This document shows positions 1 to 64,000 of a stretch of DNA of 64,000 bases, in pieces. Location of the stretch: positions 434,001 through 498,000 of the forward strand of contig NZ_JADEYR010000001.1 of assembly GCF_015209585.1 (NCBI RefSeq), read 5' to 3'. This DNA is from Brachybacterium epidermidis. GTDB lineage: Bacteria; Actinomycetota; Actinomycetes; Actinomycetales; Dermabacteraceae. The notes under the pieces are model-generated. The model worked only from the letters and a program-made list of their open reading frames with translations. It did not search any database and was not told the origin of the DNA. A program made the translations under genes and the position numbers. Positions within the stretch are counted from its first letter, which is position 1, and each line of letters begins with the position of its first letter.

Positions 1-395
1 AGACCCCTTCGAACGGTGCGCTCGCCGTCGCAGGCGGCGTCATCGGCCTGGTCGTGCTGACCACGGGCATCGCCATCGCCGTCGCCCTCTCGGGTGATGA
101 CGAGAAGAAGGCCCACAAGGAGGCCGAGAAGGCCCGTGAGCAGGCCGCCAAGGATGCCGAGAAGGCCCGCGAGGACGCCCGCAAGGCCCGCGCCGCGTTC
201 TTCGAGGACGTCCAGACGAAAGCCCGCAACGCCGAGAAGCAGGTGCGCGGGGGGATCGAGCAGGCACGCAAGGACGCCACGAAGTCCCGGAAGAAGGCCC
301 GCAAGAACGCCGCGAAGGCCCGCAGGAGCACGTCCTCGGACATCGAGAAGGCGCTGAAGCGCGCTCACAAGGCCGTCGCCAAGGCCACCAGGTAG
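1..395 (+). CDS. Membrane-anchored coiled-coil protein, 5' end cut by window
   Basis: The frame is open from base 3 with no start needed inside the window, so the N-terminus lies to the left. What remains is one hydrophobic helix (Gly/Val/Leu/Ile-rich, bases about 18-87) followed by about 100 residues made almost only of Ala, Lys, Glu, Arg and Asp in heptad-like spacing, first acidic-mixed and then strongly basic. This reads as a transmembrane anchor plus a cytoplasmic or extracytoplasmic helical rod. No catalytic motif is visible and no function can be assigned. GTG at 54 is a possible internal start but would cut through the hydrophobic helix, so I do not prefer it. Confidence 0.6.
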   Translation, partial: TPSNGALAVAGGVIGLVVLTTGIAIAVALSGDDEKKAHKEAEKAREQAAKDAEKAREDARKARAAFFEDVQTKARNAEKQVRGGIEQARKDATKSRKKARKNAAKARRSTSSDIEKALKRAHKAVAKATR

Positions 396-399
396 GAGC

Positions 400-828
400 T
401 CAGTGCCGGGTGGCGGCGAGATCCCCGCGCACGTACAGCCAAGACCCGTCCACGCGCGTGAAGTGCGAGATCTCGTGCAGTTCCCGGCGGCCCTGTTCGG
501 TGCGGGCGATCGCCACGAACTCCACGGTGCCCTCGTCGTCGAAGGGACCGCCCCCAGTGGTGCCGCGCACGTCGAGCCGCAGCCACCGGGTGTCGGCGAG
601 GCTGCGGGCAAGGTCGGCCCGGTCCGGGCGGGTGTCCGGGTGCCAGGAGGCCAGGGCGTGCTCGAGGTCCTGCGTGGTGAACGCGGTGTAGCGCGAGCGC
701 ATCAGTGCTTCCGCGGTGGCCGCCCTCCGCTTGCCGGTCAGGACCGGACCGCAGCAGGAACCGAAGGTGTCACCGCTGCCGCAGGGGCAGCGCTCGTCGT
801 TCGCAGGATGACGGGTCGAGGAGCTCAT
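400..828 (-). CDS. YchJ-family protein with SEC-C zinc motif
   Basis: A 142-residue protein. The N-terminus carries the SEC-C type zinc-binding motif CPCGSG...SCCGP (residues about 14-27), followed by the YchJ/UPF0225 core with the ALMRSRYTAF signature and a C-terminal H-F-x-R segment. Family members are small soluble proteins of unknown biochemical role; SEC-C motifs in SecA bind zinc and SecB, which is only suggestive here. The frame is open further upstream to 939, but the conserved part begins at the ATG at 828 and the extra 37 residues are Arg/Gly-rich and overlap the promoter side of the divergent GNAT gene, so the shorter start is chosen. Confidence 0.85.
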   Translation of the reverse strand: MSSSTRHPANDERCPCGSGDTFGSCCGPVLTGKRRAATAEALMRSRYTAFTTQDLEHALASWHPDTRPDRADLARSLADTRWLRLDVRGTTGGGPFDDEGTVEFVAIARTEQGRRELHEISHFTRVDGSWLYVRGDLAATRH

Positions 829-937
829 TCCCCGATTATCGCCGACTCTTCCCCCGTGGCCCGAGCGGGCGCTCCCGAGGCGGCCAGGGCGGGTGCCCCG
901 GGTGCGGGGCGCAGCGGGGCCTGGCAGGGTCGACCCC

Positions 938-1387
938 ATGGCTGCTGATCAGGATCCACCCTCGCGAGACGCCACCCTTCCGAGCGGGTACCGGCTGCGA
1001 CGCGAGGCGCCCACCCTCGAGGAGTACGTGCGGATGCGCACCGTCGCCGGTCTCAGCCCCATCACGGCGGCCCAGGCGGCAGGGCCGCTGGAGACCAGCT
1101 GGGCGTGGTGCACCGTCCGCGACGGCGATGGGTGCCTGGCGGCGATGGGACGGGTGCTGGGTGACGGCGGCTGGTACTTCCACATCGCTGATGTGGCCAC
1201 CGACCCCGCCCACCAGCGGCGCGGACTGGGGCGCGCGGTGATGGAGGATCTGATCTCCCGGATCGACGACGAGGCGCCCCCGAAGCCCTACATCACCCTG
1301 CTGGGCGACCCGCCGGGCCGTTCTCTCTACCGGTCCCTGGGATTCGTGGACTCCGAGCCCAGCCTGGGGATGCGCCTGCCGCGGTGA
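938..1387 (+). CDS. GNAT family N-acetyltransferase
   Basis: A 149-residue GNAT acyltransferase. The acetyl-CoA pyrophosphate loop is seen as H-Q-R-R-G-L-G-R-A preceded by the typical V-A-T-D-P strand (residues about 88-103), and the C-terminal beta-bulge segment ends Y-R-S-L-G-F. Substrate cannot be read from sequence. ATG at 938 is taken as start; an in-frame ATG at 893 would add 15 Arg/Gly/Pro residues with no family match. It is divergent from the YchJ-like gene with about 110 bp between, which must hold both promoters. Confidence 0.85.
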   Translation: MAADQDPPSRDATLPSGYRLRREAPTLEEYVRMRTVAGLSPITAAQAAGPLETSWAWCTVRDGDGCLAAMGRVLGDGGWYFHIADVATDPAHQRRGLGRAVMEDLISRIDDEAPPKPYITLLGDPPGRSLYRSLGFVDSEPSLGMRLPR

Positions 1388-1516
1388 GCGCGCGTCCGGG
1401 CTGATGCCCGCGCCTGCACTCAGCTGCACATCGGCGCCGGCTCCGTGGTCACCAAGGACGTGCCCGCCGCAGCGGTGGTGGACGGGAACCCTGTCCGCAT
1501 GATCCGTGAGCCCCAA
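1388..1516 (+). pseudogene. C-terminal remnant of a hexapeptide-repeat (LbH) O-acetyltransferase
   Basis: Starting a few codons after the GNAT stop, the same reading frame gives a run containing H-I-G-A-G-S-V-V-T-K-D-V-P and then V-V-D-G-N-P-V-R-M-I-R-E. That is the last coil and C-terminal tail of maltose/galactoside/serine O-acetyltransferases (the G-S-V-V-T-K-D-I-P and G-N-P-A-R motifs). There is no start codon and no upstream catalytic coils; the rest of the gene is gone. After R-E-P-Q-E-P the frame runs into Arg/Ser-rich sequence without meaning. Confidence 0.7.
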
Positions 1517-1686
1517 GAGCCGAGTGCGAGCAGTGCCTCGGGGAGTGGCGGAGGAGTCCCCGGCCGGTGCGGAGCAGGCCGCCTGCGCAACGGACCTGCG
1601 GTACGTGGCCGGAGCCGATGTGCGCTGCACCGTGACCGCAGGGCACGGTCGTCCTCTCCGGTCCGGCGACGGGACCGATGGACGGA

Positions 1687-2583
1687 TCAGCGGCGCGACC
1701 AGCCGGGGGTGGAGGGGCCGATCGTCGGCCACCAGCCGGTCTCAGACATGAACCGCACCGAGGAGATCCGCTGGGAGCGGCGCTGCACCTCGAGTCGGGT
1801 GCCCACCAGGGCCTGGGTGATCTCCGGGTAGAACTTCGCCGGCCCCTCGGCCTTCGCCTCGATCCCGAGGTCCTTCGCCCAGCGACCCCGCGTGATGGGC
1901 TCACCCCCCACGTTGTAGAAACCGCTGCTGGCGCGCAGGGCCGCGACGAACGCCCGCCCCGCATCGGTGTGGTGCAGCAGGGTGATGTACCCGTCGGGGC
2001 GGCCCAGCAGGATCGGGTCGCCCGCGCGGGTGGCCTTCAGAGCGTGGGTGGTGTGGGGGTCGCGGCCGAACAGCTGCGCAAGGCGCAGGATCACGGCGCT
2101 GCGACCGGAGGTCGCGAAGTCCACGGCGGCGCGCATCTCCCGCACGCGCGGGCGGAACGCCTGGTTGCGCACCGCGAGGGCGAGATCCTCCCCGATCCAG
2201 TCCGAGCCGTTGTCCGGGTACAGGTAGGCGGAGGATTCCTGGATCAGGCGGCGCACCCCGGAACGCGCGGCGGCCTCTGCGATCGCGACGGAGGCCTCCA
2301 TGTGCAGGCGGTCGTCCTCCCGCCAGGCCAGAGGCCGCATGGCGGCCATGCCCACGGGCACCTTGGCGAGGGTGTTGATGACGACGTCGTGGCCGCGGAA
2401 GGCGCGGGAGAGGTCGTTGCTGTCGAACACATCAGCGATGACGGCGGTGCCGCCGCGGCCCTCAATCACGGGGACCCCGCGGTCGCGGCGGGTGACGCCG
2501 GTGACCTCATGCCCCGCGGCCACGAGGGCTTCGACGGCCTCCTGGCCCAGTACGCCCGTGGCGCCGGTGACGGCGATCCTCAC
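1687..2583 (-). CDS. NAD(P)-binding epimerase/NmrA-like reductase
   Basis: A 298-residue atypical SDR. The N-terminal Rossmann motif V-T-G-A-T-G-V-L-G is at residues 5-13, an E-S-S-A-Y-L-Y-P segment holds the active-site Ser/Tyr region, and G-G-E-P-I-T near residue 255 is the C-terminal substrate-domain signature of NAD-dependent epimerases. The GTG at 2583 is preferred because an AGAGGAGG ribosome site lies just upstream; the open frame continues to 2754 but that stretch has no family similarity. Substrate is unknown. It stands alone, running away from tRNA-Lys. Confidence 0.8.
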   Translation of the reverse strand: MRIAVTGATGVLGQEAVEALVAAGHEVTGVTRRDRGVPVIEGRGGTAVIADVFDSNDLSRAFRGHDVVINTLAKVPVGMAAMRPLAWREDDRLHMEASVAIAEAAARSGVRRLIQESSAYLYPDNGSDWIGEDLALAVRNQAFRPRVREMRAAVDFATSGRSAVILRLAQLFGRDPHTTHALKATRAGDPILLGRPDGYITLLHHTDAGRAFVAALRASSGFYNVGGEPITRGRWAKDLGIEAKAEGPAKFYPEITQALVGTRLEVQRRSQRISSVRFMSETGWWPTIGPSTPGWSRR

Positions 2584-2811
2584 GCTGTCCTCCTCTGCCG
2601 ACGGGTCCGGGCCGCCTGGGTCGATGACGCTGCGATGACCGATTCTAGGGGATGGAGCAGGTCCCGCCGTGCGATGACAGCCCTGCTCGCCCGGGTGGAT
2701 CGTCGGCAGAGACGCCGTGGGGGCGGCCGGGCGGGATCCTGTCGGCTCGCTCACAGAGTGCCCCGTCGCGTTGGATGACGGCGATCCGAGGTGTAGTGTC
2801 TACTCCTGTTC

Positions 2812-2885
2812 GCGCCATTAGCTCAGTTGGTTAGAGCAGCTGACTCTTAATCAGCGGGTCCGGGGTTCGAGTCCCTGATGGCGCA
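2812..2885 (+). tRNA. tRNA-Lys (CUU)
   Basis: A full cloverleaf can be folded: acceptor GCGCCAT/ATGGCGC, D arm with AGCTCAGTTGGTTAGAGC, anticodon stem-loop with CTT in the loop CTCTTAA, T arm GGTTCGAGTCC, discriminator A. CCA is not encoded. tRNA-Lys genes are common landing sites for integrases, and the next 16 kb is accessory DNA. Confidence 0.97.
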
Positions 2886-2893
2886 CCCGCGAG

Positions 2894-2922
2894 AGAGGCC
2901 CCACCGGATCGGTGGGGCCTCT
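2894..2922 (+). terminator. Hairpin terminator after tRNA-Lys
   Basis: A perfect 12-bp stem AGAGGCCCCACC / GGTGGGGCCTCT with a 5-base loop directly follows the tRNA. There is no long T tract, as is common in high-GC actinobacteria. Confidence 0.75.
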
Positions 2923-2924
2923 TC

Positions 2925-3065
2925 GCGTCTCGGAACAGTCCGAGACCGTCGAACAGGTCGGCCACCGGTACGTCGAAGTAGCTGGCGGCGTACTCGATCT
3001 CCTTCGCTTTCCATGGCGCTCCCTTTGATCTCGGCAAAGATGATTGCGCGGCTCCACCCAGTGGC
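2925..3065 (-). pseudogene. Decayed XRE-type HTH regulator fragment
   Basis: On the minus strand a segment reads A-P-W-K-A-K-E-I-E-Y-A-A-S-Y-F-D-V-P-V-A-D-L-F, the C-terminal helices of a Cro/CI-type helix-turn-helix domain (E-I-x-x-I-A-x-x-L-x-V-x-x-x-x-L-F). The preceding part, W-S-R-A-I-I-F-A-E-I-K-G, lies in another frame, so a frameshift separates the two. No start codon with a ribosome site is present. It sits between tRNA-Lys and a recombinase remnant and looks like the leftover repressor of an integrated element. Confidence 0.45.
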
Positions 3066-3161
3066 CCGAACGGCTGGAGCGAGCCCACACCGCCACGCTG
3101 CGGCTGCGGCTCGACTCGATACCTCGTGGGATGGGCCGCGTGCCTGTGCGGCGGGGGACCG

Positions 3162-3281
3162 ATGACGCTCGGGCATCGGACCTGGCACTGCCAAGAGTGC
3201 GGGCAGCGCACGGTCATCGGCTGCGTGGATGCCGCCCGTGAGGTCCGGCCCCGTGATCCGCTCGCGATACGGAACTACTGA
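3162..3281 (+). CDS. Possible 39-residue zinc-finger-like small ORF
   Basis: ATG at 3162 opens a short frame whose middle reads W-H-C-Q-E-C-G-Q-R-T-V-I-G-C, a C-x2-C...C arrangement seen in small zinc-ribbon proteins of phages and other mobile elements. Translation ends at the TGA at 3279-3281. No strong ribosome site is visible and I recognise no family. It may be a remnant of the same element as the HTH and recombinase fragments. Confidence 0.25.
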   Translation: MTLGHRTWHCQECGQRTVIGCVDAAREVRPRDPLAIRNY

Positions 3282-3304
3282 CGTACTGCAATACGGAACT
3301 ACTG
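3267..3304. repeat. Direct repeat, 14 bp x2
   Basis: The 14-mer ATACGGAACTACTG occurs at 3267-3280 and again at 3291-3304, 24 bp apart, with further partial copies (ACTACTGCA) just after. The stretch is AT-richer than its surroundings and lies immediately downstream of the truncated serine recombinase gene. It could be a remnant of a recombination site. Confidence 0.6.
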
Positions 3305-3335
3305 CACTACTGCAATGCCTGGTCCGGCGGGACGG

Positions 3336-3809
3336 TCAGCGGAGAACGGGCTGGATCTCCTGTTGCTGGCGGTACGTCTCGTGGCCGGGGGTGTCTCCTC
3401 GGCAGATGCGAGCAACGGTGCTGGCGGATAGTCCGGTTGCGGAGGCAATGGCTCGGTACGGCCGGCCCTGGCCGCGCAGGAGCAAGACGGTCTCGTACTG
3501 CTCGGGCTTGACGGCGATCGGTCGGCCGGGGCGGTGGCCGCGGTTCCGAGCGGCTTCGAGCCCTGCCGTGGTGCGCTCCCTGATGCGGTCTCGCTCGCGC
3601 TGCGCGAGGGCTCCGAGCAGCGTCACCGAGAACATGCCGTCTGCTGTGGAGGTGTCCACGCGCTCGTGCAGCGACTCCACCGTGATCCCGCGGGTCGTCA
3701 GCTCGTCCAAGGTAAGAATGAGCCGGCTCGTGCGCCGGGAGAGGCGATCGAGGTCGGTCACCACCAGGGTGTCGCCCTCGGCCAGTACGCCCGACATGAG
3801 CCGGTCTAG
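3336..3809 (-). pseudogene. Serine recombinase (resolvase/invertase), 5'-truncated
   Basis: About 157 residues of a Hin/Pin-like serine recombinase: T-D-L-D-R-L-S-R-R (the conserved D-R-x-x-R segment), the long E helix (A-Q-R-E-R-D-R-I-R-E-R), then G-R-P and a C-terminal Hin-type HTH with Y-R-A-I-A-S-A-T-G-L-S-A-S-T-V-A-R-I. The first 55-60 residues with the catalytic serine (Y-x-R-V-S) are missing. The frame runs upstream of the ATG at 3797 into L-D-R-L and is then cut at a CTAG sequence where the IS481 inverted repeat begins. The missing 5' part is not found on the far side of the IS at 6332 onward, so a deletion went with or followed the insertion. Confidence 0.75.
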
Positions 3810-3908
3810 GTGTAGTTGGTCATGACGTTGTCGACGCCGGTGCGGAGGCGTGAGGCCGGGGGCTGATCGCCGCAGGCGGTGTGGGGCCGATGGACTCTTC
3901 TATGTCTG

Positions 3909-4979
3909 TCAAGCCGTGGTCGGCGCCGCGTGGAGCGCCTCGAGAGTTCGGTAGATCCGCCGGGCGAGGTAGCGCTTGAGGCAGCGTCGGATCTCTTTTG
4001 TCGTGCGCCCCTCAGCTCGCCGTCTGTCAACGTAAGCGCGTGTCTCGGGGTCGTGAACCATTCGGGTGACCGTGGCCATGTGGAGCGCGCGATTGAGCCT
4101 TCGATCGCCTCCGCGATTCAGCCTGTGGCGAGTCGTGTTTCCCGACGATGCAGGGATGGGACTCACGCCGGCCAACGCCGCGAAGGCAGCTTCGTCACGC
4201 AAGCGCCCACGGTGTGACCATGCTGAATAGGCGACTGCGGCGGTCACGGGTCCGACGCCGATCACGTCCAGCAATGGGGCAGCTTTGCTCTGACGCAGAA
4301 GCTCCTCGAGCTGCGAGCGGTTGTCGGCGAGCTCAATGTCGAGAGCACGAACTCGCTTGGCCAGCCGGTGAGCCTCGGCTCGTGCAGCCGCGAGCTCGAG
4401 GTCTTCAACTCGAGTGCGCCAAGACGCCACCTCGGTGATCTGCCCGTTTGTCAGCGGCTTCCGCGCATCGAGGCCAAGATCTGCGGTGCGCAACAGGGCG
4501 GTGAGAGCGTTGACGCTGGCCGTGCGCTCCGAGCTCATGTTCTCCCGCGCGCTCGTCAGGACGCGTAACGCGGGACGCAAGCCGGCGTCGGAGCGGGGAT
4601 GGCGTAGCCGGTCGTCTTCCAGCGGCAGTACCGAGGCGCCGATGCGGTGCGCATCGAGGAGATCCGACTTACCAACGCGATGATGTGTCCGAGCATCCAT
4701 CCTGGCTGCCTCGGCGACTTCGTAGCCAGCGTCGGTCACGACTCGTGCGAGCCGTGCGCCATAGGTAGCGGCGCCTTCGATCACCCATAGAGCGGTCAGG
4801 TTCCCGCCAATGAGACGAGAGACCCAGGCTACGGCGCGATTCATGCCCGCGGACGTCGTCGGGAACTGCTTGGCAGCGATTTGCTCGCCGGTGGCTGCAG
4901 TCAGGACCGCGAAACTGTGGTTGCGGGCATGGGTATCCACTCCGATGACGAACGGGCGAGTATGCGCGACGATGGCCAT
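3909..4979 (-). CDS. IS110-family transposase (DEDD/serine recombinase type)
   Basis: A 356-residue transposase. The RuvC-like DEDD domain is visible: G-V-D-T-H (about residue 13), V-I-E-G-A, and K-S-D-L-L-D-A-H-R-I-G with the paired Asp. A middle coiled coil (R-V-E-D-L-E-L-A-A-A-R-A-E) follows, then the C-terminal Tnp domain with V-I-G-V-G-P-V-T-A-A (helix-hairpin-helix) and A-G-V-S-P-I-P-A-S-S-G-N-T, which contains the conserved catalytic serine. The protein seems intact. The ATG at 4979 starts M-A-I-V-A-H; upstream in-frame codons to 5066 lie in the non-coding end and show no family match. Confidence 0.93.
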   Translation of the reverse strand: MAIVAHTRPFVIGVDTHARNHSFAVLTAATGEQIAAKQFPTTSAGMNRAVAWVSRLIGGNLTALWVIEGAATYGARLARVVTDAGYEVAEAARMDARTHHRVGKSDLLDAHRIGASVLPLEDDRLRHPRSDAGLRPALRVLTSARENMSSERTASVNALTALLRTADLGLDARKPLTNGQITEVASWRTRVEDLELAAARAEAHRLAKRVRALDIELADNRSQLEELLRQSKAAPLLDVIGVGPVTAAVAYSAWSHRGRLRDEAAFAALAGVSPIPASSGNTTRHRLNRGGDRRLNRALHMATVTRMVHDPETRAYVDRRRAEGRTTKEIRRCLKRYLARRIYRTLEALHAAPTTA

Positions 4980-5293
4980 GGCGGTTCGTATTTCCTTCCA
5001 GGTCAGGACTGATGACGTGGCCGCTACGGGCCGGCGCAAGCCTGGATGGAAGTCACTTCGGGGCAATACTGTGATGAGTCACGACCTCGCCGAGAGGACG
5101 AGGGCGGACAGTCTTCTGATCAAGCCATCGGAGTGGGCCGGGCGAGCGCCGGCCACCCCACGCCGGAGCCGGACATGTCCATCGAAACGCACCCGATGGG
5201 GGCGAATAGTTGTAAGAGCCACGGCCTCGGCGCGGAAGCAGCACGACGCTCACCCTGCCAGCCAGTTCCAGACCAGCCGCTCAAAGACTCACA
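4980..5293 (-). ncRNA. IS110 long left end, candidate bridge-RNA region
   Basis: This 314-bp stretch between the element boundary and the transposase start has no credible gene. In IS110-group elements the long non-coding end upstream of the transposase encodes the bridge RNA that pairs with donor and target DNA. The position, length and asymmetric ends fit; I have not folded the RNA or identified its loops, so exact transcript ends are unknown. Confidence 0.45.
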
Positions 5294-6331
5294 GTAGTTG
5301 TAGTGGTGGTTCCAGACTCTGATCGCTTCGCGGCGCTGGTTCTCCGATTCGTAGCGGCGGGCGTAGAGGCACTCGTCGCTCATCAGCCGCTGGTAGCGCT
5401 CGATCTTCCCGTTGTGCCGGGGCGTGTAGGCCCGGGTGCGCTGGTGCCGGCCGATGAACGCGCTGGTCGAACGGTTGAACGCCTTCCCGGTGTAGTTCGC
5501 GCCGTTGTCCGTGACCAGGCGCGTGATCCGGGTGATGCCGTGAGCTGCGAAGAACACTCGGGCGCGGTGGAAGAACCCGATGGTCGTCGCGGCTTTCTCG
5601 TCCTCCAGGGCCTCGGTATAGGCCAGGCGGGAGAACCCGTCCTGCATGGAGTGGAGGTAGGTGTAGCCGACCTTCTGCTTGTGGGCACGCTTGCTGGCCA
5701 GGGCCTTCTCGCTGCCGCGGCCATGGGCCCACCAGCCGCCGCCCTCGGGGATCTTCCCGACCTTCTTCACGTCCATGTGGACCATGTGACCCGGGTAGCG
5801 GGCGATGATCTTTCCGGGCTTGCGGAGGTCCGCCCCGTCGGGAGTGATGTCGCGGATCTGGTTCAGGCCCAGGCGGTCCAGCCAGCGCGTCACCGTGCGC
5901 ACGCAGCACCGGAAACCCCGGCCATCGGCGAGCTCCCGGGCGATTCTGTGCGCGGACCACTTATTGGTCCGTCGCCAGTGCTCGATCAACTCCACCACCC
6001 ACGCAGGCAGCCGGGAGGGGCGGTTGGCCGGAGCACTGGAGTGGTCCACGAGGCCGGCGCTGCCGCGGTCACGGTAGCGGGCTACCCACTTCGACAAAGT
6101 GGCCCGAGCGATGTGGAACTCGGCCGCGACGTGAGCGATCGGGCGTCCGCGCTCGAGCACCTCGGTGACAGCTCGCTGTCTTCCAAGGACGGTCAGCGGG
6201 GCATTACGGTGGGTCATGGAACGGGTCTCCTCCCAGCAGATGAATGGCTTCAGCCCCACCCATCGTGCCGGTCAGGGACCCGTTCCTTCATCCCCGCACG
6301 GTGACTACAACGTCACGACCCGCAACAGCTA

Positions 6332-6557
6332 GCGCCCGTTGGGGCCGGGACCTTAATAGCTCAAAAGCGGCTGCCCGGGCCGCGGGCGTGATTTCGGGGG
6401 TTCCTGCTAATGGCGGCGCCGCACGCAACTGCGAGCAGCAGGACGGGCAGGCTCGGCCGTTCTTCGATCGCGGACGAGAGCGTGTCCGACGAGAGCCGCG
6501 CAGCCGGCACCGAGCGACCGGTCGACCGGTCGACCCCATGCTCCCGCAGTGAATCAC
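6332..6557. other. Non-coding junction between IS481 and copper operon
   Basis: About 230 bases with no recognisable gene. A minus-strand frame includes a short hydrophobic run (L-P-V-L-L-L-A-V-A-C-G-A-A-I) but has no start signal or family match. Repeated GACCGGTCGACC-type sequence lies near 6517-6535. It may be the scar of a deletion that removed the start of the recombinase gene. Confidence 0.4.
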
Positions 6558-6584
6558 TTGCCAAATACCCCCGGGGGGTATAAA
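6558..6584 (+). promoter_or_regulatory. copZ promoter with CsoR-type operator
   Basis: The 17-bp palindrome ATACCCCCGGGGGGTAT (6565-6581) matches the A-T-A-C-C-C-C-N-N-G-G-G-G-T-A-T class of CsoR copper-sensor operators. It sits between a TTGCCA (6558-6563) and a TATAAA (6579-6584), so a bound repressor would block both promoter elements. The promoter reads toward the copper chaperone gene starting at 6645. Confidence 0.75.
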
Positions 6585-6644
6585 ACTGAGGGGAGCAACG
6601 ACAGTTTCCGCCGCTGCTGCACCCTCTGATGCGAGGAGTACCTC

Positions 6645-6968
6645 ATGAGCCCCGAGACACTTCGACCCCTGCCGATGGCTTCCACCGGTTGTTCCTGCTG
6701 CGCCACCGCCCCGGTGGAGGACCGCGCCGCTGCTGAGGCGACTGCGACGTCCGCGGCCGAGACCACGACGTATCCGGTGCGGGGCATGACCTGTGGTCAC
6801 TGCGCCGACAGCGTGACCACGGCAATCACCGTTCTCGAGGGCGTGGAGGAAGTACGGATCGACCTGGCGCCCGGTGGGATCTCCACCGTGACCGTGGCCG
6901 GAGCTGCCGCACCGGCCGCCGTCCGCGCCGCCGTCGCGGAGGCCGGCTACACCGTGGCCGACGCCTGA
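6645..6968 (+). CDS. CopZ-like heavy-metal-associated domain protein
   Basis: A 107-residue cytosolic copper chaperone. The HMA domain occupies residues about 41-107 with the metal motif G-M-T-C-G-H-C-A (residues 47-54). The first 40 residues are an unusual extension with a second thiol cluster, G-C-S-C-C, and an Ala/Glu linker. It probably hands Cu(I) to the ATPase encoded 50 bp downstream. The ATG has a GAGGAG ribosome site 8 bases upstream. It is the first gene after the CsoR-type operator and so the leader of the copper operon. Confidence 0.9.
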   Translation: MSPETLRPLPMASTGCSCCATAPVEDRAAAEATATSAAETTTYPVRGMTCGHCADSVTTAITVLEGVEEVRIDLAPGGISTVTVAGAAAPAAVRAAVAEAGYTVADA

Positions 6969-7018
6969 CCCACCCCGGCAACACCCAGCCCCGTCCGGGG
7001 CCTTGCGGAAGGGACACC

Positions 7019-9436
7019 ATGAGCACCCCCCACCACCACCGCCACGACCACCCGGTTACCCCCGAACCCGACCACGCCGGGCACGACATGGCCCAGCACT
7101 GGCATCACCGCGGCACGGGCCTACACGGCCCGGCGGACGCTCCGCCGGGCGGGGACCGTCATGGCGGCTACGATGCCGAGCAGAGGGCGCACGAGGGGCA
7201 TGCCCTGCCGACCGCCACGCACACCGGCCATGACATGACCGGGCACGGTGAGCACGACATGGCGGGCCACGAGCACCACGACCCGCACGCGGGGCACGAC
7301 ATGTCGGGTCACGGGGGCCATGCGGGTCATGGTGATCACGTGGGGATGTTCCGTCGGCTGTTCTGGATCATGCTCGTCCTTGCTATCCCGACGGTGCTGC
7401 TGAACGGGATGTTCGCTGACCTGCTCGGCTATGCGCTGCCGGACGCGGCCTGGGTGCGGTGGGTCTCGCCGGTCCTGGGCACGGTCATGTACCTGTGGGG
7501 CGGGAAACCGTTCCTGACCGGAGCGATCGAGGAGATCCGGGACCGCAAGCCCGGCATGATGCTCCTGATCGGGATGGCGATCACGGTCGCCTTCGTCTCC
7601 TCGCTCGGCGCCAGCCTCGGACTGCTCTCCCACGAGCTCGATTTCTGGTGGGAGCTCGCCCTCCTGATCGTGATCATGCTGCTGGGCCACTGGCTCGAGA
7701 TGCGCTCCCTCGCGCAGACCTCCTCCGCGCTGGATTCCCTGGCCGCGCTCCTGCCCGACCAGGCCGAGAAGATCGAGGGCGAGGACATCGTCGCGGTTTC
7801 CCCGGCCGAGCTGCAGCTCGGAGACGTCGTGATCGTGCGACCCGGTGGCCGGGTCCCGGCCGACGGGGAAGTCATCGATGGTGGCGCCGACGTCGACGAG
7901 TCGATGATCACCGGCGAGTCCAGCCCCGTGCGTCGCGAGATCGGTGATCAGGTCGTCGCCGGCACGGTGGCCACGGACAACGCGCTGCGCGTGCGCGTCA
8001 CCGCGATCGGTGAGGACACCGCCCTGTCCGGCATCCAGCGCCTGGTCGCCAACGCCCAATCCTCCACGACCCGGGCCCAGCTGCTCGCGGACAGAGCCGC
8101 CGGCTGGCTGTTCTGGTACGCGCTGATCGCGGCGATCGTCACCGCGATCGTGTGGACAGTCGTCGGGGTGCCCGAGAGTGCACTGGTCCGCGCGATCACC
8201 GTTCTGGTCATCGCCTGCCCTCACGCGCTGGGTCTGGCGATCCCGCTGGTGGTGTCCATCTCGACCGAGCGGGCCGCGAAGGGCGGCGTCCTGGTCAAGG
8301 AGCGCGCCGCCCTGGAGCGGATGCGCACCATCGACACCGTCCTGTTCGACAAGACGGGCACGCTGACCAAGGGCGAGCCCGCCCTGAACCACGTCACCAC
8401 CGTCGGCACCCTGGGCGAGGACGAGCTGCTCGCGCTGGCCGCCGCGGCCGAAGCCGACAGCGAGCACCCCCTCGCCCGGGCGATCGCCGCCGCCGCCGAC
8501 GACCGCCGGCTCGACGTGCCGCGCGCCACCGAGTTCCAGTCCACCACCGCGGTCGGCGTCAGCGCGACCGTGGACGGGCGCACCGTCCAGGTCGGCGGAC
8601 CCAACCTGCTGGCCGAGCACGGTCACCAGCCGCTGCCGGCGACCGGGCCGTGGTCCGCGGACGGAGCGATCGTCCTCCATGTCCTCCTCGACGGGCAGGT
8701 CACGGGAGCGATCGGCCTGGCCGACGAAGTGCGCCAGGAATCTCGCGAGGCCGTCGACGCCCTGCATGAGCTGGGAATCCGCGTCGTCATGATCACGGGC
8801 GATGCCCAGCCCGTTGCCCGCGCCGTGGCCGGCGAGCTCGGTATCGACCAGGTCTTCGCCCAGGTGCGCCCGGAGCACAAGAGCGAGAAGGTCCTCGAGC
8901 TCCAGCGCGACGGACGAGCCGTGGCGATGGTCGGCGACGGCGTCAACGATGCCCCCGCCCTCGCGCAGGCCGACGTCGGCATCGCGATCGGTGCCGGCAC
9001 CGACGTCGCGATCGCCTCCGCCGGCGTGATCCTGGCCTCCGACGATCCCCGCTCGGTACTCTCGGTGATCCAGCTCTCCCGTGCCAGTTACCGCAAGATG
9101 AAGCAGAACCTGTGGTGGGCTGCCGGGTACAACATCGCCGCCGTTCCGCTGGCCGCCGGTGTCCTGGCGCCGATCGGATTCGTACTGCCCATGTCGGTCG
9201 GCGCGATCCTGATGTCGTTGTCCACTGTCGTTGTGGCCTTGAATGCGCAGATGCTGCGCCGACTGGATCTGACCCCTGCCAAGAGCGCGGCGCGCCTGGC
9301 CGGCCGCGAGAGCTCGACCTCGGTGTCGACGACCCAGTCTTCGAGCCGCGCGGGCTCGGCCAGCTCCCGGTCGGACTCGAGCAGGACCTCCACGGCGCCC
9401 AGGAACGGAGATCAGACTGGAGCCCATGAGGAGTGA
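7019..9436 (+). CDS. copB: CopB-type P1B copper-exporting ATPase
   Basis: An 805-residue heavy-metal P-type ATPase. The first 115 residues are a His/Met/Asp-rich cytosolic tail with repeated H-D-M and G-H-G-type units and no CxxC. Then come membrane helices, the actuator T-G-E-S, the membrane metal site A-C-P-H (C-P-H not C-P-C, about residue 399), phosphorylation loop D-K-T-G-T, H-P for the nucleotide domain and G-D-G-V-N-D. CPH plus a His-rich tail marks the CopB/P1B-3 subgroup, reported to export Cu(I) or Cu(II). The C-terminal 45 residues are Ser/Arg-rich and may be recent. Its stop overlaps the response-regulator start by 11 bases, so the genes are translationally linked. Confidence 0.93.
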   Translation: MSTPHHHRHDHPVTPEPDHAGHDMAQHWHHRGTGLHGPADAPPGGDRHGGYDAEQRAHEGHALPTATHTGHDMTGHGEHDMAGHEHHDPHAGHDMSGHGGHAGHGDHVGMFRRLFWIMLVLAIPTVLLNGMFADLLGYALPDAAWVRWVSPVLGTVMYLWGGKPFLTGAIEEIRDRKPGMMLLIGMAITVAFVSSLGASLGLLSHELDFWWELALLIVIMLLGHWLEMRSLAQTSSALDSLAALLPDQAEKIEGEDIVAVSPAELQLGDVVIVRPGGRVPADGEVIDGGADVDESMITGESSPVRREIGDQVVAGTVATDNALRVRVTAIGEDTALSGIQRLVANAQSSTTRAQLLADRAAGWLFWYALIAAIVTAIVWTVVGVPESALVRAITVLVIACPHALGLAIPLVVSISTERAAKGGVLVKERAALERMRTIDTVLFDKTGTLTKGEPALNHVTTVGTLGEDELLALAAAAEADSEHPLARAIAAAADDRRLDVPRATEFQSTTAVGVSATVDGRTVQVGGPNLLAEHGHQPLPATGPWSADGAIVLHVLLDGQVTGAIGLADEVRQESREAVDALHELGIRVVMITGDAQPVARAVAGELGIDQVFAQVRPEHKSEKVLELQRDGRAVAMVGDGVNDAPALAQADVGIAIGAGTDVAIASAGVILASDDPRSVLSVIQLSRASYRKMKQNLWWAAGYNIAAVPLAAGVLAPIGFVLPMSVGAILMSLSTVVVALNAQMLRRLDLTPAKSAARLAGRESSTSVSTTQSSSRAGSASSRSDSSRTSTAPRNGDQTGAHEE

Positions 9437-10139
9437 ATCGGCTCGAGCTGCAGCGACGGTTCTCGTTGTCGAAGACGAAGTCGCGCTCTCGGACGTCGTG
9501 CAGGCATACCTCGTGAAGGCCGGCTACGCCACGGGGAGCGCGCGAAGCGGTCCGGAGGCGGTGGAGGTAGCCCGCGCCTTGTCACCGGACGTGATCATCC
9601 TCGATCTCGGCCTGCCTGGCCTCGATGGCTTGGAGGTGATGCGGAGGATCCGCGCCTTCTCCGACTGCTACGTGCTGATCACGACGGCGCGATCAGAGGA
9701 GGTTGATCGCCTGGTGGGCCTGTCGGTGGGTGCGGATGACTACCTCACCAAACCGTTCAGCGTGCGTGAACTTGTCGCCCGGGTCCACGCCGTGCTGCGG
9801 CGGCCCCGCGGCGAGCCCGGGGCCGCTCCTTCGGGGACCGTGCGCGCATTCGGAGAGCTTGAGCTCGATACGGCCGCCCAGGAGGTGCGGCTCGCTGGCC
9901 AACCAGTCCCGCTGACCCCCACCGAAAGGGGACTGCTTATGACCCTGGCCCGTCGGCCGGGCCAGGTCTTCAGCCGCCACCAGCTGATGGAAGCCGTCTG
10001 GGGTGATACCTGGATCGGAGATGACCATCTCGTCGATGTGCATATTGCCAACCTGCGACGAAAATTGGACGAGACAGCGGGTTCGGCACGGTATGTCACC
10101 ACGGTCCGCGGTATCGGGTACCGGATGGGGAAGGGGTGA
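9426..10139 (+). CDS. OmpR-family response regulator, copper island
   Basis: 237 residues. The receiver domain (about 11-125) has the acidic pair in V-E-D-E, phospho-acceptor Asp in I-I-L-D-L-G-L-P-G, and the K of L-T-K-P-F. The winged-helix DNA-binding domain follows (about 140-235) with T-P-T-E-R-G-L-L and H-I-A-N-L-R-R-K. It starts inside the end of the ATPase gene and is followed 4 bp later by its kinase, so it is part of the copZ-copB transcript. A role in copper-responsive control of the island is inferred from position. Confidence 0.93.
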   Translation: MRSESARAAATVLVVEDEVALSDVVQAYLVKAGYATGSARSGPEAVEVARALSPDVIILDLGLPGLDGLEVMRRIRAFSDCYVLITTARSEEVDRLVGLSVGADDYLTKPFSVRELVARVHAVLRRPRGEPGAAPSGTVRAFGELELDTAAQEVRLAGQPVPLTPTERGLLMTLARRPGQVFSRHQLMEAVWGDTWIGDDHLVDVHIANLRRKLDETAGSARYVTTVRGIGYRMGKG

Positions 10140-10143
10140 GGGC

Positions 10144-11283
10144 GTGACTGATCCCCGCTCATCGGCCAGAACGATCCGCCCCGGCACGAGCCTCGCCTCA
10201 CGTTTGATGATCGGCCAGCTCATCGTGCTGTGTGCCGGCGCCGTCAGCATCACCGCTCTGACGGTGATGATCGGACCCGCCGTCTTCCACTATCACCTGC
10301 TCCAGACTGCTCTTCCGGTGGGCAGCGCTGAGATTCTGCATATCGAGCGCGCCTACCGTGACGCCCTCGCCCTCGCCCTGGGGGCCGGACTGGTGGTCTC
10401 CCTCCTAGCGGCAGGCCTGGTCACCTGGAGACTGGCGCGACGACTCCGGCAGACACTCCACCGCCTCACCCTGGCCGTGGACGAACTCTCCCGAGGCCAC
10501 TACTCCACTCGGGTGCCCGCCCTCGGTGCGGGAACCGAGCTGGACTCTCTGGCCGCCACGCTCAACGACATGGCTGCACGCCTAGATGCCGTCGAAGAGA
10601 ATCGCCGCCGGCTGCTCTCTGACCTCGCCCACGAGCTACGTACTCCCATTGCTACTCTCTCGGCACATCACGAGGCGATGGCTGATGGTGTCATCGAGCC
10701 GGAGGCGGCCATGCCCATCCTTGCCGGTCAGACCATACGCCTGTCCCGGCTGGCCGACGACATCAGCGAGGTGTCCCGTGCCGAAGAGGGACAGCTCCCG
10801 GTGGAGCTGCGGCCCACGTCGGTCCGCGACCTGCTGGACTCAACACTCCAGGAATGGGAGGAGAGGTTCGAGGCAGCGGGTGTGGCATTGCGACGAGATT
10901 TCGTTATGCGCCGCTCCCCGATCATTCACGCCGACCCGGACCGCCTCGCCCAGGTACTCGGAAACCTCCTGAGCAATGCCCTGCGGCACACCTCGCCCGG
11001 GGGCGCCGTCACTCTCTCAGCGCTCACCACCGGCGACGTGGTGGAGATCGCGGTGTCCGACGACGGTGAGGGTTTCACCGCGCGTGACCAGGCGCGGCTG
11101 TTCGAACGCTTCTTCCGCGCCGACAGCGCTCGCACCCGCGAAAACTCCGGCTCGGGAATCGGCTTGACGATCAGTCGCGCCCTCGTGGATGCGCACGGCG
11201 GGACCATGGCTGCCGCCAGTGAGGGGCCCGGGCGGGGAGCCGTCTTCACCATCCGGCTTCCTCGAGCGACCGTTGAACGCTGA
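10144..11283 (+). CDS. Sensor histidine kinase, copper island
   Basis: 379 residues from GTG 10144. Two membrane helices (about 21-43 and 75-97) enclose a short 30-residue outer loop with several His (H-Y-H, H-I-E), followed by a HAMP segment, the dimerisation helix with the phospho-acceptor in D-L-A-H-E-L-R-T-P, N-box N-L-L-S-N-A-L-R-H, and ATP-lid motifs D-D-G-E-G-F, F-E-R-F-F-R and S-G-I-G-L-T-I. The small His-bearing loop could bind a metal but lacks Met clusters seen in CusS. It is coupled to the upstream regulator with 4 bp spacing. Confidence 0.92.
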   Translation: MTDPRSSARTIRPGTSLASRLMIGQLIVLCAGAVSITALTVMIGPAVFHYHLLQTALPVGSAEILHIERAYRDALALALGAGLVVSLLAAGLVTWRLARRLRQTLHRLTLAVDELSRGHYSTRVPALGAGTELDSLAATLNDMAARLDAVEENRRRLLSDLAHELRTPIATLSAHHEAMADGVIEPEAAMPILAGQTIRLSRLADDISEVSRAEEGQLPVELRPTSVRDLLDSTLQEWEERFEAAGVALRRDFVMRRSPIIHADPDRLAQVLGNLLSNALRHTSPGGAVTLSALTTGDVVEIAVSDDGEGFTARDQARLFERFFRADSARTRENSGSGIGLTISRALVDAHGGTMAAASEGPGRGAVFTIRLPRATVER

Positions 11284-11301
11284 TCCTCGAGAGCAGCACC
11301 C

Positions 11302-12069
11302 TTAGACGATCGTGGTGAAGGTGCCGATCTGGACCTGCAGGAGCGCCATCCACTGCTCCCACACCCCGGAGACCAGCAGCAGCCCGATGGTGATCAGGAC
11401 GGACCCGCCGACGATCTGGAGCGTGCGGCGATGCCGGGACAGCACTCTGGAGATTCCTAGGGCGCGCCGGAACACGAGGGCGAAGAGGATGAACGGGATC
11501 CCGAGCCCGATCGCGTAGCCGAAGGCGAGGAGGGCGCCGCGGCTGGCGGATGCCTCCCCGAGGCTGAGTGCGGCGACTGCGGCGAACGTCGGGCCGATGC
11601 ACGGGGTCCAGGAGAAGCCGAACGTGATCCCGAGCAGCGGGGCGCCGGCGAGTCCGGCATCGGGGCGCTTCCGGATCCGTTTCTCACCGGAGAGGCGGGG
11701 GAAGATTCCCACGAACACCAGGCCCATGAGGATCACCAGCACTCCGGAGATCCGATTGATCGCGCTGGTGTACTGGATCACCAATGACCCGAGTGCACCG
11801 ACGAATCCGCCGATGATCAGGAATACCGCAGTGAACCCGGCGACGAACAGCACAGCGCCGGTGACCAGGCGCCATGGCCGTTCCCCGGGATCGCCGGTGC
11901 GGGGCGGCCCGGCGCTTCCTCCGGTGAGCCCGGTGATGTATCCGAGGTAGCCGGGGACCACCGGAAGCACGCACGGCGAGAGGAACGCGACCAGACCGGC
12001 CACCATCGACAGCAGCAGGGCTGCGGCCAGGGGTCCGCTCAGCACGGTGGTGGCGAACAGTTCACCCAT
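11302..12069 (-). CDS. ccdA: CcdA-type thiol-disulfide membrane transporter
   Basis: 255 residues with six or more predicted membrane helices. The two redox cysteines of CcdA proteins are visible in L-S-P-C-V-L-P-V-V-P-G-Y-L (about residue 32) and W-T-P-C-I-G-P-T (about residue 157). CcdA passes electrons from cytosolic thioredoxin to extracytoplasmic thioredoxin-like proteins. It starts on the ATGA that ends the TlpA-like gene, and the four-gene minus-strand set YdhK-CueP-TlpA-CcdA is chained by 4-bp overlaps. It therefore most likely re-reduces the TlpA-like partner or CueP rather than serving cytochrome c assembly; no c-type cytochrome genes are here. Confidence 0.93.
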   Translation of the reverse strand: MGELFATTVLSGPLAAALLLSMVAGLVAFLSPCVLPVVPGYLGYITGLTGGSAGPPRTGDPGERPWRLVTGAVLFVAGFTAVFLIIGGFVGALGSLVIQYTSAINRISGVLVILMGLVFVGIFPRLSGEKRIRKRPDAGLAGAPLLGITFGFSWTPCIGPTFAAVAALSLGEASASRGALLAFGYAIGLGIPFILFALVFRRALGISRVLSRHRRTLQIVGGSVLITIGLLLVSGVWEQWMALLQVQIGTFTTIV

Positions 12070-12728
12070 CAGGCGGCCTCCGCTAGTACGGCATCCAAGA
12101 GGCTCTCTAGGGTGCTCTGATCGGCTGCGCCCGCGATCCGGGCGGCTACTCGTCCTTCAGCATCGAGGATCAAAGTCGTGGGGACGGCGTTGGGCGAGAC
12201 GCTGCCGTCCATGGACGCGATCACCGCCCCGTCGGTGTCGGGGATCGAGGGGTAGGTGATGCCGAAGGTCTCCTCGAACGCGGCGGCTGGCCCGGCCTTG
12301 TCGCGCGTGTTCACGCCCACGAATTCCACTCCCAGGGCGCTGTACTCGGAGTGCACGGCCTTCAGCGCCGGTGCTTCGACCCGGCACGGCGGACACGACG
12401 CATACCAGACGTTGATCAGCAAGGGTGCACCGCGCAGCGCCGTGGAGTCGAAGTCGTCGCCGTCGTAGGTGGTTCCCCGAATCTCCAGAGGATCGGCGCG
12501 TCCCTCCGGGGGGATCTCGACGACGACACCATCGCCGGAGACGTACCCGGCGTTCGCCTCACTCGCCGCATCCGAAGAACCGCTGCACGCCGCAAGAAGG
12601 GGCGCGAGGACGAGCAGGCTCCCGCCCAGTCGGAGCGTGGTCCGACGACTCAGGCGTGGTGTCACGCTCCGCCCAGTTGGGCCGACCACCGAATGCCAGA
12701 AGGCGGACCGGGTGCTTCGCCTGCTCAC
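12069..12728 (-). CDS. TlpA/ResA-like lipoprotein thioredoxin
   Basis: A 219-residue lipoprotein: twin-arginine-rich n-region, hydrophobic stretch, lipobox L-A-A-C, then a thioredoxin fold with the redox motif Y-A-S-C-P-P-C-R and the cis-Pro region near N-A-V-P-T-T. It should reduce disulfides outside the membrane, fed by the adjacent CcdA. The GTG at 12728 overlaps the cueP stop (GTGA), arguing for coupled translation, but it leaves a long n-region; the in-frame GTG at 12665 gives a more normal signal peptide and is a real alternative. Copper oxidises extracytoplasmic thiols, which explains its place here. Confidence 0.88.
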   Translation of the reverse strand: MSRRSTRSAFWHSVVGPTGRSVTPRLSRRTTLRLGGSLLVLAPLLAACSGSSDAASEANAGYVSGDGVVVEIPPEGRADPLEIRGTTYDGDDFDSTALRGAPLLINVWYASCPPCRVEAPALKAVHSEYSALGVEFVGVNTRDKAGPAAAFEETFGITYPSIPDTDGAVIASMDGSVSPNAVPTTLILDAEGRVAARIAGAADQSTLESLLDAVLAEAA

Positions 12729-13378
12729 GTCAGCTGGAGACTGGTCAGACAGGTCAGATCATCCTCCGCCTGGGTCGAGATGGACGCGGTCCCTGTGACG
12801 TCCTCGAGGGCGCACGTGAGCTCCGCGGTGATCCCGCGCGGCAACCAGAAACCGACGAACCCGTTGTCGTGCGTGGTGCGAGTGCCCTCCTCAAGGACCT
12901 CGCCCGAGCTGCTGTCGACCACGCTCACGGTGAGCTCGCGGCTGCGCAGTTCTCCGCGGCACGTGGTCAGGCTGTGGAAGGCGCACTCGTGGGTGGTCTC
13001 GACGAACGGGGCCACCGACAAGTAGAACTGGTCCTCGGGAAGGGGCAGCTCGGCCTCGCGCCCTGCATCGTCTTGGAGCTGCAGAGACGTCGCGGTGACG
13101 CTGGCGATCAGATCCTGCGGTCGCTCAGCCACCGGGAGCGCCTCGAGCCGGTCGATGATCTCGTGCGCGTCCGCGTCGGCGAAGCCATGTTCCTGAAGCA
13201 ACTCCTGATCACCCGTGATGGATGCGGGCTCGGCCCCGCCGGCCCCGCAGCCGGCGACCACGAGCGGGAACAGGCCGGCACCGAGCACGAGCGATCGGCG
13301 CGGCAACCGGCCGGTGCGACGACGGGGCCTACCCCCGGAGGAGGCGAGCGCACCTCGAGGGCTCGACGGGGAGTTCAT
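12725..13378 (-). CDS. cueP: CueP-family copper-binding lipoprotein
   Basis: 217 residues from the ATG at 13378, which overlaps the ydhK stop (ATGA). A lipobox (V-V-A-G-C) follows a basic n-region. The diagnostic CueP stretch is H-E-C-A-F-H-S-L-T-T-C-R-G-E near residue 140, followed by F-V-G-F-W-L-P-R. In Salmonella CueP is the main periplasmic copper-binding protein and links to thiol redox enzymes; here the gene is next to a TlpA/CcdA pair, which supports the same relation in a Gram-positive wall. The overlap pattern implies coordinated synthesis of all four proteins. Confidence 0.9.
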   Translation of the reverse strand: MNSPSSPRGALASSGGRPRRRTGRLPRRSLVLGAGLFPLVVAGCGAGGAEPASITGDQELLQEHGFADADAHEIIDRLEALPVAERPQDLIASVTATSLQLQDDAGREAELPLPEDQFYLSVAPFVETTHECAFHSLTTCRGELRSRELTVSVVDSSSGEVLEEGTRTTHDNGFVGFWLPRGITAELTCALEDVTGTASISTQAEDDLTCLTSLQLT

Positions 13379-13962
13379 CACGCAGGCTCGATCTCGCTCT
13401 CGACGACCCACTTGTGGTTCGTCATCATCATCCCGTCGGCTTCGTAATCGACCATGTACACGGTCTCCTCGGTGGCACTGTCGATGGTGGCCTCAGCACC
13501 CTCCATCCCGGTCATGTGATCGGCGGTGATGACCACTTCGGTGCCCTCTGCCAGCGGTGCCTCGCCCGGGTTCTCGAGCTCCTCGTGAACGACCCACTTG
13601 TGGTCAGTGACCGGCTCACCGCCATCGGTCGGCGTGAAGCTGACCGAGTAGGTCGTGGTGTCGAAGGCGCCCGAGATCGTCGCCGTCGCCCCCTCCATGC
13701 CCTCCATGTGGTCCGCCGTGAGCGTCACCTCCGTGCCGACCGGGAACTCGGGATCCTCCGCAGACGCCATACCTTCGGGCGCAGGGCCGCCATCCATCGG
13801 GTGCTCCATGCCGCCGTGGCTGCCTCCATCGGACGCCTCCGACGCTTCTGACTCGCCCGGCGTCTGACCCTCCTCAGACCCGCTGTCGGTGCAGCCGGCA
13901 AACACAATCGCACCGGTGACGACGACGGCCGCGAGACGGCCGAGAGAGCGACGAGAACGCAT
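13378..13962 (-). CDS. YdhK-family (DUF1541) copper-island lipoprotein
   Basis: 194 residues. Signal peptide with lipobox V-F-A-G-C, a Ser/Glu/Gly linker with H-G-G-M-E-H-P-M-D, and two DUF1541 repeats, each with A-D-H-M-x-G-M-E-G-A and ending in D/N-H-K-W-V-V. The paired His/Met-rich repeats suit metal binding on the cell surface. Members of this family often accompany copper-ATPase and CueP genes; the precise role is not established. It is the promoter-proximal gene of the minus-strand set; the IS1380 end begins 44 bp upstream and could have displaced its native promoter. Confidence 0.88.
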   Translation of the reverse strand: MRSRRSLGRLAAVVVTGAIVFAGCTDSGSEEGQTPGESEASEASDGGSHGGMEHPMDGGPAPEGMASAEDPEFPVGTEVTLTADHMEGMEGATATISGAFDTTTYSVSFTPTDGGEPVTDHKWVVHEELENPGEAPLAEGTEVVITADHMTGMEGAEATIDSATEETVYMVDYEADGMMMTNHKWVVESEIEPA

Positions 13963-14056
13963 GATTTCTCCTAGTCAGAGGACACTTGGCACCAGCCTAT
14001 GACCCCTAGCCTCGAGATTTCACGGGGGTGTGGTCTCGCCCGACGGACGGCATAAA

Positions 14057-14128
14057 GAAAGGTGCTCCTGGCCTGGGATGATGCGGGGTGTTGAGTCTCG
14101 TAATCCCTGGCCGGAAGGAGCACCTTTC
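14057..14128 (+). promoter_or_regulatory. Inverted repeat masking the IS1380 transposase ribosome site
   Basis: GAAAGGTGCTCC (14057-14068) is perfectly complementary to GGAGCACCTTTC (14117-14128). The right arm overlaps the AAGGAG ribosome site (14115-14120) of the transposase GTG at 14131. A transcript entering from outside would fold and hide the site, a known way for IS elements to limit read-through translation. Confidence 0.65.
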
Positions 14129-14130
14129 AG

Positions 14131-15543
14131 GTGTCCCACCCTACCTTGTTCTTCTACCCCCGTCCGCGCGTGGACATCGCTGAGGTCCCGGCGGCCGCGC
14201 ATGCGGGCGCGGTGCTGCTGACCGGCACGATCCACGCCACCGGCCTCGCCCCTTCGCTGCGTGAAGCTCTGGATCCGTGGACGAAGCCACTGGCCGAGCA
14301 TCACGCCTCGAAGGTCCTGCTGGACCTCGCGATGACTCTCGCGATCGGCGGCGAGCACGCTTCGGATACTGATCTGCTGCGATGCGAACCGGGACTGTTC
14401 GGAGACGTCGCCTCGGCCCCAACGATCTCCAGGAACCTGACCACGCTGGCCGAGGACGCCCCCGCCGTGGTCGAGGCGATCCCCCAGGCCCGCCGCATCG
14501 CGCGGGAACGGGCCTGGGCACTGGCCGGCGACCACTCCCCGGTCCGCAGGGTCAGTGCGCAGAATCCGCTGGTCATCGACCTCGACGCCACCCTGATCAA
14601 CGTCCACAGCGAGAAGGAGCAGGCTGCACCGACGTTCAAACGCGGCTTCGGTTACCACCCACTGTGCGCTTTCCTGGACCACGGCAGCGAAGGAACCGGG
14701 GAACCGCTGGCGATCCACCTGCGCCCCGGCAACGCCGGTTTCAACACAGCCGCCGATCACATCACCATCACCAGGCAGGCCCTTGCGCAGCTCCCGGCTG
14801 GTCTGCTCTCCTCCGGCGGAAGGGGGTCGAAGAAGGTCCTGATCCGCACCGACGGAGCCGGTGGCACCAAGGACTTCGTCAAGTGGCTGACCGGGCAGCG
14901 TCTGGCCTAATCAGTCGGGATCACCCTCCCCGCGAACACTCACGACCTGCTGGAACGTATCGATGAGGCGAAGACGTGGACTCCTGCCTACGAAACCGAC
15001 ACCGACGGGATCCGCGACGGAGCATGGGTCGCGGAACTGACCGGGCTGCTGGATCTTCACGGTTGGCCGCCCGGGATGCGGGTGATCGTGCGGAAGGAAC
15101 GTCCTCATCCTGGGGCGCAGCTGCGGATCACCGATCACGAGGGGAGGCGCATCACCGCGTTCGCGACCAACACCCCGCGCGGCCAACTTCCCGTGCTCGA
15201 GCTGCGACACCGCCGCCGCGCACGATGCGAAGACCGGATCCGCAACGCCAAGGACATGGGCTTGATGAAGTTCCCGCTGCAGGGCTTCGCGCAGAACCAG
15301 GTCTGGTGCCAGATCATCCAGCTCGCTAGCGAGCTCGTCGCCTGGATGCAGACCATCGCGCTGACCGGCCATGATGCGCGGAAGTGGGAGCCCAAACGGC
15401 TCCGCGCACGGCTGTTCGAGATCCCCGCGACCCTCGTGCGCCGCAGCCGGCACAACCTCCTCCACCTCGCCCAGCACGCTCCCGAAGCCCGCACCGTCCT
15501 AACCGGCGTCAACCGGCTCCGCATTGCCGTCGCGCAGACCTGA
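14131..15543 (+). pseudogene. IS1380-family transposase with in-frame stop
   Basis: One frame runs from GTG 14131 to TGA 15541-15543 (471 codons) but is broken by TAA at 14908-14910. Both halves match IS1380 transposases: V-I-D-L-D-A-T-L-I and the R-G-F-G-Y-H-P-L segment, I-R-T-D-G-A-G in the first half; the C-terminal N-x-K-D-M-G and W-C-Q-I-I-Q-L-A region in the second. The codon after Q-R-L-A is normally an aromatic Tyr codon, so TAC to TAA is the likely change. No frameshift is needed. The element is probably immobile unless supplied in trans. Confidence 0.88.
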
Positions 15544-15844
15544 TCCGGCAAGGCCGCCCGTCCCTACGACCAGCAGCATCTCTTCTCGGGAGTGGAACCC
15601 GACCGCCCGCAACGGACACTGCGACGATCTGTCATACCCGAATGCCAGAATCAGCAGCTGAACACCGGCAACGACGCCGACCGCGACCGCTCACCAGCCC
15701 GATGAAAGATCGAGGCTAGATCAAGGTCTCCTCAAGGTCAGATCTTGACTTCTTGAGCACAACGTTGGCCAGTCATTCCGCATTGCCTCCAAACGAGTGG
15801 TCTATCCGCTTCCGTCCTTCGGGGGGCGATGGCTAGGGTCGTCA

Positions 15845-15872
15845 GGACGGGCCGGCATCCGCCGGTCCGTCC
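15845..15872. promoter_or_regulatory. Palindrome upstream of copper storage gene
   Basis: GGACGGGCCGGC, four bases, then GCCGGTCCGTCC: an inverted repeat with 11 of 12 pairs, ending 21 bp before the ATG at 15894. It may be an operator or a leader hairpin. The 175 bp from the IS1380 end to the gene holds no ORF and no CsoR-type palindrome. Confidence 0.4.
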
Positions 15873-15893
15873 GGAACGAGAAGGAGCAGGATC

Positions 15894-16304
15894 ATGACCC
15901 ATCACGTCGCATCAATGCTTCAGACCTACCCGAAGGACCTCGGCACCATCGACCAGCAGAAGCTCGCCGAATGCATCGAGGCCTGCTTCGAGTGCGCCCA
16001 GACCTGCACCGCCTGCGCGGACGCCTGCCTGGCCGAAGACATGGTGGCGGAGCTGACCCAGTGCATCCGCCTGAACCAGGACTGCGCCGACGTCTGCGAG
16101 ACGACCGGCCGGGTCCTGTCCCGTCAGACGGGCAATAACGTCGCCCTCAACCGTGCACTGCTCGAGGCATGTCAGGCGGCGTGCCGCTCCTGCGCCGAGG
16201 AGTGCGAGAAGCACGCCGGCATGCACGAGCACTGCAAGGTCTGCGCCGACGCCTGCCGACGCTGCGAGCAGGCCTGTGCAGAGCTGTTGGCCTCGATCAG
16301 CTGA
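15894..16304 (+). CDS. Cysteine-rich four-helix copper storage protein (Csp3-like)
   Basis: 136 residues, no signal peptide, 16 or more cysteines arranged in C-x2/3-C pairs along four amphipathic helices: C-I-E-A-C-F-E-C-A-Q-T-C, C-A-D-A-C, C-I-R-L-N-Q-D-C-A-D-V-C, C-Q-A-A-C-R-S-C-A-E-E-C, and a His-rich C-terminal H-A-G-M-H-E-H-C-K-V-C-A-D-A-C. This is the DUF326/Csp pattern; such bundles line their core with Cys thiolates and store many Cu(I) ions in the cytosol. AGGAG lies 8 bases before the ATG. It is the storage arm of the copper island. Confidence 0.93.
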   Translation: MTHHVASMLQTYPKDLGTIDQQKLAECIEACFECAQTCTACADACLAEDMVAELTQCIRLNQDCADVCETTGRVLSRQTGNNVALNRALLEACQAACRSCAEECEKHAGMHEHCKVCADACRRCEQACAELLASIS

Positions 16305-16323
16305 TACCGCTGCCTCTGCACGT

Positions 16324-16358
16324 AGAGGGAGCCCCGACCGTTGGTCGAGGCTCCCTCT
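16324..16358. terminator. Terminator between csp and NlpC/P60 gene
   Basis: A 10-bp perfect stem AGAGGGAGCC / GGCTCCCTCT, extended by CGACC/GGTCG in the inner part, placed between convergent genes. It can serve both strands. Confidence 0.8.
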
Positions 16359-16380
16359 GCGCGGGCGTTGCGACCTGCGG

Positions 16381-17214
16381 TCAGCGGAAGGTGACGAAGG
16401 TCGGCGAACCCCAGATGGTGCGCTCGCTGACGGAGCCCTTGCTGTTGCCGGCGTCGATCACCGTGTTGCCGCCCGCGTAGATCCCGAGGTGGCCGGGCCA
16501 CACCACGAGGTCGCCGGGCTGGGCCTCGGACTTCGAGATCGTGGTGCCGGCCGCGACCTGCTGCGACGAGGTGCGGGGCAGGTCGATGCCGGCCTGCGCG
16601 TACGCGTACGAGGTCAGCCCCGAGCAGTCGAAGCTGACACCCGGCTTGGAGGTCCCCCACGAGTACGAGACCCCGACCTGGCTGCGCGCGGCGTCGACGA
16701 TCGTCTGCTGAGAATTCGTCGCAGAGTGCGCCGGAGCCGGAGCAGACGTTCCGCCGGTAGAGATCGAAGCGCCCCCGCCGTTCAGTGCACCGCGGGTCTG
16801 CGGGCCCACGACCCCGTCGATCTTCAGGTCGTGCGAGCGCTGGAAGTCCTTCACGGCCCCATGGGTGAGCCGACCGAACTTGCCGTCCACGGACAGTGAG
16901 GCACCGTGCTCGTTCAGTGCCGTCTGGAGCTGCTCCACGGCAGAACCATGGGAACCCCACCGCAGCTTCTCGGCCCCCAACGCAGACGTCGCATGTGCAG
17001 GGGCCGGCGTCGCCGGCGCGGCAGCCTGTGCAGTAACGGCAGGTGCAGCGGGCAACGCGGCAGGGGCGGCCTGTGCGGGGCCCGCGAGCAGCGCGGATCC
17101 GAGGACGACCGTGCCGAGCACAGCGGCACCGCCCGTGCCCCGCAGAGCCCGACCAGCGATCCCTACGGGCGTGACTGCTCGGCCGACGGCCCGATGGGTG
17201 TTGTTCTGGGACAT
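16381..17214 (-). CDS. Secreted NlpC/P60 endopeptidase with peptidoglycan-binding domain
   Basis: 277 residues. Signal peptide to A-Q-A-A-P, an Ala/Pro linker, a PG_binding_1 domain (L-R-W-G-S-H-G-S-A-V-E-Q-L-Q through G-P-Q-T-R-G-A-L, about 75-140), then an NlpC/P60 domain with the catalytic Cys in F-D-C-S-G-L-T, His in P-G-H-L-G-I-Y and a polar third residue in V-I-D-A. It should cleave cell-wall stem peptides. ATG 17214 has TTAAGGAG 8 bases upstream; the frame is open to 17313. It may be a passenger or ancestral chromosomal gene inside the island. Confidence 0.92.
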   Translation of the reverse strand: MSQNNTHRAVGRAVTPVGIAGRALRGTGGAAVLGTVVLGSALLAGPAQAAPAALPAAPAVTAQAAAPATPAPAHATSALGAEKLRWGSHGSAVEQLQTALNEHGASLSVDGKFGRLTHGAVKDFQRSHDLKIDGVVGPQTRGALNGGGASISTGGTSAPAPAHSATNSQQTIVDAARSQVGVSYSWGTSKPGVSFDCSGLTSYAYAQAGIDLPRTSSQQVAAGTTISKSEAQPGDLVVWPGHLGIYAGGNTVIDAGNSKGSVSERTIWGSPTFVTFR

Positions 17215-17416
17215 GGTTCTGCTCCTTAAGTTCCCCTCCTCGAGACGGGAGGGAGTCGATGACTTCGTCAGTGCCACAGCGACAGCGGAGCGAGCAACGA
17301 GGCGACGGCTCATGTCGTGGGCGGCGAGATCAACCTACGGCCCTGACCAGCCCCACAGAACAACGATGGGAGGGTCCACCGAAGGATTTAGCCGATCCTT
17401 GACTCCACAGCCGTGC

Positions 17417-17433
17417 ATACCCCCGGGGGGTAG
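17417..17433. promoter_or_regulatory. Second CsoR-type operator, orphan
   Basis: ATACCCCCGGGGGGTA is identical over 16 bases to the operator in the copZ promoter. It lies 203 bp upstream of the NlpC/P60 start on the minus strand and about 390 bp before the IS3 end on the plus strand. No intact metal gene follows on either side, so either the peptidase gene is copper-regulated or the target gene was lost when IS3 arrived. Confidence 0.65.
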
Positions 17434-17822
17434 GGATCGCCTTTGCCTTCGTTGGGCAGACTGTGGCTTAGGTGGAGCACGACGCCTCACGGGTCGGCGA
17501 TCCCGACGTCAGCGCGCCAAGGCGTAGCTTTCCTCCTGGCGGGCTGCGGAGATCACCGGCACGGGCGTCTCGTGCTGGCCCTCACCCCTGTAGGGAGCGG
17601 TGCGCTGCCCTCGGCGACTTCGGCGACTTCGGCGGCGAGGACCGGGCCGACTAGGTCCAGACATCGAAGAGCACGCGAGGAAGCAGCGCGATGAGAATCG
17701 CGAGCGCCACGGCGGTGTTTCAGATCATGCTCCGGCGGCCGGCGGCCGCGGCGGGTAAGGGCGAGTGCGTCGAGGGTCGACCGCATGCCATGATTCGGCT
17801 CATGGCAGTTGCTTCGTTGGGG
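17434..17822. other. Non-coding stretch between orphan operator and IS3
   Basis: About 390 bases without a credible gene. Short frames exist; one minus-strand fragment near 17643-17705 ends with a hydrophobic A-V-A-L-A-I-L-I-A-L-L-P run before a stop, resembling the tail of a membrane protein, but it has a stop just upstream and no start. A small CGGCGACTT(CGG) repeat is at about 17608-17635. Probably degraded coding DNA. Confidence 0.35.
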
Positions 17823-17870
17823 TGAAGCGCCCTGGGTTCCGTTCCGAGTCTCAGCAAGGAGAATCGGAGC

Positions 17871-18182
17871 ATGCCCAAGAAGTTCCGTCCAGAGCTGCGT
17901 GACCGTGCCGTGCGTATGGTCTACGACCGTCAGGTACGCGAGGGCGGTCCCCGTGCAGCATCGATCCGTGCGGTCGCCCCGCAGCTCGGTGTCGGCGAGG
18001 AGACCCTGCGGATCTGGTGCAACCGCTACGGCCCCACCGAACCAGCCGGCCCGGGAGAGCCGCTCGAGGAGGAGAACCGCCGGCTCCGGCGAGAACTCGC
18101 CGAGGCGAGACGCGCGAACGAGATCCTGAAAGCCGCCTCAGCGTTTTTCGCAGCGGAACTCGACCGCCCCACGACGAAATGA
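17871..18182 (+). CDS. IS3 transposase OrfA
   Basis: 103 residues. An N-terminal HTH of the IS3 OrfA type (R-P-E-L-R-D-R-A-V-R-M-V ... V-G-E-E-T-L-R-I-W) is followed by a leucine zipper (L-E-E-E-N-R-R-L-R-R-E-L-A-E-A-R-R-A-N-E-I-L-K). Near its end the sequence GCGTTTTTCGC (about 18144) offers a slippery T5 tract for -1 frameshifting into OrfB to make the OrfAB fusion. The stop overlaps the OrfB ATG (ATGA). Starts with a GGAG ribosome site. Confidence 0.9.
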   Translation: MPKKFRPELRDRAVRMVYDRQVREGGPRAASIRAVAPQLGVGEETLRIWCNRYGPTEPAGPGEPLEEENRRLRRELAEARRANEILKAASAFFAAELDRPTTK

Positions 18183-19093
18183 TCGCGTTCATCGACATGC
18201 ATCGCGAACAGTTCGGGGCCTGGGCCATCTGCCGCATCCTCGGTGCGACAGAATGTGGGTTCATCACCTCCCGCGGATACCGCGCCTCCAAGAACAGGAA
18301 TGCTTCCGCGCGCAGCGTTCGGGACGAGATCCTCATAGAGGAGGTGCAGCGGATTCACCAGGAGAACTACAGCGTCTACGGGGTCCGAAAGATGTGGCAC
18401 GCCATGCAGCACGCGGGATGGGACGTCGGCCGAGACCAGGTCGCGAGGCTGATGAAGATCGCAGGCCTCCAGGGCGTTCGCCGAGGCCGTAAGCCCGTCA
18501 CCACCCGCCCCGAAGCCGGAGACGATCAGCGTCCCGACCTCGTGGAACGGAGGTTCGTTGCGGACCGGCCGCAGCAGCTCTGGGTTGCCGATATTACCTA
18601 TGTCCGGATACTCACCGGATTCTGCTACGTCGCGTTCATCACCGATGTCTTCAGTCGGAGAATCGTCGGTTGGGCGGTCGCACCCACCCTCCACACGGAG
18701 CAGCTGCCATTGCTCGCACTGGAACACGCGCTCCTCGCCACCGGGGTGAGCCGGAATGTGAGCGGATTGATTCACCACTCCGATCGGGGCAGTCAATACG
18801 TCTCTCTCGCCTACTCAGACGCTCTTCTCGCCGCAGGTGTGAAAGCGTCTGTCGGCACCGTCGGCGATAGCTACGATAATGCTCTGGCAGAGACGGTGAA
18901 TGGCCTCTACAAGGCGGAGCTGATCTACTCCAAGCGGATCTGGGAGTCGGTCAGCGAGGTCGAGCTTGCCACGATGGGATGGGTCCACTGGTGGAACACG
19001 GCCCGGCTCCACGAAGCTCTCGACTACCGCACCCCAGCGAGCGTCGAAGCGTCCTACACTCACCCCACGACGACCGCGCCCGCGACCGTCTAA
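18179..19093 (+). CDS. IS3 transposase OrfB (DDE)
   Basis: 304 residues in the -1 frame relative to OrfA. The HTH_21-like segment (Y-G-V-R-K-M-W) precedes the rve integrase core with the DDE residues visible in W-V-A-D-I-T-Y, H-H-S-D-R-G-S-Q-Y and the Glu of D-N-A-L-A-E-T-V-N-G. It looks intact, so this is the one element here, with IS110, that may still be active. It may be translated from its own ATG at 18179 or as the frameshift fusion. Confidence 0.92.
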   Translation: MIAFIDMHREQFGAWAICRILGATECGFITSRGYRASKNRNASARSVRDEILIEEVQRIHQENYSVYGVRKMWHAMQHAGWDVGRDQVARLMKIAGLQGVRRGRKPVTTRPEAGDDQRPDLVERRFVADRPQQLWVADITYVRILTGFCYVAFITDVFSRRIVGWAVAPTLHTEQLPLLALEHALLATGVSRNVSGLIHHSDRGSQYVSLAYSDALLAAGVKASVGTVGDSYDNALAETVNGLYKAELIYSKRIWESVSEVELATMGWVHWWNTARLHEALDYRTPASVEASYTHPTTTAPATV

Positions 19094-19176
19094 CCACGGA
19101 ACGAAACCCAGGACGCTTCACGCTTGCGGTGCACTACTGTGTGGCTCTCAAAAGACCCCCGTCCCCGAGGAGCGAG

Positions 19177-19815
19177 ATGACCGCCTCTAGCCCTGCCGCC
19201 CATGCTGTTCCGCTGCCTGCCCGCCGCCCGGTGCTGGCCGACGCGATCCTGCCCCGCGCCACCGTGCTCACCGACCTGGCGCTCGTGCTCGCCGGCGCGG
19301 TGCTGGTCGCGCTGCTCGCGCAGGTCACGATCCCGCTGCCGATCGTGCCGATCACGGGGCAGACCCTCGGGGTTCTCGTCGTCGGGGCCGCGCTCGGAGC
19401 ACGCCGGGGCGCCGCGGCACTGACGACCTACATGGGTGCGGGACTCGCCGGGCTGCCGGTGTTCGCCGGGTTCACCGGCACCATTGCTGCGGTGGCCACG
19501 CCCAGCTTCGGCTTCATCCTCGGGTTCATCCCCGCCGCGTTCATCGCGGGCTGGTTCGCCGAGCGGGCCTGGGACCGCCGCCCCTGGCTGGCGATGATCG
19601 GCTTCGTCGCCGCCAGCATCGTCCCGTTCCTGGTGGGGGTTCCCTACATGGCCTACGTCCTCAACGTCGTGATGGGCGCCGGCTACGACCTCGCCGGGAT
19701 CCTCGCGGTCGGTGTCACCCCGTTCATCGCCGGGGGACTGGTCAAGGCCGCGATCGCCGCACTGGTGATCCCTGCCGCCTGGCGTGGGGTGCGTGCCCTG
19801 GACTCGCGCCGCTGA
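19177..19815 (+). CDS. bioY: BioY biotin transporter substrate-binding subunit
   Basis: 212 residues, about six membrane helices. The BioY signature is present: P-I-T-G-Q-T-L-G-V-L with P-L-P-I-V-P just before it, then the Y-M-G-A-G-L-A-G-L-P-V-F motif and the late L-P-like V-G-V-P-Y. BioY is the biotin-binding S component of ECF transporters and can act alone or with EcfAT, which is not in the window. ATG 19177 follows a GGAG site. Its natural promoter lies against the IS3 right end only 56 bp away, so expression may depend on the IS. Confidence 0.93.
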   Translation: MTASSPAAHAVPLPARRPVLADAILPRATVLTDLALVLAGAVLVALLAQVTIPLPIVPITGQTLGVLVVGAALGARRGAAALTTYMGAGLAGLPVFAGFTGTIAAVATPSFGFILGFIPAAFIAGWFAERAWDRRPWLAMIGFVAASIVPFLVGVPYMAYVLNVVMGAGYDLAGILAVGVTPFIAGGLVKAAIAALVIPAAWRGVRALDSRR

Positions 19816-19829
19816 GGCAGACTGGGGGG

Positions 19830-20786
19830 ATGGCAGAGACCTCAGATCCCCGCGTCGCCGTCTACCTCGACTTCGACAACATCGTCATGTCCTGGTACGA
19901 CCGGGTGCACGGGCGCAACGCTTACAGCCGTGACCGCCAGCGGATCGCGCAGGACATCACCGATCCCGAGATCGCGGAGAAACTGGCCGCGGCCACGGTG
20001 GACGTGGGCGCGATCATCGACTACGCCGCCTCGTTCGGCTCCCTGATGCTCACCCGCGCCTATGCGGACTGGTCCTCGCCGCTGAACGCCGACTACCGCA
20101 CCCAGCTGGTGGCGCGTGCGGTGGACCTGGTGCAGCTGTTCCCTGCCGCGGCGTACGCCAAGAACGGTGCCGACATCCGCCTCGCGGTGGACACCGTGGA
20201 GGACATGTTCCGCATCCCCGACCTCACCCACGTGGTGATCGTGGGCGGCGATTCCGACTACGTGCCCCTCGCGCAGCGCTGCCGCCGCCTGGGCCGGTAC
20301 GTGATCGGGATGGGCGTCACCGGCTCCACCGCCAAGTCCCTGGCCGCCGCCTGCGACGAGTTCGAGGCCTACGACCAGCTGCCCGGTGTCACCCGGCCCG
20401 ACAGTGCTGACAGCAGCCGCTCGCGCGGCGGCCGCGGCTCCGGGAAGGGCAAGGGCAGGAGCACCAAGAACTCCTCGGGCACCAGCGACGAGCACACCGA
20501 TCCGGTCGATGAGCCCAGCGGAGCCGTGGTGGACCCGGAGGAGACCGCGGAGGATCCGCAGGAGACGGCCTCCCGTCTGCTGCAGCGGGCCCTCCAGCTG
20601 GGCGATCGCGGGGACGGGGACTGGCTGCACAGCTCCGCGGTGAAGACCCACATGCGCCGCATGGATCCCTCCTTCAGCGAGAAGGCCCTGGGCTACAAGT
20701 CCTTCAGCGACTTCCTGAAGGCGAACTCCGACATCGCCCAGCTGGAGGAGACCGGACACGAACGGCTGGTCCGCTCCACCGAGTGA
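19830..20786 (+). CDS. NYN-domain RNase-like protein with LOTUS/OST-HTH domain
   Basis: 318 residues. The N-terminal NYN (PIN-like) domain shows the acidic metal residues in Y-L-D-F-D-N-I-V, N-G-A-D-I-R-L-A-V-D and V-I-V-G-G-D-S-D-Y-V-P-L. A basic Ser/Arg/Gly/Lys linker (about 195-245) leads to a C-terminal OST-HTH/LOTUS domain (about 250-318, D-P-S-F-S-E-K-A-L-G-Y-K-S-F-S-D-F-L). The pairing of NYN with LOTUS suggests RNA binding and cleavage. It follows bioY by 14 bp and may be co-transcribed. Confidence 0.9.
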   Translation: MAETSDPRVAVYLDFDNIVMSWYDRVHGRNAYSRDRQRIAQDITDPEIAEKLAAATVDVGAIIDYAASFGSLMLTRAYADWSSPLNADYRTQLVARAVDLVQLFPAAAYAKNGADIRLAVDTVEDMFRIPDLTHVVIVGGDSDYVPLAQRCRRLGRYVIGMGVTGSTAKSLAAACDEFEAYDQLPGVTRPDSADSSRSRGGRGSGKGKGRSTKNSSGTSDEHTDPVDEPSGAVVDPEETAEDPQETASRLLQRALQLGDRGDGDWLHSSAVKTHMRRMDPSFSEKALGYKSFSDFLKANSDIAQLEETGHERLVRSTE

Positions 20787-20948
20787 CTGCGAACATGTGC
20801 CCGGCCTGCGGGTACATGTGCAGCTGCGCGCTGGGGGTTGGCCTCCTGGATCTGCTGGCCCGCTCATTCTTCGACCATAGGAAACAGGCCGGCCCGATGC
20901 CCGTGAGAGCAGTCGTGACCTGCCCCCGACGGCGCTCAGCGGACGGCG

Positions 20949-21524
20949 TCACTCCTTCCAGGTGCCGATGACCTCCTCCAGCGGGACCAGCTCGGCCTGG
21001 CGGTCCTCCACCAGCTGGTCCAGCACCATTTCGCGGTGGTCGGGTCGCTCATCGCCGATCGCGTCGGGCACGATCGCGGCCCGGATGTTGTTGGCGTAGG
21101 CGTCCCGGGCGGTCTGGGCGATGCACGCGTGGGTGGACACCCCCGCGATCACCACCCGGTCCACGCCGAGATTGTGCACTCGCAGCAGCAGATCCGTGCC
21201 GAACCAAGCGCTGTCTCGCGTCTTCTCCAGCCGCGTGGTGCGCTCGGTGTCCAGCTCGTGGATCACCTCCGTGCCCGGGTCGCCTGAGAACAGGTAGCCC
21301 TGCTCGTCCTCCAGCATGGACAGGGTCCAAGTGGAGCGGTCCCGGCTGTGCACGGTGGTGATGACGAACACGGGCACGCCTGCCCCATCCGCGGCCTGGC
21401 GCAGCCGGTTGGCGGCCTCGGCCACCACGGCCCGGCGCTCCTTCAGCTCCGGGGTCTCGAAGAACGATTCCTGCAGGTCCACCAGCAGCAGTGCGTCCCG
21501 GTGCTCGGTGGGGGATGCGGTCAC
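20949..21524 (-). CDS. Isochorismatase-family cysteine hydrolase
   Basis: 191 residues. Catalytic triad positions of the family are visible: Asp in L-L-V-D-L-Q (residue 15), Lys in the E-K-T-R-D-S-A-W region, and Cys in G-V-S-T-H-A-C-I-A-Q preceded by a cis-peptide V-S-T. The subfamily hydrolyses isochorismate, nicotinamide or small amides; the substrate here is not determined. It lies 6 bp downstream of an alcohol dehydrogenase gene and is probably translated from the same message. Confidence 0.9.
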   Translation of the reverse strand: MTASPTEHRDALLLVDLQESFFETPELKERRAVVAEAANRLRQAADGAGVPVFVITTVHSRDRSTWTLSMLEDEQGYLFSGDPGTEVIHELDTERTTRLEKTRDSAWFGTDLLLRVHNLGVDRVVIAGVSTHACIAQTARDAYANNIRAAIVPDAIGDERPDHREMVLDQLVEDRQAELVPLEEVIGTWKE

Positions 21525-21530
21525 CAGGAA

Positions 21531-22715
21531 TCAGCCCTTCTTCGGCTCCAGAACCACCTTGATGCAGCCGTCCTGCTTCTTCTGGAACATCTCGTAGGCC
21601 GCCGGTGCCTGCGACAGCGGCAGCCGGTGGGTGACCAGATCGCCGGTTCCCAGCGGATCGGCCGAATCCTCCACCAGGTGCAGGAGCTCGTCGGTCCAGG
21701 AGCGCACGTTGCACTGGCCCATCCGCAGCTGCAGCTGCTTGTCGAACATGGTCAGCAATGGCATGGGGCTGGCCGCGCCCCCGTACACGCCGCTGAGGGA
21801 CACCGTGCCCCCGCGGCGCACCAGCTCGATGGCGGTGTGCAGAGCCTGCAGGCGATCCAGTCCGGCGTGCTGCATCATCGGCCGCGCCACCGCGTCCGGA
21901 AGCAGCGCGGTGGCGCGATGGGCGAGGCCGGCCACGGGGCTGCCGTGCGCCTCCATCCCCACCGCATCGACCACGGCGTCGGGCCCCCGACCGGACGTGG
22001 ACTCCCGGATGGCCTCGATGCCGTCCTTGCCCATGTCGAACACCTCCACCCCATGGCGGGAGGCCATCTCGCGGCGCTCGGGCACGGGATCGATGGCGAC
22101 CACTCGTGAGCCCAGGTGCAGGCCGATGCGCGCGCAGAACTGGCCCACCGGCCCCAGGCCCAGCACCGCGAGGGTGCCGCCAGCGGGGACGTCGGCGTAC
22201 TTCACGGCCTGCCAGGCGGTGGGAAGGATGTCGCTGAGGAACAGGTAGCGCTCGTCGGGCAGCTCGGTGCCCACCTTCACCAGCCCGTAGTCCGCGTGGG
22301 GGACGCGCAGGAACTGGGCCTGCCCACCGGGCACCTGCCCGTACAGCTTGGAGTAGCCCAGCAGGGCCGCCCCGGAGCCGTACTCGGTGACCTGGGTGGT
22401 CTCGCACTGGGACTGCAGGCCCGCGGTGCACATCGCGCAGTGCCCGCAGGAGATGGTGAAGGGGACCACCACCCGGTCGCCGGCCCGCACGTGGGTGACC
22501 TCGGATCCGGTCTCCACCACGATCCCCATGGGTTCGTGGCCGATCACGTCTCCCTCGCTCATGAAGGGACCCAGCACCTCGTACAGGTGCAGATCAGAGC
22601 CGCAGATGGCGGTGGAGGTCACCTCGATCACCGCATCGGTGGGCTGCTGGATGCCGGGATCCGGCACCTCCTCGACACTGACCTTCCGAGTTCCCTGCCA
22701 GGTGACTGCCTTCAT
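21531..22715 (-). CDS. Zinc-dependent medium-chain alcohol dehydrogenase
   Basis: 394 residues, MDR superfamily. Catalytic zinc ligands: C in A-I-C-G-S-D-L-H and G-H-E; structural zinc cysteines in C-G-H-C-A-M-C-T-A-G-L-Q-S-Q-C; NAD-binding L-G-L-G-P-V-G-Q-F. Length and the G-H-E-P-M-G-I-V motif fit the glutathione-independent formaldehyde dehydrogenase-like branch. Product specificity is open. The ATG is the first codon after a GGAGG-like site, and it heads a two-gene unit with the isochorismatase homologue. Confidence 0.9.
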   Translation of the reverse strand: MKAVTWQGTRKVSVEEVPDPGIQQPTDAVIEVTSTAICGSDLHLYEVLGPFMSEGDVIGHEPMGIVVETGSEVTHVRAGDRVVVPFTISCGHCAMCTAGLQSQCETTQVTEYGSGAALLGYSKLYGQVPGGQAQFLRVPHADYGLVKVGTELPDERYLFLSDILPTAWQAVKYADVPAGGTLAVLGLGPVGQFCARIGLHLGSRVVAIDPVPERREMASRHGVEVFDMGKDGIEAIRESTSGRGPDAVVDAVGMEAHGSPVAGLAHRATALLPDAVARPMMQHAGLDRLQALHTAIELVRRGGTVSLSGVYGGAASPMPLLTMFDKQLQLRMGQCNVRSWTDELLHLVEDSADPLGTGDLVTHRLPLSQAPAAYEMFQKKQDGCIKVVLEPKKG

Positions 22716-22804
22716 GATCCGGCCTCCGTTTTGGTGTGCGGGTGCCGATCCGATTCCGGATCCGGCTGCCCGAGCGTGCCCTCCACCTTAACGAGGGGGG
22801 ATGC

Positions 22805-23824
22805 TCAGTCCCTGAGCGTCGACCGAAAGGTCTGGGAGGACGGCAGTTCTCTGCAGGGCACCACCACCACGTCGTCCACCTTCCAGTCCAGCTCGCACAC
22901 CCGGCGGTGCAGCGCCTCCAGCTGCTCCAGCTGCGGAGCAATACCCGCGTGCGGCGCCACGAACAGCTCGACGTGCAACACGTGGCCCAGGTCCCTCACG
23001 CGAGCCGACGCATCGGCGACCCAGGGCTCTGCGAGCGCCCGCTGCTCCACCTCCAGGGTCAGCGGGTGCGGCTCGGAGCCATCGACCGTGCGGGCCTCGG
23101 TGTCGGTGAGCCCCGCGATGGCGGACCACAGGTTGTGCACGCCGTCCTTGATGATCGAGACCGACACGATGATCGCAGCCACGGCGTCGGCCCACCACCA
23201 GCCGATGCCGATCCCCAGCACGCCCACCACGGTGGCGATCGCGGTGCGCCAGTCGGCGCTGCCCATGTCGCCGTCGGCGCTGAGCACCTTGTCGTGCAGG
23301 TCCTCGGCGAGCCTCTTCTTCAGACGCCCCAGCACCACGGGCCCGGGGCTGGTGACCACCATGACCGCGATCATCAGCCACCCCGTCCAGATCGGCTGTC
23401 CGAAGATCACCATCAGCCCCACCGGAGGCCGCTCCACCCGGATCAGACCCATCGCGGAACTGATCGCGAGATAGCTGCCCATGCCCAGCAGGGCCAGAGC
23501 CGCCACCAGGTGCGCCACGCCGATCGCCCGATGGTGGCCGTATGGGTGCGATCGGCTCGAGGGGCGGCGGATGAACCGGGTGGCGACCAGGAAGGCGACC
23601 GGCGGCAGCAGGGACAGGGCATCCTCCGCCCAGGCGGCGCGCATGGCCTGGGACTGGCCGGCCACCAGCCCCACCAGCACCACGGTGGCGCTCACCCACG
23701 CGATCGTGATCCATTCCAGGCGGATCGCACGGCGCAGGGTCTCGCGCTGCTGCTCGCCCATCGCATGGTGCCCCTGGGCTGCGCCGTGCGCGCCTGTTCC
23801 GCCCGGGTCCGTGTGCTGTGCCAT
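22805..23824 (-). CDS. Cation diffusion facilitator family metal exporter
   Basis: 339 residues. A short His-bearing N-terminus is followed by about six membrane helices, with the CDF marker S-H-P-Y-G-H-H-R-A after the second, acidic residues in helices II (E-D-A) and V (W-A-D-A-V), and a C-terminal cytosolic domain of about 110 residues with several His. It should exchange a divalent cation (Zn, Fe or Mn) for protons. It begins on the ATGA that ends the upstream lipoprotein gene; with an ArsR regulator first in line, the unit resembles a metal-responsive efflux operon. Confidence 0.9.
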   Translation of the reverse strand: MAQHTDPGGTGAHGAAQGHHAMGEQQRETLRRAIRLEWITIAWVSATVVLVGLVAGQSQAMRAAWAEDALSLLPPVAFLVATRFIRRPSSRSHPYGHHRAIGVAHLVAALALLGMGSYLAISSAMGLIRVERPPVGLMVIFGQPIWTGWLMIAVMVVTSPGPVVLGRLKKRLAEDLHDKVLSADGDMGSADWRTAIATVVGVLGIGIGWWWADAVAAIIVSVSIIKDGVHNLWSAIAGLTDTEARTVDGSEPHPLTLEVEQRALAEPWVADASARVRDLGHVLHVELFVAPHAGIAPQLEQLEALHRRVCELDWKVDDVVVVPCRELPSSQTFRSTLRD

Positions 23825-24345
23825 CAGATCTCGCCCGCCGCTCGGGCCAGGAACAGCTCCAGGTCGACCATCAGGGCGTTCTCCCCGGGCCGAACGCCCA
23901 TCACCACCTTCGCGGTCGAACCGTCGGGCCGCTCCAGGGTGGTGTAGGGGCGGGGGAAGGCGATGGTGCTGGTCCAGGGGGCATCGGCGGTGAACCCGCC
24001 GATCACCACGTCGAGGTCACCGTTTTTCATCGCCTCGGACAGCACACTCTCCGGTCCCGCGGTCCACTCGATCCGGGCGTCGATGCCGGCGGCGTACTGC
24101 TGAATAAGATCGACCTCCTCCCCGCTGACATCTCCGTTCTCCCCGACGACGGTGAAAGGGGGATGCTCGCTGACGCCCACCCGCAGCACGCCACCGGTCG
24201 CACGGTCCAGGGTGCCCTGGGAATCCCGGGGCATCGAGCCCAGGCACCCAGTGGTGACCAGGAGCATCACGATCAGTGCTGCTGCCGCGGCGACGGTGCG
24301 GCGAAGCCGTGCGCGTCGGGGCCCGACAAGAGGCCCGGGGTGCAT
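23824..24345 (-). CDS. Short solute-binding-protein-like lipoprotein
   Basis: 173 residues from ATG 24345: basic n-region, hydrophobic helix, lipobox T-T-G-C, then a type-II periplasmic binding fold start (G-V-L-R-V-G-V-S-E-H-P-P-F-T, D-L-D-V-V-I-G-G-F-T). It is only about 60 percent the length of SBP_bac_3 proteins and appears to keep mainly one lobe. The family binds amino acids or other small ligands; coupling to a CDF exporter by a 4-bp overlap is unusual. A GTG at 24414 would extend it but would run into the ArsR gene. Confidence 0.75.
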   Translation of the reverse strand: MHPGPLVGPRRARLRRTVAAAAALIVMLLVTTGCLGSMPRDSQGTLDRATGGVLRVGVSEHPPFTVVGENGDVSGEEVDLIQQYAAGIDARIEWTAGPESVLSEAMKNGDLDVVIGGFTADAPWTSTIAFPRPYTTLERPDGSTAKVVMGVRPGENALMVDLELFLARAAGEI

Positions 24346-24352
24346 GGCCGGC

Positions 24353-24790
24353 TCACGAGTCGGAAGGTGACTGGCGGGGAGAACGGCGCTGTCGCTGATG
24401 CGACCGATGGCCACGAGGACATGCCGGCCACCCTACTCCGCGGGGGTCCAAGGTCAGCCCGCGGTCCCGCCCTCCGGTCCGGTGATGCGGCGGGTTCGGG
24501 GACGCGGCGGGTTCGGGGACGCGGCGGGTTCGGGGACGCGGCGGGTTCGGGGACGCGGCGTGCTCCGCCTGGTGCATCGCGTCGGTCACGAGCCGTGCGG
24601 CATGGTCGTTGGTCAACCGGTAGAACACGCGGTTGCCCTCCTGATGGCACTCCACCATCGCCGTCATCCGCAGCTTCGCCAGGTGCTGGGACACCGCGGG
24701 CACGGGCTTGCCGACGGCCTCGCCGAGCGCCCCCACGGGCATCTCACCCTCGCGCAGCGCAGCTGTACGGCGGATCTGGAGGAAGTGCAA
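24353..24790 (-). CDS. ArsR-family winged-helix regulator with repeat-altered tail
   Basis: 145 residues if TTG 24790 is used. The winged HTH is clear: V-G-A-L-G-E-A-V-G-K-P-V-P-A-V-S-Q-H-L-A-K-L-R, then the wing G-N-R-V-F-Y-R-L, and a last helix N-D-H-A-A-R-L-V-T-D-A-M-H-Q-A-E-H with possible metal-ligand His. The first helix typical of ArsR is missing, with a stop codon three codons before the TTG, so the start is uncertain or the gene is 5'-damaged. After A-E-H-A the tail is written by a 17-bp tandem repeat and is Arg/Pro-rich without family match. It precedes the lipoprotein and CDF genes by 7 bp. Confidence 0.65.
   Translation of the reverse strand: MHFLQIRRTAALREGEMPVGALGEAVGKPVPAVSQHLAKLRMTAMVECHQEGNRVFYRLTNDHAARLVTDAMHQAEHAASPNPPRPRTRRVPEPAASPNPPHHRTGGRDRGLTLDPRGVGWPACPRGHRSHQRQRRSPRQSPSDS
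24491..24558. repeat. 17-bp tandem repeat, four copies
   Basis: CGGGTTCGGGGACGCGG occurs four times head to tail (24491-24507, 24508-24524, 24525-24541, 24542-24558) without mismatch. The unit is not a multiple of three and lies within the 3' part of the ArsR-type gene, so each gain or loss of one unit shifts the reading frame. Confidence 0.92.
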
Positions 24791-25045
24791 GTCTTCTCAG
24801 TGCTGCTGCAGGGCCGTCCCTGCTCCCTATCCTCTCCGGCAGGGTCGGTGACGAACGGAGGGACGCCTGTGAGGCGCCGGCGACAGTTCCGGGCTGGAAA
24901 GGGCATTCCCGTCCCGCACATCGCCAAGCATGACAAATCGGATGGCGCGGCCGAGCTGTCACAGCGAACGCCCGCCCCATCCATGAGAGGAGGGGCGGGC
25001 GTTAGGCACGGCGCGCCGGGCGGAGATCCAGTGCGGCGGCTCCGG
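24791..25045. other. Intergenic region between ArsR-type gene and SDR gene
   Basis: 255 bases with no credible gene. A GC-rich hairpin is possible around 24976-25003 (CGCCCGCCCC ... GGGGCGGGCG), likely the terminator of the SDR gene on the minus strand or a shared one. Confidence 0.45.
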
Positions 25046-25945
25046 TCACGGGGAGGGCATGCCGCCGTTGACGTTGAGGGTCTCGCCCAACACGTAGCTG
25101 GATTCCGAGGAGGTCAGGAACACATAGGCCGGGGCCAGCTCGGTGGGCTGGCCGGCGCGGCCCAGGGGTGTGCTCTTGCCGAACTCGGGAAGGGCCTCCT
25201 TGGGTTGGCCGTCGCTGACCTGCAGCGGCGTCCAGATCGGTCCCGGTGCCACGGCGTTGACACGGATGCCCTTGGGGGCGAGCTGCTGGGCCAGCCCCTT
25301 GGTGAAGTTGTTGATCGCGGCCTTGGTGGAGGCGTAGTGGACCAGGGTGGGGGAGGGCTCGTACGCCTGGATCGAGGTGGAGTTCACGATCGTGGAGCCC
25401 GCCGGCAGGTGCTTCAGGGCGGCCTTGGTGATACGGAAGATGGCGTGGATGTTGACCTCGTAGGTGGTGGTCCACTGCTCGTCGTCCAGCTCCGCCAGGT
25501 CCTCCAGGGCGATCTGCTTGCCGGCGTTGTTCACCAGGGCGTCCAGGCCGCCCAGCTCACGCACGGCGTCCTCCACCACCTGGGTGCAGAAGTCCTTCTT
25601 GCTCAGGTCACCGGGCAGCAGGACGGCCTTGCGGCCGGTCTCCTCGATGACCTTCTTGACGTGCTGGGCGTCCTCCTCCTCGGCGGGCAGGTAGGACAGG
25701 GCCACGTCCGCACCCTCGCGAGCGAAGGCGATGGCCACGGCCGCGCCGATGCCGGAGTCCGCACCCGTGATCAGGGCCTTGCGGCCCTCGAGGCGGCCAG
25801 TGCCGCGGTAGGAGTCCTCGCCGCGGTCGCTCTGCGGCTCGAGCTCGGCATCCAGGCCGGGCTCGGGCTGGTCCTGCTTCGGTGGGGTGATCTCGGGGAA
25901 TCGGGTGACGGGGTTGCAGAAGACGAGCTGGTCCTTGGCGGTCAT
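25046..25945 (-). CDS. SDR family oxidoreductase (YghA/general-stress type)
   Basis: 299 residues. A 50-residue N-terminal extension (E-I-T-P-P-K-Q-D-Q-P) precedes a classical short-chain dehydrogenase: T-G-A-D-S-G-I-G nucleotide motif, N-N-A-G, catalytic Ser in N-S-T-S-I-Q-A-Y, and Y-A-S-T-K-A-A. The extension plus L-E-G-R-K-A-L-I-T marks the YghA/YhdF-like group of general-stress SDRs. Substrate unknown; NADP is plausible. Ends in G-G-M-P-S-P as in relatives. Single gene, with its own upstream gap of 228 bp that holds no ORF. Confidence 0.9.
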   Translation of the reverse strand: MTAKDQLVFCNPVTRFPEITPPKQDQPEPGLDAELEPQSDRGEDSYRGTGRLEGRKALITGADSGIGAAVAIAFAREGADVALSYLPAEEEDAQHVKKVIEETGRKAVLLPGDLSKKDFCTQVVEDAVRELGGLDALVNNAGKQIALEDLAELDDEQWTTTYEVNIHAIFRITKAALKHLPAGSTIVNSTSIQAYEPSPTLVHYASTKAAINNFTKGLAQQLAPKGIRVNAVAPGPIWTPLQVSDGQPKEALPEFGKSTPLGRAGQPTELAPAYVFLTSSESSYVLGETLNVNGGMPSP

Positions 25946-26173
25946 GCCGGTCCTTTCGACGGTGGCAGGATGCCTTCACCGTAGGCGTACGAGCCACCGG
26001 CCCGGAAGAGGGGAGCCGACCGACAGGTCGCAAGGAGGGCGCGGACGGGCCGTTCGACGGGCAGCAGGATGTGTCGGGAGCAGGCCCGCAGGGAGCGGGC
26101 CCGCCGGGTGCGTGTGCGCCCACAGCGGGCTCACCGCCGGTGTCCTCAGCAGCGGGGGCTCAGAAGCGGGCGC

Positions 26174-28054
26174 TCAGCCGCGGGGGCTCAGCACCACGGG
26201 GACATGGCTCCACCCGCCGGTGGGCGCCAAGGACCTGAGGCCCACGGTCTCGGCCGGCGTGACGTCGGCTGCGGCCAGCAGTTCCTGCAGCAGCACCACC
26301 AGCTCCAGCGTGGCCAGGGGGCGGCCCGGGCACACGTGCTTGCCGATGCCCCACACCAGGTTGTGCGGCGCATTGCCCTCGGGGTCGAAGCGGTCCGGAT
26401 CCGCGAACACCCTCTCGTCGCGGTTGGCGGAGGTCCAGTGGATGATCAGCCTCTCGCCCTCCTCGATCCGGTTGCCCGCGAGGGTGACCGGGCAGGTGGC
26501 CCTGCGGCGGTTCTGCACGAACGGGTCGTCGATCCGCAGCAGCTCGTCCACGATCGCGCAGGCCTCCGCGTAGCTGCCCACCCGCAGTCGCTCTGCGACC
26601 GGCGGCATGGTGGTCAGAGCGGACAGCAACACCCCGGCGCACAGCGCGATCGAGCCCAGGTCGCCTCCGGTCCAGTTGCGCAGGATCGAGACGATCTCCT
26701 CGTCCCGCAGTGGGCGCTCGCCGGCCGGCTCGCCGTCCTCGGAGGAGACGGTGACCCGCTGACGCATCAACCGGGTGGTGACATCCTCGGGTGCGTCATC
26801 GCCGAGCTCCCGTCGCGGCGCGAGCACCGAGTCGATGATGGCGTCGAAGCGCTGTGCCACCTCGGCGGTGCGGGCCAGTTCGCCCGAACGGGTGGCCTCG
26901 CGGTTGTCCATCATCCACTGCAGCAGCTCGCCCTCGAGCTGGGCAGGCCATCCCAGCCAGGCGGTCTGCGCACGTACGGCGAACACGGCTCCGATCGCGG
27001 AGACGGCATCGATCTCGGTGCCGGCGGGGCCCACGTCGGCGATCAGCTCGCCCACCAGGTCGTGGGCGATCCGACGCAGCGCTGGTTCGAAGGCGGCCAT
27101 CTCCTCGGGACCGAAGAATGGATCGGTGGCCACGCGCACCGCGGTGTGCTCGGCACCGTCCAGGCCGTTGGGGACCTGCAGGAAGCGGGAGACGGCCGAG
27201 GAGAACGCCTCGTGATCGCGCGCCACCTCGACGGCCTCCGCATGCCCCAGCACCATCCAGTGGCCGTCGGGGGTGCGGGCCAGGGGGCCCTCGGCGCGCT
27301 GTTCGTCGGTGGCCGAGCGGGGCTCGACGCCGGTGGGGTCGTAGAGGGGGATGCTCATGCGCTCAAGCCTAGGGGCGCTGCATCTGCTGCGGAGGCGATG
27401 TGTCCGGTGGGACCGCCGCTGGGATCGCCGCATCCGGCTGTCCGGGCGGGGGCGGAGGGGCCTGCGCAGGCGGCCGCCGAGCAGGTGCATCACGGCGGCG
27501 ATGGAGACGAACGCGACCAGCACCACCGCGGTGGTCAGCAGCACCTGCGTCCAGGAGGAGGCCGTGGGATCAAGGAACTCGTACGGGTACCAGCCCGTGA
27601 TCCCGCCCCGCACCCAGGTGAACACCAGGAACAGCACCGGGTACAGCAGCCACCACAGGATCCGCACCGCGCGCGGGCGGTGCGTGCGCGGGGTCAACAT
27701 CCAGTCCAGCAGTGCCGCCACCGGCGCCAGGCGGTGCAGCACGATGCCGGTCCAGCCGATGTCCCAGCGGGTGAGCTCCTCCAGTGGCGCGACCAGCAGT
27801 GCGTAGATGATCCCGGTCATCACCAGGTAGAACGCCACTGCCCCGCGGGCGTCCTCGAACCACGGCGGCCTGCGCCCCCGCAGCAGCAGCCCGGTGGCCA
27901 CCAGCAGCACGAAGGCGAGGTTGGACTGGTTGGTGAAGTAGGAGAGGTTCTGCGCGAGCAGGCCGTCCTGCCAGGCGGTGACCGCGTTGGACACCAGTGC
28001 GGTCAGGACCGCCAGCGCGACCACCAGCCGTGTCGCGGCCGCGGTCGTGCTCAT
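26174..28054 (-). CDS. Pr6Pr membrane domain in frame with cytochrome P450
   Basis: A single open frame of 626 codons. Residues 1-195 are a Pr6Pr/FAR-17a-like membrane protein with about six helices (F-T-N-Q-S-N-L near the start, W-M-L-T-P-R-T-H-R and W-Y-P-Y-E-F-L). Residues 196-232 are an Arg/Pro/Ser-rich linker. Residues 233-626 are a full 394-residue P450: I-helix region W-T-G-G-D-L-G-S, E-R and the heme Cys motif W-G-I-G-K-H-V-C-P-G-R-P-L-A; the I-helix lacks the usual A-G-x-x-T. ATG 28054 overlaps the upstream stop (ATGA). The P450 may also start separately at ATG 27358, where no good ribosome site is seen. The linker looks like read-through sequence, so a lost stop codon or a base error is possible. 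Confidence 0.75.
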   Translation of the reverse strand: MSTTAAATRLVVALAVLTALVSNAVTAWQDGLLAQNLSYFTNQSNLAFVLLVATGLLLRGRRPPWFEDARGAVAFYLVMTGIIYALLVAPLEELTRWDIGWTGIVLHRLAPVAALLDWMLTPRTHRPRAVRILWWLLYPVLFLVFTWVRGGITGWYPYEFLDPTASSWTQVLLTTAVVLVAFVSIAAVMHLLGGRLRRPLRPRPDSRMRRSQRRSHRTHRLRSRCSAPRLERMSIPLYDPTGVEPRSATDEQRAEGPLARTPDGHWMVLGHAEAVEVARDHEAFSSAVSRFLQVPNGLDGAEHTAVRVATDPFFGPEEMAAFEPALRRIAHDLVGELIADVGPAGTEIDAVSAIGAVFAVRAQTAWLGWPAQLEGELLQWMMDNREATRSGELARTAEVAQRFDAIIDSVLAPRRELGDDAPEDVTTRLMRQRVTVSSEDGEPAGERPLRDEEIVSILRNWTGGDLGSIALCAGVLLSALTTMPPVAERLRVGSYAEACAIVDELLRIDDPFVQNRRRATCPVTLAGNRIEEGERLIIHWTSANRDERVFADPDRFDPEGNAPHNLVWGIGKHVCPGRPLATLELVVLLQELLAAADVTPAETVGLRSLAPTGGWSHVPVVLSPRG

Positions 28055-28839
28055 GAATCCTTGGGCCAGTCGTCCCGCACGTCCTCGCCGCCCTCCACCA
28101 CGTCCTCGGGGCCGGGCGCGTGGTCGGTCCAGGAGTCCTGGGGGCGGTACCCCAGCTCCAGGGTCGTGTTGGTCATGGACCAGCGGCGGTTGGGGTTGTC
28201 GGAGATCGCGTAGTACAGACCGAAGGTCACCTCGGCCTCGATCGCCCGGCGCACCACCTGCTCGCAATCGCCGGGGCTCAGCCACATGGCGTGCAGGATG
28301 TCCTCGTCCGCGCTGAACGGGTCCTCGCTCATCCACCCGATGCGCAGCGCGATGAAGTCCAGCCCGTGCTCGTCGTGGTAGAAGCGCCCCAGGGCCTCGC
28401 CGAAGATCTTGGAGACCCCGTAGAGGGAGTCGCCGCGGGGGAGCTGATCGGGGTACACCGGCCACTGCTCATGCCGGTCGTACATGCCCATCGCGTGGTT
28501 GGAGGAGGCGAAGACGACTCGCCTCACGCCGGACTCCCGCGCGGCCTCGAGCACATTGCGCAGGCCGATGATGTTGGCCTCCAGCACGGAGTCCCAGTCC
28601 GATTCGGGGGAGGCGGAGCCGGCCATGTGCACCACGGTGTCCACGCCGTCCATCAGGCCCAGCACCTCGTCGTAGTTGCCGAGGTCCGCGCGTTGGAGCA
28701 CTTTCTCCTGCTCCTCGTTCTTGGGGGTGCGACCGTGCTGGACGATGTCGTAGTCACCGGCCAGCACCTCGGACAGGTGCAAACCGATCCCGCCGGTGGC
28801 GCCGGTGATGAGGACTCGCTTCTTCGTCGACGTGTTCAT
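28051..28839 (-). CDS. NAD-dependent epimerase/dehydratase (uronate-dehydrogenase-like)
   Basis: 262 residues, extended SDR. Nucleotide motif T-G-A-T-G-G-I-G-L-H, V-V-H-M-A-G-S, catalytic S-S-N-H-A and Y-G-V-S-K, then L-R-I-G-W. The A-S-S-N-H-A-M-G-M-Y stretch resembles NAD-dependent uronate dehydrogenase-type enzymes; substrate not proven. ATG 28839 is taken because N-T-S-T-K-K-R-V-L-I-T is the usual family beginning. Its stop overlaps the start of the Pr6Pr-P450 frame. Confidence 0.85.
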   Translation of the reverse strand: MNTSTKKRVLITGATGGIGLHLSEVLAGDYDIVQHGRTPKNEEQEKVLQRADLGNYDEVLGLMDGVDTVVHMAGSASPESDWDSVLEANIIGLRNVLEAARESGVRRVVFASSNHAMGMYDRHEQWPVYPDQLPRGDSLYGVSKIFGEALGRFYHDEHGLDFIALRIGWMSEDPFSADEDILHAMWLSPGDCEQVVRRAIEAEVTFGLYYAISDNPNRRWSMTNTTLELGYRPQDSWTDHAPGPEDVVEGGEDVRDDWPKDS

Positions 28840-29147
28840 GGCCCCATTATGGGTGGCGGCGGCACCGCGGGGCCCGTCGGTCCCCACACATCTGTTCGGT
28901 CGGGGCCGGGACTGCAGGGCGGACGTGGTGCGCAGGCGCGGGGCAGCGGTGCTCTACTGCGCACGAACGCCCGGCAACGACCGGGCGGTCGTGCACGCGG
29001 CAGCAGTGCCGTAGCAGCCGTGCCGCGGCAGCCGTGCCGCAACAGTTGTGCCGCAGCAGCTGGCCGCGGGAGCTCGGTCCTGTCGGACGGCCGCGGAAGC
29101 TCAGTCCTACCAGACGGCCGCGGCGTCGGCCCGATCGTGCTTCGGTC
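28840..29147. repeat. Repetitive non-coding region between epimerase and TVP38 genes
   Basis: 308 bases without a gene. From about 28990 there are five or more imperfect 12-15-bp copies of GCAGC(C/A)GTGCCG, then two 27-bp imperfect tandem copies beginning CCGCGGGAGCTC/CCGCGGAAGCTC (about 29067-29120) and a third partial CCGCGG. The frames through it are Arg/Pro-rich and closed by stops. Confidence 0.6.
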
Positions 29148-29849
29148 TCAGTCCCCGTCGGACGACCCGGGCAGAGGGAGCCTCGCTGTGCCCTTCCACG
29201 ATCGCCACGCCCAGATCGTCATCACGATCACCACGACCCAGGCGATGGCGACCACCGCCCCCATCGCGACGGTGGGCTGGCCCAGGAACGCGCCGATCGC
29301 CACCAGGGACACCTGGCCCGGGATCGACGCGACCAGGGAGGCGACCGCGAACACCTGGAACGGCACGCCCAGGGCCCCGGCCGCGTAGTTGATCGGCCAG
29401 TACGGCATGCCCGGCAGCACGCGCAGCGTGAACACGGCCTCGAAGCCGGCGTCCTCCAGCCGCTCCTCGAGGGTCTTGCGGCGGGATCCCAGCAGCTGCA
29501 GTACGGTCTCCCTGCCCAAACCGCGTGCGATCGCATAGCCGGCGAGGCTTCCCAGCATCGCTCCGATCACCGAGAGCACGCTGCCGATCGTCACCCCGAA
29601 CAGCAGGCCTCCGGCCAGTGCCATGACGGTCACCGGGATTGGGGTGAGGGCCACCCCCGCGTAGACCAGGATGAACACGGCCCAGCTCCAGAAGCCGAAG
29701 TCGTCGATCCGGTCGCGCAGAGCGTCCATGCCCGGCAGGCGCACGGTCAGTGCCAGCCAGATCATCACCAGTGCGACGATCACCAGGCCGATGGTCCGGA
29801 TGACGGGGAAGCCGTCGTCGGTGCGCGAGGAGTCAGGGGGGTGGGACAC
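29148..29849 (-). CDS. TVP38/TMEM64 (VTT domain) membrane protein
   Basis: 233 residues with five to six membrane helices and the VTT/SNARE-associated core: G-G-L-L-F-G-V-T-I-G-S-V-L-S, R-x-L-G-R-E, and L-R-V-L-P-G-M-P-Y-W-P-I-N-Y-A-A-G. Related DedA/VTT proteins move lipids or ions across membranes; no specific role can be given. GTG 29849 starts V-S-H-P-P-D; the open frame upstream to 30053 crosses the tRNA-His gene and is not coding. Confidence 0.88.
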   Translation of the reverse strand: MSHPPDSSRTDDGFPVIRTIGLVIVALVMIWLALTVRLPGMDALRDRIDDFGFWSWAVFILVYAGVALTPIPVTVMALAGGLLFGVTIGSVLSVIGAMLGSLAGYAIARGLGRETVLQLLGSRRKTLEERLEDAGFEAVFTLRVLPGMPYWPINYAAGALGVPFQVFAVASLVASIPGQVSLVAIGAFLGQPTVAMGAVVAIAWVVVIVMTIWAWRSWKGTARLPLPGSSDGD

Positions 29850-30011
29850 CGCGCAAGGATAGTCGGCGCTCCGGAGCGCTGCGCCATGCCCATGTGAGGG
29901 ACAGCGGATGACAGCAGGCCCCTGCCGGATCGAGGCGGTCATCGGCCCGCCACGATGCCGGGGACCTCGCCGAGCAAAAGATAAACGCCCTGTCACCAGG
30001 GCGTTCTCTGG

Positions 30012-30085
30012 GGTGATCGACGGGATTTGAACCCGCGACCGCCTGGACCACAACCAGGAGCTCTACCAACTGAGCTACGACCACC
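30012..30085 (-). tRNA. tRNA-His (GUG)
   Basis: The complement folds to a cloverleaf with acceptor GTGGTCG/CGATCAC, anticodon GTG in loop TTGTGGT, T arm GGTTCAAATCC. A G at position -1 faces discriminator C, the tRNA-His hallmark. CCA is not encoded. Confidence 0.96.
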
Positions 30086-30239
30086 ATGTGCAGTCATCGA
30101 CCGCAACGAGAGACAAGCATACCGTCTCTGCGGGTCTGGATCAGGCCTGGTGGGCCACCTGTTCGTGTGAGACGCGTTGCATCGACGGGACGATGCTGAC
30201 CAAGGGGTTCGGAGCCGCAGCCCACGCGGTGAGAGCCGA

Positions 30240-30485
30240 TCAGGAGCGGGTGTCGGGCCGGTGATGGGGATCAGTCTCCTCGGCGCTCCCGTCGAAGCTG
30301 ATCACCAGGAAACTGAGGGCGGTCACCAGGAACGGCAGGCCTGCGTTGTTGCCACCGATCATCATGCCCACGCCCACCATGCCGAACACCGCAGCGATCA
30401 GCGCATACGGGTTGGACAGCAGCGAGGCGGGACCGTGTCCAGACCGATCGGGCCGGCCGTCGGAGTCGTCGTGCAGGGGTGCCAT
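30240..30485 (-). CDS. Small membrane protein, unknown
   Basis: 81 residues from ATG 30485, which has GGAGG 8 bases upstream; in-frame ATG 30491 and GTG 30500 are too near that site. The N-terminal 25 residues are polar, then two hydrophobic helices (L-I-A-A-V-F-G-M-V-G-V-G-M-M-I and L-P-F-L-V-T-A-L-S-F-L-V) separated by G-G-N-N-A-G, and a polar tail. No family recognised. Translation ends 155 bp from tRNA-His. Confidence 0.6.
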   Translation of the reverse strand: MAPLHDDSDGRPDRSGHGPASLLSNPYALIAAVFGMVGVGMMIGGNNAGLPFLVTALSFLVISFDGSAEETDPHHRPDTRS

Positions 30486-30727
30486 GTTCATGGCCTCCAC
30501 GCTAGGAGCAGCTGCGGCACTGACCCACCCCTCCGGGGTCGCGACCTGACCCGTCCAAGGGACTGGATGCCTCCGACGATCGTCGGAGCGTCCTCGATCC
30601 GCGGGATGTGCCGGCTGCCCATCGCGGCCGGGTGACGGTCGCGGCCCGACGACCGCCAGGACTGATCCGCCGGCACTCAGCGGTGGGAGGGTTGCCAGAG
30701 GACCTGCCGCGGCGCAGAGTGGGACGC

Positions 30728-31072
30728 ATGATCGTCGCTTTCTCCGTCCAGCCCACCGGTGAGCCCTCCGACCCGACCCTGCGTCGGGCCCTGCAGGAGG
30801 GATCCGACAGCGCCAGTGTGCACGACGCGGTCGCTGCCGCCGTGCGGATCGTGCGGGACTCGGGGCTGCCCCATCGCACCAGCTCGATGTTCACCGAGAT
30901 CGAGGGCGAGTGGGACGAGGTGATGGACGTCGTGCGCCGCGCCACCGACGCGGCAGGGCGCTACGGCTCCCGCGTGTCCCTGGTGCTGAAGGCCGACATC
31001 CGGCCCGGCCGCACCGGTGAGCTCGACGGGAAGATCGAGCGGATGGAGCGGGCACTGGGCCCGCACCGGTGA
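30728..31072 (+). CDS. Thiamine-binding protein (MTH1187/YkoF-like, DUF77)
   Basis: 114 residues. F-S-V-Q-P-T-G near the start, V-R-D-S-G-L-P-H-R-T-S-S-M-F-T-E-I-E-G-E-W-D-E-V in the middle and the helix V-M-D-V-V-R-R-A are characteristic of the MTH1187/thiamine-binding superfamily, a small ferredoxin-like fold. Function in thiamine metabolism is inferred from relatives. The last four residues G-P-H-R come from a 52-bp tandem duplication that shifted the frame; the unduplicated end would be R-A-L-G-R-N. Confidence 0.82.
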   Translation: MIVAFSVQPTGEPSDPTLRRALQEGSDSASVHDAVAAAVRIVRDSGLPHRTSSMFTEIEGEWDEVMDVVRRATDAAGRYGSRVSLVLKADIRPGRTGELDGKIERMERALGPHR

Positions 31073-31112
31073 GCTCGACGGGAAGATCGAGCGGATGGAG
31101 CGGGCACTGGGC
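31009..31112. repeat. Perfect 52-bp tandem duplication
   Basis: Bases 31009-31060 are repeated without mismatch at 31061-31112. The duplication covers the 3' end of the thiamine-binding protein gene. Because 52 is not divisible by three, the first copy reads into the second in a new frame and stops at TGA 31070-31072. Confidence 0.92.
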
Positions 31113-31133
31113 CGCAACTGATCCGCGCCGGGA

Positions 31134-33140
31134 TCAGGCCCTGCTGGAGTCCAGCATCCCCTCGCGCAGCGCAGCGGCCATCGTGGGCGTTACGGGCAGG
31201 CGCGGGATGATCGTGGCCTGGAAGGCGTGGTACACGTCCGGCTTGCCCGGCCAGGTCACGCCCTGCGGCTCGTTGTCCGCATCGAGCTCGTGGAACCAGG
31301 AGCCCCCGTCCGCATCGAGCAGGTAGGTGGAGATGTACTCCCACCACTGCTCGTAGCGCTCGGCCCACACCCGCTCCCCGGTCACCCGGTACATCACCGC
31401 TGCAGCACCCACGGCCTCGGCCGCCACCCAGTGCATACGCTCGCGCGCCATTGGGGTGCCGTCCCAATCCACGGTGTACACGAACCCGGGCGCACCGTCC
31501 GTGCCGAAGCTGTCGGCGGACTTCTCCATCAGTGCCGTGGCCGCCTCCAGCATCCACTCCGGGGCGGAGCCGTCGGCCGCCAGCAGGGCGGCGCGGGCGT
31601 GCAGCACCAGGCGAGCCCACTCGATCCAGTGGCCCACGGTGGCGCCGTAGGGACGGAACGGGTGGTTGGGCTCCTCGCGGTTGTAGTCCAGCAGCGGGTT
31701 CCAGTCCACGTCGAAGTGCTCGGGAAGCGCCCAGTCGTTGCCGCGGGCGAACTCGTCGATCGCGCGGGTCATGATGCCCACGGCCCGGTCCAGCCAGCGG
31801 CGCTCGCCGGTGACGTCGGCCGCGGACAGCAGCGCCTCGACGGTGTGCATGTTGGCGTTGATGCCGCGGTAGGCCTCGCACTCGGTGAAAGTGCGGTCGA
31901 AGGTGTCCACACTCATCCCGGCGGAGTGGTCGAAGAACTTCTGATCCAGCACCTCGAGCGCCGCGTCCAGCAGGCCCCGGGCGCCGGGCCGGCCTGCCGC
32001 GGTGGCGGAGGCCGCCGCGAGCACCACGAAGGCGTGGGCGTAGGCCTGCTTCGAGTCGTCCACGGGCCGACCGTCGGCCACGGAGGCGAACCAGCCGCCG
32101 TGCTCGGCGTCGCGGAACACGCCGCGTAGCGAGGCCACGCCGTGGTCGGCGAACCGTCCGAACTCGGGGCGGCCCATCATGTGGCCGAGCGCGAAGCAGT
32201 GGGTCATGCGGCAGGTGATCCACAGCTCGGAGGGGCGGGTGAGATCCGCCTCGCCGTTCTCGTCCAGCCAGGCGAAGCCGCCGTCCTCACGTGCTGAGTC
32301 GGTCGCGAACACCAGCAGGTCGTCGCCCTCGCCCTCGAGCCACGTGCGGTGCGCGGGCACGTCCAGCCACGGAGTGCGCGCGCCGGTGGCACCCTCCGCG
32401 GTGGATCCGGCAGGGCCTTCGGTTGCGGGGGAGTCGATGGTCACGGTGGTGTCCTCAGCGGTCGTAGCGTTCTCGGTGGTTGCGGCGTCCCCTGTGGTGG
32501 CAGCTGCGGGGGCGCCAACGGCAGGCAGTTCGAAGGACTTCGCCGCGGCCTGCACCTCGGCGGTAGTGGGGCCGGGCTCGGCCACCAGCAGCACCTGCCG
32601 GTAGTACTTCAGCTCCTGGATCGACTCGCGGATGTCCGCCAGTGCACGATGGCCGCCGTTCTTGCGGGGCATGTTGTAGTACACGCGGGGGAACCAGCGC
32701 TTGGCCAGCTCCTTGAGGCTGGACACGTCGATGGTGCGGTAGGAGAGATGCCCGGCGAACTTCGGCACGTCGCGGTCCAGGAACACGCGGTCGGTGCCCA
32801 CGCTGTTGCCGGCCAGGGGCGCCTTGCCCGGCTCCGGGCAGTGCCGACGCACGTAGTCCAGACACGCCTGCTCCGCCTGGGCCAGGGTCATCCCGCCGTC
32901 GAGCTCCTCCAGCAGCCCCGAGGTGGTGTGCATGGTGCGCACGAAGGGGTCCATCTGTGTGAGCGCCTCCGCCGGAGGCTTGATCACGACGTCGACGCCG
33001 TCCCCGAGGATGTTCAGATCGGCGTCGGTCACGAGGACGGCGATCTCGACCAGCGCATCTCGCTGCTTGTCGAGGCCGGTCATCTCGCAGTCGACCCAGA
33101 TGATGCGGTCCTGATTGCTGCGCGTAGGAGAAGAGCTCAC
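31134..33140 (-). CDS. orn: Oligoribonuclease fused to AGE-family sugar epimerase/isomerase
   Basis: 668 residues in one frame. Residues 1-200 are a complete oligoribonuclease: W-V-D-C-E-M-T-G (D, E), L-A-G-N-S-V-G-T-D-R (D) and N-G-G-H-R-A-L-A-D-I (H, D), the DEDDh set that degrades 2-5-mer RNAs and pGpG. Residues 205-255 are an Ala/Thr/Gly/Glu/Asp linker. Residues 256-668 are an (alpha/alpha)6 barrel of the N-acylglucosamine 2-epimerase superfamily, nearest YihS/mannose-isomerase types: G-I-N-A-N-M-H-T-V-E-A, H-W-I-E-W-A-R and F-V-Y-T-V-D-W-D-G-T-P. Both parts look full length with their key residues. The linker looks like real low-complexity protein. I know of no described reason for this pairing. 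Confidence 0.88.
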   Translation of the reverse strand: MSSSPTRSNQDRIIWVDCEMTGLDKQRDALVEIAVLVTDADLNILGDGVDVVIKPPAEALTQMDPFVRTMHTTSGLLEELDGGMTLAQAEQACLDYVRRHCPEPGKAPLAGNSVGTDRVFLDRDVPKFAGHLSYRTIDVSSLKELAKRWFPRVYYNMPRKNGGHRALADIRESIQELKYYRQVLLVAEPGPTTAEVQAAAKSFELPAVGAPAAATTGDAATTENATTAEDTTVTIDSPATEGPAGSTAEGATGARTPWLDVPAHRTWLEGEGDDLLVFATDSAREDGGFAWLDENGEADLTRPSELWITCRMTHCFALGHMMGRPEFGRFADHGVASLRGVFRDAEHGGWFASVADGRPVDDSKQAYAHAFVVLAAASATAAGRPGARGLLDAALEVLDQKFFDHSAGMSVDTFDRTFTECEAYRGINANMHTVEALLSAADVTGERRWLDRAVGIMTRAIDEFARGNDWALPEHFDVDWNPLLDYNREEPNHPFRPYGATVGHWIEWARLVLHARAALLAADGSAPEWMLEAATALMEKSADSFGTDGAPGFVYTVDWDGTPMARERMHWVAAEAVGAAAVMYRVTGERVWAERYEQWWEYISTYLLDADGGSWFHELDADNEPQGVTWPGKPDVYHAFQATIIPRLPVTPTMAAALREGMLDSSRA

Positions 33141-33207
33141 GGGAAGAGACTACGGGGTGACCCTCCAGTAGGCTCACCCGGGTCCCCGACGTGGTGAAGG
33201 AGCCGAC

Positions 33208-33735
33208 GTGAACCTGTTCTTCCGCCTGCTGGTGCTGATGGTGCGCGTGAGGTTCCGACGCCGCCTGTCCATCTGGGACACGGCCCGCACCCCGTTCCGG
33301 GTGAACCCGCTGGACCTGGACGTGCTGATGCACATGAACAACGGGCGCTACCTGTCGATCCTGGACCTGGGGCGGATGGACCTGATGCTCCGCTCGGGCT
33401 TCTGGAAGGTCACCCAGGAGCGGGGCTGGTACCCGGTGGTCGCCGGTCAGGGCATCACCTACCGCAAGTCCCTGCGGCTGTGGGAGAAGTTCGAGGTGCG
33501 CACCCGGGTGATGGGCATCGACGAGGCCTGGGTGTACATGGAGCAGAGCTTCCACCGCGGCGAGGTGCTGATCGCCGATGCGGTCGTGCGCGCCCGCTTC
33601 CTGAAGAAGACCGGCGGTTCCGTCACCAGCGCCGAGCTGATCGAGGCGGTGGGCGGCGTGCCCGCTGACCGAGAGGTGCCAGCGTGGGTGCAGGACTGGA
33701 CGCAGGAATCCGCGCGGCACGCCCGCAACCGGTGA
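33208..33735 (+). CDS. Hotdog-fold acyl-CoA thioesterase-like protein (THEM6 type)
   Basis: 175 residues. N-terminal hydrophobic segment, then a 4HBT hotdog domain: D-L-D-V-L-M-H-M-N-N-G-R-Y-L, with the catalytic-site Asp/His/Asn cluster, and Y-M-E-Q-S-F. Arrangement matches the THEM6/YbgC-like group. GTG 33208 has AAGGAG 7 bases upstream. Divergent from orn-AGE with 67 bp between. Substrate unknown. Confidence 0.85.
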   Translation: MNLFFRLLVLMVRVRFRRRLSIWDTARTPFRVNPLDLDVLMHMNNGRYLSILDLGRMDLMLRSGFWKVTQERGWYPVVAGQGITYRKSLRLWEKFEVRTRVMGIDEAWVYMEQSFHRGEVLIADAVVRARFLKKTGGSVTSAELIEAVGGVPADREVPAWVQDWTQESARHARNR

Positions 33736-33941
33736 GGCACGATGCCGAGTCCGCACGGCGCCGACTCGGCGCGGCCCTGGAGATCCTGGCGGTGGTCGCG
33801 CTACCGCACCCGCGCCGCCCTTGGCTCCCGGCCCTGGGGATCCTTGCGATGGGTGTCGTCTTCGCAACCATCCGTGCGCGCTCCGGCACGCTGCACGTGC
33901 CACCGGCGCTGCATCTCGGCTTCTACTGTCTGTTTGCGTGA
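33736..33941 (+). pseudogene. Possible remnant of a CPBP-type membrane protease
   Basis: The frame overlapping the thioesterase stop gives A-A-L-E-I-L-A-V-V-A-L-P, then L-G-I-L-A-M-G-V-V-F-A-T-I-R-A-R-S-G-T-L-H-V-P-P-A-L-H-L-G-F-Y. The R-x-R-S/T-G-S/T-L...A-L-H-x-G-F part resembles the C-terminal helix of CPBP (CAAX/Abi) metalloproteases. There is no start codon of its own and most of such a protein is absent, so I treat it as a fragment. Confidence 0.4.
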
Positions 33942-34000
33942 CCGAGTGTCCGATACGGAGATGTCCGCGTCAGAGGGCCTCTCGGTGCAGCAGTAAACGG

Positions 34001-34354
34001 TCAGAGCAGACCAACGAGGTACCCCGCTACTTCCATGACCAGCGTGACCATGGACCAGAGCATCGCGATCAAGAAGACGATGAGCCCAGACCATCGGGCG
34101 ATCGGCGACCATCGTCTGGCTGCCGGGGTCACAGGGGGAGGGGTCTGATCAGCGGCGGGGAAGATCCGAAGCATCAGCCTTCTGGCGACGAGGACTTCCT
34201 GCGCCTTTCCCTCCAGGGTCGCTCCCGCCAGTAGGAAGGCGAACAACCCACTGAACATCGCCCACGAGCGCAGTTCGCAGGCGACCGCGTCGACGTCAGA
34301 ATCACCGTGAAGGCGAAGTGCCAGGGCAGTGACAAGCAGGCAGACCCCAATCAC
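34001..34354 (-). CDS. Membrane protein, unknown
   Basis: 117 residues from GTG 34354. Three hydrophobic segments: V-C-L-L-V-T-A-L-A-L, F-S-G-L-F-A-F-L-L-A-G-A, and G-L-I-V-F-L-I-A-M-L-W-S-M-V. The frame stays open 26 more codons upstream with protein-like sequence (H-W-Y-R-H-P-W-V-A-L-A-L-T-V) but without ATG, GTG or TTG, so the true start is unclear or the 5' end is damaged. Base composition (lower GC than neighbours) suggests transfer. No family recognised. Confidence 0.55.
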   Translation of the reverse strand: MIGVCLLVTALALRLHGDSDVDAVACELRSWAMFSGLFAFLLAGATLEGKAQEVLVARRLMLRIFPAADQTPPPVTPAARRWSPIARWSGLIVFLIAMLWSMVTLVMEVAGYLVGLL

Positions 34355-34462
34355 TGTCAGCGCGAGCGCTACCCAGGGGTGGCGGTACCAATGGATTCGA
34401 GCCTGTGAATGTCCTGACTCGCTGGGCGTAGTGATGCCGGTCCCCCCTCGTATGGCTCAGAG

Positions 34463-34535
34463 CGCCCCCAGCAGGACTCGAACCTGCAACCCACGGATTA
34501 GAAGGCCGTTGCTCTATCCATTGAGCTATGGAGGC
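34463..34535 (-). tRNA. tRNA-Arg (UCU)
   Basis: Cloverleaf on the complement: acceptor GCCTCCA/TGGGGGC with one G-U, anticodon TCT in loop CTTCTAA, T arm GGTTCGAGTCC. CCA not encoded. Confidence 0.96.
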
Positions 34536-34582
34536 TGGCGTCGGACTGGGCCGACGTGCCGGGTGGAACCGGCGCCACGATC

Positions 34583-35482
34583 CTACCGGCCGTCGGGAGG
34601 CTCACCCTGGCACCGGGGACAGGTGTGGATCACTCGGGCGGTGCTGCCCTCGATGCTGGGATCGGCCATCTCGCCGCGGCGGATGCGGGTTCCGCAGCGA
34701 CGGCACGGCTTCCCGGCCCGCCCGTACACCCACAGGTCACCGTCGCGGCCCATCATTCCGCCCGTGGTCACCCTCACTGCGCGGTCCTTGTTGACCACCA
34801 GCAGTCGGCGGGAAAGATCCACCAGCGCCCCGGCTTCCCCGCCCGCAGCCAGCCAGCTGCTGACGGGCACGGTGGGGTGGACGCGCTGCAGGAAGCACAG
34901 CTCGGAGCGGTAGATGTTGCCCAGCCCCGCCATCACCCGCTGGTCCAGCAGTGCCAGGCCCAGCTCCCGATCCTCCTGTGCTATCAGGTTCGCCACGGCC
35001 CGTTCCCGGTGCTGGTCGCCCCAGCGCGGATCCAGCAGGTCCGGACCCAGATGGCCCACCAGCTCGTGCTCGTCGGCCGTGCGCACCAGCCGCACCTGCT
35101 TCACGTCGTAGCCGCTCGCCACCACGGTGCGGCCGTCCGGGTGCCGCGCCTGCAGGCGGATCCTCAGGGTGTGCGGGGGACGCGGTCCTGCCGAGGTGTC
35201 ACCGGAGCGCAGGGCCCTGCCGTCCACGTGCCAGATCCCGTCCATCATCAGATGGTTGTGCAAGGTGAGCGGCGGGCGTGCAGGATCGCCGATACTGCCC
35301 TCGGGTGGCAGCAGCCGGATCAGGAGGTGCTTGCCCCGAGGCACCACCTCGCTCACCGACCAGCCGACCAGGTTCGCCGTAGCCGCACCGGGAACACGCA
35401 GATCCGCGACGGTGAGCACGGCGCCGGCCAGGGCCTCGTGCAGCACCCGGCACTGCCGATGCACGGTATCGCCCTCAGGCAT
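34583..35482 (-). CDS. nei: Endonuclease VIII-like DNA glycosylase (Nei2 type)
   Basis: 299 residues, Fpg/Nei family. Mature N-terminal catalytic Pro-Glu in M-P-E-G-D-T-V, Lys in P-R-G-K-H-L-L, H2TH segment G-L-G-N-I-Y-R-S-E-L, and a C-terminal zinc finger C-R-R-C ... C-P-R-C. M-P-E-G-D-T-V-H instead of M-P-E-L-P-E marks Nei rather than Fpg. It removes oxidised pyrimidines. It lies 54 bp downstream of lhr, the usual actinobacterial pairing. Confidence 0.93.
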   Translation of the reverse strand: MPEGDTVHRQCRVLHEALAGAVLTVADLRVPGAATANLVGWSVSEVVPRGKHLLIRLLPPEGSIGDPARPPLTLHNHLMMDGIWHVDGRALRSGDTSAGPRPPHTLRIRLQARHPDGRTVVASGYDVKQVRLVRTADEHELVGHLGPDLLDPRWGDQHRERAVANLIAQEDRELGLALLDQRVMAGLGNIYRSELCFLQRVHPTVPVSSWLAAGGEAGALVDLSRRLLVVNKDRAVRVTTGGMMGRDGDLWVYGRAGKPCRRCGTRIRRGEMADPSIEGSTARVIHTCPRCQGEPPDGR

Positions 35483-35536
35483 GCTCGACCTCCCCGCGCC
35501 GCCCGCGGAACCGTCGCAGTGCCGGGACCGTTCTCA

Positions 35537-38500
35537 TCAGCGACCCCCGGCCCGCACCCGTACCGACCGCGGGGAGCGGTAGCAGCCGGCCGCCACCAGC
35601 GCATCCACCACGGGCGCGTTCTGCTCTGCAGTGATCGGACGCCCGCTGATCCGCTCGATCGCCAGCGCCGGCAGCACCGCATCCTCCGCGACCGAGCGCA
35701 CCAGCTGCACTGCGACCTCGGAACTCGCTTCTTGCCCCGCCCACCACAGCAGGTGCTTGCCGCCCTTGTCCACGAAGGCGGCCACCTCGCCGTCGCGCAG
35801 CACCACGATCGCACCGGCCCGACGAGCCGGGCGCGCGGTCACGCCCTCCGGTGGCTCCACCGGCAGCACGGGCCACGGCAGAGCCGCACCGTACGGGTTC
35901 GCGGGATCGGTCGCGGCCAGCACCGCGAACGACGAGCCGGACTGCGTGCCCGTCGCGTTCCCGTGGGAACGTGCCTCCTGCTCGCGGTCACGGTCGCGAA
36001 GCAGGTCCACCGCTTCGGTGGGGGCGAACTGCGAGGCGCCCAGCCCGTCGATGAAGTAGCCGCGCCGGCAGGAGCCGTTCTCCTCCAGGGAGGACAGCAC
36101 TCGGTACACGGCTGCGAACGATCCCGGTATCGCCTCCACGTCCATCGCTCCGCGGGTGACGACCCCGTGCCGGTCCATCAGCAGGGTGGCGATCGCCGCC
36201 GCTCGCGCGGAGGCGTCCACCGGCTGCACGCGCACTGCTGACCAGCGGCCCGTGGCCGTTGGCCCCGCTGCCACCTCCAGCTCAGCTGGCGTGGTGGCGC
36301 CGGTGCGCATCATGGCGGCCGACAGCCGTGCCGCTCCCCGACGGGAGGCGGGACGCGAACGGCCGCCGCGGCGCGCACCGGAGCGGGGGGCCGGGCCGAG
36401 GGCGTGGGTGCGCAGCACGGCGAAGGAGTCGTTGGTGAGGAGAGTGGCGAACGCCAGGTGCCACAGCGCCGCCGTCAGATCGGCCGGGCCCACGGCGTCA
36501 CCGTCATCGGCGAGGGCCCGCAGGATCTCCCCGTGTCGCAGCGCACCGGGGGAGGAGCGCAGCAGGTCCAGCACCCGGGCGGCCACCGAGCCCTCCTCCA
36601 GCGCTGACGCGGCGTGCTCCACCTCCTGCGCGTCCACGCCGAGCGGCAGGGCGTCGGTCAGGTGCAGACGGATCCAGCCGTCGTCGGCACCCAGACGGCC
36701 GTGCCCTGTCCAGGTGAGCTCCCCGGCCGCGAACAGGCCATCGAGCGTGGAGGCTGCGTAATCCGGCAGCCGGGCGGGCAGCACCTGGGCCTCCCAGGTG
36801 GACAGCGGCAGCGACACCCCGGTGAGCTGATCGATCACCGACAGCACTCCGTCCGCGCCGGACCACGCGGCACGGTCCCGCCGGCCGGCATCCCGCCGCT
36901 GCGCCAAGTGCTGCCAGTCGGCCAGGAACCGGCCGTACGCCTCCGGCCCCACCGGTTCGATCTGCCGGCGTGAGGCGGCGAGACTGGCCCGACGGATGCG
37001 TCGCAGCACGTCCGCGTCCACCCATTCCGTGCCCTCGCGACCCGGGGTGAACTCCCCCTGGTTCAGCACCCGCTTTGCGGTCAGGGCCTCCAGAGCGGAG
37101 CGGGCCACTCCGGGAGCCAGTCCCCATGCCTGGACCACGGCGCCCACATCGAAGGGGCCCCGGGACCGGGCCCAGCGCGAGACCAGCTCCTCGACCGGAT
37201 GATCGACCGGAGCCAGGTGCACCTCGGCCACGCCGGCCGGGAGAGCCGCACCGAGAGCATCGCGCAGCAGGCCGGCATCCTCCGCAGCGGCGAAGCGAGC
37301 AGTCCCCGCGATGCGCACCTCGATCGCCCGCCGGGATTCCACCAGCTGGGCGATCGCAGCACCGGTGTCCACGCCGTCCGCGCCGCGCTGGGCGATCTCC
37401 TCAGCGGTGAGCGGACCCAGGCGTCGCAGAGCATCGGCGAGATCCTCCGCGCCCCGCAGCGCGCGCTCCTCCGTGAGGCCCTGCAGGCGCCGGGTGACCT
37501 CGTCAATCACGCCCGCATCCAGCAGCTCGCGCAGGCTCACGGTGCCCAGCAGCTCCGCCAGCAGCGACTGGTCCAGCGTCAGAGCCACCGTGCGGCGCTC
37601 CGCCAGCGGGGCGTCGGTGTCGTAGATGAACTGGGCCAGGTACCCGAACAGCAGGGAACGCGCAAAGGGGGAGGGGGCGGTGGTCTCCACCTCCTGCACC
37701 TGTACGCGGCGAGAGGCCACCTGCCCCATCAGCTCCACCAGGGAAGGCAGGTCGTACACGTCCTGCAAGCACTCCCGTGCCGCCTCCAGCATGATCGGGA
37801 ACTGCGGGTGGGGCCGAGCCACATCCAGCAGATGCGCGGCGCGCTGGCGCTGCTGCCACAGCGGTGCCCGGGAGCGGGGATCCCGCCGGGGCAGCAGCAG
37901 GGCGCGGGCTGCGCACTCCCGGAAGCGTGAGGCGAACAGCGCTGAGCTGCCCACCAGACGCCGCACCTCCTCGTCGATCTCCTCAGGCGTGAACACGAAC
38001 AGATCCGCCCCCGGCGGCTCCTCCCCGTGGGGGATGCGCAGCACGATCCCGTCATCGGCCGCCATCACCTGGCCCTCCAGGCCGTACCGCTCCTCGACGC
38101 GGGCCCCGACGGCCAGGGCCCAGGGCGCGTTGATCCGCTGCCCGAGCGCGCTGTGCAGCACGACGCGCCAGTCGCCGAGCTCGTCCAGGAACCTCTCGAC
38201 CACCAGGTGCTGGGGGCCGGGCACGGACCCCGTCGCCTCCCGCTGCTCGGCCAGATGCTCGATCACGGTGCCGGAGGCGTTCTCGTCCAGGCCCAGCGAA
38301 GCGAGGCGCTCGCGGGCCGCCGGCTCCTCGAGCCGAGAGATCTCGGACTGGAAACCCGCGATCGCCCGCCCCAGTGAGGGGGCCCTGCCCACCCCGTCGC
38401 CGTGCCAGAAGGGGATCCGCCCGGACAGCCCGAAGGCGGGGGAGACGCTCACCCGGTCGTGGGTGATCTCCTCGATCCGCCAGGACGAGGTGCCCAGGGT

Positions 38501-40204
38501 GATCACGTCCCCGCGCCGCGACTCGTACACCATCTCCTCATCCAGCTCGCCCACCCTCCGGGCCTGGGAGTCGTCGTCCCCGGCCACGATGTACACCGGG
38601 AACAGGCCGCGGTCAGGAATGGTGCCGCCACTGGTGACCACCAGGCGCTGCGCGCCTGGCCGCGCGCTGAGGGTGCCCTGCTCGTGGTCGTAAACCAGGC
38701 GGGCGCGCAGCTCGCTGAACGCGGTGGAGGGGTAGCGGCCAGCCAGCAGGTCGATGGTCTGGTCGAACGCGGAGCGAGGCAGAGCGGCGTACGGATGAGC
38801 GGTGCGCACCAGCTCGAACCACTCCTCGACGTCCAGGTCGTTCTCGACAGCGGCGGAGACGGTGTGCTGGGCGAGCACGTCCAGGGCGTTGCGCGGCACT
38901 GTGAGCGGCTCGATCCTGCCCGCGACCGCTTCGCCGACGGTGACCGCGGCACGCACCACGTCCGCTGCGTGCAGGGGGTGGACGATGCCGTGGGAGACGG
39001 CGCCCACGTCGTGCCCGGCCCGGCCGATGCGCTGCAGGGTGGAGGACACCGAGAACGGGGTCTCCACCTGGATCACCAGATCCACCGCGCCCATGTCGAT
39101 CCCCAGCTCGAGGGAACTGGTGGCCACCACGCAGCGCAAGGCACCGGCCTTCAGCTGCTCCTCGATCTGCTTGCGGTGCTCCTTGGACATGGAGCCGTGA
39201 TGGGCGCGGGCCACGTCGTCGACATCTGCGCCTGCGCGCCTGCGGTGCAGCAGGTTCAGCTTGCTGGTGAGCCGTTCGGCCTGGCGGCGGGAGTTGGTGA
39301 ACACGATGGTGGAGCGGTGGGCGAGCACCTCGTCCAGCACCGCGCGTTCCACGTGCGGCCAGATCGTGCCGGCCACGTCGTCCTCATCGGCGGCGTCGGC
39401 CGGGGGCTCGATCGCCGAGAGATCCGGCACCGGCAGCCGCACCGACAGGTCCCACTCCTTCCGGGAGGGCGGCCGCACCACGCTCATCTCCTGCGCGCGA
39501 CCGTTCCCGGCCAGGAAGGCCGCCACCTCGTCGGCCGGCTCCACCGTGGCCGACAGGCCGATGCGCTGGATCGCGTGCGCGGCGAGCGCATCCAGGCGCG
39601 CCAGCGACAGGGCCAGGTGCACGCCGCGCTTGGTGCCGGCCACGGCGTGCACCTCGTCCACGATCACCGTGCGCACCGAGCGCAGCTGCTCGCGGGCGGC
39701 GGAGGACAGCATCAGGAACAGCGATTCCGGGGTGGTGATCAGAACGTCCGGCGGATGTGCGATCAGGCGCCTGCGCTCGGCGGGCGGGGTGTCCCCGGTG
39801 CGCACCCCCACCTCGATCGATCGGTGCGCATGGCCCAGCAGCTGCGCTGCCCGCATCGTTCCCACCAGGGGAGAGGTGAGGTTGCGCTCCACGTCCACCC
39901 CGAGGGCCTTCAGCGGGGAGACGTACAGGACGCTGGTGCCCGACGGCTCCTGGGCGTCCTCCTCAGGTCCGAAGGCCAGCCGGTCGATCGCAGTGAGGAA
40001 CGCGGCGAGGGTCTTCCCGGACCCGGTGGGCGCCACCACCAGGGTGTCCTGCCCCGCGGCCACCGAGCGCCAGGCCCCCTCCTGCGCCGGCGTGGGCGCG
40101 CCGAACGCCTCGCGGAACCAGTGGGCAGTGGGCGCGCTGAACAGGTCCAGCGCACTGGTCGCCGTACCCGTTGCTGCGGTGCCGTCCCGGTCCTGTCGTG
40201 CCAC
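35537..40204 (-). CDS. lhr: Lhr-family large ATP-dependent helicase
   Basis: About 1555 residues. Lhr core: Q motif-like F-G-A-P-T-P-A-Q, Walker A A-P-T-G-S-G-K-T, V-D-E-V-H (motif II), S-A-T (motif III), then motif V-VI with Q-R-I-G-R-A-G-H. A winged-helix and Lhr middle domain follow, and the long C-terminal region makes this the full-length (Lhr-CTD) bacterial form. Lhr unwinds RNA:DNA with 3'-5' polarity and is tied to DNA repair; the neighbouring nei supports that. GTG 40204 (V-A-R-Q-D) is preferred; 40264 is an in-frame alternative. Confidence 0.93.
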   Translation of the reverse strand: MARQDRDGTAATGTATSALDLFSAPTAHWFREAFGAPTPAQEGAWRSVAAGQDTLVVAPTGSGKTLAAFLTAIDRLAFGPEEDAQEPSGTSVLYVSPLKALGVDVERNLTSPLVGTMRAAQLLGHAHRSIEVGVRTGDTPPAERRRLIAHPPDVLITTPESLFLMLSSAAREQLRSVRTVIVDEVHAVAGTKRGVHLALSLARLDALAAHAIQRIGLSATVEPADEVAAFLAGNGRAQEMSVVRPPSRKEWDLSVRLPVPDLSAIEPPADAADEDDVAGTIWPHVERAVLDEVLAHRSTIVFTNSRRQAERLTSKLNLLHRRRAGADVDDVARAHHGSMSKEHRKQIEEQLKAGALRCVVATSSLELGIDMGAVDLVIQVETPFSVSSTLQRIGRAGHDVGAVSHGIVHPLHAADVVRAAVTVGEAVAGRIEPLTVPRNALDVLAQHTVSAAVENDLDVEEWFELVRTAHPYAALPRSAFDQTIDLLAGRYPSTAFSELRARLVYDHEQGTLSARPGAQRLVVTSGGTIPDRGLFPVYIVAGDDDSQARRVGELDEEMVYESRRGDVITLGTSSWRIEEITHDRVSVSPAFGLSGRIPFWHGDGVGRAPSLGRAIAGFQSEISRLEEPAARERLASLGLDENASGTVIEHLAEQREATGSVPGPQHLVVERFLDELGDWRVVLHSALGQRINAPWALAVGARVEERYGLEGQVMAADDGIVLRIPHGEEPPGADLFVFTPEEIDEEVRRLVGSSALFASRFRECAARALLLPRRDPRSRAPLWQQRQRAAHLLDVARPHPQFPIMLEAARECLQDVYDLPSLVELMGQVASRRVQVQEVETTAPSPFARSLLFGYLAQFIYDTDAPLAERRTVALTLDQSLLAELLGTVSLRELLDAGVIDEVTRRLQGLTEERALRGAEDLADALRRLGPLTAEEIAQRGADGVDTGAAIAQLVESRRAIEVRIAGTARFAAAEDAGLLRDALGAALPAGVAEVHLAPVDHPVEELVSRWARSRGPFDVGAVVQAWGLAPGVARSALEALTAKRVLNQGEFTPGREGTEWVDADVLRRIRRASLAASRRQIEPVGPEAYGRFLADWQHLAQRRDAGRRDRAAWSGADGVLSVIDQLTGVSLPLSTWEAQVLPARLPDYAASTLDGLFAAGELTWTGHGRLGADDGWIRLHLTDALPLGVDAQEVEHAASALEEGSVAARVLDLLRSSPGALRHGEILRALADDGDAVGPADLTAALWHLAFATLLTNDSFAVLRTHALGPAPRSGARRGGRSRPASRRGAARLSAAMMRTGATTPAELEVAAGPTATGRWSAVRVQPVDASARAAAIATLLMDRHGVVTRGAMDVEAIPGSFAAVYRVLSSLEENGSCRRGYFIDGLGASQFAPTEAVDLLRDRDREQEARSHGNATGTQSGSSFAVLAATDPANPYGAALPWPVLPVEPPEGVTARPARRAGAIVVLRDGEVAAFVDKGGKHLLWWAGQEASSEVAVQLVRSVAEDAVLPALAIERISGRPITAEQNAPVVDALVAAGCYRSPRSVRVRAGGR

Positions 40205-40487
40205 CGCCCCATTGTGGACCGTGGGTGGGACACTCGCAGCACGACGGCGAGCGGGGGGCAGCATGCGGAACCAGGATCGGACACCGGATCGGATCGCGGT
40301 GGGCCCTGGATCGGGCGGTGCGGCAGCCCCCGATCCCGCACCGGGACTGGGACGATCTGGACCTCTCCACCTGAACGCGTGATCGGAGGGTGCAGCGGCC
40401 CCTCACCACACCTCGAACGATCGTGGCAGGATGGAAGGGCACCGGACCCCCTCGGGTTCGGAACGACCAACAGAGAGGATGGACGAC
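40205..40487. other. Intergenic region upstream of lhr and sodA
   Basis: About 280 bases between divergent genes, no ORF of interest. It must carry both promoters; I cannot point to a convincing -10/-35 pair. Confidence 0.5.
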
Positions 40488-41117
40488 ATGGCGGAGTACA
40501 CGCTTCCGGATCTCGACTACGACTACGGGGCCCTGGCCCCTTCCATCTCCGGCCAGATCATGGAGCTTCACCACTCCAAGCATCACGCCACCTACGTCAA
40601 GGGCGCCAACACCGCCCTGGAGAAGCTGGCCGCGGCGCGTGAGTCCGGCGAGTTCGGCAACGTCAACCAGCTCTCGAAGGATCTCGCCTTCAACCTGGGC
40701 GGCCACACCAACCACTCGATCTTCTGGAAGACCCTCTCCCCGGAGGGCGGCGACAAGCCCACCGGTGAGCTCGCTTCCGCAATCGACGAGTACTTCGGCT
40801 CCTTCGACGCCTTCCGCAAGCACTTCACCGCCGCTGCTCTGGGCATCCAGGGCTCCGGCTGGGCGGTCCTGGCGTACGAGCCGGCCGGCGGCAACCTGGT
40901 CATCGAGCAGTTCTACGACCAGCAGAACGGTGTCCCGGTGGCCACGATCCCGCTGTTCCAGCTGGACATGTGGGAGCACGCCTTCTACCTCGACTACCAG
41001 AACGTGAAGGCGGACTACGTCGAGGCGATCTGGAACATTGTGAACTGGGCTGACGTCCAGGCGCGCTTCGAGAACGCCCGCACCAACGCCTCGGGCCTGG
41101 TGGTCCCCCAGGCCTGA
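40488..41117 (+). CDS. sodA: Superoxide dismutase (Mn/Fe)
   Basis: 209 residues. Metal ligands of the Fe/Mn family: H in L-H-H-S-K-H-H, H in [10 protein letters not shown], and D-M-W-E-H-A-F-Y. The N-terminal [13 protein letters not shown] is standard. No export signal, so cytosolic. ATG 40488 has GAGAGG 9 bases upstream; ATG 40479 is in frame but overlaps the ribosome site. Confidence 0.96.
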
Positions 41118-41154
41118 TCGCGTCGCGGCCCCGGCCGCGCACCGATCCACGACC

Positions 41155-41186
41155 GACGGCCGGTCCCCTCTGCGGGGCCGGCCGTC
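41155..41186 (+). terminator. Terminator after sodA
   Basis: GACGGCCGG / CCGGCCGTC, 9-bp perfect stem whose inner bases TCCCC / GGGGC extend it. Confidence 0.75.
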
Positions 41187-41333
41187 GTCGTGGGCGACGA
41201 AGTTCCTCCCCAGAGTCCGTTCGTCCCCAATCCCCGTGACCCGGTGGTCCCCCGTCGCTGCGCTCGCCACGCTGAGGTGGTCGGCACGGAGTCGACGACG
41301 GGGACGGCCCCCGCACCGAGGAAGGACACCACC

Positions 41334-41846
41334 ATGAAAGAGATCCGCAGCACCGTCGTGGGCAACGCCACCGACAACCCCCGTGAGAAGCAGTTCCCCA
41401 ACGGCGACATCAGCGCCATGGTGCGCATCGCGGTGAACTCCCGCTACTTCGATTCGAGCATCAACGACTACAGCGACCGCAAGACCGAGTTCGTCAACGT
41501 CTACGCACGGCGCCAGCTGGCCCGCAACGTGATCGCCTCGGTGAAGAAGGGGCAGCCGCTGGTGGCCACGGGCCGCCTGGGCACCTCCGAGTGGACCGGG
41601 GACGACGGTAGGACGTACCACTCGCTCACGCTGACCGCCGAGACCATCGGCCACGACCTCACCTTCGGGACCGCCGAGTTCACCAAGCCGCCCCGAGTGG
41701 CGGACATCCCGGACGTCGATCACGACACCGGCGAGATCAAGGACGATGCCCCCGCGGGGGGATCGGAGGGGCTGGGCTACGGCGGTGCCGAGGGCCTGGT
41801 CGACCAGGACACGGCCGCTGACGACTCGCTGGTGGCCTCGCACTGA
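41334..41846 (+). CDS. ssb: Single-stranded DNA-binding protein
   Basis: 170 residues. OB fold of the SSB type: T-V-V-G-N-A-T-D-N-P near the N-terminus, V-N-V-Y-A-R-R-Q-L-A-R-N-V, K-G-Q-P-L-V-A-T-G-R-L and T-L-T-A-E-T-I-G-H-D-L. The acidic Gly/Asp tail ends D-D-S-L-V-A-S-H, not the canonical D-D-x-I-P-F, so this is probably an accessory SSB paralogue rather than the replication SSB. AAGGA precedes ATG 41334. Confidence 0.88.
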   Translation: MKEIRSTVVGNATDNPREKQFPNGDISAMVRIAVNSRYFDSSINDYSDRKTEFVNVYARRQLARNVIASVKKGQPLVATGRLGTSEWTGDDGRTYHSLTLTAETIGHDLTFGTAEFTKPPRVADIPDVDHDTGEIKDDAPAGGSEGLGYGGAEGLVDQDTAADDSLVASH

Positions 41847-41919
41847 GTGCGGGCCCGGCTGCGCAGCTCCCGGGCTGCCGGTGCACCGGCGCTCGGGAGT
41901 CGCAGCACGTCCGCTCCGT

Positions 41920-42486
41920 TCAGGAGGCGGGCTGCAGGCTCTCCAGCAGTGCAGCGGTCAGATCAGGGAGGAGTGCGGCCCCCAGGGTGTACTGCTGGTC
42001 CCCGTCACGCTGCAGGGCCGACCACGTGGTGCCGTCCTCGAGCGCGCCGACCACGATGCGCAGTGGTCCCGTACTGCCGGCCCCATGATCACTCACCGCC
42101 CCGGGGGTGGCTGCGCTGGGGCCGTCGTCCTCGCGCACGGACCACTGCTCGGGAGCGAGGTCGCAGGCGAGTACTCCGCCGGCGGCCATCACCGGCCACT
42201 CGACGTGGGCCAGGGCGCGAAGCGGGTCGGCACTGTCCGCATCAGCAGTCTCGTCGAGCTCGATGGAGATCAGCTGCAGTTCGTCGCCGGCCATCACTGC
42301 CGCCGACTCCTCTCCCAGCAGAGCCGCGAGCCCCGGCTGCTGCGTGAGGAGCTGGGCACCGTTGGCCAGCGCGAACCAGCGCGGTGCGGCGAGCGGCTCG
42401 CCTTCGACATGCCGGGCGATCTCCAGCACTGCCGCGGCGAGGGCAGCCGTGGGCGCATCAAGGGGGTCAGGGCTCGGATTCGTCAT
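41920..42486 (-). CDS. PPA1309-family protein
   Basis: 188 residues. Actinobacterial conserved protein beginning P-D-P-L-D-A-P-T-A-A-L-A-A-A-V-L-E-I-A-R-H, with W-F-A-L-A-N, H-V-E-W-P and G-G-V-L-A-C-D-L near residue 130. No known activity. It is regularly found divergent from or next to UPF0182 genes in actinobacteria, as here (135 bp apart). ATG 42486 is used; the longer frame to 42576 lacks similarity. Confidence 0.85.
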   Translation of the reverse strand: MTNPSPDPLDAPTAALAAAVLEIARHVEGEPLAAPRWFALANGAQLLTQQPGLAALLGEESAAVMAGDELQLISIELDETADADSADPLRALAHVEWPVMAAGGVLACDLAPEQWSVREDDGPSAATPGAVSDHGAGSTGPLRIVVGALEDGTTWSALQRDGDQQYTLGAALLPDLTAALLESLQPAS

Positions 42487-42621
42487 CAGATCGAGAGGTT
42501 CCCTTACAGGTTCGCCTGAGAGAATGGACGGGCCACCGCCGTCAGCGGGGGCACCACACTGTACCCGGACCCCCACCGCGCCTGTCGCGGCCGCGGGCCC
42601 GAGATCAACACGAGGTCATCT

Positions 42622-45600
42622 GTGAGCTTCTCCGTCCCCTTCGGTGACACCCCTTCCCCGCGTCCGCGTCCGGCTGCTCGAGAAGGCGGCTCCCGGCCGA
42701 AGCTGAACCCGCTGAGCATCACGGCGATCGTGCTGGGTGCCCTGCTGGTGGCGCTGATCATCGCCTCCGAGGTGTGGACCACCTATCTGTGGTTCGACCA
42801 GCTGGGGCGCTCCGACGTGCTGTTCACCCGGTGGATCACCGAGGCGATCCTGTTCGTGATCGGCTTCGTGCTGTTCGCGGTGCCGCTGTACCTGAGCCTT
42901 CGCATCGCCTACACCAAGCGCCCCGTGTACCCGCCGGTCACCCGGGAGCAGGAGGCCCTGGAGCAGTTCCGCTCCGCCGTGGACCCGCTCCGCCGCGGCC
43001 TGACCATCGTCGGCCCCCTGGTCATCGGTGCCTTCGGCGGGCTCGCCGCCTCGCGCCGCTGGCAGGACGTCCAGCTGTTCCTGCACCCCCAGCCCTTCGG
43101 CGAGACCGATCCGGTGTTCGGCAACGACATCTCCTTCTACGTGTTCACCCTGCCCCTGATCGACCTGATCATCGCCTTCGGCCAGTTCGTCTGCCTGGTC
43201 GCCATCGTCGGTGCGGTGGTGGGGCACTTCCTGTACGGGGGTGTCGCCTGGGGGCAGGAGAGCGGTCTCGAGGTCACCAAGGCGGCCCGCCGCCACCTCG
43301 GCGTGCTGGCCACCGTCTACGTGCTGCTGCTGGGGCTCGGCCACTGGTTCCACCGTTATGACCTGCTGGTGACCCCGCACGGCCGCTTCGACGGTGCCTC
43401 GTACACCGACGTCAATGCGATCCTGCCCGCGCAGACCATCCTGGCGATCGCCGCGATCATCGTCGCGTTCCTGTTCATCGTGTGGATCGTGCGCGCGGAC
43501 TGGCGGATCCCCGCCATCGGCGCCGGCCTGATGGTGCTGTCCACCCTGGTGGTGGGCAACCTCTACCCCTGGGCGATCCAGCAGTTCCAGGTCAACCCCA
43601 ATGAGCGTGCCCTCGAGCAGCCCTACATCCAGCGCAGCATCGACGCCACCCGTGCCGCGTTCGCCATCGACGGCGTTCGCGAGGTCTCCTACGCAGCCAG
43701 CACCGATGCCGCTCCGGGAGCCCTGCGCGAAGACGCCGAGACCACCGCGCAGATCCGCCTGATGGACCCCAACATCGTCTCCAAGACCTTCGAGCAGCGC
43801 GAGGCCAACCGTCGCTACTGGGGCTTCGACGAGGTGCTCAGCGTGGACCGCTACGAGATCGACGGCGCCCTGCAGGACACCGTGATCGGCGTGCGCGAGC
43901 TGCGCCCGGACCAGTTCGAGCTGGACAGCCGCTCCTGGGTGGACCAGCACATCATCTACACCCATGGCTACGGCACCGCCGCCGCCTACGGCAACCGCCG
44001 CAACGCCGACGGTGAGCCCAGCTTCCTGCAGTCCGGCGTCCCCGGCGACGGGTCCCTGGGAGAGTACGAGGAGCGGGTGTACTTCGGCCGCCACTCCCCG
44101 GACTACTCCATCGTCGGCGCCCCCGAGGGTACCGAACCCGAGGAGTTCGACTACCAGCTCGGAACCGGGGAAGAGGACGGCGGCACCCAGGTGAACAACA
44201 CCTACCAGGGTGATGGCGGCCCGTCGGTGGGCACCTTCTTCAACCGCCTCCTGTACGCCATCAAGTTCCGCGACCCCAACATCGTCATCTCCGACTACGT
44301 CAACCCCGAGTCGCAGATCCTCTACGACCGCGACCCGCAGCAGCGGGTGCGGGAGGTGGCACCGTTCCTGTCGCTGGACTCGCAGATGTACCCGGCGGTC
44401 GTCGACGGTGAGCTGGTGTGGGTGGTCGACGGCTACACCACCACCACCCACTACCCGTACTCCCGCAGCGTCAATCTGGACGACGCCATCAACGACTCCC
44501 AGACCACACCGGGGGAGACTGCGGGCAATCGGGTGCGGCAGGCCAACTACATGCGCAACGGCGTCAAGGCCACCGTCTCCGCCTTCGACGGATCTGTGAA
44601 GCTGTACGCGTGGGACACGGAGGATCCGATCCTCAAGGCGTGGGGCGAGGTGTTCCCCGAGGCCCTGCAGCCCGCCACGGAGATCAGCGGCGAGCTGATG
44701 AGCCACCTGCGCTACCCCGCGGACTACTTCAAGGCGCAGCGCGAACTGCTGGCCACGTACCACGTCACCGATGCGGATGACTTCTTCGGTCAGCAGGACT
44801 TCTGGCAGATCCCCCCGGATCCCACCCAGCCGGCCCCCCAGAACCCGGATGGATCCGCCGGTCAGCAGGCGCCGCAGCCGCCCATGTACCTCACCATGCA
44901 GGTGCCCGGGATGGATGATCCGCGCTTCACGCTGTCCTCCAGCTACATCCCGGCCCAGGGGCAGAACGTGCTCACCGGGTTCCTGGCCGTGGACTCCGAG
45001 ACGGGCAGCCTGGAGGGCAACCCAGCGGAGACCTTCGGTGACATGACGCTGCTGGTGCTGCCGGCCACCAACCCGGTCAACGGACCCGGTCAGGTGCAGG
45101 CCACCTTCAACGCCGAGCCGAATGTGTCCCAGGCGCTGAACCTGCTGAAGTCCGGCAACTCCGAGGTCATCAACGGCAACCTGCTCACGCTCCCGGTGGG
45201 CGGCGGCCTGCTGTACGTGCAGCCGGTGTTCCTGCAGTCCTCCGCCTCCGGTGGCGGCACCCAGTACCCGCTGCTGCAGATGGTGCTGGTCTCCTTCGGC
45301 GAGAAGATCGGGTTCGCTCCCACGCTGAACGAGGCGCTGGACCTGGTGTTCGGCGGCGACTCGGGCGCCGACGCCGGTGATGCCGCGGTCACCGATCCGG
45401 ACGGTGCCAAGGGCACGGCCGACACCGAGACTGGGGAGGGTGCGGTGGAGACCCCGGACGATGCTCCGGCGGAGGAGCCCACCGACGCCCCGACCGACGC
45501 GCCGCAGGGGGAGGAGACTGACAGCCCGGCGCCGGCTGCACCTGGCGAGGGCACTCCCCAGGAGCGACTGGACCAGGCCCTGGCCGACATGGACCAGGCG

Positions 45601-45729
45601 GTCAAGGACTCCGAGGCCGCCCTGGAGGCTGGTGACTGGGCCAAGTACGGCGAGGCCCAGGACCGCGTCGCCGACGCACTCGATCGCGCCATCCAGGCGA
45701 ACCAGGAGCTCGAGGGCAGTGGCGGCTGA
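42622..45729 (+). CDS. UPF0182 large membrane protein
   Basis: 1035 residues. Seven predicted membrane helices lie in the first 310 residues (S-I-T-A-I-V-L-G-A-L-L-V-A-L-I and on), with the W-F-D-Q-L-G segment typical of UPF0182 after helix 1. A large extracytoplasmic domain follows (R-R-Y-W-G-F-D-E-V-L, Y-T-H-G-Y-G, F-F-N-R-L-L-Y-A). The last 120 residues are an acidic Asp/Glu/Ala/Pro tail (T-D-A-P-T-D-A-P) ending in a short helix. Function unknown. GTG 42622. Confidence 0.92.
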   Translation: MSFSVPFGDTPSPRPRPAAREGGSRPKLNPLSITAIVLGALLVALIIASEVWTTYLWFDQLGRSDVLFTRWITEAILFVIGFVLFAVPLYLSLRIAYTKRPVYPPVTREQEALEQFRSAVDPLRRGLTIVGPLVIGAFGGLAASRRWQDVQLFLHPQPFGETDPVFGNDISFYVFTLPLIDLIIAFGQFVCLVAIVGAVVGHFLYGGVAWGQESGLEVTKAARRHLGVLATVYVLLLGLGHWFHRYDLLVTPHGRFDGASYTDVNAILPAQTILAIAAIIVAFLFIVWIVRADWRIPAIGAGLMVLSTLVVGNLYPWAIQQFQVNPNERALEQPYIQRSIDATRAAFAIDGVREVSYAASTDAAPGALREDAETTAQIRLMDPNIVSKTFEQREANRRYWGFDEVLSVDRYEIDGALQDTVIGVRELRPDQFELDSRSWVDQHIIYTHGYGTAAAYGNRRNADGEPSFLQSGVPGDGSLGEYEERVYFGRHSPDYSIVGAPEGTEPEEFDYQLGTGEEDGGTQVNNTYQGDGGPSVGTFFNRLLYAIKFRDPNIVISDYVNPESQILYDRDPQQRVREVAPFLSLDSQMYPAVVDGELVWVVDGYTTTTHYPYSRSVNLDDAINDSQTTPGETAGNRVRQANYMRNGVKATVSAFDGSVKLYAWDTEDPILKAWGEVFPEALQPATEISGELMSHLRYPADYFKAQRELLATYHVTDADDFFGQQDFWQIPPDPTQPAPQNPDGSAGQQAPQPPMYLTMQVPGMDDPRFTLSSSYIPAQGQNVLTGFLAVDSETGSLEGNPAETFGDMTLLVLPATNPVNGPGQVQATFNAEPNVSQALNLLKSGNSEVINGNLLTLPVGGGLLYVQPVFLQSSASGGGTQYPLLQMVLVSFGEKIGFAPTLNEALDLVFGGDSGADAGDAAVTDPDGAKGTADTETGEGAVETPDDAPAEEPTDAPTDAPQGEETDSPAPAAPGEGTPQERLDQALADMDQAVKDSEAALEAGDWAKYGEAQDRVADALDRAIQANQELEGSGG

Positions 45730-45839
45730 ATGCCGGGTCCACCCCGGCGGTGAACGGGGCGTGAACGTGGGCTGTCCCACGTTCATGCCCTCCCGCCTGG
45801 ACGGGCCGACGCCGCACCCCCTACAGTGGAGGACGTCGC

Positions 45840-45913
45840 CGCGGGGTGGAGCAGTTCGGTAGCTCGCCGGGCTCATAACCCGGAGGTCATAGGTTCAAAT
45901 CCTATCCCCGCTA
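45840..45913 (+). tRNA. Initiator tRNA-fMet (CAU)
   Basis: Cloverleaf with CAT in loop CTCATAA, and the initiator marks: three G-C pairs at the base of the anticodon stem (CCGGG...CCCGG) and an unpaired position 1-72 (C against T). T arm ATAGGTTCAAATCCTAT. CCA not encoded. Confidence 0.95.
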
Positions 45914-45920
45914 CGAGATG

Positions 45921-45956
45921 AAGGCCCTGATCAGCAGGAATGTTGATCAGGGCCTT
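45921..45956 (+). terminator. Terminator after tRNA-fMet
   Basis: 13-bp perfect stem AAGGCCCTGATCA / TGATCAGGGCCTT with a 10-base loop, 8 bp after the tRNA. Confidence 0.85.
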
Positions 45957-46017
45957 CGCTATTCCTCCAGGCCAGTCGTGCTCGCCCGATTCCTCGGCCG
46001 TCTGGCAGGATTGCCCC

Positions 46018-46671
46018 ATGACGGCCACCGCACCCGCTGCCCGCGCTCAGCGATCCTTCCTGTTCCTCGGCGACTCCATCACGGACTGCAGCCGCGCCGA
46101 GGACCCACAGGGTCTCGGCTACGGCTATGTGCGCCTCATCGCCGAGCACCTCGCCGCTCACGAGCCCACCGCCCGCGTCATCAACCGCGGCATCTCCGGC
46201 GACCGGGCTCAGGAGCTGGTGCGTCGCTTCGATCGGGACTGCCTGGAGCTCGAGACCGACGTCATCACCGTCTACATCGGAGTCAACGACACCTGGCACG
46301 GCTTCACCCGGGGTGAGACCGTCACCGCGGAGGAGTTCGAGCGCGACTACCGGTACATGCTGGACCAGCTCTCGGCCACCCGGCCCGCTGTGCCCGTGCT
46401 GATGGTGGTCCCCTTCGTCACCGACATCGACCAGGAGAAGGCCGGCTTCCATGCCGATCTCGACCAGAAGGTGGCAGTCATCCGCGATCTGGCCCACGAG
46501 TTCCGGCACGCAGTGGTGGACCTGGAGCAGGTGATGGAGCGGGCCTGGTCGGTGGGGCACACACCCGCCAGCATCGCCGAGGACGGCGTGCACCCCACGA
46601 TCGCCGGTCACCGCCTCATCGCCGACGCCTGGCTGGCCGAATTCGCACGGCTCGACGACGCCCGGGACTGA
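46018..46671 (+). CDS. SGNH/GDSL hydrolase
   Basis: 217 residues. Block I G-D-S-I-T-D with the nucleophile Ser, block II R-G-I-S-G-D-R-A, block III Y-I-G-V-N-D, block V D-G-V-H-P-T with catalytic Asp/His. No signal peptide, so a cytosolic esterase or lipase-like acyl hydrolase. ATG 46018 starts M-T-A-T-A-P; an upstream in-frame ATG at 45940 falls within the tRNA terminator. Confidence 0.9.
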   Translation: MTATAPAARAQRSFLFLGDSITDCSRAEDPQGLGYGYVRLIAEHLAAHEPTARVINRGISGDRAQELVRRFDRDCLELETDVITVYIGVNDTWHGFTRGETVTAEEFERDYRYMLDQLSATRPAVPVLMVVPFVTDIDQEKAGFHADLDQKVAVIRDLAHEFRHAVVDLEQVMERAWSVGHTPASIAEDGVHPTIAGHRLIADAWLAEFARLDDARD

Positions 46672-46698
46672 CGGGACCGGCTGCTCCCGGCTGCCCGG

Positions 46699-47541
46699 TC
46701 AGCGCAGCGGCCCGGTGACATCCACCGAGATGAACCCCCGCCGGAACGTGCGTGCATCCACCCGCAGCACCCGCCCCGGGTTCACCGGATTCCGCAGCAG
46801 TATGTGACCACTGACCGGTTCCGCTCCGATCACCGCGAACACGTGGTTCGGCGGCAGAGGGCCGTGGGCAGTGCGCACCCGGCGGCTCAGCGGATGGGTG
46901 GAGGCGAGGATCGCACGGTGCTCGGCCCTCCAGGCCTCGATCTGACCGGCGGTGGGCATCGCCAGCAGCATGCGTCCCCTCTCGCCCAGCAGCAGCTCCA
47001 GGCCGAAGCGCCCGAAGCCCCGCTGAAGGAATCGGTAGCCGCCCGCCACCTGCACGGCGATGGCCTTCTCCAGCACCCCTGCCCAGCCGGGGCCTCCGCC
47101 GTCCTGCCGGCCGTAGACGAACACGCCTGCTGCGTCTACCGGCATCATCCGATCCACCCGCACGGGATGCCCGGCTCCTGGCAGCCGTACGGTCACCGAT
47201 CCGTCCTGCTCCCGGGTCATCAGCGCCCGCAGACGCTCCGGAGCCGTCTCGTGCACCGCGAGCATCCCCGCCATCACCCAGCAGTCGCCCAGGCGTCCCT
47301 GGCGGGGCCGAGCCGATGGCCGCCAGGGCCCACGGTCCTGCGCGAATCGTACGGCATGCGGACCCGGGGCCAGGCCCTGCGAGGATGTCGTCTCTGAACC
47401 CGGCGAGGCCGACGAGGACGAGGTCACCCTGATGCGACCCAGGAGGCCGGCCAAAGCGGTCAGGGACCGTCGCCAGGTGCGCAGGCGCACGCGAGCCCCG
47501 CGCTGCCCGTGAGCGGTCGCCTCGGGGACGGGGGTGCTCAT
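46699..47541 (-). CDS. Calpain-like (C2) cysteine protease
   Basis: 280 residues. The calpain active-site Cys motif is clear: G-R-L-G-D-C-W-V-M-A-G-M-L-A-V (about residue 88). The His region N-H-V-F-A-V-I-G-A and the Asn region L-L-R-N-P-V complete the C/H/N triad, in the last 50 residues. The first 75 residues are basic and disordered-looking with no signal peptide. Bacterial calpain homologues are scattered and mostly unstudied. It is 46 bp downstream of pfp on the same strand. Start ATG 47541. Confidence 0.82.
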   Translation of the reverse strand: MSTPVPEATAHGQRGARVRLRTWRRSLTALAGLLGRIRVTSSSSASPGSETTSSQGLAPGPHAVRFAQDRGPWRPSARPRQGRLGDCWVMAGMLAVHETAPERLRALMTREQDGSVTVRLPGAGHPVRVDRMMPVDAAGVFVYGRQDGGGPGWAGVLEKAIAVQVAGGYRFLQRGFGRFGLELLLGERGRMLLAMPTAGQIEAWRAEHRAILASTHPLSRRVRTAHGPLPPNHVFAVIGAEPVSGHILLRNPVNPGRVLRVDARTFRRGFISVDVTGPLR

Positions 47542-47587
47542 CGGGTGTGCGGGGCTCGTCGGGCGTGCGGTATCGGCCGGTGCTCGG

Positions 47588-48808
47588 TCAGTCCTTCTCG
47601 GCCGGGGCGACCTTCTGGCCGATGCGGTCCATCACGTCCGTGAACCACTGCTGGGAGATGTCGAAGGACTTGTGGCCGGCGATGCGGTCGAACTCGATGG
47701 CGCGCAGCACGTTCCCCTGCTCCTCGTCGTGGCCGATCACGCCGGAGCCGCCCTCGAGGGAGACCTGCACGGCGAGGTCGGTCATCGACTTGATCAGGCG
47801 CAGGTCCTCGGCGTTGGCCTTCGCGGAGCGCGAGAAGTAGCCGGACTTCTGCACCATGACCTTCTCCGCTCCCAGCTTCTCCGCGAACTGCCCCGCGAAC
47901 CACTGGCCGGGGTTGATCTTGTCGATCTTGACGTGGCCGAAGGGATCCTTCTCCGGCTCCTCGCCGCGGCTCTGCATCTCGGCGATGATCTCGGGGATGC
48001 CCGCGCCCTCGGACAGGAAGATGTTCACGCAGCCGGTCTCGTCCATGACCTTCTTCAGGCGCTCGGCCTCGGCGTCGATGTCCAGCTTCATCTCCGGCAG
48101 GAACACGGCGTGCACGTCCCAGCGCTCGGCCTTGTGGCCGATCGCGGGCAGCCACTCCTGCTGGGCGTGCCACTGCTGGTAGTACTCGGCGGCCTGTGCG
48201 GTGAGGTACCCGCAGGCGCGGCCCATGATCTCGTGGATGATCAGCATGCGCGGGTTCGAGCCGTGCTCGGCGATGATGTTCTGGGCGAACACGCTGGTCT
48301 GCTCTGCGGCGGTCTTCGCGCCCAGGGACTGACGGATCGGCACGATGTCGTTGTCGATCGTCTTGGGCAGGCCCACCACATGCAGGTCGTAGTCGTTCTC
48401 GTGCAGGTACTTCGCCAGGTCCGCAGCGGTGGTGTTGGTGTCGTCACCACCGATGGTGTGCAGGACGTCGACGCCGTCCTGCTTGAGCCTGTTCGCGGCG
48501 ACCTCCAGGGCGTTCTCGCCCTCCTTGATCAGGCCGCGCTCGACGAGGTCGGCGGTGTTGGTGAGCTTCACGCGGGAGTTGCCGATGGGTGAGCCGCCGT
48601 AGTTGTGCAGCAGGCCGGCCTTGGCACGCACCTCGTCGTCCACCACGATCTTCTCGCCGGACAGCAGGCCCCAGTAGCCGTGCTTGTAGGCGATGATCTC
48701 GACGTCGGGCACCAGCTCGTTGTACCGCTCGATGAGACCTCCGACAGCGGAGGAGAGGCAGGGGGCGTAGCCACCGGCGGTGAGCAGAGCGACGCGCTTG
48801 ACGGTCAT
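47588..48808 (-). CDS. pfp: Pyrophosphate-dependent 6-phosphofructokinase
   Basis: 406 residues, PfkA superfamily. I-G-G-D-D-T-N-T carries Asp where ATP enzymes have Gly (G-G-D-G), the mark of pyrophosphate use; P-K-T-I-D-N-D is the substrate loop with the catalytic Asp, and M-G-R-A-C-G-Y-L binds fructose 6-phosphate. Reversible F6P + PPi to F1,6BP + Pi in glycolysis/gluconeogenesis. Actinobacteria commonly use this enzyme. Confidence 0.93.
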   Translation of the reverse strand: MTVKRVALLTAGGYAPCLSSAVGGLIERYNELVPDVEIIAYKHGYWGLLSGEKIVVDDEVRAKAGLLHNYGGSPIGNSRVKLTNTADLVERGLIKEGENALEVAANRLKQDGVDVLHTIGGDDTNTTAADLAKYLHENDYDLHVVGLPKTIDNDIVPIRQSLGAKTAAEQTSVFAQNIIAEHGSNPRMLIIHEIMGRACGYLTAQAAEYYQQWHAQQEWLPAIGHKAERWDVHAVFLPEMKLDIDAEAERLKKVMDETGCVNIFLSEGAGIPEIIAEMQSRGEEPEKDPFGHVKIDKINPGQWFAGQFAEKLGAEKVMVQKSGYFSRSAKANAEDLRLIKSMTDLAVQVSLEGGSGVIGHDEEQGNVLRAIEFDRIAGHKSFDISQQWFTDVMDRIGQKVAPAEKD

Positions 48809-48903
48809 GGATGATCAGGTCCCTTCACGGTTCGGGTCAACGACGTCCAGAGTCTACCGATCCGGGTGGGGGACCCTGTTCAGGTGAATCCCTGCGGGAG
48901 GGA

Positions 48904-49704
48904 TCAATCGCGCTCGGTGCGTGCGGCGATCGCCTCGAGCACCTCGTCGTGGAGGATCCCGTTGCTGGCCACGGCGCTGCCGCCGAAGGGGCCGTCCTCG
49001 CCGTCGATCGAGGTGAAGCGACCTCCGGCCTCGGTGACGATCGGTGCCAGCGCCACCATGTCGTGCAGGTTCAGCTCCGGTTCGCAGGCCACGTCCACCG
49101 CACCCTCGGCCACCAGCATGTACGACCAGAAGTCGCCGTAGGCGCGGGTGCGCCAGAACCGCTGCATGAGGTTCAGCATCTGGGGGAGCCGCTCCGCATC
49201 GGCCCAGCCGTGCAGGGAGGAGTAGGACAGCGAGGCGTCCTCGATGTCGTCCACCTGGGAGACCTGCAGCTGCGAGGCGGAGCTGATGCGGGTGCCCGTC
49301 CAGGCGCCCGCACCCGCGCCGGCCCACCAGCGGCGGGAGAGCGAGGGCGCGGAGACCAGACCGATCACCGGCTGGCCGTCCTCGATCAGGCCGATCAGGG
49401 TGGCCCATACCGGCACCCCGCGCACGAAGTTGCGGGTGCCGTCGATCGGATCGATCACCCACTGCCGGGGTGAGGAGCCGGTGGAGCCGAACTCCTCACC
49501 GATCACCTGGTCGCGGGAGCGGGAGCGGGAGAGCTGGGAGCGCACCAGCTGCTCGGCGGCGCGGTCGGCGTCGGTGACCTCGGTGAGATCCGGTTTGGTG
49601 GTGACCTCCAGGTCCTGTGCCTTGAAGCGGGACATGGTGAGCTGGTCCACGGCATCGGCGAGCACATGGGCCAGACGGAGATCATCGGCATAGCGGCTGG
49701 ACAT
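48904..49704 (-). CDS. hisN: Histidinol-phosphatase, inositol-monophosphatase family
   Basis: 266 residues. Metal-site motifs D-Q-V-I-G-E-E-F-G, W-V-I-D-P-I-D-G-T-R-N-F and L-A-P-I-V-T-E-A-G-G. The HisN subgroup is supported by synteny: in actinobacteria hisN follows rsgA and aroA, as here. It would dephosphorylate histidinol phosphate in histidine synthesis. Confidence 0.88.
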   Translation of the reverse strand: MSSRYADDLRLAHVLADAVDQLTMSRFKAQDLEVTTKPDLTEVTDADRAAEQLVRSQLSRSRSRDQVIGEEFGSTGSSPRQWVIDPIDGTRNFVRGVPVWATLIGLIEDGQPVIGLVSAPSLSRRWWAGAGAGAWTGTRISSASQLQVSQVDDIEDASLSYSSLHGWADAERLPQMLNLMQRFWRTRAYGDFWSYMLVAEGAVDVACEPELNLHDMVALAPIVTEAGGRFTSIDGEDGPFGGSAVASNGILHDEVLEAIAARTERD

Positions 49705-49804
49705 GGGTAAAGACTAGGGGCACCCGGTGCCGCTGACCGGGAGCGACGCGGCGGCCCGAGCCCGGACCTCCCCGGGCCCCGTCATCTCCTGCCTGCCTTT
49801 CGGC

Positions 49805-50848
49805 TCAGACGTCCCAGGGGTCGTTGCGGCGCAGGGCCGCAGCCAGGCGGCGGTAGGAGGCCAGGCGGGCCGGCCCCGCTGTGCCGGCCTCTCCCTGCTC
49901 CACCAGCTCGTCCAGGGCGCAGTCGGGGGCGTCCTCGAGGTGGGTGCAGCCCCGCGGGCACTGCTCGGCCAGCTCGGCGAGGTCCGCGAAGGCGTCCAGC
50001 AGCTCCTCGGGGGCCACGTGGCCCAGGCCGAAGGACCGCACTCCTGGGGTGTCGATCACCCAGCCCGCGGAGTCCGGCAGCTGCATCGCCAGCGCGGAGG
50101 AGGAGGTGTGCCTGCCGCGCCCGGTCACCGCATTGACCACCCCGGTGGCGCGCTCGGTGCCGGGCACCAGGGCGTTCAGCAGGGTCGACTTGCCGACGCC
50201 GGAGTGCCCGATGAGCACGCTGACGTGACCGGTGAGCCGCTCGCGCAGCTGCTCCAATCCCACGATCCGCCCGTCCTGATCCTGGTGGGTCACCAGGTGC
50301 TCGACCCCCAGCGGCGCGTAGGTGTGCAGGAAGTCCTCCGGGTCGCGCAGATCGGCCTTGGTCAGCACCAGCAGGGCGTCGATGCCGGCCACGCAGGCGG
50401 CCACCAGGCAACGGTCCACCATGCCCCCGCGGGGTTTGGGATCGGCGAGGGCCGTGACGATCACCATCGTGTCGACGTTGGCGACCAGCGGGCGCTCGGA
50501 GGAGTCGTCGTCGTCGGCGCTGCGGCGCAGGAAGGAGGAGCGCTCCTCTATCCGCACGATCCGGGCCAGGGCGCCGTCCGTGCCGCTGGTGTCACCCACC
50601 AGCGCCACCACGTCCCCGGGGACGACGGGGGAGCGGCCCAGCTCGCGGGCCCGCATCGCCGTGACGGTGCGCTCCTGGTCGGTGCCGGCGCCCACCACGG
50701 TGCGCCAGCGGCCACGGTCCACGGCGACCACGCGCGCCGGGATCGCGTCCTCGTGCGCGGGGCGGTCCTTGGTGCGGGGGCGGCTGCCCCGACGGTTGGG
50801 TCGCACCCTGACGTCGGACTCGTCGAGGTCGCGGTAGGAGCGCCTCAC
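49805..50848 (-). CDS. rsgA: Ribosome small subunit-dependent GTPase RsgA
   Basis: 347 residues. N-terminal OB fold (R-V-V-A-V-D-R-G-R-W-R), then a circularly permuted GTPase: L-V-L-T-K-A-D (G4), G-H-S-G-V-G-K-S-T-L-L-N (G1), D-T-P-G-V-R-S-F (G3), and a C-terminal zinc site C-P-R-G-C-T-H ... C. Checks late 30S assembly. GTG 50848 overlaps the aroA stop (GTGA). Confidence 0.94.
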   Translation of the reverse strand: MRRSYRDLDESDVRVRPNRRGSRPRTKDRPAHEDAIPARVVAVDRGRWRTVVGAGTDQERTVTAMRARELGRSPVVPGDVVALVGDTSGTDGALARIVRIEERSSFLRRSADDDDSSERPLVANVDTMVIVTALADPKPRGGMVDRCLVAACVAGIDALLVLTKADLRDPEDFLHTYAPLGVEHLVTHQDQDGRIVGLEQLRERLTGHVSVLIGHSGVGKSTLLNALVPGTERATGVVNAVTGRGRHTSSSALAMQLPDSAGWVIDTPGVRSFGLGHVAPEELLDAFADLAELAEQCPRGCTHLEDAPDCALDELVEQGEAGTAGPARLASYRRLAAALRRNDPWDV

Positions 50849-52173
50849 CAGGTGCCCCCCGCGGGAGCATCGGTGTGCAGCATCGACAGCCACATGCCCA
50901 CGAAGTCGGGCAGGGTCTTCTGGGTGGTCTCCACGTTCACCACCCGGACGTCCGGCACCCGCAGTCCGATGATGGCGGCGGCCGTGGCCATGCGGTGGTC
51001 CTCGTAGGTCTCGAACACCGTCCCGCGCAAGGGACTGGGGTTGATCTCCAGGCCGTCCTCGAGCTCCACGGTGCGGGCACCCAGCCGGGTCAGCTCCGTG
51101 GCCAGTGCCCGCAGCCGGTCGGTCTCGTGACCGCGCAGGTGCCCGATTCCGCGCAGACGGCTCGGGGATTCCGCGAGTGCGGCGAGCGCCGCGATGGTGG
51201 GTGCGATCTCGCCGGTGCGGGAGAGGTCCGCGTCGATGCCCATGATGGTGCCGGTGCCGCTCACGCACAGCGAGTCGTCCTCGCGCCACACCTCTGCGCC
51301 CATCTGCTCGAGCAGGCCGCGGTAGGCGTCCCCGGGCTGGGTGGTGCGCTCGGGCCAGTCCGCGATCGCGATGGTGCCCTCGGTGACCATGGCGGCGGCC
51401 AGGAACGGGCCGGCGTTGGAGAGATCCGGTTCGACCACGATGCTGCCGGGGGCGATCGTTCCCCGGGCCACTCGCCACAGGTGCAGGCCGTCCTCGTCGA
51501 CCTCGTGGCTGACCTGCACGCCGACGGCCCTGAGGGTCTCCATGGTCATGTCGATGTGGGGCAGCGACGGCAGCGAGGCGCCCCGGTGCACCAGCTCGAG
51601 GTCCTGGTCCCCCCGGGCGGCCACCAGCAGGGCATTGGAGACGAACTGGCTGGATTCCGAGGCGTCCACCTCGATGCGGCCGCCGGCCAGGTGCCCCTTC
51701 CCGTGCACCGTGAACGGCAGGCGTCCGGCCTCGCCGTGCTCGGTGACCTCCACGCCCTGCGCGCGCAGCACGGCGATCACCGGTGACATGGGCCGCTGCA
51801 GGGCGGCGTCGTCCCCGGTGAAGCGCACGTCACCGTGGTGCAGGGCGGCCAGCAGCGGCACGAAGCGCATCACGGTGCCGGCCAGCCCGGCGTGGATCTC
51901 GATCGGCTCGGCGGGAGCCTCCGACGGAGGGGGGATCGGGGTGACCTGCAGTTCCCCGTCCTGCACCGAGAGCACGGCCCCCAGGCGCTCCAGCGCATCG
52001 CGCATCAGGCGTGTGTCGCGGGAGACTAGCGCTCTGCGCAGCCGCGTGGGCTCATCGGCGATGGCGCCCAGCAGCATCCAGCGTGCGGTCAGCGACTTCG
52101 ACCCGGGGACCCGTACCAGTGCGTCGACCGGCCCCTGTGCGACAGGAGCCGTCCACAGGACCTCGGACGTCAC
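50845..52173 (-). CDS. aroA: 3-phosphoshikimate 1-carboxyvinyltransferase
   Basis: 442 residues, EPSP synthase. N-terminal P-G-S-K-S-L-T-A-R, G-L-A-G-T-V-M-R-F-V-P (PEP loop, where class I enzymes have G-N-A-G-T-A), S-S-Q-F-V-S-N-A-L, and E-D-H-R-M-A near the C-terminus. Sixth step of the shikimate pathway. GTG 52173. Confidence 0.94.
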   Translation of the reverse strand: MTSEVLWTAPVAQGPVDALVRVPGSKSLTARWMLLGAIADEPTRLRRALVSRDTRLMRDALERLGAVLSVQDGELQVTPIPPPSEAPAEPIEIHAGLAGTVMRFVPLLAALHHGDVRFTGDDAALQRPMSPVIAVLRAQGVEVTEHGEAGRLPFTVHGKGHLAGGRIEVDASESSQFVSNALLVAARGDQDLELVHRGASLPSLPHIDMTMETLRAVGVQVSHEVDEDGLHLWRVARGTIAPGSIVVEPDLSNAGPFLAAAMVTEGTIAIADWPERTTQPGDAYRGLLEQMGAEVWREDDSLCVSGTGTIMGIDADLSRTGEIAPTIAALAALAESPSRLRGIGHLRGHETDRLRALATELTRLGARTVELEDGLEINPSPLRGTVFETYEDHRMATAAAIIGLRVPDVRVVNVETTQKTLPDFVGMWLSMLHTDAPAGGTW

Positions 52174-52177
52174 GCCG

Positions 52178-52744
52178 TCAGCCCCGCGCGGAGGCCAGCT
52201 TCTTCTGCGTGGCGTCCACGCGCTTCTTGGCCCGCTTGCCGACTGCGTCGGCCTTCTTCTCCATCTCGCGCTGCTTGGCCGCGGCGTTCTTCTTGCTGCG
52301 CTCGACGAACTTGTTCACCTGGTAGCCCAGCGAGGGACGGCCGTCGTGGTCGACCACGGCCAGCAGCACGCCGCCCAGCAGGCCGGCGTCGGTGAGGATG
52401 GACTGGATCTCCTGCATCCGCTCCTCGCCGCTGAGCTCCCAGATGCGCTTGCGGCCGGCCCAGCCCACCGAGGTGGTCAGCAGCAGGGTGGCAGCAGCCA
52501 GGCGGGGGCGGCGGTTCGTGGCGTACATGATGCCGGCGCCGGCGGCGATGGCACCGGAGGCACGGATGATGGTGCGGGCGTCCAGGAAGTCCGGGGTGGA
52601 GGTCTTCGCCAGGGCGGAGTCGACGGCCTCGAAGGCCTGGGGGTAGACGTCGATCTCACGCTCGGGCTGCGAGGCCGTGCGCACCCCCTCGAGGATGAAG
52701 GGAGCAGCGAGCAGGGGGCGGGCGATGCGGCGGACCAGGGCCAT
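52178..52744 (-). CDS. DoxX-family membrane protein
   Basis: 188 residues. DoxX-like N-terminus ([13 protein letters not shown]), about four helices ([31 protein letters not shown]), and a Lys/Ala-rich coiled tail of 55 residues. Often linked with SigR/thiol-stress loci in actinobacteria; here it is divergent from sigR. Ends 4 bp before aroA. Confidence 0.85.
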
Positions 52745-52922
52745 GGTGTCCTCACGTTCTCGACGATGGTTGGTGGTGCCGGGCCTGGGCGGTGGTGCCC
52801 ACCCGAGGTGCCCGGCATGGCGCCCAGCCTACCGTGACTGGCCCCACTGCCAGGTGCAGCATCCTCTTCGGCCGTGGCGGAGCAGTCCCCAGCAGCCGCG
52901 GCGGCAGCGCCGGCGGCCGATG

Positions 52923-52948
52923 GGAACAACCGGAGCACCTGCCGCGTT
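52923..52948 (+). promoter_or_regulatory. SigR-type promoter candidate
   Basis: GGAAC (52923-52927) is followed after exactly 18 bases by GTT (52946-52948), the GGAAT-N18-GTT form of SigR/SigH promoters. It lies 65 bp upstream of the sigma-factor start and suggests positive autoregulation under thiol stress. Confidence 0.6.
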
Positions 52949-53012
52949 CATCCGGTGCGGGCCCGAACCGGATCCGCACCGACATGCCGGACGAGCATCG
53001 AGAGGAGCGAGC

Positions 53013-53711
53013 ATGGGCGTCGCTGTGCTGGAGCCACCTGGCGTAGGTTGGGACCTGATGACACAGACCGAGCCGACCGACCTGTCGCGGGAGGACTCCG
53101 CCCCGCAGGCGGATCTCGCCGCCCCCGTTGCCGCCGAGGACTTCGACTTCGAGGCCGAGGCCCTCTCCCATCTCGACTCTCTCTACGGCGGCGCACTGCG
53201 GATGACTCGCAAGCCCGCGGACGCCGAGGACCTGGTGCAGGAGACCTTCATGAAGGCCTTCCGCGCCCGCGAGCGGTTCACCCCGGGCACCAACATGCGT
53301 GCGTGGCTGTACCGCATCATGACCAACACCTACATCTCCACCTACCGGCAGAAGCAGCGCCGCCCCAAGGAGTCCTGGACGGACACCGTCGAGGACTGGC
53401 AGCTGGCCGAGGTCGAGTCCCACACCAGCAGCGGCCTGCGATCGGCTGAGGCGGAGGCGCTGGACCACCTGCCGGACTCCGCGGTCAAGGACGCGCTGGC
53501 GGAGCTGCGCGAGGACTACCGCCTGGCCGTCTACCTGGCCGATGTCGAGGGCTTCGCGTACAAGGAGATCGCCGAGATCATGGACACCCCGATCGGCACG
53601 GTGATGTCCCGGCTGCACCGCGGTCGGCGGCAGCTGCGCGAGCTGCTCTCGGACTACGCGCGCCGCAGCGGGTACCTGCGCGGGGACGAGCAGCCGGAGG
53701 AGGAGCGATGA
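53013..53711 (+). CDS. sigR: SigR/SigH-type ECF sigma factor
   Basis: 232 residues from ATG 53013. Region 2: [27 protein letters not shown]; region 4: [27 protein letters not shown]. The order with an RsrA-type anti-sigma gene fixes it as the thiol-oxidative stress factor. ATG 53013 has GAGGAG 7 bases upstream; ATG 53058 (M-T-Q-T-E) is a shorter alternative start, reminiscent of the long/short SigR isoforms of Streptomyces. It overlaps the anti-sigma gene by ATGA. Confidence 0.93.
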
Positions 53712-54055
53712 ACCGCGATCAGAGCCGGCGCGAGCAGCCCGGCGTCAGCAGCGGCGAGGACGGACGCGACCTGCGCTTCGGGCTGGAGGGAGCGATCGAC
53801 GGCGAGTTGCCCGTCGAGATGGTGGAGCGCATGCTCCTCCACGCCCAGGACTGCCCCGAGTGCGCCGAGGAGCTCGAACGGCTGCGCCGGGTGAAGAACC
53901 TGGTGCGCCGCAGCTGTGCGGACCGCGCCCCCAGCTCCCTGCGGGAGCGGATCAGTGTGCAGTACCGCAGCGTGACCGTCTCGCGCACCGGGACCGACGG
54001 CACCTCCAGCGTGCGCATCACCTCCACCAGCTCCACCGTTCTGCCGCCGTCCTGA
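53708..54055 (+). CDS. rsrA: RsrA/RshA-type zinc anti-sigma factor
   Basis: 115 residues. ZAS motif H-A-Q-D-C-P-E-C (H-x3-C-x2-C, about residue 46) preceded by an acidic helix. Oxidation of the cysteines to a disulfide releases zinc and frees SigR. The N-terminal 30 residues are polar and extended compared with Streptomyces RsrA. Translation is coupled to sigR. Confidence 0.9.
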
Positions 54056-54077
54056 CCGCGACCGGTCCGGGCATGAA

Positions 54078-54110
54078 GAAGGCCTCTTCCCAGGTGGGGA
54101 AGAGGCCTTC
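54078..54110. terminator. Bidirectional terminator after rsrA
   Basis: 13-bp perfect stem GAAGGCCTCTTCC / GGAAGAGGCCTTC with a 7-base loop between convergent genes. Confidence 0.85.
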
Positions 54111-54134
54111 ACTACGCCGTCGTGCTCGGTGGCG

Positions 54135-54209
54135 TCAGCTGTTGGGGCGCTTGCCGTGATTGGCGCCGTTCTTGCGGCGGGCCTTGCGCTTGCGTCCGCG
54201 CTTGCTCAT
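54135..54209 (-). CDS. 24-residue basic ribosomal protein (bL37/AURKAIP1-like)
   Basis: ATG 54207-54209 to TGA 54135-54137 encodes 24 residues beginning M-S-K-R-G-R-K-R-K and ending A-N-H-G-K-R-P-N-S. Eleven of 24 are Lys/Arg. The G-R-K-R-x-R-R-K...A-N-H-G-K-R-P-N pattern is that of the tiny actinobacterial ribosome-associated proteins (mycobacterial bL37/bS22 type) and the AURKAIP1/COX24 domain. GGAAGGAGAG lies just upstream. Too short for standard gene finding. Confidence 0.85.
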   Translation of the reverse strand: MSKRGRKRKARRKNGANHGKRPNS

Positions 54210-54314
54210 CGCGCTCTCCTTCCTTCGGCCGGACAACCCCGCAATTGTGCCACAGTCACCGGGGTCGCTGCGCCTCGCAACGGCCCGAGCAGGCAGTGAT
54301 GGAGGTCGGATCGA

Positions 54315-55025
54315 TCACGCCGAGGTGCCCAGCCAGCTGCCGAAGCCGCCGTGCAGCACCAGCCACGCCATCAGCCCGTAGCCCGTCTGACCGGGATGAT
54401 CACCCGGGGAACGAGCGATGTCCGCGGTCCACTGCTCGTGACCGTCCAGGGCGTTCAGCGTGTCCACGTACGGGATGCGCCGGCGGGAACAGACGTCCTC
54501 GTAGGCACCGGAGAGATCGCGCACGCTCGCGGTCAGCTCGGAATCGCGGCTGGGCGGCGGGCCCACTACGAAGGCCGAGAGCCGCTGCCGCTCCAGCCCG
54601 TCCAGCACCTTGGCGAGGTTCAGGCGCGAGCGCGCCAGGGAGATTCCTGTGGTGATGTCCGCGCGCCCCATCCCCAGCACCACCCGGTGGTCGATGCTGC
54701 CCTCGGCTCGGCCCCGCTCGTCGAGGCGGCGCGCCACCTCCGCATCCCAGCGCTCGGCCAGCTGCGCCGAGGTCTCCTGAGGCAGGGCGGAGGTGAACAG
54801 GTCGATGCGGCTGTCGGCACCCTGCTCGTTGGCCACCGCTCGGCCGAGCCAGCCCAGGGCGCGGGCATCACCCGCACCGGCGAGGAGCTCGTCGCCGAGG
54901 GCGATGATGCGGATGCGGGGCTCCTGACCGGCATCGGACGGGGTGGACGCTGCTGGCACCTGTACCTCCTGGGGCGGGGACGAAGTCTCCACTGTAGCGA
55001 CGGACCGCTCAGCGCTCGAAGGCAC
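54315..55025 (-). CDS. SGNH-fold protein with GDEL in place of GDSL
   Basis: 236 residues. Resembles GDSL hydrolases: I-A-L-G-D-E-L-L-A-G at residues 40-49 aligns with block I, V-V-L-G-M-G-R-A-D-I sits where G-x-N-D is expected, and S-P-G-D-H-P-G-Q-T-G-Y ends with the D-x-x-H-P region. The nucleophile Ser of block I is Glu, and the Asn of block III is missing. Homologous actinobacterial proteins are annotated as esterases, but this copy is unlikely to be a Ser hydrolase. It overlaps the kgd 3' end by 17 bases. Start ATG 55025. Confidence 0.8.
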   Translation of the reverse strand: MPSSAERSVATVETSSPPQEVQVPAASTPSDAGQEPRIRIIALGDELLAGAGDARALGWLGRAVANEQGADSRIDLFTSALPQETSAQLAERWDAEVARRLDERGRAEGSIDHRVVLGMGRADITTGISLARSRLNLAKVLDGLERQRLSAFVVGPPPSRDSELTASVRDLSGAYEDVCSRRRIPYVDTLNALDGHEQWTADIARSPGDHPGQTGYGLMAWLVLHGGFGSWLGTSA

Positions 55026-58000
55026 GGCGCAGGAGGTCCTCCTGCTCGGCCTTGTGGACGCTGGAGGATCCGGCGGCGGGCGAGGCCGAGGCGGGACGCG
55101 CCACCACGCGCAGCGTACGGCCCACGGTCACGGCGAAGTTCATCGCCATGTAGAACCAGGCGCCCTGGTTGCGCGGCTCCTCCTGGACCCAGGTGAGCTC
55201 GGCGTCGGGGTACGCCTCCAGCACGGAGGAGAGCTGCTCGGCCGGCAGCGGGTACAGCTGCTCCACCCGCACGATGGCGGTGTCCTCGCGCCCTTCCTTC
55301 TTCCGCTTGGCGACCAGGTCCCAGTAGACCTTGCCCGAGGTGAGCAGCACGCGCTTCACCTTCGCGGGATCGACCGTGGTGTCCGGCAGCACAGGCTCGA
55401 AGGAGCCACTGGTGAAGTCCTCCACCTGGCTGGTGGCGGCCTTGTTGCGCAGCATCGACTTCGGGGTGAACACGATCAGCGGCTTGCGCGGGGTCGCCTT
55501 GGCCTGGCGGCGCAGCAGGTGGAAGTAGCTGGCCGGCGTGGACGGCATCGCCACACGCATGTTGTCCTCCGCGCACAGCTGCAGGAAGCGCTCGATGCGG
55601 GCGGAGGAGTGGTCCGGTCCCTGCCCCTCGTAGCCGTGGGGGAGCAGCAGCACCACCCCGGAGTTCTGGCCCCACTTCTGCTCGGAGGCGGAGATGAACT
55701 CGTCGATGATCGTCTGGGCGCCGTTGACGAAGTCGCCGAACTGCGCCTCCCACAGCACCAGGGAGTCCGGGCTCTCCACCGAGTAGCCGTACTCGAAGCC
55801 CAGGGCGGCGAACTCCGAGAGGGAGGAGTCGTACACGTTGAACCGCGCCTGGCCCTCACCGAGGTGGGACAGCGGGGTCCAGGTGTCGCCGTTCTCGTGG
55901 TCGATGAACACGCTGTGGCGCTGCACGAAGGTGCCGCGGCGGGAGTCCTGCCCCGCCAGGCGCACTCGGCGCCCCTCCAGCAGCAGGGAGCCGAAGGCCA
56001 GCAGCTCGCCGTACGCCCAGTCGATGTCGCCATCGATGGACATCTGCTGGCGCTTGGAGGCCAGGGGCGCCAGCTTCGGGTGCACGGTGAAGGACTCGGG
56101 GTAGCCCGTGTGGGCCTCGCCGATCCGTTCCAGCACCGAGGCGTCCACGGCGGTGGAGATCTCGTCCTCGTCGCTGGGGGCGCCGGCCGGTTCCTCCTGC
56201 TGGGACTCGGGCAGGTCCAGCCCCCGCACGCTGTCATCGGAGTCATCGACCTTGCTCGGCCGGATCGCGGCGAAGGCCTGGTCCAGGTGCTCCTGGAAGT
56301 TGCGCATCACGCCCTGGGTCTCGTCCTCGGTGAGGTCGCCGCGCTCGATCAGCGCCTCCGTGTACAGCTTGCGCACGGTGGGCTGGTTCTTGATCAGCGC
56401 GTACATCTGCGGCTGGGTCATCGAGGGGTCATCGCCCTCGTTGTGGCCGCGGCGGCGGTAGCACACCATGTCGATGACCACATCGCGGTGGAACTTCTGG
56501 CGGTAGCGGAAGGCGATCTCGGCGACGCGCACGCACGCCTCCGGGTCGTCCCCGTTGACGTGGAAGATCGGCAGCTGCGTGGACTTGGCAACATCCGTGG
56601 AGTAGTAGGAGGAGCGCGAGGAGTCCGGCAACGTGGTGAAGCCGATCTGGTTGTTGATGATCACGTGGATGGTGCCGCCGGTGCGGTAGCCGCGCAGCTC
56701 TGAGAGGTTGAGGGTCTCGGTGACCACGCCCTGCCCGGCGAAGGCCGCATCGCCATGGATCAGGATCGGCAGCACCGGGAAGTCGTTGCCGCGCTCCAGG
56801 CGGTCCTGCTTGGCGCGCACGATGCCCTCGAGCACGGGGTTGACGGCCTCCAGGTGCGAGGGGTTCGCCGCCAGGTACACCTTGGTCGTGGCCCCGTCCC
56901 GTGCGGTGAAGGTGCCCTCGGTGCCCAGGTGGTACTTGACGTCGCCCGAACCGAGATTGGTGCCGACGTTGCCCTCGAACTCCTGGAAGATCTGCGAGTA
57001 GCTCTTCCCGGCGAGGTTGGAGAGCACGTTGAGACGGCCGCGGTGGGCCATCCCGATGCACACCTCCTCGACGTTGTCGTGGCTGGAGTCGTGCAGGATC
57101 GAGTCCAGCATGGGGATCACGGACTCGCCGCCCTCGAGCGAGAACCGCTTCTGGCCCACGAACTTGGTCTGCAGGAACGTCTCGAACGCCTCGGCGGCGT
57201 TGAGGCGGTCCATGATGTGGGTGTGCTCCTCCTTGTCGAAGGGGCGGCGCGGGGTCTCGATCTCCCGCTGCAGCCAGTTGCGCTCCTCGGGATCGGTGAT
57301 GTGCATGTACTCCACGCCGATCGAGCGGCAGTAGGAGTCCCGCAGCACCGCGAGGATCTCGCGCAGGGTCATCGAGTCCTTGCCGCCCAGCCCGCGGGTG
57401 GGGAAAGTGCGGTCCAGGTCCCACAGGGTCAGTCCGTAGGTCTCCACGTCCAGATCGGGGTGGTGGCGCACGCGGTACTGGAGCGGGTCGGTGTCGGCCA
57501 TCAGATGGCCGCGCACCCGGTAGGAGTGGATCAGGTCCATCACCGGGGCCAGGCGCTCGGACTCCGAGTAGCGGAACGGGTTGTCCTCGACCCAGCGGAT
57601 CGGCTGGTAGGGGATGCGCAGCGCCGCGAACACGCGGTCGTAGAAGGCATCCTTGCCCAGCAGCTTGTCGGCCATCACCTTGAGGAACTCACCGGAGGCA
57701 GCGCCCTGGATGATGCGGTGGTCGTAGGTGGAGGTCAGCGTCATCACCTTGGAGACCGCGAGGTCGGCCAGGGTGCTGGCGCTGGCGCCCTGGAACTGGG
57801 CGGGGTAGTCCATCGCACCCACACCCACGATCACGCCCTGACCCTTCATCAGGCGGGGGATGGAGTGGACGGTGCCGATGCCACCGGGGTTGGTCAGCGA
57901 GACCGTGGTGCCCGAGAAGTCGTCCATCGTGAGCTTGCCCGCGCGGGCCTTCTTCACGACGTCCTCGTAGGCGCGCCAGAAGCCCAGGAAGTCGAAGCGC

Positions 58001-58296
58001 TGGGCCGCCTTGATGTTGGGCACCACCAGGCCACGGGAGCCGTCGGGGCGCGGCATGTCGATCGCCAGGCCGAAGTTGATGTCCTCGCGCTTCAGCATTA
58101 CGGGCTTTCCGTCGACGACGTCGAACCCGTTGTTCATGTCCTGGATCTCGGTGATCGCCTCGATCATCGCCCAGCCGATGAGGTGGGTGAAGGACACCTT
58201 GCCCTGGCGGTTGCGCTTGAGGTGGTTGTTGATGACGATCCGGTTGTCGAACAGCAGCTTCACCGGCACGTCGCGCACCGAGGTGGCGGTGGGCAC
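55009..58296 (-). CDS. kgd: Multifunctional 2-oxoglutarate dehydrogenase E1/E2 (Kgd), main part
   Basis: 1095 residues as an open frame, lacking its true start. The E2 acyltransferase domain comes first (S-F-T-H-L-I-G-W-A, S-L-T-N-P-G-G-I-G, catalytic D-H-R-I-I-Q-G-A in residues 1-230), then the E1 thiamine-diphosphate domain: H-R-G-R-L-N, G-D-A-A-F-A-G-Q-G, N-N-Q-I-G-F-T-T, and the transketolase-like half with Q-F-G-D-F-V-N-G-A-Q. It decarboxylates 2-oxoglutarate in the TCA cycle and joins the pyruvate-dehydrogenase E2/E3 in actinobacteria. A missing base near 58300 separates it from its N-terminal segment. Confidence 0.9.
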   Translation of the reverse strand: MPTATSVRDVPVKLLFDNRIVINNHLKRNRQGKVSFTHLIGWAMIEAITEIQDMNNGFDVVDGKPVMLKREDINFGLAIDMPRPDGSRGLVVPNIKAAQRFDFLGFWRAYEDVVKKARAGKLTMDDFSGTTVSLTNPGGIGTVHSIPRLMKGQGVIVGVGAMDYPAQFQGASASTLADLAVSKVMTLTSTYDHRIIQGAASGEFLKVMADKLLGKDAFYDRVFAALRIPYQPIRWVEDNPFRYSESERLAPVMDLIHSYRVRGHLMADTDPLQYRVRHHPDLDVETYGLTLWDLDRTFPTRGLGGKDSMTLREILAVLRDSYCRSIGVEYMHITDPEERNWLQREIETPRRPFDKEEHTHIMDRLNAAEAFETFLQTKFVGQKRFSLEGGESVIPMLDSILHDSSHDNVEEVCIGMAHRGRLNVLSNLAGKSYSQIFQEFEGNVGTNLGSGDVKYHLGTEGTFTARDGATTKVYLAANPSHLEAVNPVLEGIVRAKQDRLERGNDFPVLPILIHGDAAFAGQGVVTETLNLSELRGYRTGGTIHVIINNQIGFTTLPDSSRSSYYSTDVAKSTQLPIFHVNGDDPEACVRVAEIAFRYRQKFHRDVVIDMVCYRRRGHNEGDDPSMTQPQMYALIKNQPTVRKLYTEALIERGDLTEDETQGVMRNFQEHLDQAFAAIRPSKVDDSDDSVRGLDLPESQQEEPAGAPSDEDEISTAVDASVLERIGEAHTGYPESFTVHPKLAPLASKRQQMSIDGDIDWAYGELLAFGSLLLEGRRVRLAGQDSRRGTFVQRHSVFIDHENGDTWTPLSHLGEGQARFNVYDSSLSEFAALGFEYGYSVESPDSLVLWEAQFGDFVNGAQTIIDEFISASEQKWGQNSGVVLLLPHGYEGQGPDHSSARIERFLQLCAEDNMRVAMPSTPASYFHLLRRQAKATPRKPLIVFTPKSMLRNKAATSQVEDFTSGSFEPVLPDTTVDPAKVKRVLLTSGKVYWDLVAKRKKEGREDTAIVRVEQLYPLPAEQLSSVLEAYPDAELTWVQEEPRNQGAWFYMAMNFAVTVGRTLRVVARPASASPAAGSSSVHKAEQEDLLRRAFER

Positions 58297-58925
58297 GGTG
58301 AGGACTCGTCCATGTTGCGCACCACTGCCGCCGCCGGGCCGCGCAGCTTGACGGGCTCGGGCTCGCGCAGCTCCACAGCGGGGATCTGCGTGGTGGTGGT
58401 GGGGATCTTGGCGGGGCGGTCCGAGGTGCTGGAGATCCTGGTGCCGGCAGGAGAGGAGCTCGTGTCCTCGGACTTCTGCTCGGCCTTCTTCTCTGGGGAC
58501 TTCTTCTCCGGGGCCCTCTTCACGTCAGCCTTCGGGGCCGCCTTCGTCTCGTCGGTCTTCTTCTCGTCGGCCTTCGCGGCGTCGTTCACGGGCTCGGATT
58601 CCTTCGCGGGGGTCGAGGAGGGGGAGGGGACGTCGAGGTTCTTCTGCGAGGCGGTGGTCCGGCCGCCGTCGTCGGGGTCGGCACCGTCGGATGTGCTCCC
58701 GTCCGAGCGGTCGGTGGGCTGCTCGGCTGTGCCTGCGCCGGCGTCGTCAGCAGGCTGCGGCGGTTCGGTGGCCGCGCTCCCGGCGGCAGGGTGGGAGGCG
58801 AAGTACTCCGCCCAGCTCCGGTCCACGCTCGTGGGGTCCTGCTGCCACTGCTCGCGGAGCGCGTCCACGAGCCACTGGTTGGGACCGAACTCCGGGGTGT
58901 CCGTGCTCTGTGTCTGCTGTGACAC
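58260..58925 (-). pseudogene. kgd: kgd 5' part, out of frame with the rest
   Basis: From GTG 58925 the frame gives the normal Kgd beginning (F-G-P-N-Q-W-L-V-D-A-L-R-E-Q-W-Q-Q-D and W-A-E-Y-F-A-S-H), a Thr/Lys/Ala/Glu linker of 130 residues, then L-R-G-P-A-A-A-V-V-R-N-M-D-E-S. The next residues should be L-T-V-P-T-A-T-S-V-R-D-V-P, which are in the neighbouring frame. The sequence has GAGTCCTCACC where one more C (GAGTCCCTCACC) would restore the frame. Either a true frameshift or a base error in the data. Confidence 0.85.
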
Positions 58926-59064
58926 TGGGGGATCGCCAGCCTTCTCACGTTCGAGTGATGTGGATGCGACCAGCGTAACGGAGGCGGTGCCCCCTGGGGG
59001 AACCAGCCGCTGCTGCGCGAACGACCTCGGCGCACGGCGGCGGCGGATCGGTGATGTCGCACCG

Positions 59065-60189
59065 TCAGTATCCCAGGTCCGCCGGGGGTGTGGGTGCAGG
59101 GCCTGGCGCGGTGGTGACCGGAGTCGCAGGAGCACCTGCATCGGGCAGGGTGACGCGGATCAGGGAGGAGCGCCCGTGCACCGCCAGCTCGTCCCGCGGA
59201 TCGTCGATCACCTCGATGCGCCCGCCGTGGAGCCCCACCGCCCAGCGGGCGATCGCCAGGCCCAGTCCGGTGCCCCCGGAGGGATCGGATGCGCCCCCGC
59301 GCTGGAACCGCTCGAACACGCGGTCGCGGTCCTCCCGTGCAATGCCCGGGCCCTCGTCGTGCACGTCGATCCGCACACCGCTGCCCGCCTCGTCGCGAGC
59401 CGCACTGACGCGGATGCGACCGCCCGGTGGCGAATGCCGGGTGGCGTTGTCCAGCAGGTTCGCGATGGTCTGGTGGAGCCGTGCGGCGTCGGCATGGACG
59501 GTGAGTCCGGCCGGCTCCACCTCGATCACCCAGCGCACGTCCTGAGCACCGGGCGCGAGAGCAGCGCTGTCCACCACCTCGTGCAGGAACGGCGTCAGCT
59601 CGATCTGCTCGTGCAGCAGCGCGGTGGCACCGGCATCGATGCGCGAGAGGTCCAGCAGGTGGTCCACCAGCTGGGAGAGGCGCTCGGTCTCGGCGAGGGC
59701 GACCGACAGCGCGGCGGGATCGGGCTCGGTGACCCCGTCGACGATGTTCTCGAGCTGGGCCCTCAGGCCGGCCACGGGGGTGCGCAGCTCGTGGGACACG
59801 TTGGCCACCAGGTCCCGTCGCATCCGGTCGGTCTGCTCCAGCTCCGAGGCCATGGTGGAGAAGGCCGCGGCCAGCTGCCCCACCTCGTCACGACTGCTGG
59901 CGCGGACGCGCTGGGTGTAGTCGCCGGTGGCCATGGCGCGTGCCGCCCGTGTCATCTCGCGCAGCGGCGAGGTCATGCCACGGGCCAGCAGCTGCGTGAA
60001 CACCAGCGCGAGCAGCACCACCAGCGGGATCGCCAGGATCGGCTCCAGGCCCGCACTCAGGCTCACCCAGGTCAGCAGGGCGGAGACACTCACCACGGCC
60101 ACCACCAGCACGCCCAGCTTGACCTTGAAGGAGCGGAAGCGGTCCAGCGGGCGGACGTCGAGCCGCTCGGGCACGCGCCTCGGGGTCAT
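59065..60189 (-). CDS. Sensor histidine kinase
   Basis: 374 residues. Two adjacent membrane helices (residues about 22-65) with almost no outer loop, HAMP (T-S-P-L-R-E-M-T-R-A-A-R-A-M), H-box V-S-H-E-L-R-T-P, N-box N-L-L-D-N-A-T-R-H, D-E-G-P-G-I and G-T-G-L-G-L-A-I. C-terminal Pro-rich tail. Membrane-embedded sensing is likely. Coupled by ATGA to the regulator gene upstream. An MprB/PrrB-like role near kgd is only a guess. Confidence 0.9.
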   Translation of the reverse strand: MTPRRVPERLDVRPLDRFRSFKVKLGVLVVAVVSVSALLTWVSLSAGLEPILAIPLVVLLALVFTQLLARGMTSPLREMTRAARAMATGDYTQRVRASSRDEVGQLAAAFSTMASELEQTDRMRRDLVANVSHELRTPVAGLRAQLENIVDGVTEPDPAALSVALAETERLSQLVDHLLDLSRIDAGATALLHEQIELTPFLHEVVDSAALAPGAQDVRWVIEVEPAGLTVHADAARLHQTIANLLDNATRHSPPGGRIRVSAARDEAGSGVRIDVHDEGPGIAREDRDRVFERFQRGGASDPSGGTGLGLAIARWAVGLHGGRIEVIDDPRDELAVHGRSSLIRVTLPDAGAPATPVTTAPGPAPTPPADLGY

Positions 60190-60962
60190 GCCCGATCGGC
60201 CGCCCGATCCGCCTCGGCGGCCTCAGGGGCCTCGCTGTCGGGACCGGGCAACTCGAGCGCGTACCCCACGCCGTGGACGGTGCGCACCAGATCCGACCCC
60301 AGCTTGCGACGCAGCGCCTTGACATGGGAGTCCACGGTGCGGGTGCCGGTGGCGTCCACCCAGTCCCACACGTCGGCCAGCAGCTGCTCGCGAGTGAGCA
60401 CGGTGCCCGGGGTCGAGGCCAGGCACAGCAGCAGGTCGAACTCCGTGGGCGTCAGGTGCGCGGGTTCACCGCCGCGGGTGACGCGCCGACCGGCCCGGTC
60501 GATCACCAGGTCGTCCAGCTCGAGCATCGTCTGGGTCTCCCTGGCAGCATCCGGTTCCGCGGCCCGCCGCACCCGACGCAGCAGCGCCTTGAGCCGTGCC
60601 ACCAGCTCCCGCATGGAGAAGGGCTTGGTCATGTAGTCGTCGGCACCCACGCCGAGACCCACCAGCATGTCGGTCTCGTCGTCACGGGCGGTCAGCATCA
60701 GCACCGGGACGGGTTCGTCGGCCTGGATCCGGCGGCACACCTCCAGGCCGTCGTAACCCGGCAGCATCACGTCCAGCACGACCACGTCCGGACGTACCTC
60801 GGCGACGGTCCGCACGCCCGTGGGGCCGTCCGGGGCCGTGCTCACGTCCCAGCCCTCGGCGGTGAGGCGATCCGCTATGGCCTGCGTGATGGTCGGTTCG
60901 TCCTCGATCACCACGACTCGTACGGGGGGAGCGCTGCTGCGACTGGTCTCAGGCGTCGACAT
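60186..60962 (-). CDS. OmpR-family response regulator
   Basis: 258 residues from ATG 60962. Receiver: I-E-D-E, V-V-L-D-V-M-L-P-G-Y-D-G, L-T-A-R, M-T-K-P-F; winged helix with P-T-E-F-D-L-L-L-C-L and D-S-H-V-K-A-L-R-R-K-L-G. The acidic tail E-A-P-E-A-A-E-A-D is unusual. It pairs with the downstream kinase. Confidence 0.9.
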   Translation of the reverse strand: MSTPETSRSSAPPVRVVVIEDEPTITQAIADRLTAEGWDVSTAPDGPTGVRTVAEVRPDVVVLDVMLPGYDGLEVCRRIQADEPVPVLMLTARDDETDMLVGLGVGADDYMTKPFSMRELVARLKALLRRVRRAAEPDAARETQTMLELDDLVIDRAGRRVTRGGEPAHLTPTEFDLLLCLASTPGTVLTREQLLADVWDWVDATGTRTVDSHVKALRRKLGSDLVRTVHGVGYALELPGPDSEAPEAAEADRAADRA

Positions 60963-61251
60963 GGCGACACTGTAGCGAGCGTCCCGGACGGCGGTCGGAT
61001 GTGACGTGCCACCCGCGACCACGGAACGAACAACCGCGTTCCTGTCAAACCGACAAGGGGGTACGTCAAGAGTTCCCCCATCGCGGGCCCCCGGGGCAAA
61101 GATTTGGCAATGGGAGCGTTGACCTGCTCGTACGTCCTGACTGCCCGGCCGTAGCCTTGACGAGGTTGTTCGGCGACGCGTCCTTCCCATGTCCAGCGTC
61201 GCGCTCGGACAGACAGGACCCGACGTCGATCCCGGAAGCAGGTAGCAAGCA
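60963..61251. other. Region upstream of regulator and M23 peptidase
   Basis: About 290 bases, no gene. It carries the promoters for divergent units and a long leader for the peptidase gene with several GC hairpins; a riboswitch of the c-di-AMP class is sometimes found before such peptidases but I cannot confirm its motifs here. Confidence 0.4.
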
Positions 61252-62142
61252 GTGGCGAACCATCGCGCCCATGGCCGAGCACTGGTGTGCGCACGCTCCG
61301 GCGGTGGAACGCACCGCGATTCCGCTGTCCGCGCCGGTGTCGTGAAGTCCGGCGTCCTGGGCGCCCTCGCCACCGCCACCATCGCCGCCCCGCTGGCCGC
61401 AACGGCCGCGGACGTCACCGAGGCGGCCCCGGCCGATCAGCCCGCTGCTTCCCCCGTCGTCGAGGCGCCCGTCGAACCGGTCCAGCCCGTCGCCCTCCCC
61501 GTCGCCGAGGCGTCGTTGCCCGCGGCCGAGGGTGCCGAGGTGCGTACCGAGGAGACCACCGCCACCCGCGCTCAGGAGCGCACCTCGCCCGCCGAGGGCA
61601 GTACCGCTTCCGCGGACGACCCGGCCGCCCCTGTCGAGGACGAGGCCACCCTGGCGGAGAACGAAGCGGTCACCGGCATCAAGGTCACCGTGCCCGAGCC
61701 GGAGCCTGAGCCCGCCGCGGTCGACGAGTCCGGCCAGGCCCTGCCCCAGAGCTCCGGCGGCTACGTACGCCCCGTGGGCGGCCCCATCACCTCAGGCTAC
61801 GGCTACCGCACCCATCCCGTGCTCGGATACAGCAAGATGCACGATGGCGTCGACTTCGGTGCCAGTTGCGGCACCCCCGTCCATTCCGCGCAGTCCGGCA
61901 CCGTCATCGCAGTCGAGTACAACGGCGCCTCCGGCAAGCGCGTGAAGGTGGACCACGGCAACGGCGTCATCACCGGCTACTACCACCTGCAGAGCTACGG
62001 CACCTCCGTGGGTGCCACCGTCGAGGCCGGCGAGGTCATCGGCTACGTGGGCTCCACCGGTCGCTCCACCGGCTGCCACCTCCACTTCGCCAAGATGGAC
62101 GAGGCCGGCACCTACTCCAACCCGATGTCGCTGCTGCGGTGA
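61252..62142 (+). CDS. Secreted M23 (LytM-type) peptidase
   Basis: 296 residues from GTG 61252. A signal/anchor region ([13 protein letters not shown]) precedes about 110 residues of Ala/Glu/Pro-rich linker, and a C-terminal peptidase M23 domain with H-x3-D (M-H-D-G-V-D-F-G) and the H-x-H (C-H-L-H-F) zinc ligands. It should cut cell-wall cross-links. It overlaps tsaD by GTGA, an unusual pairing. Confidence 0.9.
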
Positions 62143-63191
62143 CCCGCACTCCCGTCGTCCTCGGTGTCGAGTCCTCCTGCGACGAGACCGGGTTCGGCAT
62201 CGTCTCCGAGGGCACCCTGCTGGGCCAGGGCCTCGCCTCGAGCGCCTCCCAGCACGCAGAGTTCGGGGGAGTGGTCCCCGAGATCGCCGCCCGCGCGCAC
62301 CTCGACGCCGCGGTGCCCATCCTGCAGATCGCCCTGCACGATGCAGGGGTGGAGCTGGGCGACATCACCCACGTGGCCGCCACCTCCGGGCCGGGACTGG
62401 CCACGGCTGTGCACGTGGGCCTGGCGGCCGCCAAGTCGGTGGCCTGGGCCCTCGATGTGCCGCTGTTCGGGGTGCACCACCTGGCCGGCCACGCCGCCGC
62501 CGACACCCTCGAGCACGGCCCGCTGCCGGAGCGCAGCATCGTGCTGATCGTCTCGGGCGGCCACACCTCCATCCTCGCCATCGGCGACCTCGTGCGGGAC
62601 CCGATCGAGCACCTCGGCGACACCCTCGACGACGCCGCCGGGGAGGCCTTCGACAAGGTGGCGCGCCTGCTGGGACTGGGCTATCCGGGCGGACCGGTGA
62701 TCTCCCGGGCCGCCGTCGACGGGGATCCTGCCGCATTCCGCTTCCCGCGGGCGATGATGCGCAGCGGCGATCCGGCCTACACCTTCTCCTTCTCCGGGCT
62801 GAAGACAGCGGTGGCCCGTACCGTTGAGACCATCGAGCGCGCAGGAGACCCGGTGCCGGTGGCGGACATCGCCGCCTCCTTCGAGCAGGCCGTGGTGGAC
62901 GTGCTGGTCGCCAAGGCGGTCCGGGCCGTCAAGGACCACGGTCTGGACACCCTGGTGATCGTCGGCGGGGTCGCCGCCAACGCGCGACTGCGGGCCGTCG
63001 CGGCCGAGCGGTGCGAGGCCGAGGGCATCGAGCTGAGGATCCCGCCTCCGCGGCTGTGCACCGACAATGGGGCGATGATCGCCGCGGTCGGTGACCTTCT
63101 GGTGCGCGCTGATGCCGACCCCAGCGGCCTCGGCATCGCAGCGGATCCCTCCGCCGTGCTGCACGGGGCACAGCTTCCGCTGCCGGCCTGA
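62139..63191 (+). CDS. tsaD: tRNA N6-adenosine threonylcarbamoyltransferase TsaD
   Basis: 350 residues. ASKHA fold with [11 protein letters not shown]-x3-H (H-L-A-G-H), [18 protein letters not shown], and G-G-V-A-A-N. It transfers threonylcarbamoyl to A37 of ANN-decoding tRNAs. tsaB, tsaE and rimI, normally just upstream in actinobacteria, are absent from this position. GTG 62139 overlaps the peptidase stop. Confidence 0.95.
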
Positions 63192-63326
63192 GCACCGTCC
63201 TCCCACCGCCCCTCGCCCATTGCGTGACCTCCGCCTCACCTGCGCAGCACACCCACGCAGGAGACGGCATCCGGGGCACACCCATTGCTAGACTGCCGTG
63301 GTCGGTCGTGATCCGTTCGTGACCGG

Positions 63327-63399
63327 GCCCGCGTAGCTCAGTGGATAGAGCGTCTGCCTCCGGAGCAGAAGGTCGTAGGTTCGAATCCTGTCGCGGGCA
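63327..63399 (+). tRNA. tRNA-Arg (CCG)
   Basis: Acceptor GCCCGCG/CGCGGGC, anticodon CCG in loop CTCCGGA, T arm GGTTCGAATCC, discriminator A. CCA not encoded. Confidence 0.96.
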
Positions 63400-63408
63400 C
63401 TCGTGCTA

Positions 63409-63452
63409 CGAGTCGCGACATCGTTGAGAGACGATGTCGCGACTCGGTTTTT
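63409..63452 (+). terminator. Terminator after tRNA-Arg
   Basis: 16-bp perfect stem CGAGTCGCGACATCGT / ACGATGTCGCGACTCG with 6-base loop and GTTTTT tail, the only textbook intrinsic terminator in the window. Confidence 0.95.
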
Positions 63453-63593
63453 CTGCGTGGGTTCACACTGGGTGCGATGCGGCACGACCCGAGGGCTCCT
63501 GCGCACCGACGCTCGCAGAGATCGCCGCGCACGAAGAGCGCTGGGCCCCGCCCCGTCGCCGGGGCAGGAACCCGGGCTCCTGCAGGCCCGGGC

Positions 63594-64000
63594 TCAGCCC
63601 TGCTCGCGGCGCAGCTCCAGCAAGCGGGCGAAGAGTGCGGAGGCCGCCTGGGGATCATCGATGCGCAAGGAGGCGGCGGTCTCCCCGCCGCCCACCTTGA
63701 TCGCCAGGTCCGAGTCGCCCAGCTGGGCGAACACCGACTCGTCGGTGACGTCGTCGCCCACGTACAGCCAGGCATCGGCGGCGCTGGCGCGGGCCAGCGC
63801 ATCCATCGCCACGCCCTTGGAGGTGTGGATGACCGAGAACTCCACCACCTCCTTGCCCGGGGTGACCACCACGTCCGGCAGGGTGCGGGCATAGGCCAGA
63901 GCAGCCTCGGTGGCGTTGATGGAGCCGCGCCCGCGGGCGTTGCGGGTGTGCAGCACGGCCGCGGCCGGCTTCGTCTCCACCTCCGACCCCGGGTTCTCTG
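63594..64000 (-). CDS. otsB: Trehalose-phosphatase, 3' part
   Basis: The last 135 codons of a HAD-family trehalose 6-phosphate phosphatase, open to the window edge. V-G-D-D-V-T-D-E-S-V-F is HAD motif IV with the Mg-binding Asp pair, and I-K-V-G-G-G-E-T-A-A is the usual OtsB ending. Motifs I-II lie beyond base 64000. It completes trehalose synthesis with OtsA, not in view. Confidence 0.88.
   Translation of the reverse strand, partial: ENPGSEVETKPAAAVLHTRNARGRGSINATEAALAYARTLPDVVVTPGKEVVEFSVIHTSKGVAMDALARASAADAWLYVGDDVTDESVFAQLGDSDLAIKVGGGETAASLRIDDPQAASALFARLLELRREQG

Follow-up and report, generated by a model that had tools for sequence, protein, structure and literature searches.

An in-frame fusion of oligoribonuclease and a YihS-type sugar isomerase in Brachybacterium

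The oligoribonuclease (Orn) of M. smegmatis carries a helix, alpha10, that packs over the partner protomer and stabilises the dimer; full loss of this helix is reported to abolish the rescue of a knockout (PMC9676404). YihS-type enzymes of the AGE family are distinguished by three active-site histidines, as stated in PMC7762179. Here we describe a gene of Brachybacterium epidermidis that encodes both kinds of enzyme in a single polypeptide. It lies in a 64,000-nucleotide stretch of genomic DNA (the window, by which we mean the whole stretch that was analysed), and an initial sequence-only reading had put it forward as an undescribed fusion of two complete enzymes. No published report of an Orn-AGE fusion was found in the open-access literature searched, in agreement with that proposal.

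Two complete enzymes in one frame

The gene occupies a single open frame of 668 amino acids on the minus strand (31134-33140), with a GTG start codon and a TGA stop codon. From the nearest upstream in-frame stop to the Orn core, there is no other ATG, GTG or TTG. The features of the region, in window positions, are the following.

31134..33140, minus strand: Orn-AGE fusion gene, a single frame, with the join in frame in 37 of 38 Brachybacterium genomes
32562..33119, minus strand: oligoribonuclease domain, residues 8-193 (NF003765, RNase_T), with presumed DEDDh residues D17/E19/D117/H164/D169
32535..32567, minus strand: C-terminal tail of Orn, residues 192-202, by alignment the counterpart of helix alpha10 in the M. 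smegmatis enzyme (7wik; PMC9676404)
32370..32525, minus strand: linker, residues 206-257, 52 amino acids, rich in Ala, Thr and Pro, delimited by alignment
32442..32444, minus strand: in-frame GTG within the linker with GAGG upstream, a possible internal start common only to this species and genome G032
31134..32369, minus strand: AGE domain (YihS-type), residues 258-668 (PF07221; best PDB matches are YihS)
30608..31072, plus strand: thiamine-binding protein gene (PF01910), convergent neighbour
33208..33735, plus strand: thioesterase-like gene (4HBT_2), divergent neighbour
30009..30084, minus strand: tRNA-His, here beyond the AGE gene, in outgroup loci the downstream neighbour of orn

Both parts of the protein match their families well above the cut-offs. 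The Pfam family RNase_T is found at residues 14-176 (83 bits versus a cut-off of 24) and the NCBIfam oligoribonuclease model NF003765 at residues 8-193 (248.3 bits versus 106), while GlcNAc_2-epim (PF07221), the (alpha/alpha)6-barrel family of AGE enzymes, covers residues 287-642 with its entire profile (1-347 of 347) and a score of 379.6 bits versus 23.4. Both Pfam families were matched by all 19 of the aligned members. The AGE part scores 485.7 bits with the D-mannose isomerase equivalog NF051846, below its cut-off of 600, as do two unfused actinobacterial homologues (503.3 and 527.7). Its best PDB matches are YihS / sulfoquinovose isomerase structures (2rgk, 2afa, 7ag4 and 2zbl), aligned over the full length with about 400-410 bits. 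The best PDB match of the Orn part is M. smegmatis Orn (7wik), and the alignment to this structure indicates that the tail corresponding to helix alpha10 is retained in the fusion protein.

Orn residues D17, E19, D117, H164 and D169, which we take to be the DEDDh motif from our general knowledge of the family and read off the alignment, are invariant in 38/38 fused and 8/8 split rows. In the AGE domain, R311, H432, H504 and H638 align with R55, H176, H248 and H383 of YihS. R311 and H432 are invariant in 38/38 fused rows, H504 in the 36 fused rows that reach it and H638 in the 35 that do, and all four are also invariant in eight split and eight outgroup rows. The three active-site histidines by which PMC7762179 recognises the YihS-type subfamily are thus present (H432, H504 and H638). 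These family matches and residues bear out the claim that two complete enzymes are encoded here.

Substitution rates were compared by a simple counting method in 11 chosen close pairs. The dN/dS ratio ranged from 0.03 to 0.15 in Orn and from 0.05 to 0.22 in AGE; in the linker it ranged from 0.03 to 0.83 and exceeded that of both domains in 10 of the 11 pairs. These values indicate purifying selection on the two domains of the chosen pairs and drift of the linker. Given the invariant catalytic residues and the low dN/dS of the domains, both appear, from these comparisons, to have been kept as enzymes.

The first reading had also noted a low-complexity linker and named 32370-32560 as the stretch to check; the segment that the alignment assigns to the linker (about 32370-32525) falls inside that interval. 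Thirteen linker lengths, from 16 to 52 amino acids, occur in the 38 fused loci (37 from Brachybacterium and one from G038, a genome of another genus), and the frame is kept in all of them. The linker is 52 amino acids long here and 16-37 in the other 37 loci; Ala and Pro make up 48% of the residues of the 38 linkers. Of five unfused Orn tails from other families, that of L098 is rich in Ala and Pro past the tail helix and the other four are less so. Judging from the tail of L098, the linker may in part be an old Orn tail.

Among the seven neighbouring proteins scanned, no pathway partner for AGE was found, nor any yih-type gene, nor the SF kinase or SFP aldolase of a sulfoquinovose setting. 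A tandem duplication with a period of 52 bp (31009-31113; the same 53 bases are found at 31009 and 31061) covers the 3' end and stop codon of the thiamine-binding gene, just before the stop of the fusion gene.

Distribution and origin of the join

Among the genomes near the window, the own genome included, 95 of 98 gave a match, and so did 46 of the 47 genomes of the family. Reading of the loci by script showed a single frame for Orn and AGE in 37 of 38 Brachybacterium genomes, the own genome among them, counting three loci truncated by contig ends (G003, G005 and G001) and that of G023 (85% complete), in which a frame break lies inside AGE; in all four of these the junction itself is in frame. 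The one Brachybacterium genome without any match, G006, is 88% complete and in 750 contigs. Several of the fused genomes are single-contig assemblies, and AGE identity within the genus falls to 65%. The architecture that was sought in relatives is therefore found in these 37 genomes and likewise in G038. Eight of the 47 family genomes carry orn and AGE as two separate genes, adjacent and co-directional.

Additional copies are seen in a few genomes. G003 (81% complete, 5% contaminated) has a second, more distant AGE of 45% identity (G003:C286:3945-5195) that may be foreign. Second Orn-like stretches, each with one stop inside, are present in G024 (C2:1707295-1707879, 38% identity) and G040 (C13:382765-383301, 36%).

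No match spanning both domains was found outside the family in an order sample of 396 genomes, or in a class sample of 118 genomes with the exception of the own genome, in either case among the matches listed. Nor were the two genes neighbours there: among the matches listed, Orn and AGE are adjacent in 0 of the 20 genomes with both genes from the order's other families (seven on the same contig at more than 400 kb, 13 on different contigs) and in 0 of the 15 genomes of the class sample outside the family with both genes listed (four on the same contig at more than 400 kb, 11 on different contigs), where G062 is counted in both sets, the Orn match of G422 is a fragment, and fragmented assemblies might conceal a few neighbours.

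Gene order points to where the AGE gene may have come from. A tRNA-His gene lies 96-221 bp past the end of the orn match, on the same strand, in 7/7 outgroup loci. In 10 of the 11 family loci scanned it is located beyond the AGE gene (on the strand opposite to orn-AGE in three of the ten, L042, L044 and L046), and none was found in the L043 stretch. The AGE genes of 13 outgroup loci, which were chosen among the best-scoring and not at random, and which include L087 as the source of the neighbour queries, are accompanied by a PIG3 oxidoreductase in ten, a Cof-type HAD phosphatase in seven, serS in six and all three in six; L085, L088 and L091 are without any of them in the fetched stretch. The order serS, Cof-type HAD phosphatase, AGE and convergent PIG3 is seen in L086, L087, L089, L094, L095 and L097. 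The pairing of HAD and AGE may be a clue to a pathway in which a sugar phosphate is converted to the free sugar and then isomerised.

The own genome retains the cluster of serS, HAD and PIG3; about 80 bp separate HAD from PIG3, and AGE is absent there. In 10/10 further family genomes serS likewise neighbours HAD, and the approximately 3.7 kb fetched from each contain no AGE. Two tandem HAD phosphatase matches stand beside serS in L112 (566-1387 and 1495-2265) of G041, in which orn and AGE are split and the identity of AGE is high. Since the gap between orn and tRNA-His is occupied in the family and AGE is missing from beside serS and HAD, the most economical interpretation is a shift of the AGE gene from its serS-HAD-PIG3 setting into that gap in the ancestor of the family; the ancestral place, judged from gene order, is not certain.

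At the new site AGE would have followed orn closely, an arrangement that the split relatives retain. In G040 and G044 the orn stop and the AGE start overlap by 4 nt; elsewhere the AGE start follows the stop by 1 nt (G041), by 4 nt (G039 and G043) or by 33-44 nt (G042, G045 and G046); in five of the eight split family genomes, the two genes thus overlap or are within 4 nt. In the Dermabacter-like G042 (L046) and G045 (L044), the two genes share a reading frame and are parted by one stop codon and a short spacer.

Phylogenetic trees, which took 23 of the 38 fused rows, require two changes between the fused and split states in the AGE, Orn and joint trees each; in the Orn tree alone the starred branches do not force two. 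A single clade of all fused rows was rejected with the joint alignment (AU p 0.00136), where G038 is a long branch and calls for caution. G038 groups with the Dermabacter line, so that an early fusion with a later re-split also gives two changes. The frames would accordingly have been joined separately in Brachybacterium and in the G038 lineage, or else in a single earlier event followed by a split in the Dermabacter line, and both histories fit. A re-split would also be in keeping with the lone in-frame stop of G042 and G045.

What the fused protein may do

Taken together, we consider it probable that this is a genuine Brachybacterium two-enzyme protein, formed when tight gene neighbours ran together, and whose domains are most likely independent. 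The relocated gene, the close or overlapping pair and the fusion explain the join without any need to connect sugar metabolism to nucleotide turnover, and such a connection, raised by the sequence-only reading, finds no support. The fusion is most likely a by-product of tight gene overlap, and its long retention across the genus could also mean selection for the join.

The N-terminal part would be the oligoribonuclease of the cell and, going by its family and intact active site, should cut 2-mer RNA to mononucleotides. A genome search found one Orn and one AGE in the own genome and no other copy of either. A back-up nanoRNase of the DHH-DHHA1 type was considered and rejected, as the only DHHA1 match of the genome is in a gene that reads, by sequence and size, as alanyl-tRNA synthetase; hence the fused Orn is the only recognised nanoRNase of the Orn or DHH-DHHA1 type here. 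The role in pGpG breakdown suggested earlier is unlikely: no GGDEF domain was found in the own genome (8/14 control genomes were positive), so pGpG is an unlikely substrate and is probably irrelevant in this genome.

The C-terminal part is predicted to be an aldose-ketose isomerase of the YihS type whose substrates are probably mannose-, fructose- or glucose-like sugars. By similarity, the best guess for its substrate is a mannose- or fructose-like sugar, with sulfoquinovose as a further candidate. That AGE is the sole route for mannose was rejected, as the ManA catalytic domain is present in the own genome; the C-terminal ManA model is unmatched. Because the linker begins just past the tail helix, the AGE barrel could hang from the helix by a flexible connection, and the Orn core need not be disturbed. 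If the protein is a single stable chain, the fusion would mainly fix a 1:1 co-expression of the two enzymes.

An unlikely alternative is that two proteins are made in practice, a separate AGE being freed by internal initiation in the linker or by proteolysis. The linker GTG with its upstream GAGG, in this species and G032, and the flexible look of the Ala- and Pro-rich linkers are in its favour, but an ATG, GTG or TTG with a Shine-Dalgarno-like match was present in the scanned stretch of just 6/38 fused loci, and the own genome (G000) and G032 alone share its position. Internal starts being rare and otherwise unshared, a separate AGE start is unconserved in the fused genes, whereas GGAG is found by eye within 18 bases before the AGE start in 8/8 split relatives. 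A scan for sigma-70-type promoters gave no promoter-like match in the region.

Selected functional coupling, in which AGE controls the activity or location of Orn or Orn that of AGE, such as by a sugar signal passed through the tail helix or by AGE oligomers that cluster Orn dimers, is in our view rather improbable. It would suit the retention of the fusion in 37/38 Brachybacterium genomes and one more genus, perhaps by a second fusion, as well as the six chains held by each of the YihS entries 2rgk, 2afa, 7ag4 and 2zbl. The linker also follows a tail helix that, according to PMC9676404, touches the partner protomer and affects activity in M. smegmatis Orn. However, the linker drifts in length and sequence, Orn and AGE are non-adjacent in 20 order and 15 class genomes outside the family among the matches listed (G062 shared), close or overlapping genes alone can explain a fusion, and one fusion with one re-split fits as well as two independent fusions.

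More doubtful is the particular model in which Orn is tuned, via the tail helix, by an AGE domain that senses or converts a free sugar, or in which AGE oligomers gather Orn dimers. We know of no link of sugar state to nanoRNA clearance elsewhere. If the domains do communicate, sugar state would be tied to nanoRNA clearance, and a sugar-responsive nanoRNase would link the carbon state of the cell to RNA end-turnover.

It is very improbable that the AGE domain is catalytically dead and kept as a scaffold: the lack of a pathway partner among the seven neighbouring proteins scanned would suit this, but R311, H432, H504 and H638 are invariant in every fused, split and outgroup row that reaches them, and the AGE dN/dS stays at 0.05-0.22 in the 11 chosen pairs. 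A sequencing or assembly error that joined two genes was rejected as next to impossible, since, although relatives with separate genes do exist (8/47 family genomes), as the first reading had envisaged for this case, and G023 (85% complete) does carry a frame break elsewhere in AGE, the identical in-frame join recurs in 37/38 Brachybacterium genomes, including several single-contig assemblies, and none of the 13 linker lengths breaks the frame.

Comparison with known systems

The favoured reading, a two-enzyme protein of largely independent domains, unites an enzyme central to RNA decay with a sugar isomerase in one conserved architecture, and the likely stages of its formation (distant genes, adjacent or overlapping genes, fused genes) all survive in living relatives. 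This makes it a clean case in which to ask whether the fusion of neighbouring unrelated genes is neutral or selected, and a caution that fusion alone does not prove a shared pathway.

The fusion is a new architecture built of known enzymes. It resembles M. smegmatis Orn (MSMEG_4724, 7wik) in the exonuclease core and in the tail, which align through residue 207; that enzyme ends near this residue, whereas the Brachybacterium protein continues into the linker and a 411-amino-acid AGE domain. With the YihS/D-mannose isomerase subfamily it shares a full-length match and the three active-site histidines named in PMC7762179, but differs in having an N-terminal Orn and in scoring under the NCBIfam cut-off for D-mannose isomerase. 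As in other bacterial fusions of adjacent genes, close or overlapping co-directional genes of relatives are here in one frame; the differences are that Orn and AGE share no known pathway and that the fused and split states changed at least twice in the family.
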